Assembly: GCF_019511665.1 (NCBI RefSeq)
Contig: NZ_JAEUAW010000002.1
Location: 1-64,000, forward strand
Source of the DNA: Microbacterium jejuense
GTDB lineage: Bacteria; Actinomycetota; Actinomycetes; Actinomycetales; Microbacteriaceae
DNA length: 64,000 nt
Direction: 5' to 3'
Part shown: positions 1 to 64,000 of the stretch, in pieces
How positions within the stretch are numbered: position 1 is the first letter of the stretch
Layout of the letters: each line of letters opens with the position of its first letter
Translations under genes and position numbers: made by a program
The notes under the pieces: generated by a model
What the model saw: the letters and a program-made list of their open reading frames with translations, nothing else
Database searches by the model: none
What the model was told of the DNA's origin: nothing

Positions 1-20
1 CAGGTGTGTATAAGAGACAG
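1..20. other. Nextera/Tn5 mosaic-end adapter remnant
   Basis: Bases 2-20 match the 19-bp Tn5 mosaic end used in Nextera libraries (AGATGTGTATAAGAGACAG) at all but one base. It sits at the very first base of the window, in front of a reading frame that is already open. It is best read as untrimmed adapter at a contig end, not as genomic DNA. Confidence 0.9.
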
Positions 21-230
21 CGCTACAAGCAGGCGGTCACGATCTGGCTCGGCTTCTTCCCCACGAACCTCCTCGCGTCGTGGCTGCTCGGGTACCTGCC
101 CGGGTTCGCGGAGTGGCCGCTGATCGCCCGCGTGCTGCTGTCGACCGTCCTGCTGACCCCGGTCATGACGTACGCCGTGCTGCCCGGAGTGACGCGCTTG
201 CTGCGTCCCTGGCTGCAACGCGGCCACTGA
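21..230 (+). CDS. C-terminal fragment of a membrane-anchored antibiotic-biosynthesis-monooxygenase-type protein
   Basis: Only the last 69 residues are present; the 5' part lies beyond the contig end and the frame is open through the adapter. The fragment holds two hydrophobic segments (around WLGFFPTNLLASWLL and ARVLLSTVLLTPVMTYAVL) and ends in a basic RLLRPWLQRGH tail. This is the pattern I recall for the C-terminal membrane part of actinobacterial proteins with an N-terminal ABM domain. The family call rests on that recalled similarity alone, because the catalytic domain is not visible. It converges with the RND pump gene across a shared hairpin at 281-319. Confidence 0.5.
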   Translation, partial: RYKQAVTIWLGFFPTNLLASWLLGYLPGFAEWPLIARVLLSTVLLTPVMTYAVLPGVTRLLRPWLQRGH

Positions 231-280
231 CGCGCCGGTCGGCCCCGACCCTCGCCCCGGACATCGGCGGCAGAGACGGA

Positions 281-319
281 AGAGGGGTGGATGCCGCGAC
301 CCGCGGCATCCACCCCTCT
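281..319. terminator. Bidirectional hairpin between convergent genes
   Basis: A perfect 18-bp inverted repeat (281-298 with 302-319, loop of 3) built on GGATGCCGCG/CGCGGCATCC. It lies between the + strand fragment ending at 230 and the - strand pump gene ending at 332, so it can serve both as a terminator stem. No strong T-run follows on either side. Confidence 0.75.
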
Positions 320-331
320 CTTGTTCGTGGG

Positions 332-3300
332 TCAGGCGTCGTCGCGGCGCTCCGCCGTCCGGGTGCCGTCCGCGTCAGGGTCATCGGACACCGATCCGGG
401 CTCCTGGTGCTGATGAGCGGCGGCCTCAGACTCGAGGTCGGCCGAGATAGCAGACTCGGGCTCGGCGCTCCCCGACGCGTCGCCATCGGCGGACTCCCTG
501 CCGGGGACGGTGTCGATCACCTCGGGTGATCCCGAGGCGGCGGCTGCGCCGACGGTGGCGTCGTCGAGGGGCGCCCCCTCTGCAGCCGCGCCCTCGACGG
601 GCGCATCCTCGACCGGGGCAGCCTCGGCCGGTGCACCCTCGTCCGATCGCTGCTCGACGGCAGCGGGCTCCTCGACAACCGCGTCCTCGGGCTCGGGCTC
701 CGGCTCGGGCGCCGGCCCGGGCTCAGGGTCGGCCGCGGCCTCGGGCTCGGCCTCGGCCTCGGGCTCGGCCTCGGGCTCGGGCTCGGGCTCGGCAGGAGCG
801 TCCGCCGGCGCGGCCTCGATGATCTCGGAGGCGGCGTCATCGACCTCGGCACCGGCGGCGTCGGTCTGCACGGGCTCGGCGTCCTCGAGCTGCGCCGTGT
901 CGTCGGCATCCACGGACGCCGTCTCGACCCCGGACGGCGACGCCGGCTCAGGCGCATCCGCGAGCGCCGGCTCGACGGCATCCGTCGACGGAGCCTCGGC
1001 CGAGACCGCCGCGGGAGCGGGCGCGGATTCGGGCACCTCGACGTCGGGGCCCTCCTCGATCGCAGGCACCGCGACGGCAGCGGTCTCGGCCGCGACGGCG
1101 CCGCGACCGCGAGCCGCCTCGCGCTGACGACGCTCACGGCGCGTCTCGAACGCCAGAGCGCCGGCGGCTGCACCTGCACCCACACCTGCCGCACCGGACT
1201 CGGCGCCCGGGGCCGCCACGACCGATGCGCCGACGAGCTCGCGCTCGGCCACGGCATCCGTCCCGGCGTCCGGGCCGTCGCCCTCGGGGGCAGGGCCGTC
1301 ACCGCCGTCGCCCGAACCGTCGCCGCCCGCGCGGCGGGCGGCGCGGCGCTCCTTGGCACCCTCGACGAGGTTGTACAGGGTCGGCAGCACGAGCAGTGTC
1401 AGCACGGTCGACGACACCAGGCCGCCGATCACGACGATCGCCAGCGGCTGCGAGATGAACCCGCCGTGGCCGGTGATGCCGAGAGCCATCGGGGTGAGCG
1501 CGAAGATCGTGGCGAGCGCCGTCATGAGGATCGGCCGCAGACGGCGGGAGCCGCCGGCGACGGTCGCGTCGTGCGTCGACAGCCCCTTCTCGCGGTACTG
1601 GTTCACCAGGTCCACGAGCACGATGGCGTTCGTCACGACGATGCCGATGAGCATCAGCACGCCGATGAGCGAGGCCACACCGAGCGGCACGCCGCTGATG
1701 ATCTGCAGCAGGATCGCCCCGGTCGCCGCGAACGGCACCGACACGAGCAGCAGCAGCGGCTGGCGCAGCGACTTGAACGTCGCCACCATCACGATGTAGA
1801 CGATGAGGATCGCCGCCAGCAGCGCCAGGCCGAGCTGCGAGAAGGCGTCGGTCTGCTGCGTCGCCACACCGCCCAGGGTCGCGTCGGCCGACGACGGCAG
1901 GTCTGCCTCGTCGAGCGCGGCCGTCACGGACGCCGTCGCGGTCGCGAGGTCGTCGGTCGACGGGGTCACCGTGACCGTCGCCGTGCGCTGGCCGCCCTCG
2001 GTCGTGATCGAGGTGGGGCCCTCGCTCTCTTCGACCGTCGCGACGTCCTCGAGGGGGATCGGGCCCGTGGCGCTCGGCACCTGCAGCTGACGCAGCTCGT
2101 CGAGGGATGCCGGAGTCTCGGATGCCGCCAGATAGACGGTCAGCGCGGTGTCGTCGATCTCCACCGTGCCGATCGACTGCGGCTGCATCGTGTTCGACAC
2201 GAGGGCGCCGACCGCGACCTCCGAAAGCCCCAGCTGCGCGGCCTTGTCACGGTCGACCGTCACCGAGATGTACGGCAGCGACGCCGACAGGTTGCTCGAC
2301 ACCTGGCCGACGCCCTCCTTGCCGTCGACGGCCGCGACGACGGCATCCGTCGCGGTCGCGAGCGTCTTCGAGTCGGGGGCCGTCACGTCGACGGCGATGT
2401 CGGTCGAGCCGAATCCGCCGCCTGCCGAGATCGTGATCTCGCCGGCGTCGTCGAGGTCGGCCACGGCCTTCTGCACGTCCTCGCGCAGTTCGACCTGGTC
2501 GGCGTCGGGGTCGGTCGTGATCGAGTACGTGATGCCGCTGCCTCCGCCCGCGAAGGCGTCGCGCAGGGCGGAGCCCGACGAGCCGATCGACACCTGCACG
2601 GTCTCGATGCCGTCGACGTCCTTCAGGGCGTCCTCGACCTGCTCGGCGGCGGCGCTCTCGGCGTCGAGCGACGGGGCGGGACCGATGTCCTGCGTCATGG
2701 TGAACGTGTTCTGCCCCGAGTCGCCGAGGAAGTTCACCTTCATGAAGGGCGCCGCGGCGAGCGTCCCGCCGAGCACCAGCACCGCGATGAGCAGCGTCAC
2801 CCAGGAGTGTTTGAGCGTCCAGTGCAGGATCGGCAGGTACGCCTTCTGCAGCCGCGAGGGCGGGGCCGCGGCATCCTCGGGATCGATCGCCACGCCGTCC
2901 GCGTCGAGGATCGGCTTGCCGGGCTTCAGGAACCAGTAGGCCAGCACCGGGACGATCGTGAGCGCGACCAGCAGCGACGCCGTCATCGCGATCGTGACGG
3001 TCAGCGCGAACGGACGGAACAGCTCGCCCGTGAGGTCGCCGACGAAGGCGATCGGCAGGAAGACGGCGACGGTCGTGATGGTCGACGCCGTGATCGCGGC
3101 AGCCACCTCGCGCACGCCGCGCAGGATGGCGGTCTTCTTGTCGGCGTCGCCGACGTAATGGCGTTTGATGTTCTCGATCACGACGATCGAGTCGTCCACG
3201 ACGCGGCCGATGGCGATCGTGAGCGCACCGAGCGTCAGGATGTTGAGGGAGTACCCGAACGCCTGGATGCCGATGAACGTGATGAGCACGCTCGTCGGGA

Positions 3301-4402
3301 TCGAGATCGCCGCGACGAGCGTCGAGCGCACCGACAGCAGGAAGACGAAGATCACCAGCACGGCGAAGACGAGGCCGAGCAGTCCCTCCTGCGCGAGGGA
3401 CTCGATCGACTGCTGGATGTAGGGCGCCTGGTCGAACACGACGGTGAACTCGGCGCCGTCGAGCTTGTCCTCCAGGTCGGGCAGCACGGCGAGAACGCCC
3501 CGCGACACGTCGACGGTGTTGGCCGCGGGCAGCTTCGTGACGGCGATCGTGAGCGCGGGCTCGCCGTTCACGCGCGAGACGGTGGTGACCGGGTCGGCCT
3601 CCTCGGCGACGGTCGCCACGTCGGCGATGGTCTTCGGTCCGGCGGTGAGCTGCTCGGCGTCGGACGGCACGAGCGGCAGCGCCGCGATCTCGTCCACCGA
3701 CGAGATCTTCGACCCGGTCTGCACGGTGAGCGTCTGGTCGCCCTCGGTGATCTGGCCGCCGGGGAACAGCACGCCGTTCTGGTCGAGCGCGTCGCGGATC
3801 GCCTGCTGCGTGTACCCGGCCTCGGCGAGCTTCGCCTGGTCGGGCGTGATCGTGACACGCTGGCCGACGCCGCCGACGATCTGGGCCGCGTTGACGCCGT
3901 CGACGTCCTCCAGTTCGGGGACGACGGATGCCTCCAGCTGAGCCTGGATCGTCGCCTCGTCGTCGTAGCCGGTCACGGCGAGCTGGATGACGGGGAAGTC
4001 GTCGATGCTGGCCGAGATGACGTTCGGCTCCACGCCGTCCGGGAGCTGCGACTTGATCCTGTTGATCGCCTGCGTCATCTTCTGCTCGGCGGTGCCGAGG
4101 TCGGTGCCGTACGTGAACGACGCCTGCACGATCGAGGCGTTCGTCGTGCTCGTGGCGGTGGATTCCTCGAGCCCCGGCACGCCCTGAATGGCGGTCTCGA
4201 TCGGCGTCGAGACGTCGTTGCTCACGACCTCGGGCGAGGCGCCCGGGTAGGTCGAGACGACGATCAGCGCGGGGAACTCGATCGACGGGATGAGCTCCTG
4301 CTTGAGATTGGTCAGCGCGAGACCGCCGAAGATGGCGGCGACGATCGTGATGAGCGCGATCAGTGCGCGGTTCTTCAGACTCAGGACGGCGAGGTTCGAC
4401 AC
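332..4402 (-). CDS. RND-superfamily efflux transporter (HAE1/AcrB-like) with a long acidic C-terminal tail
   Basis: Proton-driven export across the cytoplasmic membrane; substrate unknown. The protein has 1356 residues. The first ~1015 follow the AcrB plan: an N-terminal membrane helix (about 12-30), a periplasmic-type domain, a helix bundle containing GRVVDDSIVVIENI (the helix with paired Asp that relays protons), a second extracytoplasmic domain, and a closing bundle with GIVVTNAIVLVDLVNQ. The last ~342 residues (encoded by 335-1360) are a Glu/Ala/Pro/Asp-rich low-complexity tail with EPEPEPEAEP-type repeats, which HAE1 proteins normally lack. The gene stands alone, with no adjacent membrane-fusion protein or outer-membrane partner. 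A TetR or other regulator is not adjacent. Confidence 0.9.
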   Translation of the reverse strand: MSNLAVLSLKNRALIALITIVAAIFGGLALTNLKQELIPSIEFPALIVVSTYPGASPEVVSNDVSTPIETAIQGVPGLEESTATSTTNASIVQASFTYGTDLGTAEQKMTQAINRIKSQLPDGVEPNVISASIDDFPVIQLAVTGYDDEATIQAQLEASVVPELEDVDGVNAAQIVGGVGQRVTITPDQAKLAEAGYTQQAIRDALDQNGVLFPGGQITEGDQTLTVQTGSKISSVDEIAALPLVPSDAEQLTAGPKTIADVATVAEEADPVTTVSRVNGEPALTIAVTKLPAANTVDVSRGVLAVLPDLEDKLDGAEFTVVFDQAPYIQQSIESLAQEGLLGLVFAVLVIFVFLLSVRSTLVAAISIPTSVLITFIGIQAFGYSLNILTLGALTIAIGRVVDDSIVVIENIKRHYVGDADKKTAILRGVREVAAAITASTITTVAVFLPIAFVGDLTGELFRPFALTVTIAMTASLLVALTIVPVLAYWFLKPGKPILDADGVAIDPEDAAAPPSRLQKAYLPILHWTLKHSWVTLLIAVLVLGGTLAAAPFMKVNFLGDSGQNTFTMTQDIGPAPSLDAESAAAEQVEDALKDVDGIETVQVSIGSSGSALRDAFAGGGSGITYSITTDPDADQVELREDVQKAVADLDDAGEITISAGGGFGSTDIAVDVTAPDSKTLATATDAVVAAVDGKEGVGQVSSNLSASLPYISVTVDRDKAAQLGLSEVAVGALVSNTMQPQSIGTVEIDDTALTVYLAASETPASLDELRQLQVPSATGPIPLEDVATVEESEGPTSITTEGGQRTATVTVTPSTDDLATATASVTAALDEADLPSSADATLGGVATQQTDAFSQLGLALLAAILIVYIVMVATFKSLRQPLLLLVSVPFAATGAILLQIISGVPLGVASLIGVLMLIGIVVTNAIVLVDLVNQYREKGLSTHDATVAGGSRRLRPILMTALATIFALTPMALGITGHGGFISQPLAIVVIGGLVSSTVLTLLVLPTLYNLVEGAKERRAARRAGGDGSGDGGDGPAPEGDGPDAGTDAVAERELVGASVVAAPGAESGAAGVGAGAAAGALAFETRRERRQREAARGRGAVAAETAAVAVPAIEEGPDVEVPESAPAPAAVSAEAPSTDAVEPALADAPEPASPSGVETASVDADDTAQLEDAEPVQTDAAGAEVDDAASEIIEAAPADAPAEPEPEPEAEPEAEAEPEAAADPEPGPAPEPEPEPEDAVVEEPAAVEQRSDEGAPAEAAPVEDAPVEGAAAEGAPLDDATVGAAAASGSPEVIDTVPGRESADGDASGSAEPESAISADLESEAAAHQHQEPGSVSDDPDADGTRTAERRDDA
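679..793 (-). repeat. GGCTCG-type short tandem repeats encoding an EPEPEAEP run
   Basis: A run of near-identical 6- and 12-base units (ggctcggg / gcctcggg on the + strand) inside the tail of the RND pump gene. It encodes alternating Glu-Pro and Glu-Ala. Units are in multiples of three bases, so length changes would keep the frame. Confidence 0.8.
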
Positions 4403-4488
4403 AGCAATGCCTTCGCTGGGTGAGGTGGTGCATGGATGCGGGAGCCCGCACGATACGAACGTGTATCGGTTTTCAGTATTTCATGCAG

Positions 4489-4866
4489 TCAGATGCCCGA
4501 TGCGACCGCTCCCAGCCACAGCCCGAGCCCCGCGCCCGCCGCGGCGAGGACGAGCGTGCCGAACAGGTTCAGTGCGGCATCCCGCCACCGCTTCCGCTGC
4601 GCGAGCAGCACCGTCTCGACCGACACGGTGCTGAAGGTGGTGTAGCCGCCGAGCAGGCCCAGGCCCAGCACGAGCGACAGCTCCGGCGCGATGGCCGAGC
4701 CGAGTCCGGTGATCACGCCCAGCACGAACGACCCCGACACGTTCACCACGAGGATCCCGACCGGGAACCGCCCGCCGCCGGCGGGCGTGAGCCACCGGTC
4801 GACGACGTAGCGCAGCCCCGCGCCGACCCCGCCGGCGAGCGCCGCGACCAGCAGCCAGGGGCTCAC
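4489..4866 (-). CDS. crcB: Fluoride ion channel CrcB/Fluc, second gene of pair
   Basis: Small four-helix fluoride exporter of 125 residues, normal for the family. Fluc channels are dual-topology dimers, and many Gram-positives make them from two adjacent genes. The conserved NVSGSFVLG and GLLGGYTTFSTVSVE segments (the Phe-box/Thr-Ser track) are present. The GTG start overlaps the stop of the upstream crcB gene by four bases (GTGA, 4863-4866), so the two are translationally coupled and probably form a heterodimer. An upstream in-frame extension is only a shadow of the neighbour. Confidence 0.9.
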   Translation of the reverse strand: MSPWLLVAALAGGVGAGLRYVVDRWLTPAGGGRFPVGILVVNVSGSFVLGVITGLGSAIAPELSLVLGLGLLGGYTTFSTVSVETVLLAQRKRWRDAALNLFGTLVLAAAGAGLGLWLGAVASGI

Positions 4867-5276
4867 TCGGCGTCCTCGATCGGCTCGATCTCGCCGGGCA
4901 CGCCGGCGATGCGGCGCCCGATGAACAGCCCGACGACGGCTCCCCCGACGCCCGCGACGAGGGATGCCGCGGCCAGCCCGGTCGCGAGCCAGGGGGCCGT
5001 CGCCCACATCGCCGTGGCGACGGCGAACGCGCTGTAGGTCGTGAACCCGCCCAGGACACCCGTGCCGAGGAACGCGCGCGCGAGGGGATGCCGGTCGTCG
5101 AGCCAGCCGACGACCACTCCGAGCAGCAGCGACCCGACGCCGTTGACGGCGAGCGTCACCCACGGCGCCGCCGTCGGATCTGTCACGGGCGCCAGGATCA
5201 GGCCGCGGGCGAGCACGCCGACCGCGCCTCCGGCGACGGTGACCGCGAGCACGCGGGGATCGACGGGCTGCGGCAT
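4863..5276 (-). CDS. crcB: Fluoride ion channel CrcB/Fluc, first gene of pair
   Basis: 137 residues with four membrane segments and the family motifs NGVGSLLLG and GVLGGFTTYSAF. It starts the crcB pair and overlaps the second copy by four bases. The ATG sits six bases after a -10-like TAGCGT (5288-5283 on this strand), so the mRNA is probably leaderless, which leaves no room for a fluoride riboswitch in a 5' leader. The C-terminus ends in an acidic EIEPIEDAE tail. Confidence 0.9.
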   Translation of the reverse strand: MPQPVDPRVLAVTVAGGAVGVLARGLILAPVTDPTAAPWVTLAVNGVGSLLLGVVVGWLDDRHPLARAFLGTGVLGGFTTYSAFAVATAMWATAPWLATGLAAASLVAGVGGAVVGLFIGRRIAGVPGEIEPIEDAE

Positions 5277-5282
5277 CCCCTC

Positions 5283-5288
5283 ACGCTA
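5283..5288 (-). promoter_or_regulatory. -10 element of the crcB pair (leaderless)
   Basis: TAGCGT read on the - strand, six bases before the ATG at 5276. Confidence 0.55.
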
Positions 5289-5304
5289 CTCCGGGGCGCC
5301 CTTC

Positions 5305-5400
5305 CGGTCGTTGAGCGAGCGCCCTCGGTCGTTGAGCGGACGCCCCCGGTCGTTGAGCGAGCGAAGCGAGACGAAACGTCCTCGCTCCGCTCAACGACCG
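5305..5400. repeat. REP-like GGTCGTTGAGCG repeat cluster
   Basis: Three direct copies of CGGTCGTTGAGCG followed by the matching inverted copy CGCTCAACGACCG, with the GAGCGAAGCGAGACGAAACG extension in between. The outer copies can fold into a hairpin. The inverted copy supplies the last Gly-Arg codons and the stop of the topoisomerase gene (5391-5393). Related copies occur at 23934, 26786, 41364, 47056 and 49344. Confidence 0.85.
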
Positions 5401-6371
5401 GGCGAACCCCCGGGCCGCAGCAGGCCGCGGATGGCCGACTCGGGCGTGATCGACAGGTCGAGCAGCTGGCCGTCGCGGTAGCGGGCGAACACGCGCGGGT
5501 CGATGTACGACCCGCGTGCGACCGATGGGGTGTTCCCCAGGGCCTCCGCGGTGGCGCGGACGGCCAGCACCTCTGCACGCTTGAGGTCGGTCTTGGTGTC
5601 GACCGTGCCGATGCGTGCGAGCGCTTCCGCGGCGAGGATCGTGCCCCGCAGCGTGCGGAAGTCCTTGGCCGTGAACCGGCCGCCCGTGAGCGCACGCACG
5701 TACGCGTTGACCTCGGCCGGCGTGAGGGCGACGCGACGGCCCGCGCGGTCCCACGCCAGCAGCGGCGAGCGCGGGCGGCCCGCCGCCAGCAGCTCTATCG
5801 CGGCGGCGAGATCGGCGTCGTCGATCTCGAGCAGCTGCCGCTTGCCGCTCTTGCCCGGAAAGGCGAGAGAGACGATGGATGCCTCGACCGCGGCATCCCG
5901 TCTCTGCAGCGTCGTGAGGCCCCGGCTGCCGTGCGCGACGAGATACCGTTCCGAGCCGACGCGCGGCGCGGCCTGGTCGAGCATCCGGAAGGCGACGGCG
6001 AGCACGCGCTCCCTGTCGAGGTCTGGCCGCCGCAGCGACGTCGTGACGCGCGCGCGGGCGCGCGGCAGGGCCTCGGCGAGCGCGAGCGACCGCGCGAACT
6101 TTCCACGGTCGCGTCCCGCCGTCCACTCGGGGTGGTACAGGTACTGGGTACGGCCCGCATCGTCCACGCCGACGGCCTGGATGTGCCCGTCGGGGCGGGC
6201 GCTGATCCAGACGTCGTGCCAGGCCGGCGGGATGACGAGGCCCTGGATGCGCTCGAGGTGCCGCTGCCCCGGGCTGCGGCCCTTCGCGTCGAGATAGCGG
6301 AACCCCGACCCGGCGCGCACGCGCCGGAAGCCGGGGTCCCGATAGGGGCGCACGCGTGCGAGCTTCGGCAT
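5391..6371 (-). CDS. DNA topoisomerase IB (poxvirus-like)
   Basis: Relaxes supercoiled DNA by nicking one strand through a 3'-phosphotyrosine. The 326-residue protein has the bacterial/poxvirus topo IB layout: an N-terminal binding domain (GSGFRYLDAKG, IPPAWHDVWI) and a C-terminal catalytic domain with RTQYLYHPEW, GLTTLQRR, FTAKDFRTLRGT (catalytic Arg/Lys region) and the nucleophile Tyr in GSYIDPRVF near the end. The start at 6371 has a GGAGG four bases upstream; a further ATG at 6410 lacks homology. The last two codons and the stop come from a REP-like repeat. It is followed downstream by the fluoride-channel pair. Confidence 0.9.
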   Translation of the reverse strand: MPKLARVRPYRDPGFRRVRAGSGFRYLDAKGRSPGQRHLERIQGLVIPPAWHDVWISARPDGHIQAVGVDDAGRTQYLYHPEWTAGRDRGKFARSLALAEALPRARARVTTSLRRPDLDRERVLAVAFRMLDQAAPRVGSERYLVAHGSRGLTTLQRRDAAVEASIVSLAFPGKSGKRQLLEIDDADLAAAIELLAAGRPRSPLLAWDRAGRRVALTPAEVNAYVRALTGGRFTAKDFRTLRGTILAAEALARIGTVDTKTDLKRAEVLAVRATAEALGNTPSVARGSYIDPRVFARYRDGQLLDLSITPESAIRGLLRPGGSPGR

Positions 6372-6417
6372 CCGTCCTCCGTTCCTGCGAGTCCGGATGC
6401 CGGCCCGCACCGCCGCG

Positions 6418-6684
6418 TCAGTGGTTGCGGATCATCGAGATCAGCTCGGACTTCTTCTTGTCCGAGTATCCGTGCAGTCCGAGCTCCTTCGCACGCTTGC
6501 GCAGCTCGGGCACGGTGCGGTCGTCGTAGTCCTTGGCGTTCGCGCCGCGGCTGCCGACCTTCTTGCGACCCTGGCTCGCCGCCGCATTCGAGATGCGCGC
6601 GGCCTTCTCTTTCGAGGCGCCGTCCTTGCGGAGCTCCTCGTACATATCGCGGTCCTTCAGGTTCGATCCGCGCTTTCCGGGCAT
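6418..6684 (-). CDS. Small Rho-N/SAP-like domain protein (DUF7218 type)
   Basis: 88 residues, very basic. The N-terminal half (KDRDMYEELRKDGASKEKAA) and a C-terminal Rho-N/SAP-like helix-extended-helix (TVPELRKRAKELGLHGYSDK) match a family of small actinobacterial proteins that I recall as DUF7218. The second half suggests nucleic-acid binding, by analogy with the N-terminal domain of Rho. A strong GGAGGAG lies just before the ATG. It sits 46 bases upstream of the topoisomerase IB gene on the same strand, which fits a DNA-linked role, but that is inference. Confidence 0.8.
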   Translation of the reverse strand: MPGKRGSNLKDRDMYEELRKDGASKEKAARISNAAASQGRKKVGSRGANAKDYDDRTVPELRKRAKELGLHGYSDKKKSELISMIRNH

Positions 6685-6736
6685 GATCTCCTCCTTCTCT
6701 CACCGCTCCTGCGCCGGTCGGGCGCAGGTGCGGACG

Positions 6737-7618
6737 TCACAGTCCCTTGCCGCCGGTCACCGGCAGGATGGCGCCCGACGTGTAGGTCGCATCGTCGCTC
6801 GCGAGGTACACGTATGCGCCCGCGAGCTCTGCGGGCTGCCCCGCGCGCCCGAGCGGCGTGTCCTTGCCGAACGTCGCAAGGCGCTCGGCGTCCCACCCTG
6901 TCGCCGGGATCAGGGGCGTCCAGATCGGCCCGGGAGCCACGCCGTTCACGCGGATGCCGCGCGGACCGAGCTCTTCGGCGAGCGCCTTCACCATCGCGAC
7001 GTGCGCGGCCTTCGTCATGGCGTAGTCGAGAAGGCCGGGCGACGGGTTGAACGCCTGGATCGACGTCGTCACGATGATCGAGGCTCCCGGCTTCAGGTGC
7101 GGGATCGCGGCGCGCGCCGTGAACAGGGGCGCGTAGAGGTTCGTGCGGAACACGCGGTCCAGCTCCTCGGTCTCGAGGTTCTCGAGCCCGTCGCGGTCCT
7201 TCTGGTACGCGGCGTTCAGCACCAGGACGTCGAGGCCGCCGAGTTCGTCGACGGTGCGCGTGACGATGTCGGCGCAGAAGGCCTCGTCGCGCAGGTCGCC
7301 TACGATCGGCAGCGCCTTGGCGCCGGCCTCGGTGATCCACCGCACGGTGTCGTCGGCGTCCGCCTGCTCCTCGGCCATGTGCGTGAGCGCGACGTCGGCG
7401 CCCTCGCGGGCGAAGGCGATGGCGACGGCCCGGCCGATGCCGGAGTCGCCGCCGGTGATGAGCGCACGGCGCTCGCTCAGGCGCAGGGCGCCGCGGTAGG
7501 TGCGCTCGCCGTGGTCGGGCTCGGGGCGCGTCTCGTCCGTGGTGCCCGGCTGTTCCTGCTCCTGGCTGGGGAATCCCTCGTCGCGGTGCGCGGTCTTCGG
7601 GTCGGTCGATGTGCTCAT
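6737..7618 (-). CDS. SDR-family oxidoreductase, stress-associated (YdaD/YhxD type)
   Basis: NAD(P)-dependent short-chain dehydrogenase of 293 residues. Visible motifs: the cofactor glycine loop TGGDSGIG, NAAY for the conserved NAG, a Ser in TTSIQAF, and the catalytic YAMTK. An extra ~45-residue polar N-terminus (PSQEQEQPGTTDE) is typical of the general-stress branch that includes B. subtilis YdaD. The substrate cannot be told from sequence. The ATG lies six bases after TAGCGT on the same strand, so the transcript is probably leaderless. Confidence 0.88.
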   Translation of the reverse strand: MSTSTDPKTAHRDEGFPSQEQEQPGTTDETRPEPDHGERTYRGALRLSERRALITGGDSGIGRAVAIAFAREGADVALTHMAEEQADADDTVRWITEAGAKALPIVGDLRDEAFCADIVTRTVDELGGLDVLVLNAAYQKDRDGLENLETEELDRVFRTNLYAPLFTARAAIPHLKPGASIIVTTSIQAFNPSPGLLDYAMTKAAHVAMVKALAEELGPRGIRVNGVAPGPIWTPLIPATGWDAERLATFGKDTPLGRAGQPAELAGAYVYLASDDATYTSGAILPVTGGKGL

Positions 7619-7624
7619 ACCGCG

Positions 7625-7630
7625 ACGCTA
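7625..7630 (-). promoter_or_regulatory. -10 element of the SDR gene (leaderless)
   Basis: TAGCGT on the - strand, six bases before the ATG at 7618. Confidence 0.55.
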
Positions 7631-7658
7631 CGAGCGTCGGCCGCTCGGATCACGGGGG

Positions 7659-7687
7659 TTGACTTCCACGGTCGGCGGCCCTATCGA
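7659..7687 (+). promoter_or_regulatory. Candidate sigma-70-type promoter for the small membrane protein
   Basis: TTGACT (7659-7664), a 17-base spacer and TATCGA (7682-7687), upstream of the small membrane protein at 7817. The spacing is ideal but the leader would be long (~120 bases). Confidence 0.3.
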
Positions 7688-7816
7688 CGGCGCCTATCAC
7701 CGGCGGTGCGACCGCGTCAACCCACTACGGCGTGCGGGGCCGTGGTGCCAGTGTCGTGATGTGCCCACGAGGCAACCGGCGCACCTGCGCCGGCACCCAG
7801 AAGGAGGAGGACCCCC

Positions 7817-7981
7817 GTGAACATCGCCCTCATCATCATCATCGTCATCGCCATCATTCTCGCCATCGTCGGCGGCCTGAGCTCTGCTCTGAACTGGCTG
7901 CTGTGGGTCGCGATCATCGTCGGTGTCATCGCGCTCATCGCGTTCCTGTTCCGTGTACTGAGCGGAAACCGCAACACCTGA
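7817..7981 (+). CDS. Small hydrophobic membrane protein, 54 residues
   Basis: Starts with GTG behind a strong AAGGAGGAGG (7801-7810). The product is almost wholly hydrophobic: a first helix MNIALIIIIVIAIILAIVGG, a short polar link with Trp residues, a second helix (VAIIVGVIALIAFLF), and a short SGNRNT tail. It is a two-helix membrane protein of unknown role. High third-position GC and the excellent ribosome site support it as real. It ends just before a hairpin (8001-8038) shared with the converging MerR gene. Confidence 0.75.
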   Translation: MNIALIIIIVIAIILAIVGGLSSALNWLLWVAIIVGVIALIAFLFRVLSGNRNT

Positions 7982-8000
7982 CGACACCGGGAACGAGAGA

Positions 8001-8038
8001 GAGCGGATGCCGCGGCCCGAGGGCTGCGGCATCCGCTC
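8001..8038. terminator. Bidirectional hairpin (GCGGATGCCGC type)
   Basis: A perfect 13-bp inverted repeat (8001-8013 with 8026-8038) between two converging genes that end at 7981 (+) and 8055 (-). Confidence 0.7.
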
Positions 8039-8054
8039 GTTCACGTCTCAGCGT

Positions 8055-8825
8055 CTACAGCTGCGCCTCCGCGTACACGCGGAGCGCGTCGCGGACGAAC
8101 TCCGCGCCCTTTTCACCGCCGTAGTTGGCCGCGAAGCGCGGGTCCGCGACGTACATCTCGCCGAGCCCGAGCACGTACGCCTTGACGTCGCCTCCCGGCG
8201 TCGCCGCGGGTGTGCCGGGCACGCCCGTCAGCCACTCGACGTGGCGCTTCGCGAGCGCCTGCGCGTCGTCGCTCTCAGGGGCGACGCCGGACTCCGCGGC
8301 CGCGATCCAGTCGCGACCGAGGTCCGACACGCGCTGCTGCCACGCGGCCTTCTCGTCGGCGCTCATGGAGCGCCACCAGCGGTCGCTGTCGGCGTACGCC
8401 TTCTTGCCCCAGCGCTGCTCGACCTCGTCCTTGTACTGCGTGTGGTCGAAGCCGTCGAACATGTTCTCTGCCATCAGTCGTTCACCTCCTCTCAATGCCG
8501 TGATCGTGTGCTCGACCGACGCGATCTGTCGCGCCAGTCGGTCCTGCTCCTGCCGCAGCCATGCGAGATGGCTCTCCAGGGCGTGCGCTTCGGATGCCTC
8601 GCGCCCGAGCACCTCCGCGATCTGCGGCAGTCCCAGCCCCAGCTCGCGCAGCAGCAGGATGCGCTGCAGGCGCACGAGCGCTGCCTGGTCGTAATAGCGG
8701 TAGCCGTTGTGGCCGACGCTCGACGGCGCGAGCAGCCCGATGTCGTCGTAGTGGCGGAGCGTGCGGCTCGTGGTGCCGGCGAGCTTGGCGATCTGCTGGA
8801 TCGACCATTCCTCGTCCTCGTTCAT
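8055..8825 (-). CDS. MerR-family regulator with TipAS ligand domain
   Basis: 256 residues. The N-terminus is a MerR winged helix (SIQQIAKLAGTTSRTLRHYD, then GLLAPSSVGHNGYRYYD), followed by a dimerisation coiled coil (about 80-115) and a C-terminal TipAS-like domain (KDEVEQRWGKKAYADSDRWW; WLTGVPGTPA; MYVADPRFAANY). TipAS domains bind thiopeptides and other drugs in TipA, and MerR proteins then activate a promoter with a 19-base spacer. Its own promoter has exactly that shape, so autoregulation is likely. The ATG is seven bases after the -10, suggesting a leaderless transcript. Confidence 0.88.
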   Translation of the reverse strand: MNEDEEWSIQQIAKLAGTTSRTLRHYDDIGLLAPSSVGHNGYRYYDQAALVRLQRILLLRELGLGLPQIAEVLGREASEAHALESHLAWLRQEQDRLARQIASVEHTITALRGGERLMAENMFDGFDHTQYKDEVEQRWGKKAYADSDRWWRSMSADEKAAWQQRVSDLGRDWIAAAESGVAPESDDAQALAKRHVEWLTGVPGTPAATPGGDVKAYVLGLGEMYVADPRFAANYGGEKGAEFVRDALRVYAEAQL

Positions 8826-8832
8826 GTCCTCC

Positions 8833-8865
8833 ACGGTAAAGGTTGACGTTGCGTCAAGGTCAACC
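8833..8865 (-). promoter_or_regulatory. MerR-type promoter and operator of the TipAS regulator
   Basis: On the - strand: -35 TTGACC (8863-8858), a 19-base spacer and -10 TACCGT (8838-8833), seven bases before the ATG. The spacer contains the inverted repeat TTGACG-CAA-CGTCAA (8843-8857), nested in a wider GGTTGAC/GTCAACC repeat (8841-8865). A 19-base spacer with a central dyad is the hallmark of MerR-controlled promoters. Confidence 0.75.
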
Positions 8866-8883
8866 TGCGATTTCGCCGGGCAC

Positions 8884-8937
8884 TTGACAGACTCGCGATA
8901 TATCGTGTTACCGTTCTTCCATACGCGATATATCGCG
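8884..8937 (+). promoter_or_regulatory. Promoter with twin CGATATATCG operators for the DUF4097-padR operon
   Basis: -35 TTGACA (8884-8889). Two palindromes follow: CGCGATATATCGTG (8894-8907), inside the core promoter, and the perfect CGCGATATATCGCG (8924-8937). They are exactly 30 bases apart centre to centre, about three helical turns, so they face the same side of DNA. The likely binder is the PadR protein encoded at 9866. The AT-rich words stand out sharply from the GC-rich surroundings. Confidence 0.7.
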
Positions 8938-8975
8938 ATAAGGATCACCCCGACAGAAACGCAGGAGAAGCAGTC

Positions 8976-9863
8976 ATGACCCTGGAGAAGTGGATCATCC
9001 ACCCGGGCGAGACGCGCGTGATCGACATCGAGACCGTGCGCACGCTCAAGATCGGCCTCGTGGGCGGCCAGATCGACGTCATCGCCCACGACGAGCCCGG
9101 CGCCCGCATCGAGGTGCACGGCGTCACCGTGAAGGACCTCCGCATCGAGGTCTCCGACGACCACGTCGAGATCGATCACCCGCAGCTGCGGTGGGACAAC
9201 TTCCTCGAAGTGTTCCGCAACTTCGGCGCGGGCGGCCCGCGGGCCGAGGTCAGCGTCGCGGTGCCGCGCGACGTCGCGCTGACCCTGGGCGTCGTGAGCG
9301 CGAGCGGCCTCGTGTCGGGTCTGCGCGGCAACGCGTCCCTCAACACGGTGTCGGGCGACATCATCGTCGACGGCCTCACCGGGGACGTCTCGGTCAACGC
9401 CGTGTCGGGCGACGTGCAGGTGCGCGAGCTCGTCGGCGCCCTGAGCGCCAACAGCGTCTCGGGCGATGTGGCGGCGACCGGCACGCTCCGCAAGGCGACC
9501 ATCGACACCGTGTCGGGTGCCGCGCTGGTCGACTCGACGGGAGACATCCTCACCGTCAGCGTCAACACCGTGAGCGGCAACGCCACTGTGCGGCTCGACG
9601 AGGGCTACCCCGCCAACTACGTCGTGCGCAGCGTCAGCGGCCGCGTCCAGATCGACGGCGTCGTGCGCTCGGGCAGCGGCACGGGCCCGACGACCAACTA
9701 CACCGGCTCGGTGGGCGAGCTCAGCGGCAGCTTCGCCGATGTCCGCGCCCACAGCGTGTCGGGCGACGTCACGGTGCTGCGCCGCGCGACAGCGTCGGGG
9801 GATGCCGCGGGTTCCGCCGCGCCGTCGGCCGAGGCCGCGGGCGCCGACGAAGAGGAGTGGTGA
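8976..9863 (+). CDS. DUF4097 beta-strand-repeat protein
   Basis: 295 residues with a right-handed beta-repeat built from about ten copies of (N/T/S)xVSG(D/N), for example LNTVSGDI, VNAVSGDV, ANSVSGDV and AHSVSGDV. This is the DUF4097 fold, related to bactofilin-like beta solenoids. No signal peptide or membrane helix is visible, so it is probably cytosolic or peripheral; the function is unknown. It heads a two-gene operon with a PadR regulator two bases downstream, a pairing often seen in Actinobacteria. The C-terminal 30 residues are an Ala/Ser/Glu-rich tail ending EEEW. Confidence 0.85.
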   Translation: MTLEKWIIHPGETRVIDIETVRTLKIGLVGGQIDVIAHDEPGARIEVHGVTVKDLRIEVSDDHVEIDHPQLRWDNFLEVFRNFGAGGPRAEVSVAVPRDVALTLGVVSASGLVSGLRGNASLNTVSGDIIVDGLTGDVSVNAVSGDVQVRELVGALSANSVSGDVAATGTLRKATIDTVSGAALVDSTGDILTVSVNTVSGNATVRLDEGYPANYVVRSVSGRVQIDGVVRSGSGTGPTTNYTGSVGELSGSFADVRAHSVSGDVTVLRRATASGDAAGSAAPSAEAAGADEEEW

Positions 9864-9865
9864 GC

Positions 9866-10474
9866 ATGACCCCCGTGTTCTCGCACGGCGACCTTCGCCT
9901 GTACCTGCTGAACCTGCTCGATGAGGGGCCGCGGCACGGCTACGACATCATGCAGGCCCTGTCGGACCGCACCGGAGGCACGTACACGCCCAGCGCCGGC
10001 ACCATCTACCCCCGCCTCGCGAAGCTCGAAGAGGAGGGCCTGGTCACCAAGACCGTCGACGGCCGCAAGACGGTCTACGCGATCACGGAGGCCGGTCATG
10101 CCGAGGTGCAGGCCCGCGCCGGTGAGCTCGAGGGCATCGAGGCCGGCCTCGCCGACTCGGTGCGGCTCATCGCCGACGAGGTGCGCGGCAGCGTGCGCGA
10201 GGCGATGAAGAGCCTGCGGGCCGACCTCGCCGCCGCATCGCGCGAAGAGCGCGCCTCGACGCCGCAGGGTCCCCGCGAGGACGACCCGCGCGTGCTGGCC
10301 CGCGAGCAGCTGCAGCGCGCGGATGCGTCGGTGAACGAGTTCCGCGCCCGCGTGCGCAGCGACCTCCGCACCCACGTGGCGCGCGGCGGCGACCTGGCGG
10401 CGACCGTGGTCGACCAGCTGGTCACCGAGCTCGACCGTGTGGCCCGCGACGTCACCCGCGCCCTGCGCGGCTGA
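9866..10474 (+). CDS. PadR-family transcriptional regulator
   Basis: 202 residues. The N-terminal winged helix is classic PadR (LYLLNLLDEGPRHGYDIMQA, then TYTPSAGTIYPRLAKLEEEG and a VDGRKTVYAIT wing). The C-terminal half is long, helical and charged, and is likely the dimerisation region. The ATG at 9866 has AGAGGAG eight bases upstream, inside the end of the DUF4097 gene; a GTG at 9860 is the alternative. It probably represses its own operon through the twin palindromes at 8894 and 8924. Confidence 0.88.
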   Translation: MTPVFSHGDLRLYLLNLLDEGPRHGYDIMQALSDRTGGTYTPSAGTIYPRLAKLEEEGLVTKTVDGRKTVYAITEAGHAEVQARAGELEGIEAGLADSVRLIADEVRGSVREAMKSLRADLAAASREERASTPQGPREDDPRVLAREQLQRADASVNEFRARVRSDLRTHVARGGDLAATVVDQLVTELDRVARDVTRALRG

Positions 10475-10495
10475 GCCTCGCGCACCCCTCAACCG

Positions 10496-10562
10496 CGAGA
10501 CCGCAGCGCGCGGACGAGACACCGGGGTTTGCCCACGGTCTCGTCCGCTCGCTGCGGTCTCG
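10496..10562. repeat. Long imperfect palindrome P1 (25-bp arms)
   Basis: Arms 10496-10520 and 10538-10562 are complementary at 24 of 25 positions (CGAGACCGCAGCG... / ...CGCTGCGGTCTCG), with a 17-base loop. It lies between the converging padR and universal-stress genes and could act as a terminator. It shares its architecture with P2-P11 in other gaps. Confidence 0.85.
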
Positions 10563-10622
10563 CCGTGAGGGACCGGGCGCGGGGCAGTCACGCCGCGAGG
10601 GACGCGGCGCGCGGCGGGTCGG

Positions 10623-11150
10623 TTAGGCCGGCCAGATCTCCTCGTCGTCCGCCACCGGCTCGCCGAGCGGCACGATCAGGATGGGACGGTGCTGGCGGTG
10701 CGCGAGACGCGCGCCGACCGAACCGGTGAAGAACTCGCGCACCGACTCGCCGAACCCCCGCTTGCGCGTGCCGACGACGAGCAGCCGGGCCTCGACCTGG
10801 TCCGCGAAGTGCTTGATAGCCATCGCCGGATCGCCCACGAGCTGACGTGTGACCCAGTCGACGCCGGACCCCTCGAGCACGGCGGTGGCGGCATCCTTCA
10901 CCTTCGTCAGATCCCCTTCGCCGGCGGCGATGTTGAGGTCGATGGGAGCCGAGTGGACATACCCGTCGGGGTCTTCGTACGTGACGAACCGCGTGACGTC
11001 GACGTGCACCACCACGAGCGGGGCCTGGAACAGCTTCGCGTAGCGGGCCGCCTCCTTGAGAACGCGCGCGGACTGGTCGGGCACGACGCCCACGATCACG
11101 GCCCCGTGGAGCCCTTCGTTGCTGACGGCGTCGGATGCCTCGTCGGTCAT
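10623..11150 (-). CDS. Universal stress protein family protein
   Basis: 175 residues, one UspA-like domain. It has the Rossmann-type start GAVIVGVVPDQSARVLKEA, then PLVVVHVDV, and the ATP-loop region LLVVGTRKRGFGESVREFFTGSVGARLAH, which fits the G-2x-G-9x-G(S/T) nucleotide motif. It is probably an ATP-binding stress protein in the cytosol. The start is chosen at 11150, with GGAGGAG nine bases upstream. It is divergent from the DUF3073 gene. Confidence 0.85.
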   Translation of the reverse strand: MTDEASDAVSNEGLHGAVIVGVVPDQSARVLKEAARYAKLFQAPLVVVHVDVTRFVTYEDPDGYVHSAPIDLNIAAGEGDLTKVKDAATAVLEGSGVDWVTRQLVGDPAMAIKHFADQVEARLLVVGTRKRGFGESVREFFTGSVGARLAHRQHRPILIVPLGEPVADDEEIWPA

Positions 11151-11317
11151 ACGTCCGTGCTCCTCCCGCACCCATGAGCGCGGAGCCGCCGGGGTACGGG
11201 GGCTCCGTGTTATCCTGAATGCTACTCTTACCGGTTCGAAGCCGGATTCGTGAATGCCCGGGTTTGCGAGGCCGACAGCCCGCAAAATGCCCGCAACTCT
11301 AAATGAGGGGGTCTCGC

Positions 11318-11515
11318 ATGGGGCGTGGCCGTCAGAAGGCGAAGCACACCAAGATCGCCCGAGAGCTGAAGTACGACACGTACAGCGTGAACTACTCGGC
11401 GCTTGAGCGCGAGCTCGGTCACCACAGTGAAGACGAGTACGTCGACAAGTGGGCCGACCAGTACAACGACGAGGACGAGGACGAGACCTCGCCTGTCTCG
11501 TCGTCGCAGGCTTAA
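11318..11515 (+). CDS. DUF3073 family protein
   Basis: 65 residues. A basic N-terminus (MGRGRQKAKHTKIARELKY) and an acidic C-terminus (YNDEDEDETSPVSSS) mark the DUF3073 family, small proteins nearly confined to Actinobacteria and of unknown role. The start at 11318 rests on the conserved MGRGRQKAK and a GAGGGG eight bases upstream; an upstream ATG at 11303 is outside the conserved part. Confidence 0.88.
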   Translation: MGRGRQKAKHTKIARELKYDTYSVNYSALERELGHHSEDEYVDKWADQYNDEDEDETSPVSSSQA

Positions 11516-11652
11516 GCCACCGCAGCCGCAGGCCGCGGTGCACAGAGCACCCGCGGCGTCACGCGATCTCCCCGATTCGTGACGTCCGGGATGCCGCGCC
11601 GCGCCTTTCGGCGTGTCCGCGGCCGCACGGACGAGCCTCGTCGGCCCGCCTG

Positions 11653-12912
11653 TCACCAGGCGCCGTGCCGGCGCTCCCACTCGTCCTCGACGGTGTGCGG
11701 ACGTGCCGCGACGACGCCGGCGGGGATCACGGCCGCCACGACGATCGCGAGCACGATGAGCGGACCGGTCCATGAGTCGGTCGCGTCGTGCAGCAGCCCG
11801 ATGCCGAGCGGGAACAGCGCCGCGAGGGCGTAGCCGCCGCTCTGCACGAAGCCGCTCAGGGCGACCGCGCCCTCGTGCGTGCGCGTGCGCAGTCCGAGCA
11901 GCACCAGCACGAGCGGGAACAGCAGCGGAGCGAGGCCGAACAGCGCCACCCACAGCCACGTGGCCACCGTCGGCACGAGCAGCAGGCCGGCGAGGCCGAC
12001 GAACCCGCACGCGACCGCGATGCCGATGAGCAGCCGCGTGGCGTTGCGGCGCGTGACGAGGAGCGGTACGGCGAGGGATGCCGGAAGCCCCATGAAGGCG
12101 AAGAGCGACAGCAGCACGCCGGCGGCGGCCGGGGTGACGCCGGCGGTGTCGACCAGCAGCTTGGGCAGCCACGCGAACGACGTGTACGCCATCGTGGATG
12201 AGGCGCCGAAGCACACCAGCAGCGCCCACGCGAGGGGCACGCGCCACATGCGCCCGAAGGCACGCGGACTCGGCTCGTCGAGGTCGTCCTCCGCGGGCGC
12301 GCCGACGGCCGCCTCGGCCGCGGCCGTCCGCTCGGCGCGATGACGCATGGCCAGGCCGACCCACGGGATCGCACCCGCCAGCGCGAACACCGACCACAGG
12401 CCCAGCGACAGGTGCCAGTCCGTGGCGTCGGCCACCGGCACGGCGATGAGCGCGGGCAGCGACGTCGACACGGCCATCGTGGTCGAGTACACCGTGGTCA
12501 TGAGCCCGATGCGGTCGGGGAAGTAGCGCTTCACCAGCGGCGGCAGCAGGATGTTGCCCGTCCCGACCGCCGCGAACACGAGCGCGGTCCCCGCCAGAAG
12601 CAGACCCGAGCTGGGCGCGAGACTGCGGGCGACGAGACCGAGGGCGACGACGGCCATCGCCGCGACGGCGAGGCGCTCCAGCCCGAAGCGGCGCTCCAGC
12701 GCCGGGGTGAGCAGCCCGAACACCGCGAAGCACACCGGCGGCGCAGTGCCGATGAGGCCGATGACCGCCGCGGGCAGGTCGAACTCCGCCGAGATGTGAT
12801 CGAACAGGGGCGAGAGGGAGGCGACCGCCGACCGCATCGAGAACGCGAACAGCACGATCCCGACCACCGCGAGGGTCCTCCCCTGCCACAGCGGGCGCGG
12901 GGTCGACATCAC
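11653..12912 (-). CDS. MFS transporter, CynX/NimT-like
   Basis: 419 residues with twelve predicted membrane helices and a central charged loop (AEDDLDEPSPRAFGRM). The start LFAFSMRSAVASLSPLFDHI is typical of the CynX/NimT branch (cyanate and 2-nitroimidazole exporters). Substrate unknown. The GTG at 12912 lies six bases after TAGGCT, so a leaderless start there is favoured over the ATG three bases later. It is followed in the same direction by nothing; the DUF3073 gene converges with it. Confidence 0.85.
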   Translation of the reverse strand: MMSTPRPLWQGRTLAVVGIVLFAFSMRSAVASLSPLFDHISAEFDLPAAVIGLIGTAPPVCFAVFGLLTPALERRFGLERLAVAAMAVVALGLVARSLAPSSGLLLAGTALVFAAVGTGNILLPPLVKRYFPDRIGLMTTVYSTTMAVSTSLPALIAVPVADATDWHLSLGLWSVFALAGAIPWVGLAMRHRAERTAAAEAAVGAPAEDDLDEPSPRAFGRMWRVPLAWALLVCFGASSTMAYTSFAWLPKLLVDTAGVTPAAAGVLLSLFAFMGLPASLAVPLLVTRRNATRLLIGIAVACGFVGLAGLLLVPTVATWLWVALFGLAPLLFPLVLVLLGLRTRTHEGAVALSGFVQSGGYALAALFPLGIGLLHDATDSWTGPLIVLAIVVAAVIPAGVVAARPHTVEDEWERRHGAW

Positions 12913-12918
12913 CCCTCC

Positions 12919-12924
12919 AGCCTA
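12919..12924 (-). promoter_or_regulatory. -10 element of the CynX-like transporter (leaderless)
   Basis: TAGGCT on the - strand, six bases before the GTG at 12912. Confidence 0.5.
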
Positions 12925-12931
12925 TGGGGAC

Positions 12932-12958
12932 GTGGATGCGGGGGGCTCCGGCATCCAC
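12932..12958 (-). terminator. GTGGATGC/GCATCCAC hairpin after the iclR gene
   Basis: Perfect 8-bp arms (12932-12939 and 12951-12958) just beyond the stop of the IclR gene at 12965. Confidence 0.5.
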
Positions 12959-12964
12959 TCTCCG

Positions 12965-13729
12965 CTACTGGCTGCTCGACACGTGCCAGGCGCCGCGGCG
13001 CACGATGCGCTCGAGTTCGTGCGCGCGGGCGGCGAAATCGTCGGCCGTCGTCGACAGCGACACCGCGCCGACGGTGCGCCCGCTGCGCGACTTCACCGGT
13101 GCCGCGATGCAGGCGAGCTTCGGCATGTACTCCTCGATCTCGACCGCGATCTGCTGGGCACGCACTTCGTCGAGCTGCTCCAGCAGTTCGCGTTCGCCCG
13201 TGACCGACCGCCGGGCCACCGCTGCGGCGCCGCGACGCTCGAGGAACCACCGCACCTCGGCGTCGTCGCGGGCGGCGAGCATGAGCTTGCCGAAGGCGGT
13301 GACGTGGACGGCCTCGGCGAACCCGACGTGCAGCTGGCCGATGCGCGGGTGCGCCGCCGAGTCCGCCACGTGGGCCACCGCGATGTCGTCGCCGCGGAAC
13401 ACGGTGAGATACGCGGGAGCACGCGCAGCGTCGCGCATGCGAGCGAGGATGTCGCGCACCTCGGGCGTCGCCACGAGCTGGGACCGCACGGCGCGACCGA
13501 GACCGTCGACCGCGCGGCCCAGCGTGTAGCGCGCGTCGGCGCCGCGCACGAGGTAGTCGTGCGTCTGCAGCGTGGCGAGCAGCCGGTAGGTCGTCGCCGT
13601 GGACAGCTCCAGCCGTGCGGCGAGCTCGGCGGCCGTCAGCCCCTCGGCGTCTCCCGACACCTCATCGAGGATCTGCAGCACGCGATCCGCGGAACGGATG
13701 CCGCCGGCCTCGCGCAGGGTGGCGCTCAT
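12965..13729 (-). CDS. IclR-family transcriptional regulator
   Basis: 254 residues: an N-terminal winged helix (SADRVLQILDEVSG; LTAAELAARLELSTATTYRL) and a C-terminal effector domain (HVGFAEAVHVTAFGKLMLA; IAAPVKSRSGRTVGAVSLS) as in IclR. The ATG at 13729 is six bases after a TACACT, so the mRNA is probably leaderless. It is divergent from the DJ-1/PfpI gene across 113 bases and may control it; this is context inference only. Confidence 0.9.
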   Translation of the reverse strand: MSATLREAGGIRSADRVLQILDEVSGDAEGLTAAELAARLELSTATTYRLLATLQTHDYLVRGADARYTLGRAVDGLGRAVRSQLVATPEVRDILARMRDAARAPAYLTVFRGDDIAVAHVADSAAHPRIGQLHVGFAEAVHVTAFGKLMLAARDDAEVRWFLERRGAAAVARRSVTGERELLEQLDEVRAQQIAVEIEEYMPKLACIAAPVKSRSGRTVGAVSLSTTADDFAARAHELERIVRRGAWHVSSSQ

Positions 13730-13735
13730 GCCGTC

Positions 13736-13741
13736 AGTGTA
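13736..13741 (-). promoter_or_regulatory. -10 element of the iclR-type gene (leaderless)
   Basis: TACACT on the - strand, six bases before the ATG at 13729. Confidence 0.55.
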
Positions 13742-13842
13742 CGTCCGGCCGGATTCGCACATCGTGAGAATCCTGCTCGCACCGTCGAGGGCGCCGGATG
13801 CACGCTGAGGCCAGACACTGACGTCCAGAGAGGAAACCCGCC

Positions 13843-14409
13843 ATGTCAGACAAGATCCTCATCCTCACCGGCGACGCCGCCGAGACCCTCGAGGTCTTCT
13901 ACCCCTACCACCGGCTGCAGGAGGCCGGCTACGAGGTGCACATCGGCGCCCCCGAGAAGCGCAAGCTGCAGTTCGTGGTGCACGACTTCGTCGACAGCTT
14001 CGACACCTACACCGAGAAGCCCGGCCACACGTGGGACGCCGACATCGCGTTCGCCGATGTGGACCCCGCCGACTACGTCGCCATCGTGGTGCCCGGCGGT
14101 CGCGCGCCCGAGTACATCCGCAACAACGCCGACGCGAAGCGCATCGTGCAGCACTTCTTCGCGGCGAACGAGCCGGTTGCCGCGACGTGCCACGGCCCGC
14201 TGCTGCTCGCCGCGGCCGGCGTGCTGCAGGGCCGCACGTCGTCGGCCTACCCCGAGCTCGCGATCGATGTCGAGCTCGCCGGGGGCGTGTTCGAGAACGG
14301 CGGCGGCGTCGTCGACGGCAACCTCGTCTCGGCCCGCGCATGGCCCGACAACGGCACGTGGATGAAGGCGTTCCTCGAGGTGCTCGAGGGCGCGAAGGTC
14401 ACTGCCTGA
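13843..14409 (+). CDS. DJ-1/PfpI family protein
   Basis: 188 residues with the DJ-1/PfpI flavodoxin-like fold. Motifs: ILTGDAAETLEVFYPYHRL near the start, IVVPGGRAPEYIRNN, and the nucleophile elbow AATCHGPLLLAAAGVL with the reactive Cys followed by His. Members act as cysteine peptidases, deglycases, hydratases or stress chaperones; the exact reaction is not readable here. A good AGAGAGGAAAC ribosome site precedes the ATG. A GC-rich hairpin (14419-14460) follows the stop. Confidence 0.88.
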   Translation: MSDKILILTGDAAETLEVFYPYHRLQEAGYEVHIGAPEKRKLQFVVHDFVDSFDTYTEKPGHTWDADIAFADVDPADYVAIVVPGGRAPEYIRNNADAKRIVQHFFAANEPVAATCHGPLLLAAAGVLQGRTSSAYPELAIDVELAGGVFENGGGVVDGNLVSARAWPDNGTWMKAFLEVLEGAKVTA

Positions 14410-14418
14410 CGCGGGAGC

Positions 14419-14460
14419 GCATCGGCCCGCGGCCTCCGGGGGGACGCCGCGGGCCGATGC
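14419..14460 (+). terminator. Hairpin after the DJ-1/PfpI gene
   Basis: A perfect 14-bp inverted repeat GCATCGGCCCGCGG / CCGCGGGCCGATGC (14419-14432 and 14447-14460). Confidence 0.7.
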
Positions 14461-14483
14461 CACACCGCCCTCGAGCCATACAG

Positions 14484-14520
14484 CTGTCGAGCGACACATC
14501 TGTCGAGCGACACATCTGTC
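14484..14520. repeat. 16-bp tandem repeat
   Basis: Two perfect copies of CTGTCGAGCGACACAT (14484-14499, 14500-14515) and the start of a third, leading straight into palindrome P2. The third copy supplies the left edge of P2. Confidence 0.8.
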
Positions 14521-14600
14521 GAGAACGCGGTTCGTCACCGAGACACCACGTCATGGGCGTGCACGACGTGCGTTCTCGGCGAGAAACCGCGGTGTCGACA
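14517..14600. repeat. Long imperfect palindrome P2 (family A, copy 1)
   Basis: About 35-base arms around a CACGTCAT core; the right side reads GTGCGTTCTCGGCGAGAAAC. The same framework recurs at 25433 and 26640. It lies in the convergent gap between the DJ-1/PfpI gene and purF. No gene is visible in 14461-14652. Confidence 0.8.
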
Positions 14601-14652
14601 CGGAGGAAGGACCCGTGGATGCCGCGGCCACACGCCCGCGGGCGGCGCCGGC

Positions 14653-16113
14653 TCAGGACTCCTGCGAACCCTCGACCCAGGCCAGGTACTCGTCGGTGAC
14701 GGTGCCGGTGACGTAGCGGCCGTCGAAGCAGCTCATGTCGAGGTCCTCGACGTCCGAGCCCTCGAGGATCGCGGCCTTGAGGTCCTCGACCTCCTGGTAC
14801 ACGACGAAGTCGGCGCCCAGCTCGTCGGCGATCTCGGGGATCGTCCGGCCGTGCGCCACGAGCTCGTGACGCGACGGCATGTTGATGCCGTACACGTGCG
14901 GGTAGCGGACGGGCGGCGCGGCCGAGGCGAACGTGACGCTCTTGGCGCCGGCATCCCGAGCCATCTGGATGATCTCTTTCGAGGTCGTGCCGCGCACGAT
15001 CGAGTCGTCGATCAGCAGGACGTTCTTGCCCTTGAACTCGCTCGACATCGCGTTGAGCTTCTGGCGGACGCTCTTCTTGCGCACCGCCTGGCCCGGCATG
15101 ATGAACGTGCGGCCGACGTAGCGGTTCTTGTAGAAGCCCTCGCGGTACTCCACGCCGAGCTTGCGGGCCACCTGCATGGCCGCCGGGCGCGACGAGTCCG
15201 GGATCGGCATGACGACGTCGATCGCCTCTTTCGGCGTGTACTTCGCGATCGTGTCGGCCAGGCGCTCGCCCATGCGCAGTCGCGCCTCGTACACCGAGAT
15301 GCCGTTCATGACCGAGTCGGGACGCGCGAGATACACGTACTCGAACGAGCACGGGACGAGCTTCGGGTCGGCCGCGCACTGGCGCGTATGGAGCTTGCCG
15401 TCGAGGTCGATGAACACCGCCTCGCCGGGCTCGACGTCGCGCACGACCTCGAACTCGCCGTTCTCGAGCACGAGCGACTCGCTCGTGACGACCCACTCGT
15501 AGTGGCCGTCCTCGTGCTTGCGCGTGCCGAGGATGAGGGGGCGGATGCCGAACGGATCGCGGAAGGCCAGCAGACCGTAGCCTGCGATGAGCGAGATGGC
15601 GGCGTACGAGCCCTCGACGCGCTCGTGCACGCGCGTGACGGCCTGGAACACCTGCTCGGGGTCGAGCTCGAGGCCCGAGATCGACGACTGCAGCTCGTTG
15701 GCCAGCACGTTGACGAGCAGCTCGGTGTCGGAGCTGGTGTTGAGGTGGCGGCGGTCCTTGTGGAAGAGCTCGTCGGTCAGCTCACGCGTGTTGGTGAGGT
15801 TGCCGTTGTGCACCAGCACGATGCCGTAGGGGGCGTTGACGTAGAACGGCTGCGCCTCCTCCTCGCTCGACGCGGTGCCCTTCGTGGCGTAGCGCACGTG
15901 ACCGAGGCCGATCTCGCCGAGGAGCGCACGCATGTCGCGCGTGCGGAACGCCTCGCGCACCTGCCCGCTCGCCTTGTGCATGTGGACGACGCCGGTGTTC
16001 TCGGCCGTGGCGATGCCCGTGGAGTCCTGACCCCGATGCTGCAGGAGGAGGAGGGAGTCGTAGATCTCCTGGTTGACGGACCCGCGGCCCACCATCCCGA
16101 CGATTCCGCACAT
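14653..16113 (-). CDS. purF: Amidophosphoribosyltransferase
   Basis: First committed step of purine synthesis: PRPP plus glutamine gives 5-phosphoribosylamine. The protein has 486 residues and no long propeptide. The N-terminal nucleophile Cys follows Met1 (MCGIVGMVGRG), then comes the class-II glutaminase domain (LLLQHRGQDSTGIAT; SSDTELLVN) and the phosphoribosyltransferase domain with VLLIDDSIVRGTTSKEI. It lies 34 bases downstream of purM on the same strand and is probably co-transcribed with it. Confidence 0.97.
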   Translation of the reverse strand: MCGIVGMVGRGSVNQEIYDSLLLLQHRGQDSTGIATAENTGVVHMHKASGQVREAFRTRDMRALLGEIGLGHVRYATKGTASSEEEAQPFYVNAPYGIVLVHNGNLTNTRELTDELFHKDRRHLNTSSDTELLVNVLANELQSSISGLELDPEQVFQAVTRVHERVEGSYAAISLIAGYGLLAFRDPFGIRPLILGTRKHEDGHYEWVVTSESLVLENGEFEVVRDVEPGEAVFIDLDGKLHTRQCAADPKLVPCSFEYVYLARPDSVMNGISVYEARLRMGERLADTIAKYTPKEAIDVVMPIPDSSRPAAMQVARKLGVEYREGFYKNRYVGRTFIMPGQAVRKKSVRQKLNAMSSEFKGKNVLLIDDSIVRGTTSKEIIQMARDAGAKSVTFASAAPPVRYPHVYGINMPSRHELVAHGRTIPEIADELGADFVVYQEVEDLKAAILEGSDVEDLDMSCFDGRYVTGTVTDEYLAWVEGSQES

Positions 16114-16147
16114 GGGTGTTGCTTGCCTTCGTTCTGTGTCTGCGCGC

Positions 16148-17305
16148 TCAGTGAGCCGCGTGGTCTGCGTAGCTGCCGACGAGGCGCACCGCGCCGCCGT
16201 CGACGCCCTTGGCGCCCTGTTCCCAGTGCCCGTGCGTGTCGTCCGGCCGTGCGCCGCCGCGCACGACGCCCACCTGCCAGGTCGCGATCCCCTCGCTGGA
16301 GAGGGTGGATGCCGCAGCCTCCGCCTTCTCGGGCGACACGACCGCGAGGAAGCCGATGCCGAGGTTCCAGGTGCCCTCGGTCGCTTCGAGTTCGAGGTCG
16401 CCGAGGTCGGCGAGCACGCGGAACACCGGAGAAGGCGACCACGTCGAGCGGTCGACCTCGACCCACGTGCCCTGGGGCAGCACGCGCGCGAGGTTGGCGG
16501 CGATGCCGCCGCCGGTGACGTGGCTGAGCGAGCGCACGGCGTCGCCGGTGCCCGCGATGAGGCGCAGCAGCGGCAGCGTGTACAGGCGCGTCGGCTCGAG
16601 GAGCGCCTCGCCCCACGTCGTGCCGAAGTCGGCGGAGTTGTCGCCGTAGTGGATGCCGGCGCCGGCCACGATGTGGCGAACGAGGGAGTATCCGTTGGAG
16701 TGCAGGCCGCTGGAGGCGAGTGCGAGCACCACGTCGCCGTCGCGCACGCGCTCGGCGCCGAGGACGCGGGATGCCTCGACCACGCCGGTCGCGGCGCCCG
16801 CGACGTCGTAGTCGTTCACGCCGAGCAGGCCCGGGTGCTCGGCCGTCTCGCCGCCGACCAGGGCCGTCCCGGTGGCCGCGCAGCCGTCGGCGATACCGCG
16901 GACGATGTCGGCGATGCGCTCGGGGAAGACCTTGCCGCACGCGATGTAGTCCGTCATGAACAGCGGCTTCGCGCCGACCACGACGATGTCGTCGACGACC
17001 ATGCCGACGAGGTCCTGGCCGATCGTGTCGTGCTTGTCGATGGCCTGGGCGATCGCGACCTTCGTGCCGACGCCGTCGGTGCTGGTGGCCAGCAGCGGCT
17101 TGTCGTACGCCTTGAAGGCGGTGGCGTCGAAGAGCCCCGCGAACCCGCCGACGCCGCCGAGCACCTCGGGACCGTGCGTGCGCCGGACGGCCGACTTCAT
17201 GAGCTCGACGGCCAGGTCGCCGGCTGCGGTGTCGACACCGGCCGCCGCGTACGGGTTCACGGGCGGTTGGGGGCGGGAGGGGGCATCGCGATCGGATGAG
17301 GCCAC
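16148..17305 (-). CDS. purM: Phosphoribosylformylglycinamidine cyclo-ligase (AIR synthetase)
   Basis: Closes the imidazole ring to give AIR, using ATP. 385 residues, with an N-terminal YAAAGVDTAAGDLAVELMK, STDGVGTKVAIAQ, MVVDDIVVVGAKPLFMTDY, GGETAEHPG, and the AIRS C-terminal part HVTGGGIAANLARVLP. The GTG start lies six bases after TAGGCT, so the purM-purF mRNA is probably leaderless. The gene order here is purM then purF. Confidence 0.97.
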   Translation of the reverse strand: MASSDRDAPSRPQPPVNPYAAAGVDTAAGDLAVELMKSAVRRTHGPEVLGGVGGFAGLFDATAFKAYDKPLLATSTDGVGTKVAIAQAIDKHDTIGQDLVGMVVDDIVVVGAKPLFMTDYIACGKVFPERIADIVRGIADGCAATGTALVGGETAEHPGLLGVNDYDVAGAATGVVEASRVLGAERVRDGDVVLALASSGLHSNGYSLVRHIVAGAGIHYGDNSADFGTTWGEALLEPTRLYTLPLLRLIAGTGDAVRSLSHVTGGGIAANLARVLPQGTWVEVDRSTWSPSPVFRVLADLGDLELEATEGTWNLGIGFLAVVSPEKAEAAASTLSSEGIATWQVGVVRGGARPDDTHGHWEQGAKGVDGGAVRLVGSYADHAAH

Positions 17306-17311
17306 GCCTCC

Positions 17312-17317
17312 AGCCTA
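17312..17317 (-). promoter_or_regulatory. -10 element of purM-purF (leaderless)
   Basis: TAGGCT on the - strand, six bases before the GTG at 17305. Confidence 0.6.
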
Positions 17318-17377
17318 CCGGCGGCCCGCCTGAGCGGACGCCGGATGTCGCACCTCCCCACCCCAGCCACTGAATCG

Positions 17378-17438
17378 GTTCACTTGCGCTGAACGTACGC
17401 ATCTGCGGGCGTGCCGTGTACGTTCAGCGCAAGTGAAC
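17378..17438. repeat. Long imperfect palindrome P3 (family B, copy 1)
   Basis: 23-base arms (17378-17400 and 17416-17438), 22 of 23 paired: GTTCACTTGCGCTGAACGTA and its complement. It lies between two divergent genes, purM and the gene at 17539, so it cannot be a terminator for either. A second copy is at 40026. Confidence 0.88.
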
Positions 17439-17525
17439 GGCATCGACGGGGCGCGGGCGCATCGCGGCTCGGAGTGCGGACGGGCGGGAAGCCCGCGAAA
17501 CCGCTGGGGCACGGCGGCGCGCGCC

Positions 17526-17531
17526 TAGAAT
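17526..17531 (+). promoter_or_regulatory. -10 element of the 17539 gene (leaderless)
   Basis: TAGAAT, seven bases before the ATG at 17539. Confidence 0.6.
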
Positions 17532-17538
17532 GAGGGGC

Positions 17539-18150
17539 ATGGGAGGCGCCGGTGCTCCGGAGTGGCTGATCCGCGAAGACGCCGGTCAGCCGGTGCTTCT
17601 TGCCCTCTACCTGCGGCAGGTGCTCGGCATCCGCTCGCCCGAGGAGCTGCCGCATCTGCGCGGCATCCCGGCTCGCGCGAACGACCGCAGCGCGGCCGCC
17701 CAGGATGCGCTCGAAGAGCAGTGGCGCGCGTACTGGGCGATGACCGTCGAGCCGCAGGCGCATCCGTCGGCCGTGCCGCTGGAGCTGGTGGACGAGTTCG
17801 GCACGTCGCTGGCGCTGCCGAGCGAGGGCGCCGAGGTGCTGCGTCGCGCGGTCGTGCCGCACGCGGCCGAGGCGCTCGCGTTCGCCCAGTCGGCGAACGA
17901 GCGGTATCGCAAGGAGGCGTCGCACAGCTCGGGCACGACGTACCGCGCGTATGCGGGCGCGATCGCGGAGCACGAGCGGCAGGTGGGGCGCCGCGCCCAC
18001 GCGTTCGAGCTCAACGTGCAGGTGCTTCCGCTCAATCAGCGCGGCGTGTGGTGGATCGGAGCGCTGACGATCGCGGTCACCGACGGCCTGCGCGGCGACG
18101 TCGCGGCGTTCGACGCCGCGATCCACCCGATCATCGCCGAGCTCGCCTAG
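17539..18150 (+). CDS. Conserved hypothetical protein, 203 residues
   Basis: Not recognised. A soluble, mainly helical protein with no signal peptide or membrane helix. Features include an N-terminal PEWLIREDAGQPVLLALYLRQ, a mid region rich in Ala/Glu helices, and a C-terminal beta-like stretch AFELNVQVLPLNQRGVWWIGALTIAVTDG. Codon use is normal for the window. The start at 17539 is preferred because TAGAAT ends seven bases before it; the ATG nine bases upstream overlaps that hexamer. It is divergent from purM. Confidence 0.75.
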   Translation: MGGAGAPEWLIREDAGQPVLLALYLRQVLGIRSPEELPHLRGIPARANDRSAAAQDALEEQWRAYWAMTVEPQAHPSAVPLELVDEFGTSLALPSEGAEVLRRAVVPHAAEALAFAQSANERYRKEASHSSGTTYRAYAGAIAEHERQVGRRAHAFELNVQVLPLNQRGVWWIGALTIAVTDGLRGDVAAFDAAIHPIIAELA

Positions 18151-18169
18151 CCCCGCTCGGCTCCCGGCC

Positions 18170-18523
18170 TCAGTGGCCCGGGCCGTGGCCGTTCGTGCCC
18201 GGTTCGGGGTCGACGTGCACCGACTCGTGGTCGACCGCGATCTCGTGCGTGCGCCGGCGCGAGCGGCGGTCGAGGACGAGCGCGAGGATGCCGCCGAGCA
18301 CGAGGCCGATCGGAGCGCAGATCAGCACGAGGAAGCCGAAGACCTGACCCTGCGTGTACTCCAGCCCGGTGTTGGGGCTGGCCTCGGCGGTGCCGTTGAA
18401 TGCGAAGGTGAGGATCATCGCAACCAGGGCGCCGACCAGTGCGCCGACGATGAGGAACACCGAGATCTTCGGTGCGCGGCGCACGCGCACGGTCTCGATG
18501 CGGTCCTGGCTGTGCTCGGGCAT
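18170..18523 (-). CDS. Small two-helix membrane protein, 117 residues
   Basis: Unknown function. A basic N-terminus (DRIETVRVRRAPK), a first helix SVFLIVGALVGALVAMILTF, an external loop with NGTAEASPNTGLEYTQ, a second helix VFGFLVLICAPIGLVLGGIL, and a polar His/Glu/Asp tail ending HGPGH. The positive-inside rule puts both ends in the cytoplasm. The GGAGG is only one base from the ATG, too close to be used, while GACAAT lies six bases upstream, so a leaderless mRNA fits better. Confidence 0.75.
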   Translation of the reverse strand: MPEHSQDRIETVRVRRAPKISVFLIVGALVGALVAMILTFAFNGTAEASPNTGLEYTQGQVFGFLVLICAPIGLVLGGILALVLDRRSRRRTHEIAVDHESVHVDPEPGTNGHGPGH

Positions 18524-18529
18524 GCCTCC

Positions 18530-18535
18530 ATTGTC
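18530..18535 (-). promoter_or_regulatory. -10 element of the 18523 gene (leaderless)
   Basis: GACAAT on the - strand, six bases before the ATG at 18523. Confidence 0.45.
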
Positions 18536-18561
18536 CCACTCGGCCGGTGCGAGCGCGCCCG

Positions 18562-18933
18562 TCAGGGGCGCAGCGGCAGCAGGTGCGAGATGTCGGCGCG
18601 GGTACCCGAGGCGCTGATGCGGCCCGCGGTCGCGGCATCCACCCACTCCTCCGCGCCCGTCGCCAGTGCGATCCACGTCGCCGCGTCGGTCTCGACGACG
18701 TTGGGCGGGGTGCCGCGCGTGTGTCGCGGCCCCTCCACCACCTGCACCGCCCCGAACGGCGGCACGCGCACCTCGACCGAGTTGCCCGGTGCCTTCTCGG
18801 CCAGCAGCTGCAAGAGGTAGCGCACGGCGGTCGCGTTGTCGGTGCGGGCGGGAGGGGTGGATGCCGCCACCGCCGCCGCGACGGCGCTCAGCGCCGCGCG
18901 GCCGTCGTCGGTCGAGATCCTGCGCGTGGCCAT
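18562..18933 (-). CDS. Sterol-carrier-family small protein
   Basis: 123 residues, an actinobacterial protein annotated in relatives as sterol carrier family and often found beside purine genes, as here next to purD. It has a helical N-terminus ([18 protein letters not shown]), the central [19 protein letters not shown], and a C-terminal [19 protein letters not shown] followed by a stretch like the end of an SCP2-like fold. The role is unknown. The ATG lies six bases after TACGGT. It is divergent from purD. Confidence 0.8.
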
Positions 18934-18939
18934 CCCTCC

Positions 18940-18945
18940 ACCGTA
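18940..18945 (-). promoter_or_regulatory. -10 element of the sterol-carrier-family gene (leaderless)
   Basis: TACGGT on the - strand, six bases before the ATG at 18933. Confidence 0.45.
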
Positions 18946-18972
18946 CGCGCGGCTCGCCGCCTCCCGCTGCGG

Positions 18973-19056
18973 CTCCGGAATTCGGAGTTCGCGGCTGATT
19001 CCGGCGTCAGGCGCCCGACGGACTCCGGAAAGCGCGCGATTCTCCGATTTCCGGAG
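18973..19056. repeat. Long imperfect palindrome P4
   Basis: Arms start CTCCGGAATTCGGAG and end with CTCCGATTTCCGGAG, roughly 22 bases each with small bulges and a ~38-base loop. It lies between the divergent sterol-carrier gene and purD. Confidence 0.75.
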
Positions 19057-19117
19057 CGGAGGCGGATGCCGCCACCCGGCCGGTCCGGCATGCCTCGGCG
19101 GCTGAGCGGCCCCTCGG

Positions 19118-19123
19118 TAGGCT
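19118..19123 (+). promoter_or_regulatory. -10 element of purD (leaderless)
   Basis: TAGGCT, six bases before the GTG at 19130. Confidence 0.6.
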
Positions 19124-19129
19124 GAAGGG

Positions 19130-20404
19130 GTGAAGATCCTGGTCCTCGGTTCGGGCGCGCGCGAGCACGCCATCATCCTGGCGCTGCGGTCGGAGGAGGC
19201 CGAGCACGAGATCTTCGCGGCACCCGGCAACGCGGGCATCGGGCAGGTCGCGCAGCTCGTCGCACTCGACGCCAACGACCCCGGCGCCGTCACGGACTTC
19301 GCCAACGAGAACCACATCGACCTCGTGATCGTCGGCCCCGAGGCACCGCTCGTGGCGGGCGTCGCCGACGCCGTCCGCGAGCGCGGCATCCCCGTGTTCG
19401 GGCCGAGCCGCATGGCCGCGCAGCTGGAGGGGTCGAAGGCGTTCGCCAAGCGGATCATGGATGCCGCGGGCGTGCCGACGGGCCGGGCCGTACGCGCCGC
19501 GAGCCGCGCCGAGGTCGAGGCGGCGTTCGACGAGCTCGGCGCGCCGCACGTGGTCAAGGCCGACGGGCTGGCTGCCGGAAAGGGCGTCATCGTCACGTCC
19601 GACCGCGAGGCCGCCCTCGCGCACGCCGACGAGTACCTGCCGTCGGGTCCGGTCCTGGTCGAGGAGTTCCTCGACGGCCCCGAGGTGTCGCTGTTCTTCC
19701 TCAGCGACGGCGACCACGTGCTGCCCCTCAGCCCGGCACAGGACTACAAGCGTCTGCTCGACGGCGACGAGGGCCCCAACACGGGCGGCATGGGCGCGTA
19801 TTCGCCGCTGCCGTGGCTCGACGGGAGGTTCGGCAGCGAGCAGGCGTTCGTCGACCTCGTGACACGCGAGGTCGCTGAGCCGGTGATCCGCCAGCTCGAC
19901 TCCGAGGGGACGCCCTTCATCGGCCTGCTGTACGCCGGGCTCATCATCACCGACTCCGGCGTCAAGGTCATCGAGTTCAACGCCCGCTTCGGCGACCCCG
20001 AGACCCAGGTGGTGCTCCCCCGCCTCGTCGACCCGCTGTCGGAGCTGCTGCTCGCCGCGGCCTCAGGGCACCTCGAGGACCACGCCCGTCCGGCGTTCGC
20101 CGACGACGTCGCCGTCACGGTCGTGCTGGCCAGCGAGGGCTATCCCGCAGCGCCGGTCACCGGCCGTCCGCTCACGGGACTGCGCGACGCCGAGGCGGTC
20201 GAGGGAGTCCATCTCGCACACGCGGCGACCGCCGAGACCGACAGCGGATTCGTCGCCACCGGCGGACGCGTGCTCAACGTGGTCGGCGTGGCCACGACGT
20301 TCGCGCAGGCTCGCGAGCGCGTCTACCGCGCCATCGACGCGATCGGATTCGAGGGCGGTCAGCACCGCACCGACATCGCGGCCCGTGTCGTCGAGGGCCT
20401 CTGA
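19130..20404 (+). CDS. purD: Phosphoribosylamine-glycine ligase (GARS)
   Basis: Joins glycine to phosphoribosylamine with ATP, the second step of purine synthesis. 424 residues with the GARS layout: an N-terminal nucleotide-like fold ([15 protein letters not shown]), an ATP-grasp core ([49 protein letters not shown]) and the C-terminal domain ([19 protein letters not shown]). GTG start six bases after TAGGCT; no ribosome site, so probably leaderless. Confidence 0.97.
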
Positions 20405-20432
20405 GGCCCCCGACGGCAAGACGTGCGACCGG

Positions 20433-20600
20433 TCAGGCGCCGCGTCGGATGTAGCGGATCAGCCACGCGATGATCGCGATCACGATGATCACGATGCCGA
20501 TCCACAGCAGGAACTTCGCCGCCTCGACGAACACGCCGAACAGCAGCAGCACGATTCCGATGATGAGCAGGATCACTGCGAGTGCGGTCATGTCTGCCAT
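20433..20600 (-). CDS. Small hydrophobic membrane protein, 52-55 residues
   Basis: Two hydrophobic helices (LAVILLIIGIVLLLFGVFV and LLWIGIVIIVIAIIAWLIRY) joined by a short EAAKF link, with a basic RRGA end. It resembles the small protein at 7817 in size and plan. The start is uncertain between ATG at 20600 (MADMTAL) and ATG at 20591 (MTAL); neither has a clear ribosome site. Function unknown. Confidence 0.65.
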   Translation of the reverse strand: MADMTALAVILLIIGIVLLLFGVFVEAAKFLLWIGIVIIVIAIIAWLIRYIRRGA

Positions 20601-20660
20601 CGTGACGGCCGGTCGCAGGGCCGCGCCAACCTCTTGACAAACGCGCCGCCGGACGTCTGA

Positions 20661-20704
20661 GACGAGTGGATGCCGGCGGCCGCGGCCGCCGGCATCCACT
20701 CGTC
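20661..20704 (-). terminator. Perfect 44-bp palindrome after the DHA2 transporter
   Basis: A perfect palindrome with 22-bp half-sites, GACGAGTGGATGCCGGCGGC and its complement, centred at 20682/20683. It lies just past the stop of the MFS gene (20713). Confidence 0.75.
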
Positions 20705-20712
20705 ATCTCTGG

Positions 20713-22263
20713 TCAGTCGGCGGCGCGTGCCGCGGCGTGACCTGCGTGCCAGTCCTCGGCGGACGACAGCTGGGGGCGCTGCAGGAACAGGACGACGACG
20801 ACGCCCGCGAGCATCACGACAGCCGGCAGCAGGATCGCCTGGGCCATGGCCTGCGAGAAGCCGTCGACGACGAAGGCCGGGAGCGCGCCGGTGCCGAAGC
20901 CGCCGGGTGCTTCCGCGGCGCCCGGCAGGTTCGCCTCGAGGCGCGACTGCATGAACGCCGCGATCGAGGCTGAGCCGATCACCGAGCCGATCGTGCGCGT
21001 GGTGTTGTAGATGCCGGCGCCGGCACCCGCCTGCCGTGGCGGAAGGTTACGGGTCGCGGTCGTCGCGAGCGGACCCCACATGCCGGCGTTGCCGATGCCC
21101 ATGAGCGCCGACGGCAGCAGGAACATCCAGATCGGGGTATCCGTGTTCATGAGCGTCGCGTACCAGAACAGCGAACCGGCGACCAGCAGGAGCCCCGGCA
21201 CCAGCAGGAAGCGCGGATCTGTGCGGTCGAGGAGCTTGCCGGCGAACGGGGCCAGCACGCCCGACAGCACGGCCATCGGGATGAGCAGCAGCGCCGACTC
21301 GGTCGGGGTGAGCCCTCGGGCCAGCTGGATGAAGAACATCAGCGGCAGCGACATGCTCGTCACCGTGAAGCCCACGAGCGCGATCGCGAGGTTCGACACC
21401 GAGAAGTTGCGATCGCGGAACAGCGGCAGCGGGACGAGCGGCTCGTTCTTGGTGCGCGCCTGGGTCCAGATGAAGATCGCCATGACGACGACACCGGCGA
21501 CGATCATCCCCCACACCCATGCTGCCCAGTCGTACTTCTCGCCCTCTTGCAGGCCGAAGACGATGAGGAAGAGGCCGAGGGCGCTCAGCAGCACGCCGAC
21601 GATGTCGAACCGGTGCGGGTGCGTCTCGAGCCTGGGCACGAGGATCACCGCGAGCACGAAGGCGATGATGCCGACGGGGATGTTGATGAAGAAGATCCAC
21701 TCCCATCCGGCGCCGTCGACGAGAAGGCCGCCGGCGAGCGGCCCGACGAGCGTCGCGACGCCCGCCGTGGCGCCCCACAGGCCCATCGCCGCGCCGCGGC
21801 GGTTCGGTGGGAACGTCCGGGTGATGACAGCCATGGTCTGCGGCGTCATGAGCGCGGCACCGAGCCCCTGCACGGCGCGAGCGACGATCAGCATCTCGAG
21901 CGTGCCCGAGAGCCCGCACCACAGCGATGCGAGTGTGAAGATCGACAGGCCGATGAGGTAGATGTTCTTCGGGCCGAACCGGTCACCGAGACGCCCCGTG
22001 ATCAGGAGGGGCACCGCGTAGGCGAGCAGGTACGCCGAGGTCACCCACACCACGTTGTCGAGGTTGTTGGTGTCGGGGTCGAGCGCCGCCTTGATGGCGG
22101 GGTTCGCCACCGAGACGATCGTGGTGTCCACCAGGATCATGAAGAACCCGATGACCAGCGCCCACAGCGCCGGCCACGGGCTGCGGGGCTTGTGCCCGGC
22201 GGCGTAGGCGCCGGTGGGCGGGTGCGCGGCCGTCGAAGCCGCGTCGGAGGCGGGGTTGGTCAC
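20713..22263 (-). CDS. MFS drug exporter, DHA2 (EmrB/QacA) type, 14 helices
   Basis: 516 residues with fourteen predicted membrane helices. Motif A is GRLGDRFGPKNIYLIG, the acid-containing first helix region is FFMILVDTTIVSVANPAIKAAL, and motif C-like glycines occur in TAGVATLVGPLAGGLLVDG. It is a proton antiporter for hydrophobic or cationic drugs in family members. The GTG start overlaps the stop of the PadR gene by four bases (22260-22263), so the regulator and pump are co-translated and the pump is almost surely the PadR target. Confidence 0.9.
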   Translation of the reverse strand: MTNPASDAASTAAHPPTGAYAAGHKPRSPWPALWALVIGFFMILVDTTIVSVANPAIKAALDPDTNNLDNVVWVTSAYLLAYAVPLLITGRLGDRFGPKNIYLIGLSIFTLASLWCGLSGTLEMLIVARAVQGLGAALMTPQTMAVITRTFPPNRRGAAMGLWGATAGVATLVGPLAGGLLVDGAGWEWIFFINIPVGIIAFVLAVILVPRLETHPHRFDIVGVLLSALGLFLIVFGLQEGEKYDWAAWVWGMIVAGVVVMAIFIWTQARTKNEPLVPLPLFRDRNFSVSNLAIALVGFTVTSMSLPLMFFIQLARGLTPTESALLLIPMAVLSGVLAPFAGKLLDRTDPRFLLVPGLLLVAGSLFWYATLMNTDTPIWMFLLPSALMGIGNAGMWGPLATTATRNLPPRQAGAGAGIYNTTRTIGSVIGSASIAAFMQSRLEANLPGAAEAPGGFGTGALPAFVVDGFSQAMAQAILLPAVVMLAGVVVVLFLQRPQLSSAEDWHAGHAAARAAD

Positions 22264-22886
22264 TGTCGTGCAGCCTTTCTCTGGGCGAGATAGCGTTCGG
22301 ATGGGGACGCGTCCGGTCCCCACGGGAAGTCGGGTTCGGCGATGCGCTCGAGCGTCGCGTCGAGCCAGTCGAGGTCGGCCTTGAGGAGCGCGGCCTCGCG
22401 GTCGAGCTCGAGCAGGTACTGTGCGGGCACACCCTTGGCGAGCGCCCCGGCGTGCCCCGCCGTCGTCGCTGCGAGCGACGCGGCGAGCGCGTCGCGCCGG
22501 ACTGTGAGCAGGCGGATCGCCTCGTCGCGGTCGAGATCGTGCGCCTCGGCGAGCGCGACGCGGTACTCGGCGGGCCGGTCCACCAGCGGCAGCTCGCGCC
22601 GGATCCACTCGCGCACGGCGGCGGCTCCGGCCTCGGTCTGGGTATAGGTGGTGCGCTCGGGGCGGTTGCCCTCGCGGTCGACGCCGACCTCGGCGACGAA
22701 GCCGAGGCGTTCGAGCCGCGCGACGGTGTGGTACACCGTCCCGTGGGTGATCGTCACGAGCCGGTCGTCGCGGCGCATGCGCATGAGCCGGATCATCTCG
22801 TAGGGGTGCATGTCGCCCTCGCCCAGCAGGGCGAGCACGACCAGCCCCAGCGGGGTCAGGCGGGCGACGGCATCCTTCACGATCAC
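22260..22886 (-). CDS. PadR-family regulator of the adjacent drug exporter
   Basis: 208 residues. A PadR winged helix (LTPLGLVVLALLGEGDMHPYEMIRL; THGTVYHTVARLERLGF; REGNRPERTTYTQTEAG) is followed by a helical C-terminal domain of the PadR-s2/Vir type (ALAEAHDLDRDEAIRLL). Start: GTG at 22886, or GTG at 22880, which has GGAG five bases upstream. It is likely to repress through the TAGTCC/GGACTA site over its promoter. Confidence 0.88.
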   Translation of the reverse strand: MIVKDAVARLTPLGLVVLALLGEGDMHPYEMIRLMRMRRDDRLVTITHGTVYHTVARLERLGFVAEVGVDREGNRPERTTYTQTEAGAAAVREWIRRELPLVDRPAEYRVALAEAHDLDRDEAIRLLTVRRDALAASLAATTAGHAGALAKGVPAQYLLELDREAALLKADLDWLDATLERIAEPDFPWGPDASPSERYLAQRKAARQ

Positions 22887-22897
22887 TCCATGTCGAC

Positions 22898-22915
22898 TAG
22901 TCCAGATGGACTATA
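22898..22915 (-). promoter_or_regulatory. Operator and -10 of the padR-exporter operon
   Basis: The inverted repeat TAGTCC-AGAT-GGACTA (22898-22913) overlaps a -10-like TATAGT (22915-22910 on the - strand). Binding there would block transcription of the PadR-pump operon. Confidence 0.6.
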
Positions 22916-22950
22916 CACCGCCCTCGCGAGGCATGCGAGAGCCGCATGAC

Positions 22951-22956
22951 GATAAT
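22951..22956 (+). promoter_or_regulatory. -10 element of purC (leaderless)
   Basis: GATAAT, six bases before the GTG at 22963. Confidence 0.55.
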
Positions 22957-22962
22957 GGACAG

Positions 22963-23943
22963 GTGACAGTCACCCCCTCCCCCTCGACCGAGCTCGCCGG
23001 CTGGCGGCACGTCTACTCCGGCAAGGTGCGCGACCTGTACGTGCCCGCCGAGACGCCTGAGGGCGAGAAGCCGGAACGCCTGCTCGTCGTGGCGAGCGAC
23101 CGGGTCAGCGCGTTCGACCACGTGCTGTCGCCCGGCATCCCGGGCAAGGGCGAGCTGCTCACGACGCTCAGCCTCTGGTGGTTCGACCAGCTGGCCGGCG
23201 CGGACGGGGGGCGCGGCATCCCGAACCATCTCGCGGCCTCGCACGTGCTCGGTGTGGGCGAGGACGGCGTGGCGAATACCGCCGACGACCTCAAGAGCCT
23301 GATCCCGGATGCCGTCGTCGGGCGCGCGATGGTGGTCAAGAGCCTCGACATGCTGCCCATCGAATGCGTCGTGCGGGGCTATCTCACCGGGTCGGGCTGG
23401 GCCGAGTATCAGGCCGACGGCACCGTGTGCGGCATCCCTCTTCCGGAAGGGCTGCGCAACGGCGACCGACTGCCCGAGCCGATCTACACGCCCGCGTACA
23501 AGGCACCGATGGGCGAGCACGACGAGAACATCTCGTACGAGCGCACCGTCGAGCTGGTCGGTGCCGAGCGTGCCGCCGAGCTGCGCGACCTCTCGCTCGA
23601 GATCTACACGCGCGCGTCGCGCACGGCCGAGGCGCACGGCGTGATCCTCGCCGACACCAAGTTCGAGTTCGGCCTCGACGAGAACGGCGTGCTGACCCTC
23701 GCGGACGAGGTGCTCACGAGCGACTCGTCGCGATACTGGGATGCCGCCGCCTGGGCCTCGGGCACGACCGAGGCCGAGCGCATGGCGAGCTTCGACAAGC
23801 AGATCGTGCGCAACTGGCTCGCGGCGAACTGGGCGCCGCCGCGCGAGGGCGAGCCCCCGGCGCTGCCCGCCGACATCGTCGAGCGCACCGCCGCCCGCTA
23901 CCGCGAGCTGCTGGAGCTGCTGACCTCGGCACCCGGTCGTTGA
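22963..23943 (+). CDS. purC: Phosphoribosylaminoimidazole-succinocarboxamide synthase (SAICAR synthetase)
   Basis: ATP-dependent joining of aspartate to CAIR. 326 residues, the longer type of PurC seen in Actinobacteria. Motifs: YSGKVRDLYV near the N-terminus, VVASDRVSAFDHVLSPGIPG, ECVVRGYLTGSGWAEY, DTKFEFGLDENG and LADEVLTSDSSRYW. GTG start with GATAAT six bases upstream. The last codons and stop (GGT CGT TGA) are the first bases of a REP-like repeat, so the native C-terminus may have been replaced at its end. Confidence 0.96.
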   Translation: MTVTPSPSTELAGWRHVYSGKVRDLYVPAETPEGEKPERLLVVASDRVSAFDHVLSPGIPGKGELLTTLSLWWFDQLAGADGGRGIPNHLAASHVLGVGEDGVANTADDLKSLIPDAVVGRAMVVKSLDMLPIECVVRGYLTGSGWAEYQADGTVCGIPLPEGLRNGDRLPEPIYTPAYKAPMGEHDENISYERTVELVGAERAAELRDLSLEIYTRASRTAEAHGVILADTKFEFGLDENGVLTLADEVLTSDSSRYWDAAAWASGTTEAERMASFDKQIVRNWLAANWAPPREGEPPALPADIVERTAARYRELLELLTSAPGR

Positions 23944-24005
23944 GCGGAGGGCGCTCCAGCGCCCGCAGACGAAACGCGTTCCGGCACGAAGTGGCTCAAC
24001 GACCG
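23934..24005. repeat. REP-like repeat forming a hairpin, covering the purC stop
   Basis: Starts CGGTCGTTGAGCGGAG and ends GGCTCAACGACCG; the two ends pair. It holds the ACGAAACG motif shared with the other copies. It supplies the stop codon of purC and probably acts as its terminator. Confidence 0.8.
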
Positions 24006-24040
24006 GCGGCGAGGGGCCGGGCCGCGCCCGCCCGCGCCGC

Positions 24041-24046
24041 TAGGGT
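24041..24046 (+). promoter_or_regulatory. Candidate -10 of the uracil permease gene
   Basis: TAGGGT, giving a leader of about 35 bases that includes a GAAGGAG ribosome site. Confidence 0.35.
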
Positions 24047-24086
24047 GAGGCGAGCACAACACCCGAGCGCGAAGGAGCGAGCGCAC

Positions 24087-25418
24087 ATGCCCCTGTGGAC
24101 CCTCCACGGAAACGGCCGGACCGTCGAACCCGGCCGGGTCGTCAGACCCGAGGAACGGCTGAACTGGCCGGCGACCATCGCGATCGGCGCGCAGCACGTC
24201 ATCGCCATGTTCGGCGCGACGTTCCTGGTGCCGATCCTCACCGGCTTCCCGGTGTCGACGACGCTGCTGTTCTCGGGCCTCGGCACGCTGCTGTTCCTGC
24301 TGATCACGCGCAACCGCCTGCCCAGCTACCTCGGCTCGTCGTTCGCGTTCATCGCGCCCGTGACGGCGGCCACCGCGTCGCAGGGGATGGGGTCGGCTCT
24401 CGCGGGCATCGTCGCGGTCGGCGTGCTGCTGGCGGCCGTCGGATTCATCGTGCAGTTCGCGGGACTCGGCTGGATCGAGAAGCTCATGCCGCCGGTGGTC
24501 GCCGGTGCGATCGTGGCGCTGATCGGCTTCAACCTCGCGCCCGTCGCGTGGCAGAGCTATCAGCAGGCGCCGGTGACGGCCACCATCACCCTCGTCGCGG
24601 TGATCCTGTGCAGCGTGCTGTTCCGCGGGTTCCTCGGCCGCATCTCGATCTTCCTCGGCGTCATCGTCGGCTACATCGCCGCGCTCATCGCCGGCGAGGT
24701 GAAGTTCGACGCCGTCAACGAGCTCGTCGCCGACGGGCAGTGGATCGGCCTGCCGACGTTCGCGTTCCCGACGTTCGGCAACCCCGGCACCTGGAGCGTC
24801 ATCGCGATGTTCCTGCCCGTCGTGCTGGTGCTGATCGCCGAGAACGTCGGCCACGTGCGCGGCGTCGCGACCATGACCGATGCCTCGGTCAACAGGTACA
24901 CCGGCCGCGCGCTCATCGCCGACGGCGCGGCGACCGTGCTCGCCGGAACCTTCGGCGGTTCGGGCACCACCACGTACGGCGAGAACATCGGCGTCATGGC
25001 CGCCACCCGCGTGTACTCGACCGCCGCGTACTGGGTGGCGGGCGTCTTCGCGATCCTGCTGTCGCTGTCGCCGGTCGTCGGCGCGGTGTTCAACTCGATC
25101 CCCGCGGGTGTGCTCGGCGGCGTGACCACCGCCCTGTACGGACTCATCGGCATCATCGGCATCAAGATCTGGGTCGACAACCGCGTGGACTTCTCGCGCC
25201 CGGTGAACCAGTACACCGCGGCCGTCTCGCTCGTGATCGCGATCGCCGGCTTCACCATGGTGTGGGGCGACTTCCAGCTCGGCGCCATCGTGATCGGCGC
25301 CGCCGCAGCGCTACTGATCTACCACCTCGGCAACCTCATCGCCCGCTGGCGCAAGACCGGCGCCGACGACGGCGGCCCGATCCCTGCCGTGGGCCAGCTC
25401 GGCGGCGACCTGCAGTAG
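24087..25418 (+). CDS. Uracil/xanthine permease, NCS2 family (UraA-like)
   Basis: 443-residue nucleobase:proton symporter. It begins with RPEERLNWPATIAIGAQHVIAMFGATFLVPIL, has the paired half-helix regions of the UraA fold, and the signature GTFGGSGTTTYGENIGVMAATRV with the substrate-binding Glu in VLIAENVGHVRGV. Most like UraA/RutG uracil permeases; other pyrimidines are possible. A GAAGGAG lies nine bases before the ATG. It salvages bases, in keeping with the nearby purine genes and apt. Confidence 0.9.
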   Translation: MPLWTLHGNGRTVEPGRVVRPEERLNWPATIAIGAQHVIAMFGATFLVPILTGFPVSTTLLFSGLGTLLFLLITRNRLPSYLGSSFAFIAPVTAATASQGMGSALAGIVAVGVLLAAVGFIVQFAGLGWIEKLMPPVVAGAIVALIGFNLAPVAWQSYQQAPVTATITLVAVILCSVLFRGFLGRISIFLGVIVGYIAALIAGEVKFDAVNELVADGQWIGLPTFAFPTFGNPGTWSVIAMFLPVVLVLIAENVGHVRGVATMTDASVNRYTGRALIADGAATVLAGTFGGSGTTTYGENIGVMAATRVYSTAAYWVAGVFAILLSLSPVVGAVFNSIPAGVLGGVTTALYGLIGIIGIKIWVDNRVDFSRPVNQYTAAVSLVIAIAGFTMVWGDFQLGAIVIGAAAALLIYHLGNLIARWRKTGADDGGPIPAVGQLGGDLQ

Positions 25419-25432
25419 TCGTCCCCCTGGCC

Positions 25433-25516
25433 CGTCGAGCACGCACGTCCTCGCCGAAGTCGCACGTCATCCACGCGGACGGCGTGCGTGCTCGGCGAGG
25501 ACGTGCGTCGTCGACG
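25433..25516. repeat. Long imperfect palindrome P5 (family A, copy 2)
   Basis: An ~84-base palindrome with the family-A frame: CGTCGAGCACGC...GCACGTCAT on the left and GTGCGTGCTCGGCGAG...GTCGACG on the right. It lies between uraA and the VOC gene, both on the + strand. Confidence 0.8.
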
Positions 25517-25604
25517 AGAGCGCCGGGCGCGGAGGCGAACGAGGGCTGCGGCCACCCCGGCTTCGGGGCCGGCTTCGGGGGACGGCATCCGCTGTTCTTC
25601 TCCC

Positions 25605-25675
25605 GGGTTTGGGGCGCGTTTTCTCCGTTGGGGCGCAGTTCTTGCGCCCCAACGGGGGATCTGCGCCCCAAACCC
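25605..25675. repeat. Long imperfect palindrome P6 (33-base arms)
   Basis: Arms 25605-25637 and 25643-25675 carry GGGTTTGGGGCGC and CCGTTGGGGCGCA on one side and their complements on the other. Only a block of about 6 bases in the middle fails to pair, and the loop is 5 bases. It stands 88 bases after P5 in the same gap. Confidence 0.88.
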
Positions 25676-25701
25676 TGAGCGGGTAGGGGAATGGACGAGG
25701 G

Positions 25702-26601
25702 ATGCCGGAGGTTCCTATTCGTGTGAATGCACAGGCCGACCGACTCGCCCCCGACACCGCGATGGGCGCCGTGACGCTGCTCGTCGGCGACCTCGACGCG
25801 ATGACCGCGTTCTACCGCGACGTCATCACGCTGCCGGTGCTGTCGGCCGACGGCGACCGGGTCGTGCTCGGGCGCTCCGGCCGGGCGATCGTCGTGCTGC
25901 AGCACGAGCCGGCGCTGCGGCATGCCGCGCCGGGCGCGGCGGGGCTGTTCCACACGGCGATCCTGTTCGAGACGCAGGAGGCCCTCGCCGCCGCGCTCTA
26001 CAGCGTCGCGACGCGGGCGCCGCACACCTTCACGGGCTCGGCCGACCACCTCGTGAGCCAGGCCTTCTACCTCACCGACCCCGAGGGCAACGGCGTCGAG
26101 CTGTACTGGGACCGCACGCGCTCCGAGTGGTCGTGGACGCACGGCACCATCGAGATGGCGACGCTGTACCTCGACCCCAACGCGTTCCTGCGCGAGCACC
26201 TGACCGAGAGCGCCGCGAGCGGCGGGACCACGCAGGATGCGGCATCCGTCGGTCACGTGCACCTCTCAGTGGGCGACGTCGAGACGGCGCGCGCGTTCTA
26301 CGTCGATGCGCTCGGCTTCGACCAGACCGCTGCCATGGGCGACCAGGCGCTGTTCGTCAGCGCGGGCGGCTACCACCACCACATGGCGATGAACGTGTGG
26401 AACTCCCGCGGCGCCGGCCCCCGCATGCCCGCGCTCGGACTCGGCCGCGTCGATCTCGACCTTCCCGATGCCGATGCGCTCGGCGAGCTGTCGGAACGGC
26501 TGCGCCACCACGGCTTCGAGGTGCGCGACGACGGGCGCACGGTGTCGTTCGACGACCCCTGGCGCAACCTGCTGCACGCGACGGTGCCCGGCCGCGGCTG
26601 A
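25702..26601 (+). CDS. VOC-family protein (glyoxalase/extradiol-dioxygenase fold, CatE-like)
   Basis: 299 residues made of two VOC modules: an N-terminal one (GAVTLLVGDLDAMTAFYRD ... FYLTDPEGNGVELYWDR) and a C-terminal one (VGHVHLSVGDVETARAFYVD ... YHHHMAMNVW). The His and Glu positions of a 2His-1Glu metal site are present (first VOC His replaced by non-His; HVHLSV and HMAMN in the second). It resembles B. subtilis CatE, a catechol 2,3-dioxygenase, but the substrate is unproven. ATG at 25702 has only a close GAGG; a GTG at 25723 with GGAGG 11 bases upstream is an alternative. Confidence 0.82.
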   Translation: MPEVPIRVNAQADRLAPDTAMGAVTLLVGDLDAMTAFYRDVITLPVLSADGDRVVLGRSGRAIVVLQHEPALRHAAPGAAGLFHTAILFETQEALAAALYSVATRAPHTFTGSADHLVSQAFYLTDPEGNGVELYWDRTRSEWSWTHGTIEMATLYLDPNAFLREHLTESAASGGTTQDAASVGHVHLSVGDVETARAFYVDALGFDQTAAMGDQALFVSAGGYHHHMAMNVWNSRGAGPRMPALGLGRVDLDLPDADALGELSERLRHHGFEVRDDGRTVSFDDPWRNLLHATVPGRG

Positions 26602-26639
26602 GCTCGGTCGGCTCGCTGGACGGGCCTCCCTGCACCACT

Positions 26640-26722
26640 TGTCGGGAACGCGGTTTCTCGCCGAGAGACCACGTCATCGACGCGAATAAAGTGCGTTCTC
26701 GGCGAGAAACCGCGGTCTCGAC
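26640..26722. repeat. Long imperfect palindrome P7 (family A, copy 3)
   Basis: Left: TGTCGGGAACGCGGTTTCTC, then GCCGAGAGACCACGTCAT; right: GTGCGTTCTCGGCGAGAAAC, then CGCGGTCTCGAC. The right arm is almost identical in sequence to that of P2 at 14517, although the two lie 12 kb apart. Confidence 0.85.
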
Positions 26723-26785
26723 GGCGTGGTACGCACGTGGCCACGACCTCCGGCACCGGGTGGAGTCCTCGAGGGCGTCTCGCCG

Positions 26786-26826
26786 CGTTTCGTCTTCGCT
26801 CGTTCCTCGCTCCGCTCAACGACCGG
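26786..26826. repeat. REP-like repeat copy
   Basis: CGTTTCGTCTTCGCTCGTTC followed by CTCGCTCCGCTCAACGACCGG, the inverted orientation of the family. Confidence 0.75.
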
Positions 26827-26838
26827 GGACCGGCCGCC

Positions 26839-26985
26839 TCAGCGCCGGATGATGCGGCGCTCGATCGCGGCGGCCACGGCGCTGGCGCGCATGCGGACGC
26901 CCTCGAGCGAGTTCGGTCCTGGCGCACGCACCCCGCCGTAGCAGGTAACCACGAATCCGCTCTGACCGCGGGCGGCGGCATCCAC
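26839..26985 (-). pseudogene. Possible gene remnant or small ORF, 48 residues
   Basis: A short frame starting GTG (26985), three bases after the LacI stop, and ending at 26839. The product (FVVTCYGGVRAPGPNSLEGV then RMRASAVAAAIERRII) has strongly GC-biased third positions and looks like real protein, more like the C-terminal end of a larger enzyme than a free peptide. No intact gene surrounds it; REP-like DNA abuts its 3' end. I do not recognise the family. Confidence 0.3.
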
Positions 26986-26988
26986 TGT

Positions 26989-28002
26989 TCAGACGGAGTC
27001 GCGGATGACGAGCTCGGTCTCGAGGATCGTGACGTGGCGCGGGTGGCGGCCGGCGAGGATGTCGAGCAGCACGGTGGCCATGCGCTCCCCCTGCGCGAAC
27101 GACGGCTGGCGCACCGTCGTCAGCTGCGGGATCACCGACGTCGCCACGGGCGAGTCGTCGAAGCCGACGAGGGCGACGTCCTCGGGGACGCGCAGCCCTG
27201 CCGCCGTCAGCGTGGTCAGCACGCCGCGGGCCATCAGGTCGCTCGCGACGAACACGGCGTCGGGGCGAGCACCCGACTCGAGCAGGCGGCGCATGGCCGC
27301 CGCGCCGCCATCGGCGGTGAAGTTGCCGTCCTCGATGCCGACCTCGTCGAGCCCGTAGGCCTTGAGCGCGTCGCGGTAACCGCGCAGGCGGTCGACGCCC
27401 GCGGGCATGTCGCGGGGTCCGGTGATGGTCGCGATGCGGGTGCGGCCGTTCTCGATGAGGTAGACCGTCGCGTCGTACGCGCCGCGGGCGTTGTCGACGT
27501 CGACGTAGTAGTCGCGCTCGCGCTCACGCACCGGGCGGCCGCCGTAGACGACCGGCACGGCGCTCGCGATCCGGTCGATGAACGTGTCGCTCGTGTGGTG
27601 CGACACGACGATCGCGCCGTCCACGGCACCCGACCTCACGTACGACGTGGTCTTGTCGCCCGGATCGTCGCTCGCGATGAACAGGTTCAGCACGTAGTCC
27701 GAGCGGCTCAGCCGCGAGTTGATGCCCGACACGATCGCCGCGAAGAACGGGTCGCCGAAGAACCGCGTGGTGTCTTCGGGCACGATGAGCGCGACCGCGT
27801 GGGTCTTCTGGCTCGCGAGCGACCGCGCCGCCCGGTTGGGGACGTAGTTGAGCTCGGCGATCGCCTTCGTGACCGACTCCAGCGCTTCAGGGCTGACCGC
27901 GGTGGACCCGTTGACCACGCGCGACACCGTCGACCGCGAGACACCCGCCGCGGCGGCGACCTCTTCGATCGTCACCGTCTGCCGCGTGACATCCGAGCTC
28001 AT
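26989..28002 (-). CDS. cebR: LacI-family repressor of cello-oligosaccharide use (CebR-like)
   Basis: 337 residues: a LacI headpiece (VTIEEVAAAAGVSRSTVSRV; hinge NYVPNRAARSLAS) and a periplasmic-binding-type effector domain (DPFFAAIVSGINSRL; GAIVVSHHTSDTFIDRI; DVALVGFDDSPVATSVIPQL). It closes a gene set in the order cebE-cebF-cebG-bglC-cebR, the order known in Streptomyces, and the cebE promoter carries TGGGAGCGCTCCCA-type sites, which CebR binds. Cellobiose or cellotriose should release it. A GGGAGGTG lies before the ATG. Confidence 0.8.
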   Translation of the reverse strand: MSSDVTRQTVTIEEVAAAAGVSRSTVSRVVNGSTAVSPEALESVTKAIAELNYVPNRAARSLASQKTHAVALIVPEDTTRFFGDPFFAAIVSGINSRLSRSDYVLNLFIASDDPGDKTTSYVRSGAVDGAIVVSHHTSDTFIDRIASAVPVVYGGRPVRERERDYYVDVDNARGAYDATVYLIENGRTRIATITGPRDMPAGVDRLRGYRDALKAYGLDEVGIEDGNFTADGGAAAMRRLLESGARPDAVFVASDLMARGVLTTLTAAGLRVPEDVALVGFDDSPVATSVIPQLTTVRQPSFAQGERMATVLLDILAGRHPRHVTILETELVIRDSV

Positions 28003-28052
28003 CGCTGCACCTCCCTGCCCGACACCACGTCCGAATCTACGACCCGAAGCGG

Positions 28053-29528
28053 CTATGCCGACGCCGCGGCGCCGACACCGGCCACATCGAGCGCGCGAGC
28101 GGCGATGATGCGGCGGTACTCGAGCGCGCTGTCCTTCGGCGTGCGCTCCTGCGTGTCGTAATCGACCCGCACGATGCCGAACCGCTTCTCATACCCCCAC
28201 GCCCACTCGAAGTTGTCGAGCAGCGACCAGTAGAAGTAGCCGCGCACGTCGACGCCGGCGTCGGCGGCATCCAGGATCGCACCCAGGTGACCGCGCAGGA
28301 ACTCGACGCGGTCGACGTCGTGCACGCGCTTCTCGCCGTCCTCCACGACCAGCTCGTCGTCGTAGGCTGCGCCGTTCTCGGTGACGTAGAGCACCGTGCC
28401 CGCGGGCTGGGCGTACTCGTCCCACACCCGCTGCAGCAGCTCGGTCAGCCCCTCGGGCTGCACCTCCCACTGCATAGGCGTGCGCGGAAGGCCCCGCTCG
28501 TGCCAGAAGATGCCCTCGTGCGACGGGAACGGCGAGCGGCCCGGGCGGTCGGTCGGCGCGTCGCCGCCGATCGGCGGGTTCTCGGGCTGATGACCGCCGA
28601 CGTACTCGCCGTGGTAGTAGTTCACGCCGAGCGTGTCGATGTGCGTCGAGATGACCTCGAGGTCGCCCGGGCGCACCGCGGACTCCCACGCGGCCACGGC
28701 TGCGGCATCCACTTCGCGGATGTCTTCGACGATGTCGGCCGGGTACTGCCCGCGGAAGATCGGGTCGAGGAACCAGCGGTTGAACTGGCCGTCGATGCGA
28801 CGCGCCGCGTCGGCGTCGGCGGGATCGTCGGCGTCGACCGGCTCGGCGACCGTCAGGTTCAGGGTGATGCCGAGGTTGAGCGACGCGTCGCGGGCACGCA
28901 GCTCGCGGACGACCTGGCCGTGCCCGAGCATCAGGTGGTGCGCGGCGAGCACACCCTCCTCGACGCTGTAGTGGCCCGGCGCATGCAGGCCCGCCGTGTA
29001 GCTCAGGAACGACGAGCACCACGGCTCGTTGAGCGTCGTCCACACGTTCACGCGGTCACCCAGGGCGTCGTGCATCGTGAGGGCGTACTCGGTGAACTTC
29101 TCGGCGGTGTCGCGGTTGGCCCAGCCGCCCTGCTCCTGCAGGGCCTGCGGCAGGTCCCAGTGGTACAGCGTCAGCCACGGCAGGATGTCGGCGCCCAGCA
29201 GCTCGTCGACCAGACGCTTGTAGAAGTCCACGCCCTTCGCGTTGACCGCGCCGCCGTCGGGGCGCACGCGCGACCACGACGTCGAGAAGCGGTAGGTCTG
29301 CAGCCCGAGGTCCTTCATCAGCGCGACGTCGTCGCGGTAGCGGTGGTAGTGGTCGCAGGCCACGTCGCCGTTGTCGGCGTTGATGACAGCACCGGGCACG
29401 CGGCAGAACGCGTCCCAGATGGAGTCGCGGCGGCCGTCCTCGTGGGCGGCGCCCTCGATCTGGAAGGCGGCGGTCGCCGCGCCGAACAGGAAGTCCGACG
29501 GGAAGGCGCGCGGGATCGCGGTCGTCAT
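28053..29528 (-). CDS. bglC: GH1 beta-glucosidase (BglC-like)
   Basis: 491 residues, a full-length family-1 glycosidase without a signal peptide, so it splits imported cello-oligosaccharides inside the cell. Start FPSDFLFGAATAAFQIEGA; acid/base Glu168 in WTTLNEPW; nucleophile Glu in LYVTENGAAYDDE; C-terminal YFYWSLLDNFEWAWGYEKRFG. It lies 68 bases downstream of the last transport gene and upstream of cebR on the same strand, as in the Streptomyces ceb locus. Confidence 0.92.
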   Translation of the reverse strand: MTTAIPRAFPSDFLFGAATAAFQIEGAAHEDGRRDSIWDAFCRVPGAVINADNGDVACDHYHRYRDDVALMKDLGLQTYRFSTSWSRVRPDGGAVNAKGVDFYKRLVDELLGADILPWLTLYHWDLPQALQEQGGWANRDTAEKFTEYALTMHDALGDRVNVWTTLNEPWCSSFLSYTAGLHAPGHYSVEEGVLAAHHLMLGHGQVVRELRARDASLNLGITLNLTVAEPVDADDPADADAARRIDGQFNRWFLDPIFRGQYPADIVEDIREVDAAAVAAWESAVRPGDLEVISTHIDTLGVNYYHGEYVGGHQPENPPIGGDAPTDRPGRSPFPSHEGIFWHERGLPRTPMQWEVQPEGLTELLQRVWDEYAQPAGTVLYVTENGAAYDDELVVEDGEKRVHDVDRVEFLRGHLGAILDAADAGVDVRGYFYWSLLDNFEWAWGYEKRFGIVRVDYDTQERTPKDSALEYRRIIAARALDVAGVGAAASA

Positions 29529-29596
29529 GAGGGAGAGTCCTCTCTCGAAGAAGAGTCTGAATTCAGGATGCCGGGGGCCGGGGCTGGGCGGTAGCC

Positions 29597-30511
29597 CTAG
29601 CCCTTGACCGCGCCGGCCATGATGCCGCTGACCAGCTGCTTGCCCGTGAAGACGAACAGGATCAGGAGCGGGATGGTCGCGAGCAGCACGCCGGCGAGCA
29701 CGATCGAGTAGTCGACGAAGTAGTTCGACTGCAGCAGCTGCAGCGCGACCGGGAGCGTCGGGTTCTGGGGGTCGAGCACGATGAACGGCCAGAAGAAGTT
29801 GTTCCACGCCGTGACGAACGTGAACAGGCCGAGCATCGCCGCCGCGGGCCGCGCGGCCGGCAGGCCGACGGTCATGAAGGTGCGGAACGAGTTCGCGCCG
29901 TCGACGCGGGCCGCCTCGATGAGCTCGTCGGGCACCGTCTGGCGCAGGTACTGCGTCATCCAGAACACGCCGAACGCGGTGACCAGCGCGGGCACGATGA
30001 TCGCGCCGATCTGACCGGTCCAGCCGAGGTCGGCGAACAGGATGTACAGCGGCACGACGCCGAGCTGCGTGGGCACGGCCATCGTGGCGATCACGAAGAT
30101 CAGCAGGATGCTGCCGCCCTTGAAGCGCAGCTTCGCGAAGGCCCAGCCGGCGAGCGTCGAGAAGAAGACGACCGAGAGGGCGATCACCGTCGAGCTCCAG
30201 ATGGAGTTCCACAGCGCCGTCCAGAAGTTGACGGCCTCGTCGTTGATGACGGCGGCGGCGTTGGCGAAGAAGTTGCCGCCCGGGATCCACGACATGTTGG
30301 GGTCGCGGATCGTCGACGAGTCGCCCGAGCCGATCAGGAGCGACCAGTAGTACGGCAGCAGCGAAGCGAGCAGCACGAAGCTGAGGGCCGTGTAGACGAA
30401 CCAGCCCGGCCGATCGCCCGCTCCGCCCCGGCGGCGACGGTGGCGGCGGTTCTCTTCGGGGGCGACCTCGGTGTCGTCGAGGTGCAGGGGCATTGCGGTC
30501 GTGGCGCTCAT
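29597..30511 (-). CDS. cebG: Sugar ABC transporter permease, MalG type (CebG-like)
   Basis: 304 residues with six membrane helices and the ABC-permease EAA loop EAARVDGANSFRTFMTVGLP, which docks on the ATPase. A ~30-residue basic N-terminus (EENRRHRRRRGG) precedes helix 1. Its ATG overlaps the cebF stop by four bases (30508-30511). No ATPase gene is in the locus, so a shared MsiK-type ATPase elsewhere is expected, as known for Streptomyces sugar importers. Confidence 0.9.
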   Translation of the reverse strand: MSATTAMPLHLDDTEVAPEENRRHRRRRGGAGDRPGWFVYTALSFVLLASLLPYYWSLLIGSGDSSTIRDPNMSWIPGGNFFANAAAVINDEAVNFWTALWNSIWSSTVIALSVVFFSTLAGWAFAKLRFKGGSILLIFVIATMAVPTQLGVVPLYILFADLGWTGQIGAIIVPALVTAFGVFWMTQYLRQTVPDELIEAARVDGANSFRTFMTVGLPAARPAAAMLGLFTFVTAWNNFFWPFIVLDPQNPTLPVALQLLQSNYFVDYSIVLAGVLLATIPLLILFVFTGKQLVSGIMAGAVKG

Positions 30512-31581
30512 CGCACGGTCTCCTTCTGGGCGCTGGCGGGCGAGGCGCCGGCGTCGGCGCGGTGCGCGTCGGCGGCGACCGACGCGCGGGCGGCCCGGGC
30601 GGCGGCCCGTCGCTGCTTGCGGGTCAGCTGACCGCGGCCGCCTTCGTCGCGGATGAGGCTCTGCGACACGAACAGGTTCACGACGCCGATGGCCAGGATG
30701 ATGAGGAACAGGATCCACGCGAGCGCCGCCGCGCGGCCGAAGTTCCACTCGCCCCAGCCGATGTTGTAGAGCCACAGGCTGATGGTGAGCCACTGCGAGT
30801 TGGCGCCGCCGACGCCGAACTGGTCGTACATGCGCGGCTCGTCGAAGATCTGGAGGCCGCCGATGGTCGAGGTGATGATGACGAAGATGAGCGTCGGGCG
30901 CAGGCTCGGCACCGTGATCGAGAAGAACTGGCGGATCTTGCCGGCTCCATCGACCGTCGCGGCCTCGTAGTAGTCGCGCGGGATGGCCTGCATCGCGGCG
31001 AGGAGGATGAGGGTGTTGTAGCCGGTCCAGCGGAAGTTGACCATCGTGGCGATCGCGATGTGGCTCGCGAAGGCGTTGGAGTGCCACGGGATGTCGGGGA
31101 TGCCGATCCGGTTGAGCAGCGTGTTGATGATGCCGTACTGGTCGCCGAACATGTTGCTGAAGATCAGCGCGACGGCCACGGGCGCCATGACGTAGGGGAC
31201 GAGGACGCCCATGCGCCAGAACGTCTTGGCGCGGATGTTCTGGTCGAGCATCGCGGCGATGAAGATCGCGGCGATGAGCTGCGGGATGCTCGACAGCAGG
31301 AAGATGCTGAACGTGTTGCGCAGCGCGGTCCAGAACTTGGGGTTCGTCAGGACCCATTCGTACTGGCCCCAGCCGATGAACTCTCCCGAGTTGCGGACGA
31401 GGTCCCAGTCCATGAACGAGATCACCGCGGTGTAGGCGATCGGGAACAGGCCGACCACGATGAACAGGATGAAGAACGGCGAGATGTAGAGGTAGGGCGA
31501 GAGCTTCAGATCCCACGCTGTCATCCGATGGCCGAAGCCGATGCGCTTGGGAGATCGCGAGCTCGGGACGGTGGTGGTCAC
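30508..31581 (-). CDS. cebF: Sugar ABC transporter permease, MalF type (CebF-like)
   Basis: 357 residues, six main membrane helices, and the EAA loop EAATVDGAGKIRQFFSITVP. A GTG start at 31581 is chosen because GAGGAG lies six bases upstream; longer in-frame starts read into the intergenic hairpin region. The C-terminus is a ~55-residue basic Ala/Arg-rich tail (RKQRRAAARAARASVAADAH), unusual for MalF proteins. Coupled to cebG by a four-base overlap. Confidence 0.9.
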   Translation of the reverse strand: MTTTVPSSRSPKRIGFGHRMTAWDLKLSPYLYISPFFILFIVVGLFPIAYTAVISFMDWDLVRNSGEFIGWGQYEWVLTNPKFWTALRNTFSIFLLSSIPQLIAAIFIAAMLDQNIRAKTFWRMGVLVPYVMAPVAVALIFSNMFGDQYGIINTLLNRIGIPDIPWHSNAFASHIAIATMVNFRWTGYNTLILLAAMQAIPRDYYEAATVDGAGKIRQFFSITVPSLRPTLIFVIITSTIGGLQIFDEPRMYDQFGVGGANSQWLTISLWLYNIGWGEWNFGRAAALAWILFLIILAIGVVNLFVSQSLIRDEGGRGQLTRKQRRAAARAARASVAADAHRADAGASPASAQKETVR

Positions 31582-31700
31582 GTGGGCTCCTCGGTTCGGG
31601 TCCGGAGCGGACGGGGTGGGGCGCCGATGCACGGCGCGTGACATGGTGCGGACGAGGCGGGTCGCAATCAGAACCCGCCCCGTCCGGGTCTCAGACGGGC

Positions 31701-31736
31701 TGCCGGGGACCGCCGCTGCGGCAGCGGCCCCCGGCA
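31701..31736 (-). terminator. Intercistronic hairpin between cebE and cebF
   Basis: TGCCGGGG...GCCGCTGC pairs with GGCAGCGGC...CCCCGGCA with one small bulge, just 10 bases after the cebE stop. Such a stem could protect the cebE message and lower read-through into the permeases, giving more binding protein than permease. The role is inferred. Confidence 0.5.
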
Positions 31737-31746
31737 TCCGGGATCA

Positions 31747-33024
31747 TCAGCCGATCTTGTCGACCTCAGAGACCCACTGATCCCACGAGGTCTTGGCGTC
31801 CTGCGTTCCGTCCTCGACACGCGTCAGCGCCTGCTGCATCGCGTCGTTGATCTGGAAGTAGTACTCGCCCTTGAACGGCGCGACCGTGACCGCGTTGGCG
31901 CGATCGGTGAAGATCTGGCCCACCGGCGCGTTGTTGAAGTACTCGTTCGTCGAGCTCAGCAGCGTGTCGGACTCGAGGGCCTTGACCTGGCTCGGGAACG
32001 TGCCGGCGTTCTCGAACGCCTTGATCTGCTGCTCGGGAGCGGTCAGCCAGTCGGCGAGCTCCTGCGCCTCCTTGACGTGCGGGCCGTTGGCCGGAACGGT
32101 CAGGTACGAGCCGCCCCAGTTGCCGCCGCCGTTCGGGAACACGTTGGCGATGTTCCAGCCGGTCGTGTCGGGCGCGTTGCCGGTGATCTGGCCGAGCATC
32201 CAGCCCGGGCACAGCAGCGTCGCGAAGGCGCCGTTCGACATGCCGGCGTACCAGTCGTCCGACCACTGGCCGAGGTGTGCCGACTGCGTCGCGCTCGCGG
32301 CGAGCACCTGGTCGTAGATGTCCTTGACCTCGGGGTTCTCGGTCGCGATGATGTCACCGTTCTCGGGGTCCTCGTAGGCGGCCTCGACCTGGTTGATCAT
32401 GCCCTGGTACGTGCTGCCGGCCGAGTCGAAGAACGCCTCGCCCGTCGCGGCGGTGTACTGCTCGCCGAGGGCGAAGTACTTCGACCAGTCGCCGTCGATC
32501 GCCGCGGCGACATCAGCCGGGTCGGTGGGGAGGCCGGCGGCCTCGAAGAGGTCCTGGCGGTAGCAGACGGCCTCGGGACCGATGTCGGTGCCGTAGCCGA
32601 TGAGGTTGCCGTCGGGGTCGGTCGCGGCTTCGACCTTCCAGTCGAGCCAGCGGTCGGTCAGGTCCTCGGGCACCGGCGCGAGCAGGTCGGAGTACTTCAT
32701 GACCTCGGGCAGCCAGTCGACCTCGATGGCCTCGATGTCCGAGAGGCCCTTCTTGCCGAGCTTCTGGAAGTAGTTGGCGCGGGCGTCGTTCGACGTGGCC
32801 GCCTTGTTGTGGACGACCTTGATGTTCGGGTGCTCCTTGGTGTACTCCGCGAGGAGGTCCTTGGTGTATCCGAAGTCGTTGAAGGTGGCGACGGTCAGCG
32901 TGATCTGGTCGTCCGAGCCGCCGGCGTCGTCACCGCTGCCGCTGGCGCAGCCGGCGAGGACGATGGCCGAAGCCGAGAATGCGGCGAGTGCCACGGCGCT
33001 TCTGCGGAAGGCGCGTGCGTTCAC
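31747..33024 (-). CDS. cebE: Extracellular sugar-binding lipoprotein (CebE-like)
   Basis: 425 residues. Lipoprotein signal: basic start, hydrophobic AVALAAFSASAIV, lipobox LAGC with lipid-attachment Cys26, then a Gly/Ser/Asp linker. The rest is a family-1 solute-binding fold (TLTVATFNDFGYTKDLLAEY; EVDWLPEVMKYSDLLAPV; FATLLCPGWMLGQI). Cello-oligosaccharide is the likely ligand from gene order and operators. GTG at 33024 is preferred to GTG at 33030 because AAAGGAG is five bases upstream of the former. Confidence 0.9.
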   Translation of the reverse strand: MNARAFRRSAVALAAFSASAIVLAGCASGSGDDAGGSDDQITLTVATFNDFGYTKDLLAEYTKEHPNIKVVHNKAATSNDARANYFQKLGKKGLSDIEAIEVDWLPEVMKYSDLLAPVPEDLTDRWLDWKVEAATDPDGNLIGYGTDIGPEAVCYRQDLFEAAGLPTDPADVAAAIDGDWSKYFALGEQYTAATGEAFFDSAGSTYQGMINQVEAAYEDPENGDIIATENPEVKDIYDQVLAASATQSAHLGQWSDDWYAGMSNGAFATLLCPGWMLGQITGNAPDTTGWNIANVFPNGGGNWGGSYLTVPANGPHVKEAQELADWLTAPEQQIKAFENAGTFPSQVKALESDTLLSSTNEYFNNAPVGQIFTDRANAVTVAPFKGEYYFQINDAMQQALTRVEDGTQDAKTSWDQWVSEVDKIG

Positions 33025-33098
33025 TGTCACTCCTTTGTGTTTTCAGGGGTTGTCTGTGTTGCAGGACCGACTCGGACGGGTGCCGCGCCGGCTGTCCG

Positions 33099-33169
33099 TG
33101 GGAGCGTTCCCACCGACCGAGAGGCAACGTTATGGGATCGCTCCCACGAAAGTCAAGGGAGCGCTCCCA
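33099..33169 (-). promoter_or_regulatory. cebE promoter with three CebR-type operators
   Basis: Three 14-bp sites: TGGGAGCGTTCCCA (33099-33112), TGGGATCGCTCCCA (33133-33146) and AGGGAGCGCTCCCA (33156-33169). On the - strand the core promoter is TTGACT (33156-33151), an 18-base spacer and TAACGT (33132-33127). One operator fills the spacer, one lies just upstream of -35, and one lies downstream of the start point. The published Streptomyces CebR box is TGGGAGCGCTCCCA. Confidence 0.85.
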
Positions 33170-33235
33170 TGGACGGGTCACGGTTTGGTCACGACGCTGT
33201 GACGGAGCGAGGAACCGACGGGATGCCGCGGCCCG

Positions 33236-33241
33236 TACACT
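33236..33241 (+). promoter_or_regulatory. Candidate -10 of purS-purQ
   Basis: TACACT, about 38 bases before the purS ATG; no clear -35. The nearest CebR-type site is 67 bases upstream. Confidence 0.4.
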
Positions 33242-33278
33242 GGAGTCGACCCCTGCCCGCGACACTCGGAGCTGTCAC

Positions 33279-33527
33279 ATGCCCACCATCGTCGTCGACG
33301 TCATGCCCAAGGCCGAACTGCTGGACCCCCAGGGGAAGGCCGTCGCAGGTGCGTTCGCGCGGCTCGGAATCTCGGACTTCGCGGGCGTGCGCATCGGCAA
33401 GCGGTTCGAGCTCGCCGTCGAGGGCGAGGTCACCGACGAGCTGCTCACGGAGGCCAAGCGCGTCGCCGACGAGATCCTGTCGAACGCCGTGATCGAGGAC
33501 GTCGTGGGCATCGAGGTCGTGGAATGA
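33279..33527 (+). CDS. purS: FGAM synthase small subunit PurS
   Basis: 82 residues, the usual size. It bridges PurQ and PurL in the three-part phosphoribosylformylglycinamidine synthase. Conserved: [17 protein letters not shown] and [10 protein letters not shown], followed by the C-terminal [19 protein letters not shown] has GGAG eight bases upstream. It overlaps purQ by four bases. purL is not in the window. Confidence 0.95.
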
Positions 33528-34231
33528 CCGCCCGCATCGGCGTCATCACTTTCCCGGGCTCCCTCGACGACCGCGACGCGCAGCGCGCGATCCAGATCGC
33601 CGGCGCCGAGCCCGTCGCGCTGTGGCACGGCTCGCACGACCTCGAAGGCGTCGACGCGCTCGTGCTGCCGGGCGGCTTCAGCTACGGCGACTACCTCCGG
33701 GCTGGTGCGATCGCCGCCCTCGCGCCGATCATGTCGGAGGTGAAGGATGCCGCGGCCAAGGGCATGCCCATCCTCGGCATCTGCAACGGCTTCCAGATGC
33801 TCGTCGAGGCGCACCTGCTGCCGGGCGGGCTGATCCGCAACGCCCACCAGCAGTTCATCCGCCGCGACCAGAGGCTGCGCGTCGAGAACGCCGACACGGC
33901 GTGGACGAGCGACCTCGCCGTCGGGCAGGAGATCGTGATCCCGCTCAAGAACGCGGACGGCGGCTACATCGCCTCGGAGTCCGAGCTCGACCGCCTCGAG
34001 GGCGAAGGGCTCGTCGCCTTCCGCTATGTGGGCGTCAACCCCAACGGGTCGCTGCGCGACATCGCCGGCATCGCGAACGAGCGCGGCAACGTCGTCGGCC
34101 TCATGCCGCACCCCGAGCACGCCGTCGAGCCCGGCTTCGGGCCCGGCACGTCGGCCGCCATGCGCTCGGGCGTGGACGGCCTGGCGTTCTTCACTTCAGC
34201 GATCGCCGCCGTCGTCGCCCAGGCCGCCTGA
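33524..34231 (+). CDS. purQ: FGAM synthase glutaminase subunit PurQ
   Basis: 235 residues, class-I glutamine amidotransferase that feeds ammonia to PurL. Start [20 protein letters not shown]; nucleophile Cys in [12 protein letters not shown]; catalytic His/Glu in [12 protein letters not shown]. The ATG overlaps the purS stop (ATGA), so translation is coupled. Confidence 0.96.
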
Positions 34232-34253
34232 CCGCCGGCATCCCGCGTTCTCC

Positions 34254-34324
34254 AGATCAGGAGATCTCGCCTGCGCAGGACGATCCGCGCGGGTTCGTCC
34301 TGCGTACGCGAGATCTCCTGATCT
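34254..34324. repeat. Long imperfect palindrome P8 (32-base arms)
   Basis: Arms 34254-34285 and 34293-34324 share AGATCAGGAGATCTCGC and GCAGGACGA with their complements, with only a few mismatches. It fills the gap between purQ and the dehydrogenase gene, 22 bases before the latter's -10. Confidence 0.88.
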
Positions 34325-34345
34325 CAGCGAGCGGCAGGACCCCGG

Positions 34346-34351
34346 TAGCGT
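34346..34351 (+). promoter_or_regulatory. -10 element of the 34359 dehydrogenase (leaderless)
   Basis: TAGCGT, seven bases before the GTG at 34359. Confidence 0.55.
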
Positions 34352-34358
34352 GGAGCGG

Positions 34359-35291
34359 GTGAGCACCGGCATCCCGAATCTCGTCGTCAGCGTCCCCACC
34401 GAGCAGCTCGCCGCCGATCTCGGCGCGCTGCCCGACAACGTCGAACTCGTCGTATGGCCGATGGATGCCGCGGCCCCGCGTGACCGGTTCGACATCGTCG
34501 TTCCGCCGTACATGTCGATGGCCCGCGTGCTCGAGCGCCTCGAGGGCGTCGAGGTCGGGCTCGTGCAGGGCCAGTCGATCGGGTACGACGGCGTGGCGGA
34601 CATCCTGCCGGCGGGACTGCGCTTCGCCAACGCCGCGTCGGTGCACGAGACGTCGACCGCCGAGCTCGCGGTCGGCCTCGCGATCGCGGCGCAGCGGCAC
34701 ATCGACCGGTTCGCCGTCGACACCGCCGCCGGCCAGTGGTCGCCGGTGTTCGCGCAGAGCCTCGCCGACCGTCGCGTCCTGCTGCTCGGCTACGGCGGGG
34801 TCGGCAAGGCGGTCGCCGCGCGCCTTGCGCCGTTCGAGGTCGAGATCACTCCCGTCGCATCGCACGCCCGCGACGAGGACGGCGTGACGGTGCACGGCGT
34901 CGACGAGCTGCCCGACCTGCTCCCCCGTGCCGAGATCGTGATCCTCACGCTGCCCGGCGGCGCGGCGACGCAGAACATCGTCGACGACGCGTTCCTCGCG
35001 GCACTTCCCGACGGCGCCCTCGTGATCAACGTCGGGCGCGGCTCGCTCGTCGACACCGACGCGCTCGTCGACCACGTGCGGCGCGGCCGCATCCGCGCGG
35101 CACTCGACGTCACCGCTCCCGAGCCGCTGCCCGAGGGCCATCCGCTGTGGAGCCTTCCCGGCGTTCTCATCACGCCCCATGTCGGCGGTGCGTCCAGCGC
35201 CATGCGGCCGCGCGTGGCGAAGCTCGTCCGCACGCAGATCGAGCGGCTCGTCGCGGGCGAGCCGCCCCTCAACGTCGTGCTGGGCGGCTGA
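34359..35291 (+). CDS. D-isomer-specific 2-hydroxyacid dehydrogenase
   Basis: 310 residues, NAD(P)-dependent. The Rossmann loop is LLLGYGGVGKAVAARL; the catalytic Arg is in INVGRGSLVDTDALV, the Glu in DVTAPEPLPEGHPLW, and the His in ITPHVGGASS. The substrate-binding half is more diverged; the substrate (glyoxylate, hydroxypyruvate, phosphonate or other) cannot be assigned. GTG start with TAGCGT seven bases upstream, so probably leaderless. Confidence 0.9.
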   Translation: MSTGIPNLVVSVPTEQLAADLGALPDNVELVVWPMDAAAPRDRFDIVVPPYMSMARVLERLEGVEVGLVQGQSIGYDGVADILPAGLRFANAASVHETSTAELAVGLAIAAQRHIDRFAVDTAAGQWSPVFAQSLADRRVLLLGYGGVGKAVAARLAPFEVEITPVASHARDEDGVTVHGVDELPDLLPRAEIVILTLPGGAATQNIVDDAFLAALPDGALVINVGRGSLVDTDALVDHVRRGRIRAALDVTAPEPLPEGHPLWSLPGVLITPHVGGASSAMRPRVAKLVRTQIERLVAGEPPLNVVLGG

Positions 35292-35312
35292 CCCCCTCCG
35301 CAAGGAGCGCAC

Positions 35313-35783
35313 ATGAACCTGCAGGACATCCTCACGGCGTCCGGCGCACTGCTGGGCGCCGCGATGGCGGGCGTGTATTTCGGCTTCTCGCTGCTGGTGA
35401 TGCCGGGACTCTCGCGCACGCCGGACGAGTCCGCCGTGCGCGCCATGCAGCAGATCAACCGGTCCATCCGGCCGGTGTTCCTGCTGCTGTTCGTCGGCTC
35501 GGCATTCGTGGCAGCGGGCTCGGCGGTCGCCGAGCTCGTCGCCTGGCAGGGCGCCGTCTCGGCGTGGCGGCTCGTCGGCGACGTGCTGATCGTCGCCCAC
35601 TTCTTCATCACCGGCGGATTCCACATCCCGCGCAACGCCGTGGTCGACCGGCTCTCGCCGTGCGCCCCCGCCGACCAGCAGGCCTGGCGGAGGATCAGCC
35701 GGCAGTGGACCATCGGCAACCACGTCCGCGGGTGGGCCGCCTTCCTCGGCGCCGGCGTGCTGATCGCGACGCTGCTGACCTGA
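35313..35783 (+). CDS. DUF1772 (anthrone oxygenase-like) membrane protein
   Basis: 156 residues, four membrane helices (LTASGALLGAAMAGVYFGFS; PVFLLLFVGSAFVAAGSAV; VGDVLIVAHFFITGGFHIP; AAFLGAGVLIATLL). The conserved INRSIRPVF, N-VP-RN (here FHIPRNAVVDRL) and W..R..W..GNHVRG fit DUF1772. Function in bacteria unknown. A GCAAGGAG precedes the ATG by six bases, and the gene follows the dehydrogenase by 21 bases, so the two may form an operon. Confidence 0.82.
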   Translation: MNLQDILTASGALLGAAMAGVYFGFSLLVMPGLSRTPDESAVRAMQQINRSIRPVFLLLFVGSAFVAAGSAVAELVAWQGAVSAWRLVGDVLIVAHFFITGGFHIPRNAVVDRLSPCAPADQQAWRRISRQWTIGNHVRGWAAFLGAGVLIATLLT

Positions 35784-35880
35784 CGCGGCGGTCGGCCCGC
35801 CGGCCCGGCCGCCGGCATCCACCCCCTTCTGTTCTCGTACCCGCTGAGGTAGGACGGAAGGGGAGGAGAAAGGCCGATCG

Positions 35881-36468
35881 ATGAAGGACCCGCGCGACGC
35901 ACGCACACCCGGAGTCGAGCGGCTGTCGACCGCCGAATGCTGGGACTACCTGCAGCAGGCGGAGTACGGGCGCCTCGCCGTCATCAACACCGACGGGGCC
36001 CCCGACATCTTTCCGGTGAACCATCTCGCGCATGAGGGGTCGCTGTTCGTCCGCACGGCGCGCGACGCGAAGCTCATGCACATCGCGCACCACCCGCTCG
36101 TGGCTTACGAGGTCGACGGCGTGACCGACGACGTGCGGTGGAGCGTCGTCCTGCGCGGGCGCGCCGAGCGGGTGGCCCGCGACGACGAGATCCGCGACAG
36201 CGGCGTGCGCGACCTCGCGTCGGCGAGCCCGACGGCGAAGCTGTTCGCGCTGAAGGTGACCGCGACCTCGGTGACGGGCCGGCGATTCCACCGCGACGCG
36301 GCGCACACCGACCGGCTCATCCCGTTCGAGGACGATGTGTCGGCGACTGCTGCCGCTGATGCCGCGCCGCCTCCCCGGGCGAGGGGCGAACGGCCGAAGC
36401 CGATCCCGCACTTCGAGCCGCCGACCGGCGCTGTCCCGGTCCGCCCGGAGGACGAGCCGCCGAGGTGA
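35881..36468 (+). CDS. Pyridoxamine-5'-phosphate-oxidase-fold flavin protein
   Basis: 195 residues. The split-barrel domain fills the first ~150: STAECWDYLQQAEYGRLAVI, DIFPVNHLAHEGSLFVRTA, LVAYEVDGVTDDVRWSVVLR. This is the usual start of F420/FMN-binding PNPOx-like proteins related to Nim and MSMEG_5170-type proteins. The last ~45 residues are a Pro/Arg-rich tail. Cofactor (FMN or F420) and substrate unknown. A GGGGAGGAG lies upstream of the ATG. Confidence 0.85.
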   Translation: MKDPRDARTPGVERLSTAECWDYLQQAEYGRLAVINTDGAPDIFPVNHLAHEGSLFVRTARDAKLMHIAHHPLVAYEVDGVTDDVRWSVVLRGRAERVARDDEIRDSGVRDLASASPTAKLFALKVTATSVTGRRFHRDAAHTDRLIPFEDDVSATAAADAAPPPRARGERPKPIPHFEPPTGAVPVRPEDEPPR

Positions 36469-36484
36469 GGTCGTCGCTGCCGGC

Positions 36485-37000
36485 TCAGGCCGTGAACACG
36501 GCGTGGACGTCGCCGACGACGTCGCGCCCGCCGAGCGCGGTGAGCTCCATGAGCACGGCCGTGCCGACGACGCTGCCGCCGAGCTCGGTGACGAGTTCGT
36601 GCGCGGCGACCAGCGTGCCGCCGGTGGCGAGGACGTCGTCGACGAGCAGCACGCGCATGCCGGACGTGATGTCGTCGTGCGCCTCGATGGTCGCGGTGCC
36701 GTATTCGAGGGCGTATGTCACGGATGCCGCGGGCAGCGGGAGCTTGCCGGCCTTGCGGATCGGCACCAGGCCGGCCCCCGCCTCCATCGCGGCCGCGCCG
36801 GCCAGCAGGAAGCCGCGCGCCTCGACGCCGGCGACCACGTCGAACGAGCCCTCGAACGGCGCGATCATCGCGTGGACCACGGTGCGCAGCGCCCTCGCGT
36901 CCGCGAGCAGCGGCGTGATGTCGCGGAACAGCACGCCGGGTTCGGGGTAGTCGGGGATGGTGCGGATGAGCGATTCTGCACGGGTGAGGGCTTCGGACAC
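36485..37000 (-). CDS. apt: Adenine phosphoribosyltransferase
   Basis: 171 residues; makes AMP from adenine and PRPP (salvage). Conserved: IPDYPEPGVLFRDITPLLAD, VVAGVEARGFLLAGAAA, IRKAGKLP and the PRPP loop VLLVDDVLATGGTL. The GTG at 37000 is chosen because TAGGGT ends seven bases upstream; a longer GTG start would overlap that element. It is divergent from the GH13 gene. Confidence 0.95.
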   Translation of the reverse strand: MSEALTRAESLIRTIPDYPEPGVLFRDITPLLADARALRTVVHAMIAPFEGSFDVVAGVEARGFLLAGAAAMEAGAGLVPIRKAGKLPLPAASVTYALEYGTATIEAHDDITSGMRVLLVDDVLATGGTLVAAHELVTELGGSVVGTAVLMELTALGGRDVVGDVHAVFTA

Positions 37001-37007
37001 GCGCTTC

Positions 37008-37013
37008 ACCCTA
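37008..37013 (-). promoter_or_regulatory. -10 element of apt (leaderless)
   Basis: TAGGGT on the - strand, seven bases before the GTG at 37000. Confidence 0.55.
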
Positions 37014-37098
37014 CGCCCGCGTCCTGAACGTCCCTCGCGGCCGCGATCATCGTCGGCGCGCGCACGCACGCGCGCGCCACACGCACACGAGTTGGGAG

Positions 37099-37119
37099 TG
37101 TAAGCGCTTGCAGTACACT
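37099..37119 (+). promoter_or_regulatory. LacI-type operator and -10 of the GH13 gene
   Basis: TGTAAGCGCTTGCA (37099-37112), a near-perfect LacI-family palindrome with a central CG, directly precedes -10 TACACT (37114-37119), which ends six bases before the ATG at 37126. Binding would block RNA polymerase. The LacI protein at 38945 is the natural candidate. Confidence 0.75.
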
Positions 37120-37125
37120 GGCCGA

Positions 37126-38823
37126 ATGACTTCCGCAGAGACCGCCGAGCGCACCGCCGCGCCGTTCCCGTCCGCAGAACCGACCCCCGCGGGCTCGGAG
37201 TGGTGGCGCACCGCCGTGATCTACCAGATCTACCCGCGCTCGTTCGCCGACGCGTCGGGCGACGGCATCGGCGACCTCCCGGGCATCACGGCTCACCTCG
37301 ACGACCTGCAGGCCCTCGGCATCGACGCCATCTGGCTGAGCCCCTTCCAGCGCTCGCCGCAGAAGGACGCCGGCTACGACGTCAGCGACTACTGCGACGT
37401 CGACCCGCTGTTCGGCACGCTGGGCGACTTCGACGACATGCTGGCCGCGGCGCACGCACGCGGCATCCGCGTCATCGTCGACCTGGTCCCGAACCACTCG
37501 TCCGACCAGCACGAGTGGTTCCAGCAGGCTCTCGCGGCCGCGCCCCGCAGCCCGGAGCGCGCGCGCTACATGTTCCGCGACGGCAAGGGCGAGCACGGCG
37601 AGCTGCCCCCGAACAACTGGGAGTCGGTGTTCGGCGGACCGGCATGGACCCGCGTGGTCGAGGCCGACGGCACGCCCGGACAGTGGTACCTGCACCTGTT
37701 CGACTCGTCGCAGCCGGACTTCGACTGGTCGAACGAAGAGGTGCGCGAGGAGTTCCGCCGCGTGCTGCGCTTCTGGCTCGATCGCGGTGTCGACGGCTTC
37801 CGCGTCGACGTCGCCCACGGCCTCATGAAGGCGGAGGGTCTGCCGGACTACATCCCGAACCCCGACGCGGGCTCGATGGGCGGCGAAGAAGAGAACGTCC
37901 CCTACTGGGGTCAGGACGCCGTGCACGAGGTGTATCGCGACTGGCGCAAGATCCTCGAGGAGTACCCGGGCGACCGCGCGCTCGCCGCCGAGGCCTGGCT
38001 GCCCACGGCCGAGCGCACCGCCGAGTGGGTGCGCCCCGACGAGATGCACCAGGCGTTCAACTTCCCCTACCTGCAGACGGAATGGGATGCCGCCGACCTG
38101 CGCGCCGTCATCGACCTGTCGCTGCGCGCCTTCCCCGGCGTCGGCGCGCCGTCGACGTGGGTGCTGTCGAACCACGACGTCGTGCGCCACGCGACGCGTC
38201 TGGCCCTCACGGCCGAGAACCCGCAGGGCCACGGCATCGGCCCGGACTCCCCCGGCCAGCCGATCCCCGAGGTGGGACTGGCCCGCGCCCGCGCCGCGAC
38301 GACGCTGATGCTCGCGCTGCCCGGTTCGGCCTACCTGTACCAGGGCGAGGAGCTCGGCCTGCCCGAGGTCATCGACATCCCCGGCGAGGCCCGTCAGGAC
38401 CCGACGTGGTTCCGCACCAACGGCGAGCGCTACGGCCGCGACGGCTGCCGCGTGCCGCTGCCGTGGACCGTCGACGGCCCCGCGTACGGATTCAACGACA
38501 CCGGAGCCTCGTGGCTGCCGCAGCCGGCGCAGTGGGCCGAGCTGGCGCGCGAGGCCCAGGCGGGCGTCGCCGGATCGACGCTCGAGCTGTACCGCACGCT
38601 GCTCTCCGAGCGCCGCGCGCGCTCGCTCGGGGCGGGTTCGCTGGAGTGGCTCGAGGGCTATGGAGCGGATGCCGTCGCATTCCGAAACGGGAATGTCACG
38701 GTCGTGGCGAACACCGGTTCCCAGCCCGTTCCGCTGCCGAGCGGTATCGTGATCGCGGCGAGCGGTCCCGTCACCGACGTGATCCCCGCCGACACGGCGG
38801 TCTGGGTCGTCGACCAGGGCTGA
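37126..38823 (+). CDS. GH13 alpha-glucosidase (oligo-1,6-/maltase type)
   Basis: 565 residues, cytosolic (no signal peptide). GH13 regions: VIYQIYPRSFADASGDGIGD, VDLVPNHSSDQHEW, nucleophile Asp228 in GFRVDVAHG, acid Glu289 in AAEAWLP, and Asp351 in LSNHDVVRH. The QIYPRSF start marks the oligosaccharide-hydrolysing subfamily (maltose, isomaltose or sucrose-type substrates). ATG six bases after TACACT, so leaderless. Followed 121 bases later by a LacI regulator on the same strand. Confidence 0.92.
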   Translation: MTSAETAERTAAPFPSAEPTPAGSEWWRTAVIYQIYPRSFADASGDGIGDLPGITAHLDDLQALGIDAIWLSPFQRSPQKDAGYDVSDYCDVDPLFGTLGDFDDMLAAAHARGIRVIVDLVPNHSSDQHEWFQQALAAAPRSPERARYMFRDGKGEHGELPPNNWESVFGGPAWTRVVEADGTPGQWYLHLFDSSQPDFDWSNEEVREEFRRVLRFWLDRGVDGFRVDVAHGLMKAEGLPDYIPNPDAGSMGGEEENVPYWGQDAVHEVYRDWRKILEEYPGDRALAAEAWLPTAERTAEWVRPDEMHQAFNFPYLQTEWDAADLRAVIDLSLRAFPGVGAPSTWVLSNHDVVRHATRLALTAENPQGHGIGPDSPGQPIPEVGLARARAATTLMLALPGSAYLYQGEELGLPEVIDIPGEARQDPTWFRTNGERYGRDGCRVPLPWTVDGPAYGFNDTGASWLPQPAQWAELAREAQAGVAGSTLELYRTLLSERRARSLGAGSLEWLEGYGADAVAFRNGNVTVVANTGSQPVPLPSGIVIAASGPVTDVIPADTAVWVVDQG

Positions 38824-38838
38824 CCCGGCCGGCCGGGT
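38823..38838 (+). terminator. Short perfect palindrome after the GH13 gene
   Basis: ACCCGGCCGGCCGGGT, overlapping the stop codon. A weak terminator stem. Confidence 0.4.
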
Positions 38839-38878
38839 GCGGCATCCACTCATCGACACGCACGATGACGTGGCGTAG

Positions 38879-38909
38879 ATGTACGCGACACGCCTGGCGT
38901 GTTGTACAT
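38879..38909. promoter_or_regulatory. Nested inverted repeat upstream of the lacI-type gene
   Basis: Outer ATGTAC/GTACAT and inner ACACGCC-T-GGCGTGT (38888-38902), 36 bases before the regulator's GTG. It could be an operator or a leader hairpin; it does not look like the usual LacI site with a central CG. Confidence 0.45.
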
Positions 38910-38944
38910 ATGAGCCAAGTCAACGAAGGGGACAGGGAGACGAC

Positions 38945-39964
38945 GTGGTCAGCATCGACGAGGTCGCCCGCGCGGCGGGCGTCTCGACGGCGACCGTCTC
39001 GCGCGCGCTGAGCGGGCGCGGCCATGTCTCGGCGGGCGCGAAGGCGAAGGTCGAAGAGGCGGCGAAGAGCCTCGGGTACGTGGTGTCGGCGTCGGCGTCG
39101 AGCCTCGCCTCGGGCCGCACGCGCAACATCGGCGTGCTGGTGCCGTTCCTCGACCGCTGGTTCTTCTCGACGGTGCTCAGCGGCATCGCGTCGGCGCTCA
39201 TGCGCCGCGGCTACGACATCACGCTGTACAGCCTGACCGCCGACCGCGGCGAGCGCCACGATGTGTTCGAGACGTTCCTGCGCCGCGGCCGCGTCGACGG
39301 CGTCATCGCGATCTCGCTCGAGCTGGGCGAGGAAGAGACCGAGCGGCTCGTCGAGCTCGATCTCCCGGTCATCGCGATCGGCGGCCCCAACCCGCACCTG
39401 ACGACCCTGACCGTCGACGACGTCGCGGTCGCGCGCCTGGCCACCGAGCACCTGCTGGCGCTCGGACATCGCGACATCGCGCACATCGGCGCGAGCCCCG
39501 AGTTCGACATCGACTTCCACATCCCGACGCAGCGGCGGCAGGGCTTCGAGCAGGCACTCGCGGATGCCGGCATCGAGGTCAGCCCCTCGCTGTTCGAGCC
39601 GGCGGACTTCACGATCGAGGGCGGCTTCCGCGCCGCCAAGCAGCTGCTGGGCAAGCCCGGCGGCCGGCCGACGGCCATCTTCGCGGCATCCGACGAGATG
39701 GCGATCGGCGCGCTGCTGGCTGCCCGCGACCTCGGCTACCGCGTGCCCGAGGACCTCTCGGTGATCGGCATCGACGGTCACGAGCTGGGCGAGTTCTTCC
39801 GCCTGACGACCATCGACCAGTTCCCGATGGGACAGGGCGAGCGCGCGGCCGAGGCGATCCTCGGCGCGCTGGAGGCGCCCGACGACGAGGCGCCCACGCA
39901 CCGCCCCGGCGAGCTGCCGTTCGAGCTCATCGTGCGCGGCTCGACGGCCCGCCTTCCCGCCTGA
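38945..39964 (+). CDS. LacI-family transcriptional regulator of the GH13 gene
   Basis: 339 residues. Headpiece VSIDEVARAAGVSTATVSRA with hinge LGYVVSASASSLASG, then a sugar-binding domain (NIGVLVPFLDRWFFSTVLSG; IFAASDEMAIGALLAA; VIGIDGHELGEFFRLTTID). GTG at 38945 with AGGGAG five bases upstream is chosen; an upstream ATG would add 22 residues before the conserved headpiece. It likely controls the neighbouring GH13 enzyme through the site at 37099. Confidence 0.88.
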   Translation: MVSIDEVARAAGVSTATVSRALSGRGHVSAGAKAKVEEAAKSLGYVVSASASSLASGRTRNIGVLVPFLDRWFFSTVLSGIASALMRRGYDITLYSLTADRGERHDVFETFLRRGRVDGVIAISLELGEEETERLVELDLPVIAIGGPNPHLTTLTVDDVAVARLATEHLLALGHRDIAHIGASPEFDIDFHIPTQRRQGFEQALADAGIEVSPSLFEPADFTIEGGFRAAKQLLGKPGGRPTAIFAASDEMAIGALLAARDLGYRVPEDLSVIGIDGHELGEFFRLTTIDQFPMGQGERAAEAILGALEAPDDEAPTHRPGELPFELIVRGSTARLPA

Positions 39965-40025
39965 CCCCGGCGCCTGACGCCGGCGCCGACCCGCGGCGCC
40001 TCTCCTCCCGTCGTCCTCGCCGGGT

Positions 40026-40086
40026 GTTCACTTGCGCTGTTTGTACGCCGCGCCCCCGGTTTCGCGTGCATTCAGCGCAACTGAAC
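40026..40086. repeat. Long imperfect palindrome P9 (family B, copy 2)
   Basis: Arms 40026-40048 and 40064-40086: GTTCACTTGCGCTG... with ...CAGCGCAACTGAAC. The outer 14 bases match P3 at 17378; the inner part has diverged. Spacing (61 bases, 15-base loop) is identical to P3. Confidence 0.85.
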
Positions 40087-40122
40087 GGGTTCAGACAGGG
40101 CGGGACGAAGGGACCCCACGGC

Positions 40123-40128
40123 TAGGCT
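40123..40128 (+). promoter_or_regulatory. -10 element of the M20 gene (leaderless)
   Basis: TAGGCT, six bases before the ATG at 40135. Confidence 0.6.
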
Positions 40129-40134
40129 CAGGTC

Positions 40135-41361
40135 ATGACGATCGACCTCGAAGCGCTGTACATCGATCTGCACCGGCATCCGGAGCTGTCGTTCCAAGAG
40201 ACGCGTACGGCGGGGGTGATCGCGCAGCACCTCGGCGACCTCGGCATCGAGTTCGAGGAGGGCATCGGAAAGACCGGAGTCGCCGGCGTGATCCGCAACG
40301 GCGACGGACCCGTCGTCTGGCTGCGCGCCGACATGGACGCCCTTCCGGTGCCCGAGCAGACGGGCCTCGAGTACGCCAGCACCGCGCGCGGCACCGACCC
40401 GGCGGGTAACGACGTGCCGGTCATGCACGCGTGCGGCCACGACATGCACGTCACCGCCATGCTCGGCGCGCTGGAGCGTCTCGTCGCCACGAAGGACGAG
40501 TGGTCGGGCACGGTGGTCGTCGTGTTCCAGCCCGCCGAGGAGTACGGCTCGGGCGCGCAGGCGATGATCGCCGACGGCGTGCTCGACCGGTTCCCGAAGC
40601 CCGACATCGTGCTCGGCCAGCACGTGACTCCCCTGCCCGCGGGCACGATCGGCGTGCGCAGCGGAACCCAGATGGCGGCATCCGACGGCCTCACCGTCAC
40701 CCTGCTGGGCCGTGGCGGCCACGGCTCGCGCCCGCAGGCGACGATCGACCCGGTCGTCATGGCGGCCGCCACCGTCATGCGGCTGCAGACGATCGTGTCG
40801 CGCGAGATCGACCCGCGCGATGTCGCGGTGGTCACGGTCGGCTCGATCCACGCCGGCCTCAAGAACAACATCATCCCGGCCGAGGCGAAGCTCGAGCTGA
40901 GTCTCCGTTACCCCGACGACGAGGCCCGCGCCCGCGTGCTCGAGAAGGTCGAGCGCATCGTGCGCGCCGAGGCGCAGGCGTCGGGCGCCGAAGAGCCGCC
41001 GGTCATCGTCACCGACCACACGCTGCCGCCGACCATCAACGACGTCGACGCCACGGCGCGACTGACCGCGGCGTTCGACACCGCGTTCGGCGAGGGCACC
41101 GTCATCGACCCCGGCATGTTCACGGGCAGCGAGGACGTGTCGTGGTTCGCCCGCGAGGCCGGCGTGCCGCTCGTCTACTGGTTCTGGGGCGGCGTCGACC
41201 CCGAGGCGTTCGCCGCAGCGGCGGCTGCCGGGACCATCGAGCACGACATCCCGACGAACCACTCGCCCTTCTTCGCGCCGGTCATCCAGCCGACCCTGAG
41301 CCGTGGCGTCGACGCGCTCGTCGTGGCCGCGCGCGAGTTCCTGGGGTCGTCCGCGGCGTAG
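40135..41361 (+). CDS. M20-family amidohydrolase (IAA-amino-acid hydrolase / HipO type)
   Basis: 408 residues, metal-dependent amidase for N-acyl amino acids or similar. YIDLHRHPELSFQE at the start, metal ligands in VMHACGHDMHVT, the catalytic Glu pair in VFQPAEEYGSGAQ, and a C-terminal His in TNHSPFFAP. The dimerisation domain is inserted in the middle (MAASDGLTVTLLGRGGHGSR). The substrate is not defined. ATG six bases after TAGGCT. The 3' side is followed at once by the triple tandem repeat. Confidence 0.9.
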   Translation: MTIDLEALYIDLHRHPELSFQETRTAGVIAQHLGDLGIEFEEGIGKTGVAGVIRNGDGPVVWLRADMDALPVPEQTGLEYASTARGTDPAGNDVPVMHACGHDMHVTAMLGALERLVATKDEWSGTVVVVFQPAEEYGSGAQAMIADGVLDRFPKPDIVLGQHVTPLPAGTIGVRSGTQMAASDGLTVTLLGRGGHGSRPQATIDPVVMAAATVMRLQTIVSREIDPRDVAVVTVGSIHAGLKNNIIPAEAKLELSLRYPDDEARARVLEKVERIVRAEAQASGAEEPPVIVTDHTLPPTINDVDATARLTAAFDTAFGEGTVIDPGMFTGSEDVSWFAREAGVPLVYWFWGGVDPEAFAAAAAAGTIEHDIPTNHSPFFAPVIQPTLSRGVDALVVAAREFLGSSAA

Positions 41362-41363
41362 TC

Positions 41364-41885
41364 GGGTGGATGCCGGCGGCCCCGGCCGCCGGTTCCCGCT
41401 CGTTGAGCGAGCGAAGCGAGACGAAACGCCGCGTGCCGCCCGTCGGAACCAGCCCCGCGCGCGACTGTCGCGGGCCGAGTCCGCACAGCCGCTCACGACG
41501 TTTCGTCTTCGCTCCTTCGTCGCTCCGCTCAACGACCGGGTGGATGCCGGCGGCCCCGGCCGCCGGTTCCCGCTCGTTGAGCGAGCGAAGCGAGACGAAA
41601 CGCCGCGTGCCGCCCGTCGGAACCAGCCCCGCGCGCAACTGTCGCGGGCCGAGTCCGCACAGCCGCTCACGACGTTTCGTCTTCGCTCCTTCGTCGCTCC
41701 GCTCAACGACCGGGTGGATGCCGGCGGCCCCGGCCGCCGGTTCCCGCTCGTTGAGCGAGCGGAGCGAGACGAAACGCCGCGTGCCGCCCGTCGGAACCAG
41801 CCCCGCGCGCGACTGTCGCGGGCCGAGTCCGCAGAGCAGCTCACGACGTTTCGTCTTCGCTCCTTCGTCGCTCCGCTCAACGACC
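41364..41885. repeat. Exact three-fold 174-bp tandem array
   Basis: Units start at GGGTGGATGCCGGCGGCCCC: 41364-41537, 41538-41711, 41712-41885. Each is 174 bases, and they differ at only a few positions. Each unit holds a GCCGGCGGCC/GGCCGCCGGC hairpin, a direct REP-like copy (CTCGTTGAGCGAGCG...GACGAAACG), a unique ~70-base middle, and an inverted copy (CGTTTCGTC...CGCTCAACGACC). The 554-base gap between the M20 gene and the VanZ-RDD gene holds nothing else. Confidence 0.92.
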
Positions 41886-41915
41886 GGGCGGAGACGCTGC
41901 GGCCGCCGGCATCCG

Positions 41916-42974
41916 TCACCCCTCGACGGGCTCGCGGGCGTCGACCAGGCGCTGGCACGAGACGATGCCGGGCAGGCCGCGGCGGTCGTCGGTGGTGAGC
42001 ACGAGCACCGCCGAGACGAGGGCGAACGCGCCGGTCACGACGCCCCAGGGGCCGGGCAGGGCGCTCAGCAGCAGGTACCCGCCGATGCCGCCGAGGTACC
42101 GCAGCGGGCGGGCGAGCGCCGGCGGCAGCTGGCCGCCGGTGTAGCGCAGCTGCACGGCGTGGTCGCCGATGGTGCGTCCGGTCGCGAGCGTGACCACGAG
42201 CCACAGCGCGATCGGCACGGCACCGGCGACGACGTTCGCCGCGGTGCCCTCGCGCATGGCGCGGTCGGCGCCGAGCGCATACAGCAGCAGCTGGAACGCC
42301 ACCGCGACGGCGACGCCGAGCACCCACGCCGCGAGCACGTCGCACAGCATCGCGAGAAAGCGGCGGCGGCGGGTGATCGGACGCGGCGACTCGGCGTCGG
42401 CGAACTTCGGCGTGCCCCAGTGGCGGCGCGGCACCGCCAGCGCGAGCACCGAGCCGATCAGCGCGCCGAGGGTGTTGGTGAGCAGGTCGTCGACGTCGAA
42501 CACGCGGTACGCGCACGGGTACAGCTCCCATACGCCGGTGAGCTGCGTCGTCTCGATGAACGCCGAGACGCCGAGACCGACGAGAAGGGCGGTGAGGATG
42601 CCGCGGCCGCCGAGCACGCGGACGAAGAAGCCGAGCGGCACGAACAGCAGCACGTTCAGCAGCAGCTGCAGCACGGCCGGATCGGTCAACGTGCGACCGG
42701 GACGCGCGATCGCCCCGCGGACGTCGCCGACGAACGCCAGCAGGTCGAGGTTCACTCCGGCGCAGCGCATCGCGTCCGGGTCGGGCAGGGGCAGCAGCGT
42801 GTACGTCCAGATGGCCATGAGGTACACGAGGGCGGCGCCCCACAGCAGGAACCGGCCCACCCCGAATCCCCCGCGCCGACGGTAGCTGAGGGCGACGAAC
42901 GGGACGAACAGGAGCACCCCGGCGACGAGGCCCGCGACGATGGCGAGCACCCCCAGAATCACCTGTTCATCCAC
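41916..42974 (-). CDS. VanZ-RDD fusion membrane protein
   Basis: 352 residues. The first ~170 form a VanZ-like domain with helices around VLLFVPFVALSYRR, LLNVLLFVPLGFFVRVLGGR, SAFIETTQLTGVWELYPCAYRVFDVDDLLTNTLG. The rest is an RDD domain (RRRRFLAMLCDVLAAWVLG; GRTIGDHAVQLRYTGG). VanZ proteins can give low-level teicoplanin resistance; RDD domains are linked with transport. The function of the fusion is unknown. It is divergent from the KimA-like gene across palindrome P10. Confidence 0.85.
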   Translation of the reverse strand: MDEQVILGVLAIVAGLVAGVLLFVPFVALSYRRRGGFGVGRFLLWGAALVYLMAIWTYTLLPLPDPDAMRCAGVNLDLLAFVGDVRGAIARPGRTLTDPAVLQLLLNVLLFVPLGFFVRVLGGRGILTALLVGLGVSAFIETTQLTGVWELYPCAYRVFDVDDLLTNTLGALIGSVLALAVPRRHWGTPKFADAESPRPITRRRRFLAMLCDVLAAWVLGVAVAVAFQLLLYALGADRAMREGTAANVVAGAVPIALWLVVTLATGRTIGDHAVQLRYTGGQLPPALARPLRYLGGIGGYLLLSALPGPWGVVTGAFALVSAVLVLTTDDRRGLPGIVSCQRLVDAREPVEG

Positions 42975-43003
42975 CGTTTGAGTCTCTCAGAGGAGGTCGC
43001 CGT

Positions 43004-43051
43004 ATGGATTCCGTGAGGATGCCCGTCCGGATGCGTCCTCACGGAATCCAT
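43004..43051. repeat. Long imperfect palindrome P10 (19-bp arms)
   Basis: ATGGATTCCGTGAGGATGC (43004-43022) pairs with GCGTCCTCACGGAATCCAT (43033-43051) at 18 of 19 positions. It lies between divergent genes and ends six bases before the kimA -10, so it overlaps the promoter region. Confidence 0.85.
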
Positions 43052-43056
43052 GCGCG

Positions 43057-43062
43057 TAATAT
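43057..43062 (+). promoter_or_regulatory. -10 element of kimA (leaderless)
   Basis: TAATAT, eight bases before the GTG at 43071. Confidence 0.5.
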
Positions 43063-43070
43063 CGCCCGCC

Positions 43071-45200
43071 GTGACGAACGAAAGCCGCGAGCAGTCGGTG
43101 GACGAGGCGCCGATCGCAAAGCGTCTCATCCTGGGGGACCCGCTCGCCTCGACAGACTCCGACGAGCACCTGCTGCCCAAGAAGATGGCGCTGCCGATCT
43201 TCGCGTCCGACGCGCTGTCGTCTGTCGCCTACGCCCCGCAGGAGTTGCTGCTCATCCTGCTGACCGGCGGCCTGGCGTTCCTCGCCTTCGCGCCGTGGAT
43301 CGCGGCCGCCGTCGTCGTGCTGCTCGTCGTCGTGGTGATCAGCTACCGCCAGCTCATCAAGGCGTATCCGTCGGGCGGCGGCGACTACGAGGTCGCGCGC
43401 AAGAACCTCGGTGAGATCCCCGGCGTGATCGTGGCGTCGGCCCTGCTCGTCGACTACGTCCTCACGGTCGCGGTGTCGGTGGCGTCCGGTGTCGACAACA
43501 TCATCTCGGCGCTGCCCGGGCTCAATCCGTGGCGCGTGGAGCTGGCGGTCGGCTTCGTCATCCTGATCGTCATCGTCAACCTGCGAGGCGTGCGGGAGGC
43601 ATCCCGCGCGTTCGCGATCCCCACCTACGTGTTCATCGGATCGGTCGGGCTCATGATCATCGTGGGCCTCATCGAGATCGCGACCGGCAACGCGCCCGTC
43701 GCCTCGAGCGCGCAGTACGCGGTCGAGACGCAGGACATCACGCAGGCCGCGGTCATCCTGCTCGTGCTGCGCGCGTTCTCGAGCGGCTGTTCCGCGCTGA
43801 CCGGCGTCGAGGCGGTCTCGAACGGCGTGCAGGCCTTCCGCCGGCCCAAGGTCAAGAACGCGCAGACCACGCTCGCGATGATGGGCGGCATCGCGATCCT
43901 GCTGTTCACCGGCCTGACCGCGATCGCCCTGGTGTCGGGCGTCCACTACGCCGAGAACCCCTGCGACCTCATCGGCTTCGACTGCAGCAACCCCCAGCCC
44001 AGCCTCATGGCCCAGGTGTCGTCTGCCGTGTTCGGCATGAACTCCATCCCGTTCTTCATCATCCAGGCGGCCACGGCTGTCGTGCTGCTGCTGGCGGCCA
44101 ACACGGCGTTCAACGGGTTCCCGCTGCTCGGGTCGGTGCTCGCGCGCGACGGCTACGCGCCGAAGGCGCTCAACACCCGCGGCGACCGCCTCGTGTACTC
44201 GAACGGCATGATCATCCTCGGCCTCATCGCCATCGGCGTGCTGATCGTCTACCAGGCCAACCTCACGAACCTCATCCAGCTGTACATCATCGGCGTCTTC
44301 GTGTCGTTCACGATCGGCCAGATCGGCATGATCCGCCATTGGCGGCGGGGCATCCGCGAGATCGGCCGGCTGCCCGCCGACCAGCGCGGCTCGCAGAGCG
44401 TGCGCGGGGAGCTGTTCGGCCTGCGCAAGGGCCTGTTCATCAACTCGCTCGGAGCCACCATGACGGCGTCGGTGCTCGTCATCGTCACGATCACGAAGTT
44501 CACGCACGGCGCGTGGCTGGTGTTCCTCGCCATTCCCGTGCTCTCGTTCCTCATGGTCGGCGTCCACCGCTACTACCGCGACGTCGAGCACGAGATCGCG
44601 ATGGACGACCAGACCCACTTCGGCTCATCGGGCGACGTCGCCATCATCCTCGTCAACAAACTGCAGAAGCCCGTCGTCAAGGCCGTCGACTACGCCCTCG
44701 CCGCCAAGCACGACAAGACCTTCGCCGTGCACATCGCCGTCTCGAAGGACGACACCGAAGACATCCAGGCCGAGTGGCGCCGGCATCGCATGCCGATCCC
44801 GCTCAAGATCATCGAGTCGCCGTACCGGACGTACGCGGGGCCGATCGCCGAGTGGGTGCGCAAGTACCGCGAAGAGCACGGCTCGTCGGTGGTCACCGTG
44901 TACCTGCCGCAGTACATCGTCGGCCACTGGTGGGAGACCCTCCTGCACAACCGCAGGGCGCGACGCATCGCACAGCAGCTGATGCTGGTGCACGGCGTGT
45001 CGATCACGCTCGTGCCGTGGCTGCTCGACTCGTCCGAGCTCATCTACGGCCGCCGCTCGCGCGTGCTGCCCGGCGACGAGCGCGCCGGGCGCGCCGGCCA
45101 GCACGCCGTGCCCGCCGTCGAGCGCCGCGGCCGCCGGGTCGTGCGCCCCGCCGGTCCCCCGGCTCCCAGCGAGACGGCCGACGTCTCGCGCAACGCCTGA
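43071..45200 (+). CDS. kimA: KimA-like high-affinity potassium importer (APC/KUP superfamily)
   Basis: 709 residues: twelve membrane helices then a ~220-residue cytosolic domain. The sequence follows B. subtilis KimA closely: FASDALSSVAYAPQELLLIL, ISYRQLIKAYPSGGGDYEVA, LRAFSSGCSALTGVEAVSNG, NAQTTLAMMGG and ARDGYAPKALNTRGDRLVYS. KimA is a K+/H+ symporter inhibited by cyclic di-AMP through its C-terminal domain. GTG start eight bases after TAATAT, so no leader for a ydaO-type riboswitch. The neighbouring Kdp system fits a potassium locus. Confidence 0.85.
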   Translation: MTNESREQSVDEAPIAKRLILGDPLASTDSDEHLLPKKMALPIFASDALSSVAYAPQELLLILLTGGLAFLAFAPWIAAAVVVLLVVVVISYRQLIKAYPSGGGDYEVARKNLGEIPGVIVASALLVDYVLTVAVSVASGVDNIISALPGLNPWRVELAVGFVILIVIVNLRGVREASRAFAIPTYVFIGSVGLMIIVGLIEIATGNAPVASSAQYAVETQDITQAAVILLVLRAFSSGCSALTGVEAVSNGVQAFRRPKVKNAQTTLAMMGGIAILLFTGLTAIALVSGVHYAENPCDLIGFDCSNPQPSLMAQVSSAVFGMNSIPFFIIQAATAVVLLLAANTAFNGFPLLGSVLARDGYAPKALNTRGDRLVYSNGMIILGLIAIGVLIVYQANLTNLIQLYIIGVFVSFTIGQIGMIRHWRRGIREIGRLPADQRGSQSVRGELFGLRKGLFINSLGATMTASVLVIVTITKFTHGAWLVFLAIPVLSFLMVGVHRYYRDVEHEIAMDDQTHFGSSGDVAIILVNKLQKPVVKAVDYALAAKHDKTFAVHIAVSKDDTEDIQAEWRRHRMPIPLKIIESPYRTYAGPIAEWVRKYREEHGSSVVTVYLPQYIVGHWWETLLHNRRARRIAQQLMLVHGVSITLVPWLLDSSELIYGRRSRVLPGDERAGRAGQHAVPAVERRGRRVVRPAGPPAPSETADVSRNA

Positions 45201-45213
45201 CGGGCTGGTGAGT

Positions 45214-45260
45214 GGATGCCGCCGGCCGCGGCGGACCGACGGCCCGGGCGGGCGGCATCC
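45214..45260 (+). terminator. GGATGCCGCC/GGCGGCATCC hairpin after kimA
   Basis: Perfect 10-bp arms (45214-45223 and 45251-45260) between kimA and sufS. It ends just before the sufS -10. Confidence 0.55.
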
Positions 45261-45264
45261 CGCG

Positions 45265-45270
45265 TAGCCT
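45265..45270 (+). promoter_or_regulatory. -10 element of sufS-sufU (leaderless)
   Basis: TAGCCT, six bases before the GTG at 45277. Confidence 0.55.
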
Positions 45271-45273
45271 TAA

Positions 45274-47027
<1,754 letters not shown>

Positions 47028-47480
47028 CCGGGCCCCCGGCTTCTCGGCAGTAGCGCTTCGTCTCGCTGGCGCTCGCTCAGCGACCGGGTTCTCGCGGCGG
47101 CGGCGGTTCTCGCCACGCTTCGTCTCGCCGGCGCTCGCTCAGCGGCCGAGTGCGCGATCCTGCGCCTGACGCCCGCGTAGCCGAGGCGATTCGTCTGCGG
47201 GCGCTGGAGCGCCCTCCGCTCAACGACCGGTGCTGCGCTCGTTTCGTCTGCGGGCGCTGGGGCGCCCTCCGCTCAACGCCCGGTGCTGCGCTCGTTGAGC
47301 GAGCGAAGCGAGACGAAACGCCCCGGACCGTGCTCACGGCTCCGGCGCGGCGTCAGCGTCGCGTGAGCATGGCCGCCGGAGGCGTTCGTATTCCGTGAGG
47401 ACGACGGTGGCGGCATCCACCGGGGAGTTGCATCGAACGGTGCCCGCTGCACCGCGGGCCGAAGCCAACCGGGAGTCCCT
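47028..47480. other. Gene-free gap upstream of kdp, rich in REP-like DNA
   Basis: 47056-47327 is packed with degraded REP-like copies. 47328-47480 holds a GTGAGCATGGCCGCCGGAG stretch, a GGTGGCGGCATCCACC dyad and no reading frame I would support. The kdp promoter must lie here, but I see no clear -35/-10 or KdpE site. Confidence 0.6.
47056..47327. repeat. REP-like repeat cluster, degraded
   Basis: At least five copies of the family: CTTCGTCTCGCTGGCGCTCG...CAGCGACCGGG, a second like it, two of the type GATTCGTCTGCGGGCGCTGG...CTCAACGACCGG, and a closing direct copy CTCGTTGAGCGAGCGAAGCG ... ACGAAACG. Confidence 0.75.
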
Positions 47481-47564
47481 GTGCTCGATGTCATCTACCT
47501 CGCCCTGACGGTCGCGCTGTTCGCGCTCGTCGGGCTCATCGCGAAGGGGGTGCAGAAGCTGTGA
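47481..47564 (+). CDS. 27-residue membrane peptide at the head of the kdp operon
   Basis: [20 protein letters not shown] followed by AKGVQKL: a single membrane helix with a basic end. GTG start with GGGAG six bases upstream. Its TGA overlaps the kdpF GTG by four bases, so it is coupled to kdpF. Similar short peptides stand before kdpF in other Actinobacteria as far as I recall; no function is assigned. It may be a second KdpF-like stabilising subunit. Confidence 0.7.
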
Positions 47565-47650
47565 CTGTCTTCTCGCTCCTTGCGGCCGCACTCGGCATCG
47601 CCGCGATCGTCTACCTCGTGATCGCCCTCGTGAAGCCGGAGAAGTTCTGA
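47561..47650 (+). CDS. kdpF: Kdp complex small subunit KdpF
   Basis: 29 residues: one membrane helix ([19 protein letters not shown]) and the typical KPEKF end. KdpF stabilises the KdpFABC potassium pump. GTG start overlapping the previous stop; its TGA shares one base with the kdpA ATG (TGATG). Confidence 0.9.
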
Positions 47651-49332
47651 TGGATGCCGCGACCATCTGGACCGGCATCCTGCAGATCGCCACCGTGGTG
47701 CTGATCCTCGCGCTGCTCTACCGGCCGCTCGGCGACGGGATCGCCCGCGTCTTCACGTCGGACAAGGACTGGCGCGTCGAGCGCGGTGTGTACCGTCTCG
47801 TCGGCGTCGATCCGCACTCCCAGCAGACGTGGCAGGCGTACGCGCGCGGCGTGCTCGTCTTCTCGCTCATGGGGGTTCTGTTCGTCTACGCGCTGCAGCG
47901 GCTGCAGGCCGTGCTGCCGTACTCGCTGGGCCTTCCCGCCGTGCCCGAGGGTCTGGCGTTCAACACTGCCGCGTCGTTCGTCGCCAACACCAACTGGCAG
48001 TCGTACTCGCCCGAGGTGACCATGGGCTACACGGTCCAGCTCGCGGGCCTCGCCGTGCAGAACTTCGTGTCGGCCGCGGTCGGCATCGCGGTGGCCGTCG
48101 CCCTCGTGCGCGGATTCGCACGCCGCGGGTCTGCGACCATCGGCAACTTCTGGGTCGACCTCACACGGGGTCTCACGCGCCTGCTGCTGCCGCTGGCCCT
48201 CATCGCCGCGGTGGCGCTGATCACGGCCGGCGTCGTGCAGAACTTCGCCGGGTTCACGGACGTGCAGACGGTCGCCGGAGGCACGCAGTCGATCCCCGGC
48301 GGCCCTGTCGCGAGCCAGGAGGCGATCAAGGAACTGGGAACCAACGGCGGCGGCTTCTTCAACGCCAACTCCGCGCACCCGTTCGAGAACCCCACCCCGT
48401 GGTCGAACGTGCTGGAGATCCTGCTGATCCTCGCGATCCCGGTCGCGCTGCCCCGCGCCTTCGGACGGATGGTCGGCGACGACCGCCAGGGGTACGCGAT
48501 CCTCGCCGTGATGGGCTCCATCGCGATCGTCTCGATCATCGCCGTCACGTGGCTCGAGGCACTCGGGCTGGGCACGGCCCCGCAGCTGGCGGGCGGCGCC
48601 ATGGAAGGCAAAGAGACGCGGTTCGGCATCTTCGGCTCGACCCTGTTCGCCGGCGCCACCACGCTCACGAGCACCGGCGCCGTCAACTCGATGCACGACT
48701 CGTACACCGCGCTGGGCGGCATGATCCCGATGATCAACATGATGCTCGGCGAGATCGCGCCGGGCGGCGTCGGCTCGGGTCTCTACGGCATGCTCGTGCT
48801 CGCCGTCATCGCGGTCTTCGTGGGCGGGCTCCTCGTCGGACGCACACCCGAGTACGTCGGCAAGAAGATCGGCCCCACGCAGATCAAGCTCGCGAGCCTC
48901 TACATCCTCGTGACGCCCACGCTGGTGCTGGCCGGCACGGCGCTGAGCTTCGGCATCCCGGCGATCCGCGCCGACGTCGAGTCGACGTCGATCTGGAACC
49001 CCGGCGTCCACGGCCTCAGCGAAGTCCTCTACGCGTTCACGTCGGCCGCGAACAACAACGGCTCGGCGTTCGCGGGACTCACGGCGAACACGCCGTGGCT
49101 GAACACGGCGCTCGGCGTCGCGATGCTGCTGGGCCGCTTCATCCCCATCGTGCTGGTGCTGGCCCTGGCCGGCTCGCTCGCGGCGCAGGAGTCCGTGCCG
49201 TCCAACGCCGGCACCCTGCCCACCCACCGCCCGCAGTTCGTCGGCCTCCTGGCCGTCGTCGCGGTCGTCGTCACCGCACTCACCTACTTCCCCGTTCTCA
49301 CGCTGGGTCCCCTGGCGGAAGGTCTCGTCTGA
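47650..49332 (+). CDS. kdpA: K+-transporting ATPase subunit A (channel-like)
   Basis: 560 residues, about ten membrane helices, related to Trk/Ktr channels; it carries the potassium selectivity filter. Recognisable stretches: [60 protein letters not shown] and [15 protein letters not shown], which hold the four filter-loop glycines. Overlaps kdpF by one base and is one base from kdpB. Confidence 0.97.
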
Positions 49333-49333
49333 C

Positions 49334-51562
49334 ATGTCCACTGTCTCGTCTCGCCCGGCCCCTGAGCCTGTCGAAGGCCGCTCAACGACCGAGGGGGTCC
49401 TCGGTGGGCCCGTCTCGGGCTCCGTTTCGTCTCGCTCCGCTCGCTCAACGACCGGTGGCAAGCCCTCCTCGCGGGCGTTCAGCGCCGCGCAGCTGTGGGC
49501 CGCCCTGCCCGGCGCACTGCGCAAGCTCAACCCGGCGGCGCTGTGGCGCAACCCGGTGATGTTCCTGGTGTGGGTGGGCGCGGCCCTCACCACGCTGATC
49601 GCCGTCGCGGAGCCGTTCCTCGGCGGCCCCGAGTCCTCGGGCGGCACGACGGTGCCGTTCGGGTTCACGTGGGGCATCGCGGTGTGGCTCTGGCTCACCG
49701 TCCTCTTCGCGAACCTCGCCGAGTCGGTCGCCGAGGGGCGCGGCAAGGCGCAGGCCGCGACGCTGCGCAAGACCCGCATGTCGACGACGGCGCGTCGCGT
49801 CGCCGCGTACGAAGAGACGGTGGATGCCGCCGCCCGGCGCGCCGAGATCGTCGAGGTCCCCTCCGCCGACCTGAGGCTCGGCGACATCGTCGTGGTGTCG
49901 GCCGGCGAGCTGATCCCCGGCGACGGCGACATCGTGAACGGCATCGCGACGGTCGACGAGTCCGCGATCACCGGAGAGTCGGCGCCGGTCGTGCGCGAAT
50001 CCGGTGGCGATCGCTCGGCGGTCACCGGCGGCACCCGCGTGCTGTCGGACCGCATCGTGGTGCGCATCACCTCGAAGCCCGGCGAGACCTTCGTGGATCG
50101 CATGATCGCGCTCGTCGAGGGCGCGAGCCGGCAGAAGACACCCAACGAGATCGCGCTCGGCATCCTCCTTGCAAGCCTGTCGATCGTGTTCGTCGTCGTC
50201 GTGCTGACGCTCAACCCGATCGCGTCGTACGCCGCCGCGCCGGTCAGCATCCCGGTGCTCGTGGCGCTGCTGGTGTGCCTCATCCCGACGACGATCGGCG
50301 CGCTGCTGTCGGCCATCGGGATCGCGGGCATGGACCGCCTCGTGCAGCGCAACGTGCTCGCGATGTCGGGCCGCGCCGTGGAGGCTGCGGGCGACGTCAC
50401 GACGCTGCTCCTCGACAAGACCGGCACCATCACGTACGGCAACCGGCGGGCATCGGACTTCGTCACGATGCCGGGCGTCGACGACGCCGAGCTCGCACGC
50501 GCGGCCGCGGTGTCGTCGCTGGCCGACCCCACGCCCGAGGGCGTCTCGGTGGTCGAGCTGGCGGCCACGCGCGGCATCCACGTCGAGGCACCGGAGGGCT
50601 CGACGGTCGTCCCGTTCACCGCCCAGACGCGCATGAGCGGTGTGGACCTCGCCGACGGCACCCAGGTGCGCAAGGGCGCCGGGTCAGCGGTGCTGGCCTG
50701 GCTGGAGGCATCCGCATCCCCCGTTCCGGCCTCCACGCGCGCACTGCTGACGAGCGAGACCGACGCCATCGCGCAGTCCGGCGGCACGCCGTTGGTGGTC
50801 GCGACGCTTGGCGCCGGGGGCGGCAGCGTGCTGGGCGTCGTGCACCTGAAGGACATCGTGAAGGACGGCCTCCGCGAGCGGTTCGACGAGCTGCGCGCCA
50901 TGGGCATCCGCACCGTGATGATCACCGGCGACAATCCGCTGACCGCAGCGGCGATCGCGAAGGAGGCCGGCGTCGACGACTACCTCGCCGAGGCCACGCC
51001 CGAAGACAAGCTCGCCCTCATCACGCGGGAGCAGCGGGGAGGCAGCCTCGTCGCGATGACCGGCGACGGCACCAACGACGCGCCCGCCCTCGCACAGGCG
51101 GATGTCGGAGTGGCGATGAACACCGGCACGTCGGCCGCGAAAGAGGCCGGCAACATGGTCGACCTCGACTCGGACCCGACGAAGCTCATCGACATCGTCC
51201 GCATCGGCAAGCAGCTGCTCATCACGCGCGGCGCGCTCACGACGTTCTCGCTCGCGAACGACATCGCCAAGTACTTCGCCATCATCCCCGCCATGTTCAT
51301 GGGCGTCTTCCCCGGGCTCGCGGCACTGAACGTGATGCAGCTGAGCTCGCCGGCATCCGCGGTCACGAGCGCGATCATCTTCAACGCCGTCGTGATCGTG
51401 TTCCTCATCCCGCTGGCGCTGCGGGGCGTGAAGTACCGCCCGGCGAGCGCCTCGCAGATCCTCAGCCGCAACCTGCTCGTCTACGGGCTGGGCGGCGTGA
51501 TCGCGCCCTTCATCGGCATCAAGCTCATCGACCTCGTCGTGAGCCTCATCCCCGGCTTCTGA
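49334..51562 (+). CDS. kdpB: K+-transporting ATPase subunit B (P-type ATPase)
   Basis: 742 residues, some 50 more than usual. Core motifs: TGESAPVV (actuator), phosphorylation Asp in [19 protein letters not shown] (nucleotide site), and [20 protein letters not shown]. Residues ~4-40 are encoded by REP-like repeat DNA (49344-49454), giving an odd [17 protein letters not shown] stretch before homology begins near [20 protein letters not shown]. Insertions totalling a multiple of three kept the frame. No better start lies between the repeat and the conserved part. Confidence 0.95.
49344..49454. repeat. REP-like repeats inside the 5' end of kdpB
   Basis: Holds CCCCTGAGCCTGTCGAAGG, CCGCTCAACGACCGAG, and then CGTTTCGTCTCGCTCCGCTC with GCTCAACGACCGG. 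These match the intergenic family elsewhere in the window, yet here they are read as codons 4-40 of kdpB. Confidence 0.85.
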
Positions 51563-51580
51563 GCCCGACAGGAGACACGC

Positions 51581-52192
51581 ATGTCCACCACCCGCACCAC
51601 CGTCCGCACCGCCGGCGTCGCGCTGCGCGCCATGATCGTCTTCACGCTCGTGCTCGGCGTCGGCTACACGCTGCTGGTCACCGGCATCGGGCAGCTCGCC
51701 CTGCCGTGGCAGGCCAACGGCTCCGCCGTGCAGAACGAGGCCGGCGACACCGTCGGCTCCGCCCTCATCGGGCAGACGTTCGCCGGCGCCGAGGGCAACG
51801 CGCTGCCCGAGTACTTCCAGCCGCGCCCGTCGGCCGCGGGCGACGGCTACGACGCGGGCGCGTCCAGCGGCTCGAACCTCGGACCCGAGAACCCCGACCT
51901 CGTGTCGGCGATCGAAGAGCGCCGCGCCGCGATCGCCGAGCGCGAGGGCGTCGACCCCTCGCAGGTGCCCGCCGACGCCGTCACGGCGTCGGGCTCCGGC
52001 CTCGACCCCCACATCAGCCCCGCCTACGCGCTGCTGCAGGTGACTCGGGTCGCCGAGGCGCGCGGACTCGACGCGTCCACGGTGCGGACGCTCGTGGAGC
52101 AGCACATCCAGCAGCGCGACCTCGGCTACCTCGGCGAGCCCAGAGTGAACGTGCTCGAGCTCAACGTCGCACTGGACGAGCTCGGCCGATGA
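51581..52192 (+). CDS. kdpC: K+-transporting ATPase subunit C
   Basis: 203 residues: one N-terminal membrane helix (ALRAMIVFTLVLGVGYTLLV) and an external domain with ALIGQTFAGAEGNALPEYFQPRPSA, NPDLVSAIEERRA, DAVTASGSGLDPHISP and VRTLVEQHIQQ. These are standard KdpC features. ACAGGAGACACGC precedes the ATG. Confidence 0.96.
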   Translation: MSTTRTTVRTAGVALRAMIVFTLVLGVGYTLLVTGIGQLALPWQANGSAVQNEAGDTVGSALIGQTFAGAEGNALPEYFQPRPSAAGDGYDAGASSGSNLGPENPDLVSAIEERRAAIAEREGVDPSQVPADAVTASGSGLDPHISPAYALLQVTRVAEARGLDASTVRTLVEQHIQQRDLGYLGEPRVNVLELNVALDELGR

Positions 52193-52222
52193 GGACCCCT
52201 CGGCTGGCGGCATCCCTTCTTC

Positions 52223-52279
52223 GCCGCTCCCCTGTCACGATCGACGCGCCCACCGCGCGCATCGTGACAGGCGAGCGGC
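52223..52279. repeat. Long imperfect palindrome P11 between kdpC and kdpD
   Basis: GCCGCTCCCCTGTCACGAT (52223-52241) pairs with ATCGTGACAGGCGAGCGGC (52261-52279) at 18 of 19 positions. It sits between the pump genes and the sensor gene and may separate their expression. Confidence 0.85.
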
Positions 52280-52358
52280 GGGGGAGCACGCTCCGCTGTC
52301 GCGAATGGCGGCCGTCGGGCACCGGATGCGACAGGCGAGCGCGGCGACGGCGAGGAAC

Positions 52359-52364
52359 TAAGGT
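52359..52364 (+). promoter_or_regulatory. -10 element of kdpD (leaderless)
   Basis: TAAGGT, six bases before the ATG at 52371. Suggests kdpDE has its own promoter apart from kdpFABC. Confidence 0.55.
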
Positions 52365-52370
52365 GGCCGC

Positions 52371-54896
52371 ATGAAGCGCGGCAGGCTGCGGGTGCTGCTG
52401 GGCGCCGCGCCGGGCGTCGGCAAGACGTACGAGATGCTCGAAGAGGGCCGGCGTCTGGCCGACGACGGACGCGACGTCGTCATCGCCGTCGTCGAGACGC
52501 ACGGGCGAGCGGCGACGGCCGCGCTGACCGAGGGCCTCACCGTGGTGCCGCGCACCACCGTCACGCACCGCGGGGTCGCCCTGACCGAGATGGACGTCGA
52601 GGGCGTGCTCGAGCGTGCGCCCGAGATCGCCCTCGTCGACGAGCTCGCACACACGAACGCGCCCGGCCTGCTGCACGCCAAGCGCTGGCAGGACGTCGAG
52701 ACGCTGCTCGATGCCGGCATCGACGTCATCACGACGGTCAACGTGCAGCACATCGAGTCGCTCGGCGGCGTCGTCGAGAAGATCACGGGGGTCGCCCAGC
52801 GTGAGACGGTTCCGGATGCCGTCGTCCGAGCCGCCGACCAGGTCGAGGTCGTCGACCTCTCGCCGCAGTCGCTGCGCGACCGGCTGTCGGCCGGGCTCGT
52901 GTACCCGGCGGAGCGGATCGACGCGGCGCTGTCGAACTACTTCCGTCTGGGCAACCTGACCGCGCTGCGCGAGCTCGCGCTGCTGTGGCTGGCGGATGAG
53001 GTCGACAGCGCGCTGAAGTCCTACCGCGCCGAGCACGGCATCCAGAGCGCATGGCAGGCGCGCGAACGCGTCGTGGTGGCCCTCACCGGCGGCGGCGAGG
53101 GCGAGACCCTGCTGCGTCGCGGCGCGCGCATCGCCGCGCGCTCCGCGGGCGGTGAGCTGCTGGCTGTGCACGTGTCGACGCAGGACGGGCTGCGATCGGG
53201 CAACCCCACGGCCCTCGCGGCGCAGCGGGCGCTCGTCGAATCGCTGGGCGGCAGCTATCACCAGGTCGTCGGTGACGACGTGCCGCGCGCGCTCGTCGAG
53301 TTCGCGCGCTCCGCCAATGCGACGCAGCTGGTGATCGGCGTGAGCCGGCGCGGGCGGCTGTCGGCGGCGCTCACCGGGCCGGGCATCGGCGCCACCGTGA
53401 TCCGGGAGTCCGGCGACATCGACGTCCACATCGTGACGCACTCCGCGGCCGGCGACCGCTTCACGCTCCCCCGCCTGTCGGGCGGCGCCCTGAGCGTCAA
53501 GCGCCGCATGCTGGGCTTCGCGCTGGCCCTCGTGGGCGGCCCGCTGCTCACGTGGCTGCTGGTGTCGTTCCGCAGCGACGAGACCATCACGACCGACGTG
53601 CTGGCGTATCAGCTGCTCGTGGTGCTGGTGGCGCTGGTGGGCGGCATCTGGCCCGCCGTCTTCGCCGCCGTGATGTCGGGGTTCACCCTCAACTACTTCT
53701 TCGCGCCCCCGCTCTACACGATCACGATCGCCGACCCGCGCAACGTGTGGGCGCTCATCCTGTACGTGGTGATCGCCGTGCTGGTGAGCTTCGTCGTCGA
53801 CCGGGCCGCCCGTGCCGCGCGTGCGGCACGGCGCTCCGAGGCCGAGGCCGAGCTGCTGGCGACCGTCGCCGGCAGCGTCCTGCGCGGCGAGTCGGCGGTG
53901 CCTGCCATGGTGAGCCGCACGCGGGAGTCGCTGGGGCTCGCGGGCGTGCGCCTCATCGGTCCTGACGGCGGGGTCATCGCGACCGACGGTGAGCCCGTCC
54001 GCGACGGCCGGCACGAGACGGTCGCCGTCGGCCGCACGATCGACGGGAGCCCGCGCGCGACCCTCGAGCTGCACGGACACCCGCTGGACGCCTCGGAGCG
54101 ACGCCTCGTCGACGCCGTCGCCGCGCAGCTGGCCGCCGCGCTGGAGCACACCGACCTCGCCGCCACGGCGCGCACCGCGGGCGTGCTCGCCGAGACCGAC
54201 CAGGTGCGCAGCGCGCTGCTGTCCGCGGTGAGCCATGACCTGCGCCGCCCCCTGGCGGCTGCCGTCGCCGCTGTCGGCGGGCTGCGCGCGGCGGGGCCGC
54301 AGCTCTCGCCCGAGGACCGGGCAGAGCTCGTGGCCACCGCCGACGAGTCCCTCACCACGCTGTCGGCCCTCGTGACCGACCTGCTCGACGTCAGCCGGAT
54401 CGAGGCCGGCGTGCTCGCGGTGTCGCTCGTCGACGTCGACGGCGCCGGCATCGTGCTGTCGGCCCTCGACGAGCTCGGGGGCGGTCCCGACCGGTTCGAG
54501 CTCGCCCTCGACCCCGACCTGCCCCTGGTCCGCGCCGATCCCGTGCTCCTGCAGCGCGTGCTGGTGAACGTCATGGCGAACGCCGCCCGGCATTCCCCGC
54601 CCGGTGCGCGTGTGCGCGTGTCGACGAGCCGCCTCGGCCGCACCGCCGAGATCCGCATCGTCGACCACGGCGCGGGTGTCTCGCCCGAGCGGCGCGACGA
54701 CATGTTCACGCCGTTCCAGCGCCTCGGCGACAGTGACAACACCGCGGGTCTCGGTCTCGGTCTGGCCCTGTCGAAGGGGTTCACCGAGGGGATGGGCGGT
54801 ACGCTCACCCCCGAAGACACGCCTGGAGGAGGGCTCACGATGGTCGTCGCGCTGCCGGTGGCGGAGTCCGCCCGTCCCCGCGGGGCGGTCTCGTGA
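52371..54896 (+). CDS. kdpD: Sensor histidine kinase KdpD
   Basis: 841 residues. Order: N-terminal KdpD domain with Walker A (LGAAPGVGKTYEM, residues ~10-22) and VDELAHTNAPG; a USP domain (~225-350), a known cyclic-di-AMP binding site in some KdpD proteins; four helices of DUF4118 (~375-480, LNYFFAPPLYTITI); a GAF-like linker; HisKA with phospho-acceptor His622 in SAVSHDLRRPL; and an ATPase domain (NVMANAARHSPPG; GLGLGLALSKGF). It senses low K+/turgor and acts on KdpE, coupled by a four-base overlap. Confidence 0.95.
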   Translation: MKRGRLRVLLGAAPGVGKTYEMLEEGRRLADDGRDVVIAVVETHGRAATAALTEGLTVVPRTTVTHRGVALTEMDVEGVLERAPEIALVDELAHTNAPGLLHAKRWQDVETLLDAGIDVITTVNVQHIESLGGVVEKITGVAQRETVPDAVVRAADQVEVVDLSPQSLRDRLSAGLVYPAERIDAALSNYFRLGNLTALRELALLWLADEVDSALKSYRAEHGIQSAWQARERVVVALTGGGEGETLLRRGARIAARSAGGELLAVHVSTQDGLRSGNPTALAAQRALVESLGGSYHQVVGDDVPRALVEFARSANATQLVIGVSRRGRLSAALTGPGIGATVIRESGDIDVHIVTHSAAGDRFTLPRLSGGALSVKRRMLGFALALVGGPLLTWLLVSFRSDETITTDVLAYQLLVVLVALVGGIWPAVFAAVMSGFTLNYFFAPPLYTITIADPRNVWALILYVVIAVLVSFVVDRAARAARAARRSEAEAELLATVAGSVLRGESAVPAMVSRTRESLGLAGVRLIGPDGGVIATDGEPVRDGRHETVAVGRTIDGSPRATLELHGHPLDASERRLVDAVAAQLAAALEHTDLAATARTAGVLAETDQVRSALLSAVSHDLRRPLAAAVAAVGGLRAAGPQLSPEDRAELVATADESLTTLSALVTDLLDVSRIEAGVLAVSLVDVDGAGIVLSALDELGGGPDRFELALDPDLPLVRADPVLLQRVLVNVMANAARHSPPGARVRVSTSRLGRTAEIRIVDHGAGVSPERRDDMFTPFQRLGDSDNTAGLGLGLALSKGFTEGMGGTLTPEDTPGGGLTMVVALPVAESARPRGAVS

Positions 54897-55570
54897 AGGT
54901 CCTGATCGCCGACGACGATCCCCAGCTCGTCCGCGCCCTGCGCATCACCCTCGCCGCCCACGGCTACGAGGTGATCGCCGCGCCCGACGGCGTCGCGGCT
55001 GTCGCCCTCGCCGCGAAGGAGAACCCCGACATCGTCATGGTCGACCTCGGCATGCCGCGGCTGGACGGTGTCCAGGTCATCGAGGCGCTGCGCGGCTGGA
55101 GCGCCGCGCCGATCATCGTCGTGTCGGGACGCACGGGCTCCGCCGACAAGGTGGAGGCCCTGGATGCCGGAGCCGACGACTACGTCAGCAAGCCGTTCCA
55201 GATCGACGAGCTGCTCGCGCGGCTGCGGGCGCTCTCGCGGCGTGCGGGTGCGGCATCCACTGCTCCCGTCGTCCGCTTCGGCGACGTCGTCATCGACCTG
55301 TCGACCAAGACGGTCACCCGCGGCGGCGAGCGCGTGCACCTGACGCCGACGGAGTGGCGGATCCTGGAGTTCCTCGCGCGCAACCCCGGCTCGCTCGTCA
55401 CCCGCCAGGCGCTGCTGAAAGACATCTGGGGCACCGAGCAGGTCGCCGACACCGGCTACCTGCGCCTGTACATGTCGCAGTTGCGCAAGAAGCTCGAGGC
55501 CGACCCGGGCCACCCGGCGCATCTGCTGACCGAGTCCGGCATGGGCTACCGCCTGGTCGTCGACGCCTGA
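54893..55570 (+). CDS. kdpE: Response regulator KdpE
   Basis: 225 residues, OmpR/PhoB type. Receiver with IADDDPQLVRAL, phospho-acceptor Asp51 in VMVDLGMPRLDG, and KPFQIDELLARLRAL; the C-terminal winged helix has HLTPTEWRILEFLARNPGSL and YLRLYMSQLRKKLE. It activates kdpFABC in known systems. GTG start overlaps the kdpD stop; its TGA shares one base with the next ATG. Confidence 0.95.
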   Translation: MKVLIADDDPQLVRALRITLAAHGYEVIAAPDGVAAVALAAKENPDIVMVDLGMPRLDGVQVIEALRGWSAAPIIVVSGRTGSADKVEALDAGADDYVSKPFQIDELLARLRALSRRAGAASTAPVVRFGDVVIDLSTKTVTRGGERVHLTPTEWRILEFLARNPGSLVTRQALLKDIWGTEQVADTGYLRLYMSQLRKKLEADPGHPAHLLTESGMGYRLVVDA

Positions 55571-56535
55571 TGCTCACCGTCCGCGTCACCGCGCCGCACG
55601 AGCTGGCCACGCAGCTGTGTGAGCGCCTCCGGGACGAGCCCACCGTCAGCGACGTCGTCCACCTGCCCGCGGCCGGCGCGGGCGGCGGCCAGGGCGACGT
55701 CATCCTGTTCGAGCTCGCACGCGAGAACGCCAACAACGTCATGCGCATGCTTCGGCACGCGGGGGTGCCTGCGCAGGGATCGATCGTGGTGAGCGAGCCG
55801 ATCGCGGTGGTGTCGGATGCCGCGGCCGCCGCCGAACGCGCGGCACCGGGTCATCCCGCCGACGGCGTGCTGTGGGCGCAGCTCGCCGATCGCTCGCGCG
55901 AGGACGCGCGACCCTCGTGGAGCTTCTTCGCGTTCCTGCTGCTGGCGACGCTCATCGCCGGCATCGGGCGCCTGCTCGACCAGCCGATCCTCATCATCGG
56001 CGCGATGGTGGTGGGCCCCGAGTTCGCCCCTCTCGCCGCCATCTGCTACGCCGTGGTGCGGCGCAAGCGCGGCATCGCGGGCATGGCGTCCGTCACGCTC
56101 TTCGGCGGCTTCGCGCTGTGCGCGGCGATCGCGTGGGGCGTCTGGACGATCGTGTACGCGTTCGGGCTCTTCACATTCGAGCAGGCGACGACCGGTCCGC
56201 TCACCGAGTTCATCATCGCCCCCGACGCCTGGTCGTTCGTGATCGCGCTGCTGGCGGGAATCGCGGGCGTGCTGTCGCTCACGACGTCCAAGTCGTCGGC
56301 GCTGGTCGGCGTCTTCATCTCCATCACGACGGTGCCGGCCGTCGGGACGATCGGCCTCACGCTCGCCGTCGGCGCGTGGGACGAGGCCTTCAGCGCCCTG
56401 CTGCAGCTGCTCGTCAACCTCGCGGGCCTGTTCGTCGCCGGCATCGCGACGCTGTGGGTGCAGCTGCACGTCGGCCGGCGCATCGGATCTCAGCTCGAGG
56501 CCCGTCGGGCCCGCCGCAGCGCCGAGAACGCCTGA
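55570..56535 (+). CDS. DUF389 (TIGR00341-like) membrane protein
   Basis: 321 residues. An N-terminal ~90-residue soluble domain (VRVTAPHELATQLCERLRDE; GDVILFELARENANNVMRML) is followed by six or so membrane helices with LIIGAMVVGPEFAPLAAICY, the DUF389 signature. Function unknown. It overlaps the kdpE stop by one base, so it is co-transcribed and coupled with the sensor pair; a part in ion stress is an inference from that link. Confidence 0.87.
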   Translation: MLTVRVTAPHELATQLCERLRDEPTVSDVVHLPAAGAGGGQGDVILFELARENANNVMRMLRHAGVPAQGSIVVSEPIAVVSDAAAAAERAAPGHPADGVLWAQLADRSREDARPSWSFFAFLLLATLIAGIGRLLDQPILIIGAMVVGPEFAPLAAICYAVVRRKRGIAGMASVTLFGGFALCAAIAWGVWTIVYAFGLFTFEQATTGPLTEFIIAPDAWSFVIALLAGIAGVLSLTTSKSSALVGVFISITTVPAVGTIGLTLAVGAWDEAFSALLQLLVNLAGLFVAGIATLWVQLHVGRRIGSQLEARRARRSAENA

Positions 56536-56565
56536 CGCGGGTGGATGCCGGCGGCCGGGACCCGG

Positions 56566-57465
56566 TCAGCCCAGGCCGTGGCGCTCGTCGGTGCCGGGGG
56601 CGGCGTCGCCGTCGACCGGCCGCGACGACAGGCCCACCGACCCCGAGTGCGGGTCCTTCGACAGCGCGGCCGTGACCGCGATCGACTCGTCCACGTCCGG
56701 GTACTGCGGGCGCAGCTGCACGGGGTTGCGGCGACGCTGCTCGCGCTTGGCCTTCGCGGCGGCCGCCCAGAGGTTCAGCGCCTCGACGAAGATCGCGAAC
56801 GCCATGGGGCCGTAGATGAACGCCTTGTCGATGTGGAAGCCGAAGCCCTCGGCGATGAGGAACACGCCGATCAGCAGGAGGAACGACAGCGCCAGCATCT
56901 TCACCGTGGGGTGCTTGTTGACGAACGCGAAGATGTAGCGCGACGCGAACAGCATGATGCCGAACGACAGCACCACGACCGTGATGATCACGACGAGGTT
57001 CTCGGTCATGCCGACGGCGGTGATGACGGAGTCCAGCGAGAACACGAGGTCGAGGACGAGGATCTGCGCGATGACCGAGCCGAACGTGATGGCCTTGCGT
57101 CCTCCGGCACCGTGCTCCTCCTCGGAGCCCTCGAGCTTGTGGTGGATCTCGGTCACGGCCTTGTAGACCAGGAACAGACCGCCGGCGATGAGGATGAGGT
57201 CCTTCCACGAGAAGCCCATCTCGCCGATGAAGAACACGTCCTCTTTGAGCGTCACGATCCACCCCGCGAAGAGCACCAGCACGATGCGCATCAGCATCGC
57301 GAGGGTGAGGCCGAGGTTGCGCGCCTTCGCCTGCTGCTCCTTCGGCAGCTTGGACGCGAGGATCGAGATGAAGATGACGTTGTCGACGCCGAGGACCACC
57401 TCGAGCACGAACAGCGTCAGGAACACGGCGACCAGATCGGGCGTGAAGGCGAAGGAGAAGTCCAC
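56566..57465 (-). CDS. TerC-family membrane protein (metal exporter)
   Basis: 299 residues, seven membrane helices. Conserved acid sites: FVLEVVLGVDNVIFISILAS and LVLDLVFSLDSVITAVGMT, the paired TerC motifs. TerC proteins in Bacillus and E. coli export Mn2+, often alongside secreted metal enzymes; tellurite resistance is another named role. The last ~55 residues are a polar cytosolic tail. GTG start with TAGCAT six bases upstream, so there is no leader for a yybP-ykoY manganese riboswitch. Confidence 0.88.
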   Translation of the reverse strand: MDFSFAFTPDLVAVFLTLFVLEVVLGVDNVIFISILASKLPKEQQAKARNLGLTLAMLMRIVLVLFAGWIVTLKEDVFFIGEMGFSWKDLILIAGGLFLVYKAVTEIHHKLEGSEEEHGAGGRKAITFGSVIAQILVLDLVFSLDSVITAVGMTENLVVIITVVVLSFGIMLFASRYIFAFVNKHPTVKMLALSFLLLIGVFLIAEGFGFHIDKAFIYGPMAFAIFVEALNLWAAAAKAKREQRRRNPVQLRPQYPDVDESIAVTAALSKDPHSGSVGLSSRPVDGDAAPGTDERHGLG

Positions 57466-57471
57466 GCCGCC

Positions 57472-57477
57472 ATGCTA
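57472..57477 (-). promoter_or_regulatory. -10 element of the TerC gene (leaderless)
   Basis: TAGCAT on the - strand, six bases before the GTG at 57465. Confidence 0.5.
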
Positions 57478-57505
57478 AGCGGCCGGGCTGACCGCACCCG
57501 GGCAT

Positions 57506-57543
57506 GACGAGGGGCGGGATGCCGCGGCATCCCGCCCCTCGTC
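57506..57543 (-). terminator. Perfect 38-bp palindrome after the ArsR operon
   Basis: GACGAGGGGCGGGATGCCG and its exact complement, centred at 57524/57525, beyond the stop of the hydrolase gene at 57560. Confidence 0.75.
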
Positions 57544-57559
57544 GGTCAGCGTCGTCGTG

Positions 57560-58432
57560 TCAGGCGCCGTCGAGGACCGTGCGCAGGCGGTCGGCGAAAC
57601 CCTCCGGATCGCCCGGGTACCCCGGCTGGTCGGTGAACCCGGCGTGGTGGCTGGGGAACTCCGTCACGGGCCTGCCGACCGCCGCGGCGAGCGTGCGGGC
57701 GCCGCGCGCGGCCAGGGTGTCGCCCGACTCGACCCCCGCCGCGATCACGAGGCGATCGCCGAGGCCGCGCAGGGCGTCGAGGTCGGCGTGGTACTGGATG
57801 AGCGCCGGCATGTTCCGGATGAGCGGGTTCGTCCGCGAGCCGTCGTCGACCGCCGACATCCCGAACATCGCCGGGTCCGGGGCGGGCTGCTCGAGGTAGT
57901 CCTCCGGCACCTGACCGTCGAACATGACGAACGGGATGAACTTCGCCATCGCTGCACCGTCGCCCTGGTCGGCATAGGTGCGCTTCATGTCGGCGATCAC
58001 CGCGAGCACCGCGTCGCGATCGGGCAGGTGCTCGGCGAGCGGCGGCTCGTGCACGACGGCGATCCGCACGTCGTCCGGGTGCGCGGCGAGCAGACCGAGC
58101 AGGTTCACGGCGCCGCCGCTGGACCCGAACGCATCGACGGCGCCGGCGCCCAGCGCCTGGATGACGCGGTGCAGGTCGGCGGCGTGCTGCTCGACACTGA
58201 TATCGGCGGTGCCGACGGGGTTGCGGCCGGCTCCGCGCGGGTCGTACGTCACGACGGGACGATCGGTGAACTGCCCGGCGAGCAGCGCGAGTCCTGTCGC
58301 GTCCATCGGCGCGGCGAAGAGGAACAGGGCAGGGCGGTCCGCGGTGGCAGCGGCCAGGTCTCCGTGCACGTCGTACGTGATCGCGTCGTCGCCGGTTCCC
58401 ACCACGTGGGTGGTGATGGTCTTCTCGCTCAT
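57560..58432 (-). CDS. Alpha/beta-fold hydrolase
   Basis: 290 residues. The oxyanion/core pattern PALFLFAAPMD, VVTYDPRGAGRN, nucleophile elbow AFGSSGGAVNLLGL (Ser in G-S-S-G-G), and a likely catalytic His in FPSHHAGFTDQPG near the C-terminus. No signal peptide, so cytosolic. Substrate unknown. Third gene of an ArsR-SRPBCC-hydrolase operon; 21 bases downstream of the SRPBCC gene. Confidence 0.87.
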   Translation of the reverse strand: MSEKTITTHVVGTGDDAITYDVHGDLAAATADRPALFLFAAPMDATGLALLAGQFTDRPVVTYDPRGAGRNPVGTADISVEQHAADLHRVIQALGAGAVDAFGSSGGAVNLLGLLAAHPDDVRIAVVHEPPLAEHLPDRDAVLAVIADMKRTYADQGDGAAMAKFIPFVMFDGQVPEDYLEQPAPDPAMFGMSAVDDGSRTNPLIRNMPALIQYHADLDALRGLGDRLVIAAGVESGDTLAARGARTLAAAVGRPVTEFPSHHAGFTDQPGYPGDPEGFADRLRTVLDGA

Positions 58433-58453
58433 GACATCGTCCGCTCGCCCGGG

Positions 58454-59434
58454 TCAGACCCCGGCGAGCACTCCTTCCAGGCGTGCATAGCTGGCCTCCA
58501 TGCCGTCGGTCATGCCGGTGGCGAGCACGATGTCGCGCGTCTGGGCGTCCGGGTACTCGACCACGAGCGTGATGAGCGTGGCGCCGTCCTCTTCATAGAG
58601 GCTCAGGTCGTTGAGCGTCGCGGGGAAGTCGGTGCCCGTCATGTGCTCGGTCGTCACCGCCCGGTGCGGGGCGTCGATGACGAGCGTCTCGCCGTCGAAG
58701 CCGAACGTCTCGCCGTCGGTCCCCTCGAGCGGCTGCCACTGGTAGCGGTAGTGCCCGCCGACGCGGGGGTCGACCTCGCACACCGACATGCGCCAGCCGT
58801 CGGGGCCGAGCAGCCACTGCTGCAGGAGCTCCGGCTCATGGTGCGCCCGCCACACGAGCTCGATCGGGCCCTCGATGAGCCGCGTGATGCGCACGTGCCG
58901 GTCGTCGAGGATCTCGGTCTGCGTGCCCTTGCCCTGGGCGTAGGCGCGCAGTCCTTCGAGCACGCGGTCGAGCTGGTTGATGGCCATCGTGGAACCCTCG
59001 ACGGCGCCCATCGCGACGACCTTCTCCAGCGCCTCTGCCGAGTCGAAGTGCGTCGTGTTGACCAGTCGCGACCCGGTGGCCGTCCGGTCGAAGGTGAACA
59101 CCATGCGCGAGGTCGGCATGTCGGCCAGCACCGTCCCGTCCGCGTCGGCGAACGAGTCGAGTGCGGTGAAGGTGCGGGGTCCGTCGATCTCGAGGAACTC
59201 CCACACCCCGTGGTACTCCTCGCCCTTCGGGCTGGTGAGGTGGTACCTCGCGCGTCCGCCGACGGTGAGGTCGAACTCGGTGAAGGCGGCGGGGTAGCCG
59301 GGAGGGCCCCAGAACCGCTCGAGCTGGCGCGGGTCGGTGAACGCCGACCACAGCCTCTCGACCGGCGCCGCGAAGTCCGCGACGAGGGTCATGGTGAGCG
59401 CTTCGGGATCGGTCGTGACATCGGTGACAGGCAT
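58454..59434 (-). CDS. Double SRPBCC (AHSA1-like) domain protein
   Basis: 326 residues made of two AHSA1-type START-fold domains: ADFAAPVERLWSAFTDPRQL...FWGPPGYPA and RLIEGPIELVWRAHHEPELL...WLLGPDGWRM. Such proteins bind hydrophobic ligands or act with ArsR-type regulators; the reaction is not known. ATG at 59434 with AAGGAG six bases upstream; only one base separates it from the ArsR stop, so the two are co-translated. Confidence 0.88.
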   Translation of the reverse strand: MPVTDVTTDPEALTMTLVADFAAPVERLWSAFTDPRQLERFWGPPGYPAAFTEFDLTVGGRARYHLTSPKGEEYHGVWEFLEIDGPRTFTALDSFADADGTVLADMPTSRMVFTFDRTATGSRLVNTTHFDSAEALEKVVAMGAVEGSTMAINQLDRVLEGLRAYAQGKGTQTEILDDRHVRITRLIEGPIELVWRAHHEPELLQQWLLGPDGWRMSVCEVDPRVGGHYRYQWQPLEGTDGETFGFDGETLVIDAPHRAVTTEHMTGTDFPATLNDLSLYEEDGATLITLVVEYPDAQTRDIVLATGMTDGMEASYARLEGVLAGV

Positions 59435-59435
59435 G

Positions 59436-59822
59436 TCACTCTCCTTCGTTGGGTGTGTCGTCTGTGTCATGGATGCCGGCGGCAGGTGCCGGCTCGGAAA
59501 GCAGCGCATCGAGCCGATCGATGCGGGCGCGCCACAGCTCCTCGTACCGCGAGAGCAGGGCGCGGGCGCGGGCGATCATCGCCGGATCCGCCCGGACGAG
59601 GCGTTCGCGCCCTTCGGCGCGCTTGACGATGAGGCCCGCCGCCTCGAGCACGGTGACGTGCTTCTGGACGGCCGCGAACGACATGTCGTAGTCGCGGGCG
59701 AGGGCCGAGACCGAGTGCTCGCCGTCGATCGTCCGGCGCAGGATGTCGCGCCGGGTCGCCGCCGCGAGCGCGTGGAACACGCGGTCGATCTCGTCATCGC
59801 TGAGCTCATTTCGTACAACCAT
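59436..59822 (-). CDS. ArsR-family winged-helix regulator
   Basis: 128 residues. DEIDRVFHALAAATRRDILR, then SVSALARDYDMSFAAVQKHV (recognition helix) and a wing VKRAEGRERLVRADP. No Cys-rich metal site (no ELCVCDL-type motif), so it is not an arsenic sensor but the ArsR type paired with SRPBCC genes. ATG at 59822 is set by the operator and by TAACGT eight bases upstream. It should repress its own three-gene operon. Confidence 0.9.
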   Translation of the reverse strand: MVVRNELSDDEIDRVFHALAAATRRDILRRTIDGEHSVSALARDYDMSFAAVQKHVTVLEAAGLIVKRAEGRERLVRADPAMIARARALLSRYEELWRARIDRLDALLSEPAPAAGIHDTDDTPNEGE

Positions 59823-59836
59823 TTGGTTGTACGTTA
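59812..59836 (-). promoter_or_regulatory. ArsR operator spanning the start codon, with -10
   Basis: A perfect inverted repeat CGTACAACCA-TT-TGGTTGTACG (59812-59833) covers the ArsR ATG (59822-59820) and overlaps a -10-like TAACGT (59836-59831 on the - strand). Confidence 0.75.
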
Positions 59837-59852
59837 CGCCGGCCGCCGGCAT

Positions 59853-60101
59853 CCGTCAACAGCCTCCTGTGTCAGTTGATCGGGAACTCGTATGACACGC
59901 GCCATGATCGGTCGCAGCAGGTGACATGGGGCTGGGCAGCGCGGGATATCACCTGGAGAGGAATCCTGTCCGAGGACCTCGAGTGGGTGAAGGTCTCTCG
60001 GCACTTGCGCACGGGAGCGCCCGCCTACGCGCTGGACACATCCTCACGGCCGTCCGAACGGAGCGACCCGCGCTGAACTACTGGCCGTCACAGCTTCGCG
60101 G
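59853..60101. other. Gap without a supportable gene, start of lower-GC DNA
   Basis: Sequence composition shifts to lower GC here. Short frames run through on the + strand, but none has a ribosome site, a conserved look or steady codon bias. It may hold a degraded gene end at the border of an acquired segment. Confidence 0.5.
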
Positions 60102-60923
60102 CTACACCCAGCCCCGTTGGCGACAGGCAGCGGCGATGAGCTCTGAGACCGTGCCCTGGCCCTCCGCGGTCAGGTGCACGGCGTCCTTACGGATGCGCGC
60201 CGGGACCACGGATGCTGTCTCGCCCGGTGCCGCGTGGATGCGCCGCAGTTCCTCATCCACATCCAGCACATGGTCTTTCCAGGTCATCGAGATCGCGGCG
60301 TTGAGAGTGGTGATGGCTCGACCGGTTGTCGACCGGGGATGATCATCTCCGCCGTGTAACACGGTTAGAACAAGGAAACGACCGGTCTTCAGCCTCGCGA
60401 TCATCGCGGAAAGGTCGCTGATCACGGTGCGGACGTCGCGGAAATTGTTCCTACCGACCCAGAGCACGCCGATGCTCGAGAGATAGGCATCGTGCACATA
60501 GGGAATGTAGGCGGCGTGCCCCGCGAAAGGTGGTGGCGATTCGTCGTCCGCGACGAAGACATATCCACCTTCGACGTCGTCGCGCGCGAAAACCACGCCG
60601 GGCACCCCGTCCAGCCAGCCACCGAGCAGGCTGTTCGTCGTGCCGCTTCCCTGCAGCAGCGGGCGAAAACCTGTGGGTGAGACGAATGAGATGAGATGTT
60701 CACGGGGATGCGAATTCCCGCAGACGTGAGCGGTTATCGGGATGGCGCCCATGCGCGCAGCGACCGTCGTCGATGTCTCCCCGCCAACGCCCGCATTCAG
60801 CACGGCAGCGCGAGTCAGCGCGCTAAGCCCAGCGTCGTCTCCCTGTTGCGTGAGCGAATCACCCCACCGAGCGATCGTCGGTCGGGAGGACCCTGGTGTG
60901 TTCTCGGCGGGGGCGGCGATCAT
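60102..60923 (-). CDS. SGNH/GDSL-type hydrolase
   Basis: 273 residues. Block I GDS motif in IARWGDSLTQQG (nucleophile Ser23), block II Gly in NAGVGGETST, block III Asn in LWVGRNNFRD and block V Asp/His in RKDAVHLTAEG. Together these give the full SGNH set. No signal peptide is evident. Members remove acyl groups from lipids or sugars; next to a carbohydrate-binding gene a sugar esterase role is plausible. Overlaps the upstream dehydrogenase by four bases. Codon use is looser than in the main window. Confidence 0.85.
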   Translation of the reverse strand: MIAAPAENTPGSSRPTIARWGDSLTQQGDDAGLSALTRAAVLNAGVGGETSTTVAARMGAIPITAHVCGNSHPREHLISFVSPTGFRPLLQGSGTTNSLLGGWLDGVPGVVFARDDVEGGYVFVADDESPPPFAGHAAYIPYVHDAYLSSIGVLWVGRNNFRDVRTVISDLSAMIARLKTGRFLVLTVLHGGDDHPRSTTGRAITTLNAAISMTWKDHVLDVDEELRRIHAAPGETASVVPARIRKDAVHLTAEGQGTVSELIAAACRQRGWV

Positions 60924-61978
60924 GCGAGGAGCGTCTGCTGGGAGTGGCTGATGGCATGCGGCGTGGAACCCGTCGCGATCACTCTTCTCAGTTCTTCGAG
61001 GATGAACGTGGTCATCCGGTGGATGTCATGCCCCATCGCGCCTGCGATGTGAGGTGTGACGAAGCAACTCTCCAGGGTGGGCAGTGCACTGTCGGGTGGA
61101 AGGGGCTCAGGTTCGGTCACATCCAAGTAGGCGAAGAGGCGCCCGCTGCTGCACTCGGAGGCTATCGCCTCGGTGTCGATCAGATCCCCTCTCGCGGTGT
61201 TGATCACGGATGCACCGTCACGAAGAGCCGCGAGGCGGGCGGCGTTGATCATCCCGCGCGTGACGGGGACGGATGGCGCATGGAGCGACAGGATGTCGCA
61301 CCAGCGGATGAGCTCGTCGAGATCTCGAGGTTCAGCGCCGGCGCACGCGATCTCTTCCTCGCTGATTGTCGGATCGTACACAGAGATGCTCACGTCGAAA
61401 TGCTGCATCAGGCTCAGCAGATGTCGACCTGTCGCGGACAGCCCGACGATGCCGATGCGGGAGCCGTACAGCCCGGCGTTGGAGCGAACCGCGGGACTCC
61501 AGTAGTCGTCCCCGGTACGGAGTCGATGCGCGAACTGCGTAGCTCGCTTGGCAGCCATGATCACGCAGGCGAGGGCGTACTCGGCGACCGGCACGGCGTT
61601 GGCCGTCCGTGCCGAAACCACGATCAGGTCGGGACGCCACGCGCCCTCCGGGAGGAGGCCGTGAACGCTGCCTCCGATGTGGAGCAATGCCGAGACTTGA
61701 GGCGTGATCAGCTCCGCCGGGATCTGGCCAGCACCCCACCCTGTCAGAAGAAACGCGTGGTCGGTACGGCTCGGCGTCTCGCCGGGCCGTATGTGGATCC
61801 AGTCGACGAGCTCGGTCATTCTCTCCCGCAGAGCGGGAGAGAATGACCCATCGGCATCCTCGTCACTCGCATACAGAACAGCGCGCGGGCGCGCAACAGC
61901 GTCTTCGTTGTCGCGGCCGACGCAGGAACTGCCGCGTGACGCCTTCCCGCGTCTGCCGTCGCGGCCATCCTCTGCCAT
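60920..61978 (-). CDS. D-isomer-specific 2-hydroxyacid dehydrogenase, second copy
   Basis: 352 residues. Rossmann loop IGIVGLSATGRHLLSLMQ (Ser-Ala in place of the common Gly-x-Gly-x-x-Gly, so somewhat unusual), catalytic Arg in VINTARGDLIDTEAI, Glu in VTEPEPLPPDS, and His in FVTPHIAGAMGH. The N-terminal ~30 residues are basic and unlike family members. ATG shares one base with the stop of the upstream gene. Substrate unknown; a sugar-acid step is possible given the neighbours. Confidence 0.83.
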   Translation of the reverse strand: MAEDGRDGRRGKASRGSSCVGRDNEDAVARPRAVLYASDEDADGSFSPALRERMTELVDWIHIRPGETPSRTDHAFLLTGWGAGQIPAELITPQVSALLHIGGSVHGLLPEGAWRPDLIVVSARTANAVPVAEYALACVIMAAKRATQFAHRLRTGDDYWSPAVRSNAGLYGSRIGIVGLSATGRHLLSLMQHFDVSISVYDPTISEEEIACAGAEPRDLDELIRWCDILSLHAPSVPVTRGMINAARLAALRDGASVINTARGDLIDTEAIASECSSGRLFAYLDVTEPEPLPPDSALPTLESCFVTPHIAGAMGHDIHRMTTFILEELRRVIATGSTPHAISHSQQTLLA

Positions 61979-64000
61979 CAGATCTCGCCGACCCTTTGCC
62001 ACGCGCCACCAGAGCCGTCTGGGGCCTGGTTGCGTGACCACCAGCGCGCGCGATAGATCACGCCGTGGTAGAGCACCTTCTCGTCACCCTTATAGATCCA
62101 GCTCGCGGTCCAGGTCCGCACCGGGCCGTCAGGCGTTGCGAGTTCGCAGCCCAGTTGTGACCACGGTCCTGTGGGGTCCCCTGGCCGAAGATCTCTCGTC
62201 CACCACTGAGCGACCCAGAAGCTGCCTTCGAAGTTCACTCGGTCACCCGTGGTGTACGTGGTGTTCGACGACCAGGGGGCCGCGAACTCGATCTCGATCA
62301 GGGCGCTGGCACCCACCGGAATGGACAGCTGGTGGACGCGTCGGGTGCCACCGAGCAAGGTCATGGGAGTGGATGAGAGCGTCACGGCAGACTCGGCCCC
62401 CCAGGAGATCTGCATGCGCACTCCGTTGCGTTGCACGCGAACCCACGTCGCCTGTGCGGCGCTCGTTGCGTTGAACGTCGCCGTCGCACCATTCGAGTAC
62501 GTGACCTCGTCTGTCGCGCGTAGGACGAGAGGCAGCCGGAATGAACCTGTGGCGGCGGCGTCCGCATACAGTGTGAGGCCTGTGTCTCGCAGCGTGGTCA
62601 GGGCCCTCGTCCCGCTCGCAGAGCTGGTCGCGTCGAAGGTGATGACGCCCGTCTCCGCATCGAGGGCATCCGGGACGATCACCGCGCCGGAACCGCTGTT
62701 GCCGTGGCGATACACGACCGTCATGTCGGACAGGGTCGAATCGGTTCCAGCCCCGTCGACGAACCCCCATGAGGCCGCGCCGACGGATGTGTTCGTCGCG
62801 GCCAGGACGGTGCCCATCTGAGGGTGCCAGAGCAGGCCCGGTCCCATTCGGTTCATCGGTTGGGAGCGCGTGCCGAAGAACGAAGAGAGGTAGTACGCGG
62901 GGCGGCGGGCGAAGACATAGTCCTGGGCCAGTGTGCCCACCCGTCGCTCCGTGAACCTCTCGGACATGATGTATGGCAGCGATGCCTCGGACGCAGCACG
63001 GTCGGCATCCGACGGCACGTCTGGTCGCTCGATCACGTGCATCCAGAGCCGCGGGGACGTCCCCTGCTTGGCACGGGCGACAACAGGATCGGGTGTTGCG
63101 GCCCACGCACCCCGGGACGCGAGCTTCTCCTCCAAAGTTGTAAGGAAGGCCGCGAGCTCCGGAGCCTCGGGGGCGAGCGCCGCGCTCAGCGCACCGCGTT
63201 CGGCATCGTCGGTGAAGTTCGTCAAGAAGTTCCAGTCCGCCGTCCGCGAGCATGCGGCGGAGTGGGCGATATAGCCGGACACATCCGGCTCGCGCACCAC
63301 GGCATGGCGAGCGAAGTCCGTCCACTTCTGCGCCATGTCGAGGACCACGGGATTGCCCGTGATGACGTGCAGGTCGGCGAGGTCAGGCAGCATCACGAAG
63401 AAGTTGTACCCGAAGTCGAAGCCGAACGGCTCGTGGAAGAACCCGGCCGGCGCCTGCCCATGCTCGGCGATGAAATCGATCCGGTCGCTCAGATCGGCCG
63501 CCAGCTGAGCGTCGTCGAGGACGCGTGCCGCTCGCGCGATACCAGCGAGCCCGCCCACCGTCTGATTCACGAAAGGGAGCGGGATCTTCCAGTGGCCGTT
63601 TGTCAGATCCATGAACCAGACCGACGCACGGCGCAGCGCCGCCTCGAGCTCGACCTGACGCTCCGGCAGCGCATTCGTAGCTCGGAGGTTCGCAAGCGCT
63701 TCTGATAGCGCGACCATGCCGAACGCAGTCGCCGCACGGGAGAACTCGGTCGTCGTGTACTCGGGGAACGCCCCGTTGGGGTGTTGAATTCGCAGGTAGT
63801 GCCCAATCGCGGCGTCCAGCCGACCCAGCAGAGCACTGTCGAGGTAGTACGGGTTCCAGCTGCGCTCGTTCGCGTAGAACCAACTGAGCGTGGCCACATG
63901 TTCCTGTACCCGCGCGTTGAAGGGCTCGCTCGGGGTGCGCCACCAGCCTCCACCCATGAACCCGAATCGGTCCGGATCGTCGTCGACGATGTCGTTCGCC
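61978..64000 (-). CDS. Polysaccharide-active protein: alpha-toroid and beta domains with two CBM5/12 modules (5' end missing)
   Basis: 674 residues are visible and the frame is open at the window edge, so the N-terminus is lacking. The first ~270 residues are helical with aromatic repeats (HVATLSWFYANERSWNPYYL; IQHPNGAFPEY; MDLTNGHWKIPLPFVNQTVG), like the (alpha/alpha) toroid of polysaccharide lyases and related glycosidases. A beta-rich middle follows. The last ~95 residues hold two chitin-binding-type CBM5/12 modules (YTTGDRVNFEGSFWVAQWWT; YHGVIYRARWWSRNQAPDG). Probably secreted. Coupled to the dehydrogenase gene (TGATG). Lyase or hydrolase activity is not proven. Confidence 0.75.
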   Translation of the reverse strand, partial: ANDIVDDDPDRFGFMGGGWWRTPSEPFNARVQEHVATLSWFYANERSWNPYYLDSALLGRLDAAIGHYLRIQHPNGAFPEYTTTEFSRAATAFGMVALSEALANLRATNALPERQVELEAALRRASVWFMDLTNGHWKIPLPFVNQTVGGLAGIARAARVLDDAQLAADLSDRIDFIAEHGQAPAGFFHEPFGFDFGYNFFVMLPDLADLHVITGNPVVLDMAQKWTDFARHAVVREPDVSGYIAHSAACSRTADWNFLTNFTDDAERGALSAALAPEAPELAAFLTTLEEKLASRGAWAATPDPVVARAKQGTSPRLWMHVIERPDVPSDADRAASEASLPYIMSERFTERRVGTLAQDYVFARRPAYYLSSFFGTRSQPMNRMGPGLLWHPQMGTVLAATNTSVGAASWGFVDGAGTDSTLSDMTVVYRHGNSGSGAVIVPDALDAETGVITFDATSSASGTRALTTLRDTGLTLYADAAATGSFRLPLVLRATDEVTYSNGATATFNATSAAQATWVRVQRNGVRMQISWGAESAVTLSSTPMTLLGGTRRVHQLSIPVGASALIEIEFAAPWSSNTTYTTGDRVNFEGSFWVAQWWTRDLRPGDPTGPWSQLGCELATPDGPVRTWTASWIYKGDEKVLYHGVIYRARWWSRNQAPDGSGGAWQRVGEI

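Follow-up and report, generated by a model that had tools for sequence, protein, structure and literature searches.

The window, the whole 64,000-nt stretch of DNA that was analyzed, ends in three reverse-strand genes that encode a large protein with a predicted toroid domain, a dehydrogenase and an SGNH-like hydrolase. The toroid stop and dehydrogenase start overlap by one base (TGATG) and the dehydrogenase stop and SGNH start by four (ATGA), as a sequence-only reading of this DNA had proposed. The same reading held that the window stops before the rest of the cluster, and on the contig the toroid gene starts at 64,251, with transporter and regulator genes further upstream. At its low-GC end the window holds the distal half of a carbohydrate-utilization operon that is accessory and linked to a LacI regulator; the following features lie in and around it:

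59,436–59,852, reverse strand: ArsR-type regulator (PF12840, 4.1e-9); left border of the island, core locus, outside the operon
60,102–60,923, reverse strand: SGNH-like hydrolase, 273 aa, no signal peptide by eye (open reading frame and motifs)
60,920–61,978, reverse strand: D-2-hydroxyacid dehydrogenase, 352 aa, GLSATG loop (PF02826, 1.1e-43)
61,978–64,000, reverse strand: 3′ part of the toroid gene (whole gene 61,978–64,251 on the contig, 757 aa)
61,981–62,286, reverse strand: C-terminal segment of the toroid protein, residues 656–757, two CBM5/12 modules (PF02839)
64,300–65,253, reverse strand: MalFG-type permease (Pfam), upstream, outside the window
65,243–66,256, reverse strand: MalFG-type permease (Pfam), upstream, outside the window
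66,172–67,473, reverse strand: solute-binding protein (Pfam; lipobox read in the sequence), outside the window
67,642–68,682, reverse strand: LacI regulator (Pfam), outside the window
68,775–70,409, forward strand: FAD oxidoreductase (Pfam), divergent, outside the window
70,546–71,943, forward strand: GH29 (Pfam), divergent side, outside the window

In Actinobacteria, CUT1 operons typically combine a LacI regulator, a solute-binding protein, MalF/MalG-like permeases and enzymes. The operon described here shares their gene set and order, with an SBP_bac_1 protein, two BPD_transp_1 permeases and a LacI regulator identified by Pfam, and the genes running solute-binding protein, permease, permease, toroid enzyme, dehydrogenase, SGNH hydrolase, with the FAD oxidoreductase divergent. 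What sets it apart from CUT1 operons is a probably exported enzyme of lyase-like type, together with coupled genes for a 2-hydroxyacid dehydrogenase and an SGNH protein. Apart from the window and the relative G021, this gene pair was present in two of the 32 related loci only, and it turned up in just four Microbacterium genomes. As an architecture, the operon is ordinary. Coupling of a secreted enzyme to a cytosolic dehydrogenase, which had been called unusual, is unremarkable in a LacI/solute-binding-protein/permease locus like this one, where exported and cytosolic enzymes are co-transcribed. GH29 was rejected as a core member, being found in 0 of the 32 toroid loci. A scan of the 16 loci with the divergent FAD oxidoreductase/LacI/solute-binding-protein arrangement for perfect palindromes and LacI-like motifs yielded no operator conserved across them; the palindrome GCAAC-G-GTTGC occurred in the window and G021 only.

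The base composition of this segment sets it apart, in agreement with the looser composition and codon use suggested from ~59.88 kb onward. GC content dropped from 0.709 to 0.656 at ~59.86 kb and stayed low until ~76.17 kb on the contig. Between 1 and 59 kb, 1-kb steps had a mean GC of 0.709 (SD 0.022), with 2 of 59 at or below 0.66, and 60–64 kb had a GC of 0.654, compared with a minimum of 0.672 among the 224 four-kb intervals starting before 55.9 kb. On the extended contig, 59,860–76,170 had a GC of 0.656 versus 0.709 in the rest of the 115 kb, and lay below all 132 of the sixteen-kb intervals outside it (0.697–0.719), so that a sliding-window analysis did not return the normal composition that would have counted against an island. 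GC3 of the toroid, dehydrogenase and SGNH genes was 0.73–0.79, whereas the 33 gene-like open reading frames of at least 200 aa within 1–59.86 kb averaged 0.926, two of them being equally low (0.74 and 0.79).

The ABC sugar-utilization locus is accessory, and the site that it occupies, flanked by purL and an ArsR-AHSA1 gene pair, is a variable one. ArsR adjoins an AHSA1 gene that occurs in 144 of 149 genus genomes, and in one relative (G088) ArsR lies 20 bp from purL, which represents an empty site. This view would have been undermined had every relative carried the orthologues at this position, but the toroid gene was found in 9 of the 149 genus genomes, and operon genes were absent from all five purL-ArsR sites that were read. 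Synteny with G021 was restricted to ArsR-AHSA1. The next gene to the left, encoding an alpha/beta hydrolase, had a counterpart in G088 at 81%; the best that G021 offered was a local match at 31%, and the L032, L033 and G155 genomes gave either no match or one at 29%.

The toroid protein comprises a twin-Arg signal, a toroid plus beta-sandwich, and two C-terminal CBM5/12 copies. PF02839 scored above the Pfam cut-off in two stretches, best at residues 660–697, which bears out the earlier description of a large carbohydrate-binding enzyme. This segment is also present in L032 and L033, and the alignment with the shorter orthologue in G021 (671 aa) stops at residue 656–658. Secretion, likewise proposed before, stays probable: the twin-Arg signal was read in the sequence, Pfam TAT_signal did not match the window protein itself, and among 34 toroid homologues TAT_signal matched five and the twin Arg was conserved at ≥90%. 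For the catalytic domain, neither Pfam nor NCBIfam gave a match, there was no convincing PDB sequence match, and no description of a named family was found in the main text of open-licence papers.

Structure prediction supported the toroid reading. The model had a pLDDT of 89.9 and superseded an earlier 6-sequence model (pLDDT 75.4) of the same fold family. The first Foldseek matches were chondroitin, xanthan, hyaluronate and glycosaminoglycan lyases, with query TM-scores of 0.41–0.49 in the first 20; xanthan lyase 2e22 matched with E = 9.6e-11 and probability 1.00 across the toroid plus beta-sandwich fold, at a low TM-score of 0.47. Using VIA-align, two-domain polysaccharide lyases matched over residues 63–655 at ~10% identity. 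The full-length matches included GAGase II, which we take to be PL35 (Z 17.4, rmsd 6.2, 462 aligned), PL33 (16.7, 5.4, 477), HepC (16.7, 5.4, 451) and PL17 (16.5, 6.5, 484). Lyases of PL17, PL33, PL35 and, presumably, PL12 type all resembled the protein along its two-domain length (Z 16–17.4, rmsd 5.4–6.5, 451–484 aligned). PL8 entries, prominent in Foldseek, were absent from the best 50 VIA matches.

The toroid protein is predicted to share this two-domain fold with PL8 (xanthan, hyaluronate and chondroitin AC lyases), GAGase II, PL33, PL12 and PL17 lyases, yet it differs from them in its lack of a Pfam match to PL8 or heparinase families, its low structural identity and an unconserved His position. 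Seven residues (N229, Q230, D279, Y282, E321, R336 and Y454) were invariant in all 34 homologues. A weak profile alignment (hhalign, PL8 probability only 4.4%) placed N229, H273 and Y282 on the conserved Asn, His and Tyr of PL8; within the Asn-His-Tyr-Arg set, N229, Y282 and R336 were present in 34/34 and H273 was His in only 18/34. Against heparinases the toroid profile reached 0.5%, and neither Lyase_8_N/Lyase_8 nor Hepar_II_III was among the Pfam families of the window protein or the 34 homologues. Taken together, the model points to a predicted secreted enzyme that folds like polysaccharide lyases and belongs to a family unnamed by Pfam and NCBIfam, the libraries compared.

A non-exhaustive scan seeded by two short peptide patterns found at least 34 toroid genes in at least 32 loci. 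We counted partners in 32 loci by tblastn (≥40% identity), since gene lists in relatives, made by a GC-by-codon-position rule, miss genes such as the G021 dehydrogenase. The FAD oxidoreductase was present in 17, the solute-binding protein in 16, the permeases in 16 and 17, and LacI in 14, and seven loci (L045, L051, L053, L054, L056, L060 and L061), some of them cut stretches, had no match to the operon's transporter genes. The toroid proteins form a compact, probably exported family, about half with a fixed partner set, through which a possible new family of enzymes and what it acts on could be approached directly.

The dehydrogenase carries the PF02826 NAD-binding domain and the Arg, Glu-Asp and His catalytic residues of D-2-hydroxyacid dehydrogenases. 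Its glycine loop is indeed altered, as had been pointed out, but we rejected the loop as an oddity: Ser replaces the second Gly in 31 of 31 dehydrogenases, all of which keep the catalytic Arg and His, in a survey of the nearest subfamily (the 30 best-matching loci, window included, plus a copy in a G021 xanthan cluster) rather than of all 2-hydroxyacid dehydrogenases. The assignment of the third gene to SGNH hydrolases held at the level of motifs, with GDS, GVGG, GRNN and DAVH (blocks I, II, III and V) invariant in 4/4 orthologues, but not at that of profiles, as no Pfam family at E 1 and no NCBIfam family at E 0.1 matched; the best PDB sequence match was a phage tail spike (E = 0.009). Judging from its sequence, this protein is probably a cytosolic esterase or deacetylase.

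The operon probably serves to break down and take up an acidic polysaccharide. Our preferred reading, to which we assign a probability of roughly 60%, is that the toroid enzyme is a lyase acting on a uronic-acid polysaccharide and feeding the LacI-linked ABC importer, with the products processed by the operon's enzymes. The enzyme would leave the cell by the Tat route, attach through CBM5/12 to a glycan that is insoluble or associated with the wall, and split a uronic-acid-containing polysaccharide by beta-elimination, with N229 and Y282 acting as in PL8-type lyases. The products may then enter through the MalFG-type permeases, energized by an ATPase whose gene lies elsewhere; the SGNH hydrolase would take off ester groups inside the cell, and the FAD oxidoreductase and 2-hydroxyacid dehydrogenase could process the resulting sugar acids or keto acids.

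It is rather unlikely that the protein is instead a glycoside hydrolase or sugar epimerase built on the same scaffold. The highest VIA Z-score did belong to 2-epimerases (18.7, rmsd 4.4, 300 aligned), but these consist of the toroid only and cover residues 67–414, while the lyases match both domains. Also in favor of this alternative, human dermatan sulfate epimerase matched at full length with Z 16.7. PF07944 (GH127) did not match the window protein and matched 3/34 homologues weakly (best E 0.0014), and GH127 structures appeared in Foldseek at 9.5e-7; GH127 enzymes require a Cys, however, and none is among the invariant toroid residues. Alpha-1,6-mannanase matches obtained with a 6-sequence profile (E 0.002) vanished with the 34-sequence profile, and that assignment was rejected. 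We consider it very improbable that the island is a decaying pile of foreign genes with no current role. Signs of decay do exist, in that a GH1 gene next to the operon has shrunk to ~72 codons, with the predicted GH29 start inside this remnant, Wadjet genes at the island's right end are truncated, and the same site carries different cargo in other genomes. Against this, the operon genes and the FAD oxidoreductase are full-length open frames, all eight 82–95% identical to their L032 and L033 orthologues; GH29 has no counterpart in either.

A role for the operon as a xanthan-utilization module also seems quite unlikely. The xanthan clusters of Microbacterium sp. XT11 and Paenarthrobacter ilicis 6C are described as encoding ABC permeases, a solute-binding protein and a hydroxyacid dehydrogenase, that of P. 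ilicis also LacI and an FAD-dependent oxidoreductase (PMC12772297). By description, the window operon shares these transporter genes and the dehydrogenase with both, and the latter two genes with P. ilicis, but the parts of that source available to us name no toroid enzyme like the window's. In G021, the only operon-bearing relative read beyond ~10 kb, the operon lies within 7 kb of a GH9/2-hydroxyacid dehydrogenase/solute-binding protein/GH38/PL8 cluster resembling, as far as described there, those of XT11 and P. ilicis (PMC12772297). PL8 was present in 13 of 16 chosen toroid carriers, a set in which two entries are probably one genome and which has no matched control. In contrast, the window genome had no PL8 (PF08124), its operon proteins gave no Pfam match to PL8, GH9, GH38 or GH3, and the operon accordingly lacks the PL8 xanthan lyase and GH9 xanthanase that mark a xanthan cluster. 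In G155, PL8 genes lie on contigs C20 and C30 and the operon on C43. Within the genus, 3/9 toroid carriers had PL8 versus 17/140 other genomes, so that a link to xanthan, tempting as it looks in G021, finds no statistical support among the 149 genomes (p = 0.10).

Counting against the lyase reading, the genomes of three of the four operon carriers (G021, L032 and L033) had no match to GH88, so that the step which normally follows for unsaturated uronates is absent there. We regard it as a long shot that the toroid proteins constitute a so far undescribed family of polysaccharide lyases, opening a route for uronic-acid polysaccharides in which the conserved FAD oxidoreductase and the 2-hydroxyacid dehydrogenase replace GH88 on the unsaturated uronate. 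The toroid loci bear on how lyase pathways without GH88 finish, and if this idea were true, the same route could explain glucuronate removal in the xanthan clusters of XT11 and P. ilicis 6C, which are reported, in the portion of the source seen, to lack GH88 (PMC12772297). The dehydrogenase in the G021 xanthan cluster belongs to the same subfamily as that of the window.

The locus is an accessory polysaccharide-utilization operon of known kind, and its putatively lyase-like enzyme belongs to a family that is unnamed in the libraries searched. The sequence-only reading had described three genes joined by short overlaps, with the window ending before the rest of their cluster. The window covers bases 1-64000 of contig C12 (414,449 bases), in a genome of 4.2 Mb. 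We recovered the overlaps (TGATG and ATGA) and located the remaining genes, encoding the transporter, a LacI regulator, an FAD_oxidored protein and a GH29, on the extended contig. By their order on the minus strand, the three genes close a transporter operon (contig coordinates):

67642-68682, minus strand, LacI regulator, first in transcription order
66172-67473, minus strand, solute-binding protein (SBP_bac_1; lipobox read by eye)
65243-66256, minus strand, BPD_transp_1 permease
64300-65253, minus strand, BPD_transp_1 permease
61978-64251, minus strand, toroid protein, the large CBM5/12-bearing enzyme
60920-61978, minus strand, 2-hydroxyacid dehydrogenase
60102-60923, minus strand, SGNH-like hydrolase, last in transcription order
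68775-70409, divergent from the operon, FAD_oxidored protein
70546-71943, divergent from the operon, GH29

The best PDB sequence matches of the SGNH-like protein were phage tail spike proteins (weak, E 0.009). Beyond the window we also observed a GH1 remnant at about 70435-70652 (15435-15652 of locus L003), in which the start of the gene (MHD) is fused in frame to its last ~70 codons; these 215 bp are 88% identical to operon-carrying locus L032, and the start of the GH29 ORF overlaps the remnant. The GH1 gene is full-length in L032, where GH1 and GH36 lie next to the FAD_oxidored gene, and has counterparts in two further operon carriers, L033 (M. bovistercoris) and genome G021, which both hold genes with matching beginnings.

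Sliding-window GC and GC3 both bore out the fall in GC reported from sequence at about 59.88 kb. GC was 0.656 over 59,860-76,170, a 16.3-kb stretch running well beyond the window end, vs. 0.709 in the remainder of 115 kb, and none of 132 16-kb windows outside it fell under 0.697. GC3 was 0.73-0.86 for the operon, FAD_oxidored and GH29 genes, compared with a mean of 0.926 in the 33 gene-like ORFs upstream, among which two had values as low. On the left the low-GC stretch adjoins a core locus, ArsR and AHSA1 (AHSA1 being present in 144/149 genus genomes), and on the right a PurL-like gene. The sequence-only reading had named orthologs at the same place in all relatives as evidence against itself; we fetched the purL-arsR site from six relatives, and in all five with both flanks visible there were no operon genes between purL and arsR, the distance between these two being 20 bp in G088, 0.9 kb in G012, 2.7 kb in G078, 7.1 kb in G132 and 13.0 kb in G091; in the sixth the contig stopped short. 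Including the window's genome (about 59860 to 76170), the cargo of this site varied from 20 bp to 16 kb across six genomes. The island closes on its right side (72121-76174, beyond the window) with truncated Wadjet-type genes: JetA matched no further than position 106 of its 487-position profile, JetC ran from position 363 onward, and JetD was nearly whole.

The operon of G021 also adjoins ArsR-AHSA1, with gene order and orientation unchanged and one additional gene intervening; the gene that follows to the left in the window is not conserved in G021, and no purL was found within the 80 kb read. Neither L032 nor L033 had the flank genes within 10 kb on either side. Between the window and G021, identity was 82-95% for operon proteins, vs. 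63% for AHSA1 and 78% for ArsR, and this higher identity of the operon than of its flanks suggests that it may have been transferred.

Neither Pfam nor NCBIfam gave a catalytic-domain family for the toroid protein, and a PDB sequence search gave no convincing match. A structure model (pLDDT 89.9, pTM 0.87) was based on an alignment of 34 sequences, comprising 32 of the 34 genes from the loci (L033 and L062 omitted as near-duplicates), the window and G021. Foldseek ranked a chondroitinase (3.1e-11), a xanthan lyase (9.6e-11) and hyaluronate lyases at the top, with query TM 0.41-0.49 across the first 20 rows. In VIA-align, toroid-only epimerases scored highest (18.7), and full-length matches were GAGase II (17.4), PL33, HepC and PL17 (16-17) and dermatan sulfate epimerase (16.7). 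From this comparison, of the kind proposed in the sequence-only reading, we read a predicted two-domain lyase fold; a lyase reaction is what we infer. N229, Q230, D279, Y282, E321, R336, R450 and Y454 were invariant in the alignment, H476 was present in 30/34 and H273 in 18/34. In a weak alignment to PL8, the conserved Asn, His and Tyr of that family lined up with N229, H273 and Y282; titles of PL8 PDB entries name N194A and Tyr mutants, residues which we take to be catalytic.

The toroid domain occurred in 9/149 genus genomes, three (window included) at at least 89% identity. A single pattern-seeded scan, run over the species-genome collection, yielded 32 loci, all in actinobacterial genera, and plasmid records added four Streptomyces, one Nonomuraea and one Gemmatirosa (28%). 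Partners at at least 40% identity in the 32 loci were FAD_oxidored (17), solute-binding protein (16), permeases (16 and 17) and LacI (14), with the dehydrogenase and SGNH each in two and GH29 in none. Among the neighbors scanned, L036 and L042 have GH2 adjoining FAD_oxidored, L055 has a Gfo/Idh protein adjoining the toroid gene, and L038 and L043 have an enolase-superfamily protein (sugar-acid dehydratase type). In Occultella locus L034, a toroid gene is followed immediately by a polysaccharide pyruvyl-transferase-like gene (12292-13632), ahead of permeases. Genome G047 holds four toroid paralogs (contigs C18 and C11), with closely similar LacI, solute-binding protein and permease genes only beside the C11 copy. 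The dehydrogenase is of an ordinary subfamily: Ser replaces the second loop glycine in 31/31 dehydrogenases compared, the last glycine is kept in 30/31, and Arg and His in 31/31. Among the matches listed from the 149 genomes, an 82-83% ortholog occurred only in toroid carriers G155 and G021, with further matches at or below 47%. G155 shares its PL8 coordinates and scores with G059, the genome that contains L033, and the two are probably one genome.

Near the G021 operon lie GH9, a solute-binding protein, GH38 and PL8, along with a second member (37%) of this dehydrogenase subfamily. Similar xanthan clusters are described for XT11 and P. ilicis 6C, the latter with an FAD-dependent oxidoreductase, and both are stated to be without GH88 (PMC12772297). 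Among the four operon carriers, we found no GH88/105 match in the genomes of G021, L032 and L033. PL8 occurred in 3/9 toroid carriers vs. 17/140 others (149 genomes; one-sided Fisher p = 0.10), and we treat a toroid-xanthan link as a lead only. The window's genome has one GH88/105 match, on another contig (C3), where heparinase II/III-type and GH88/105 matches at 1855-2355 and 10166-10912, about 8 kb apart, are perhaps a separate lyase locus.
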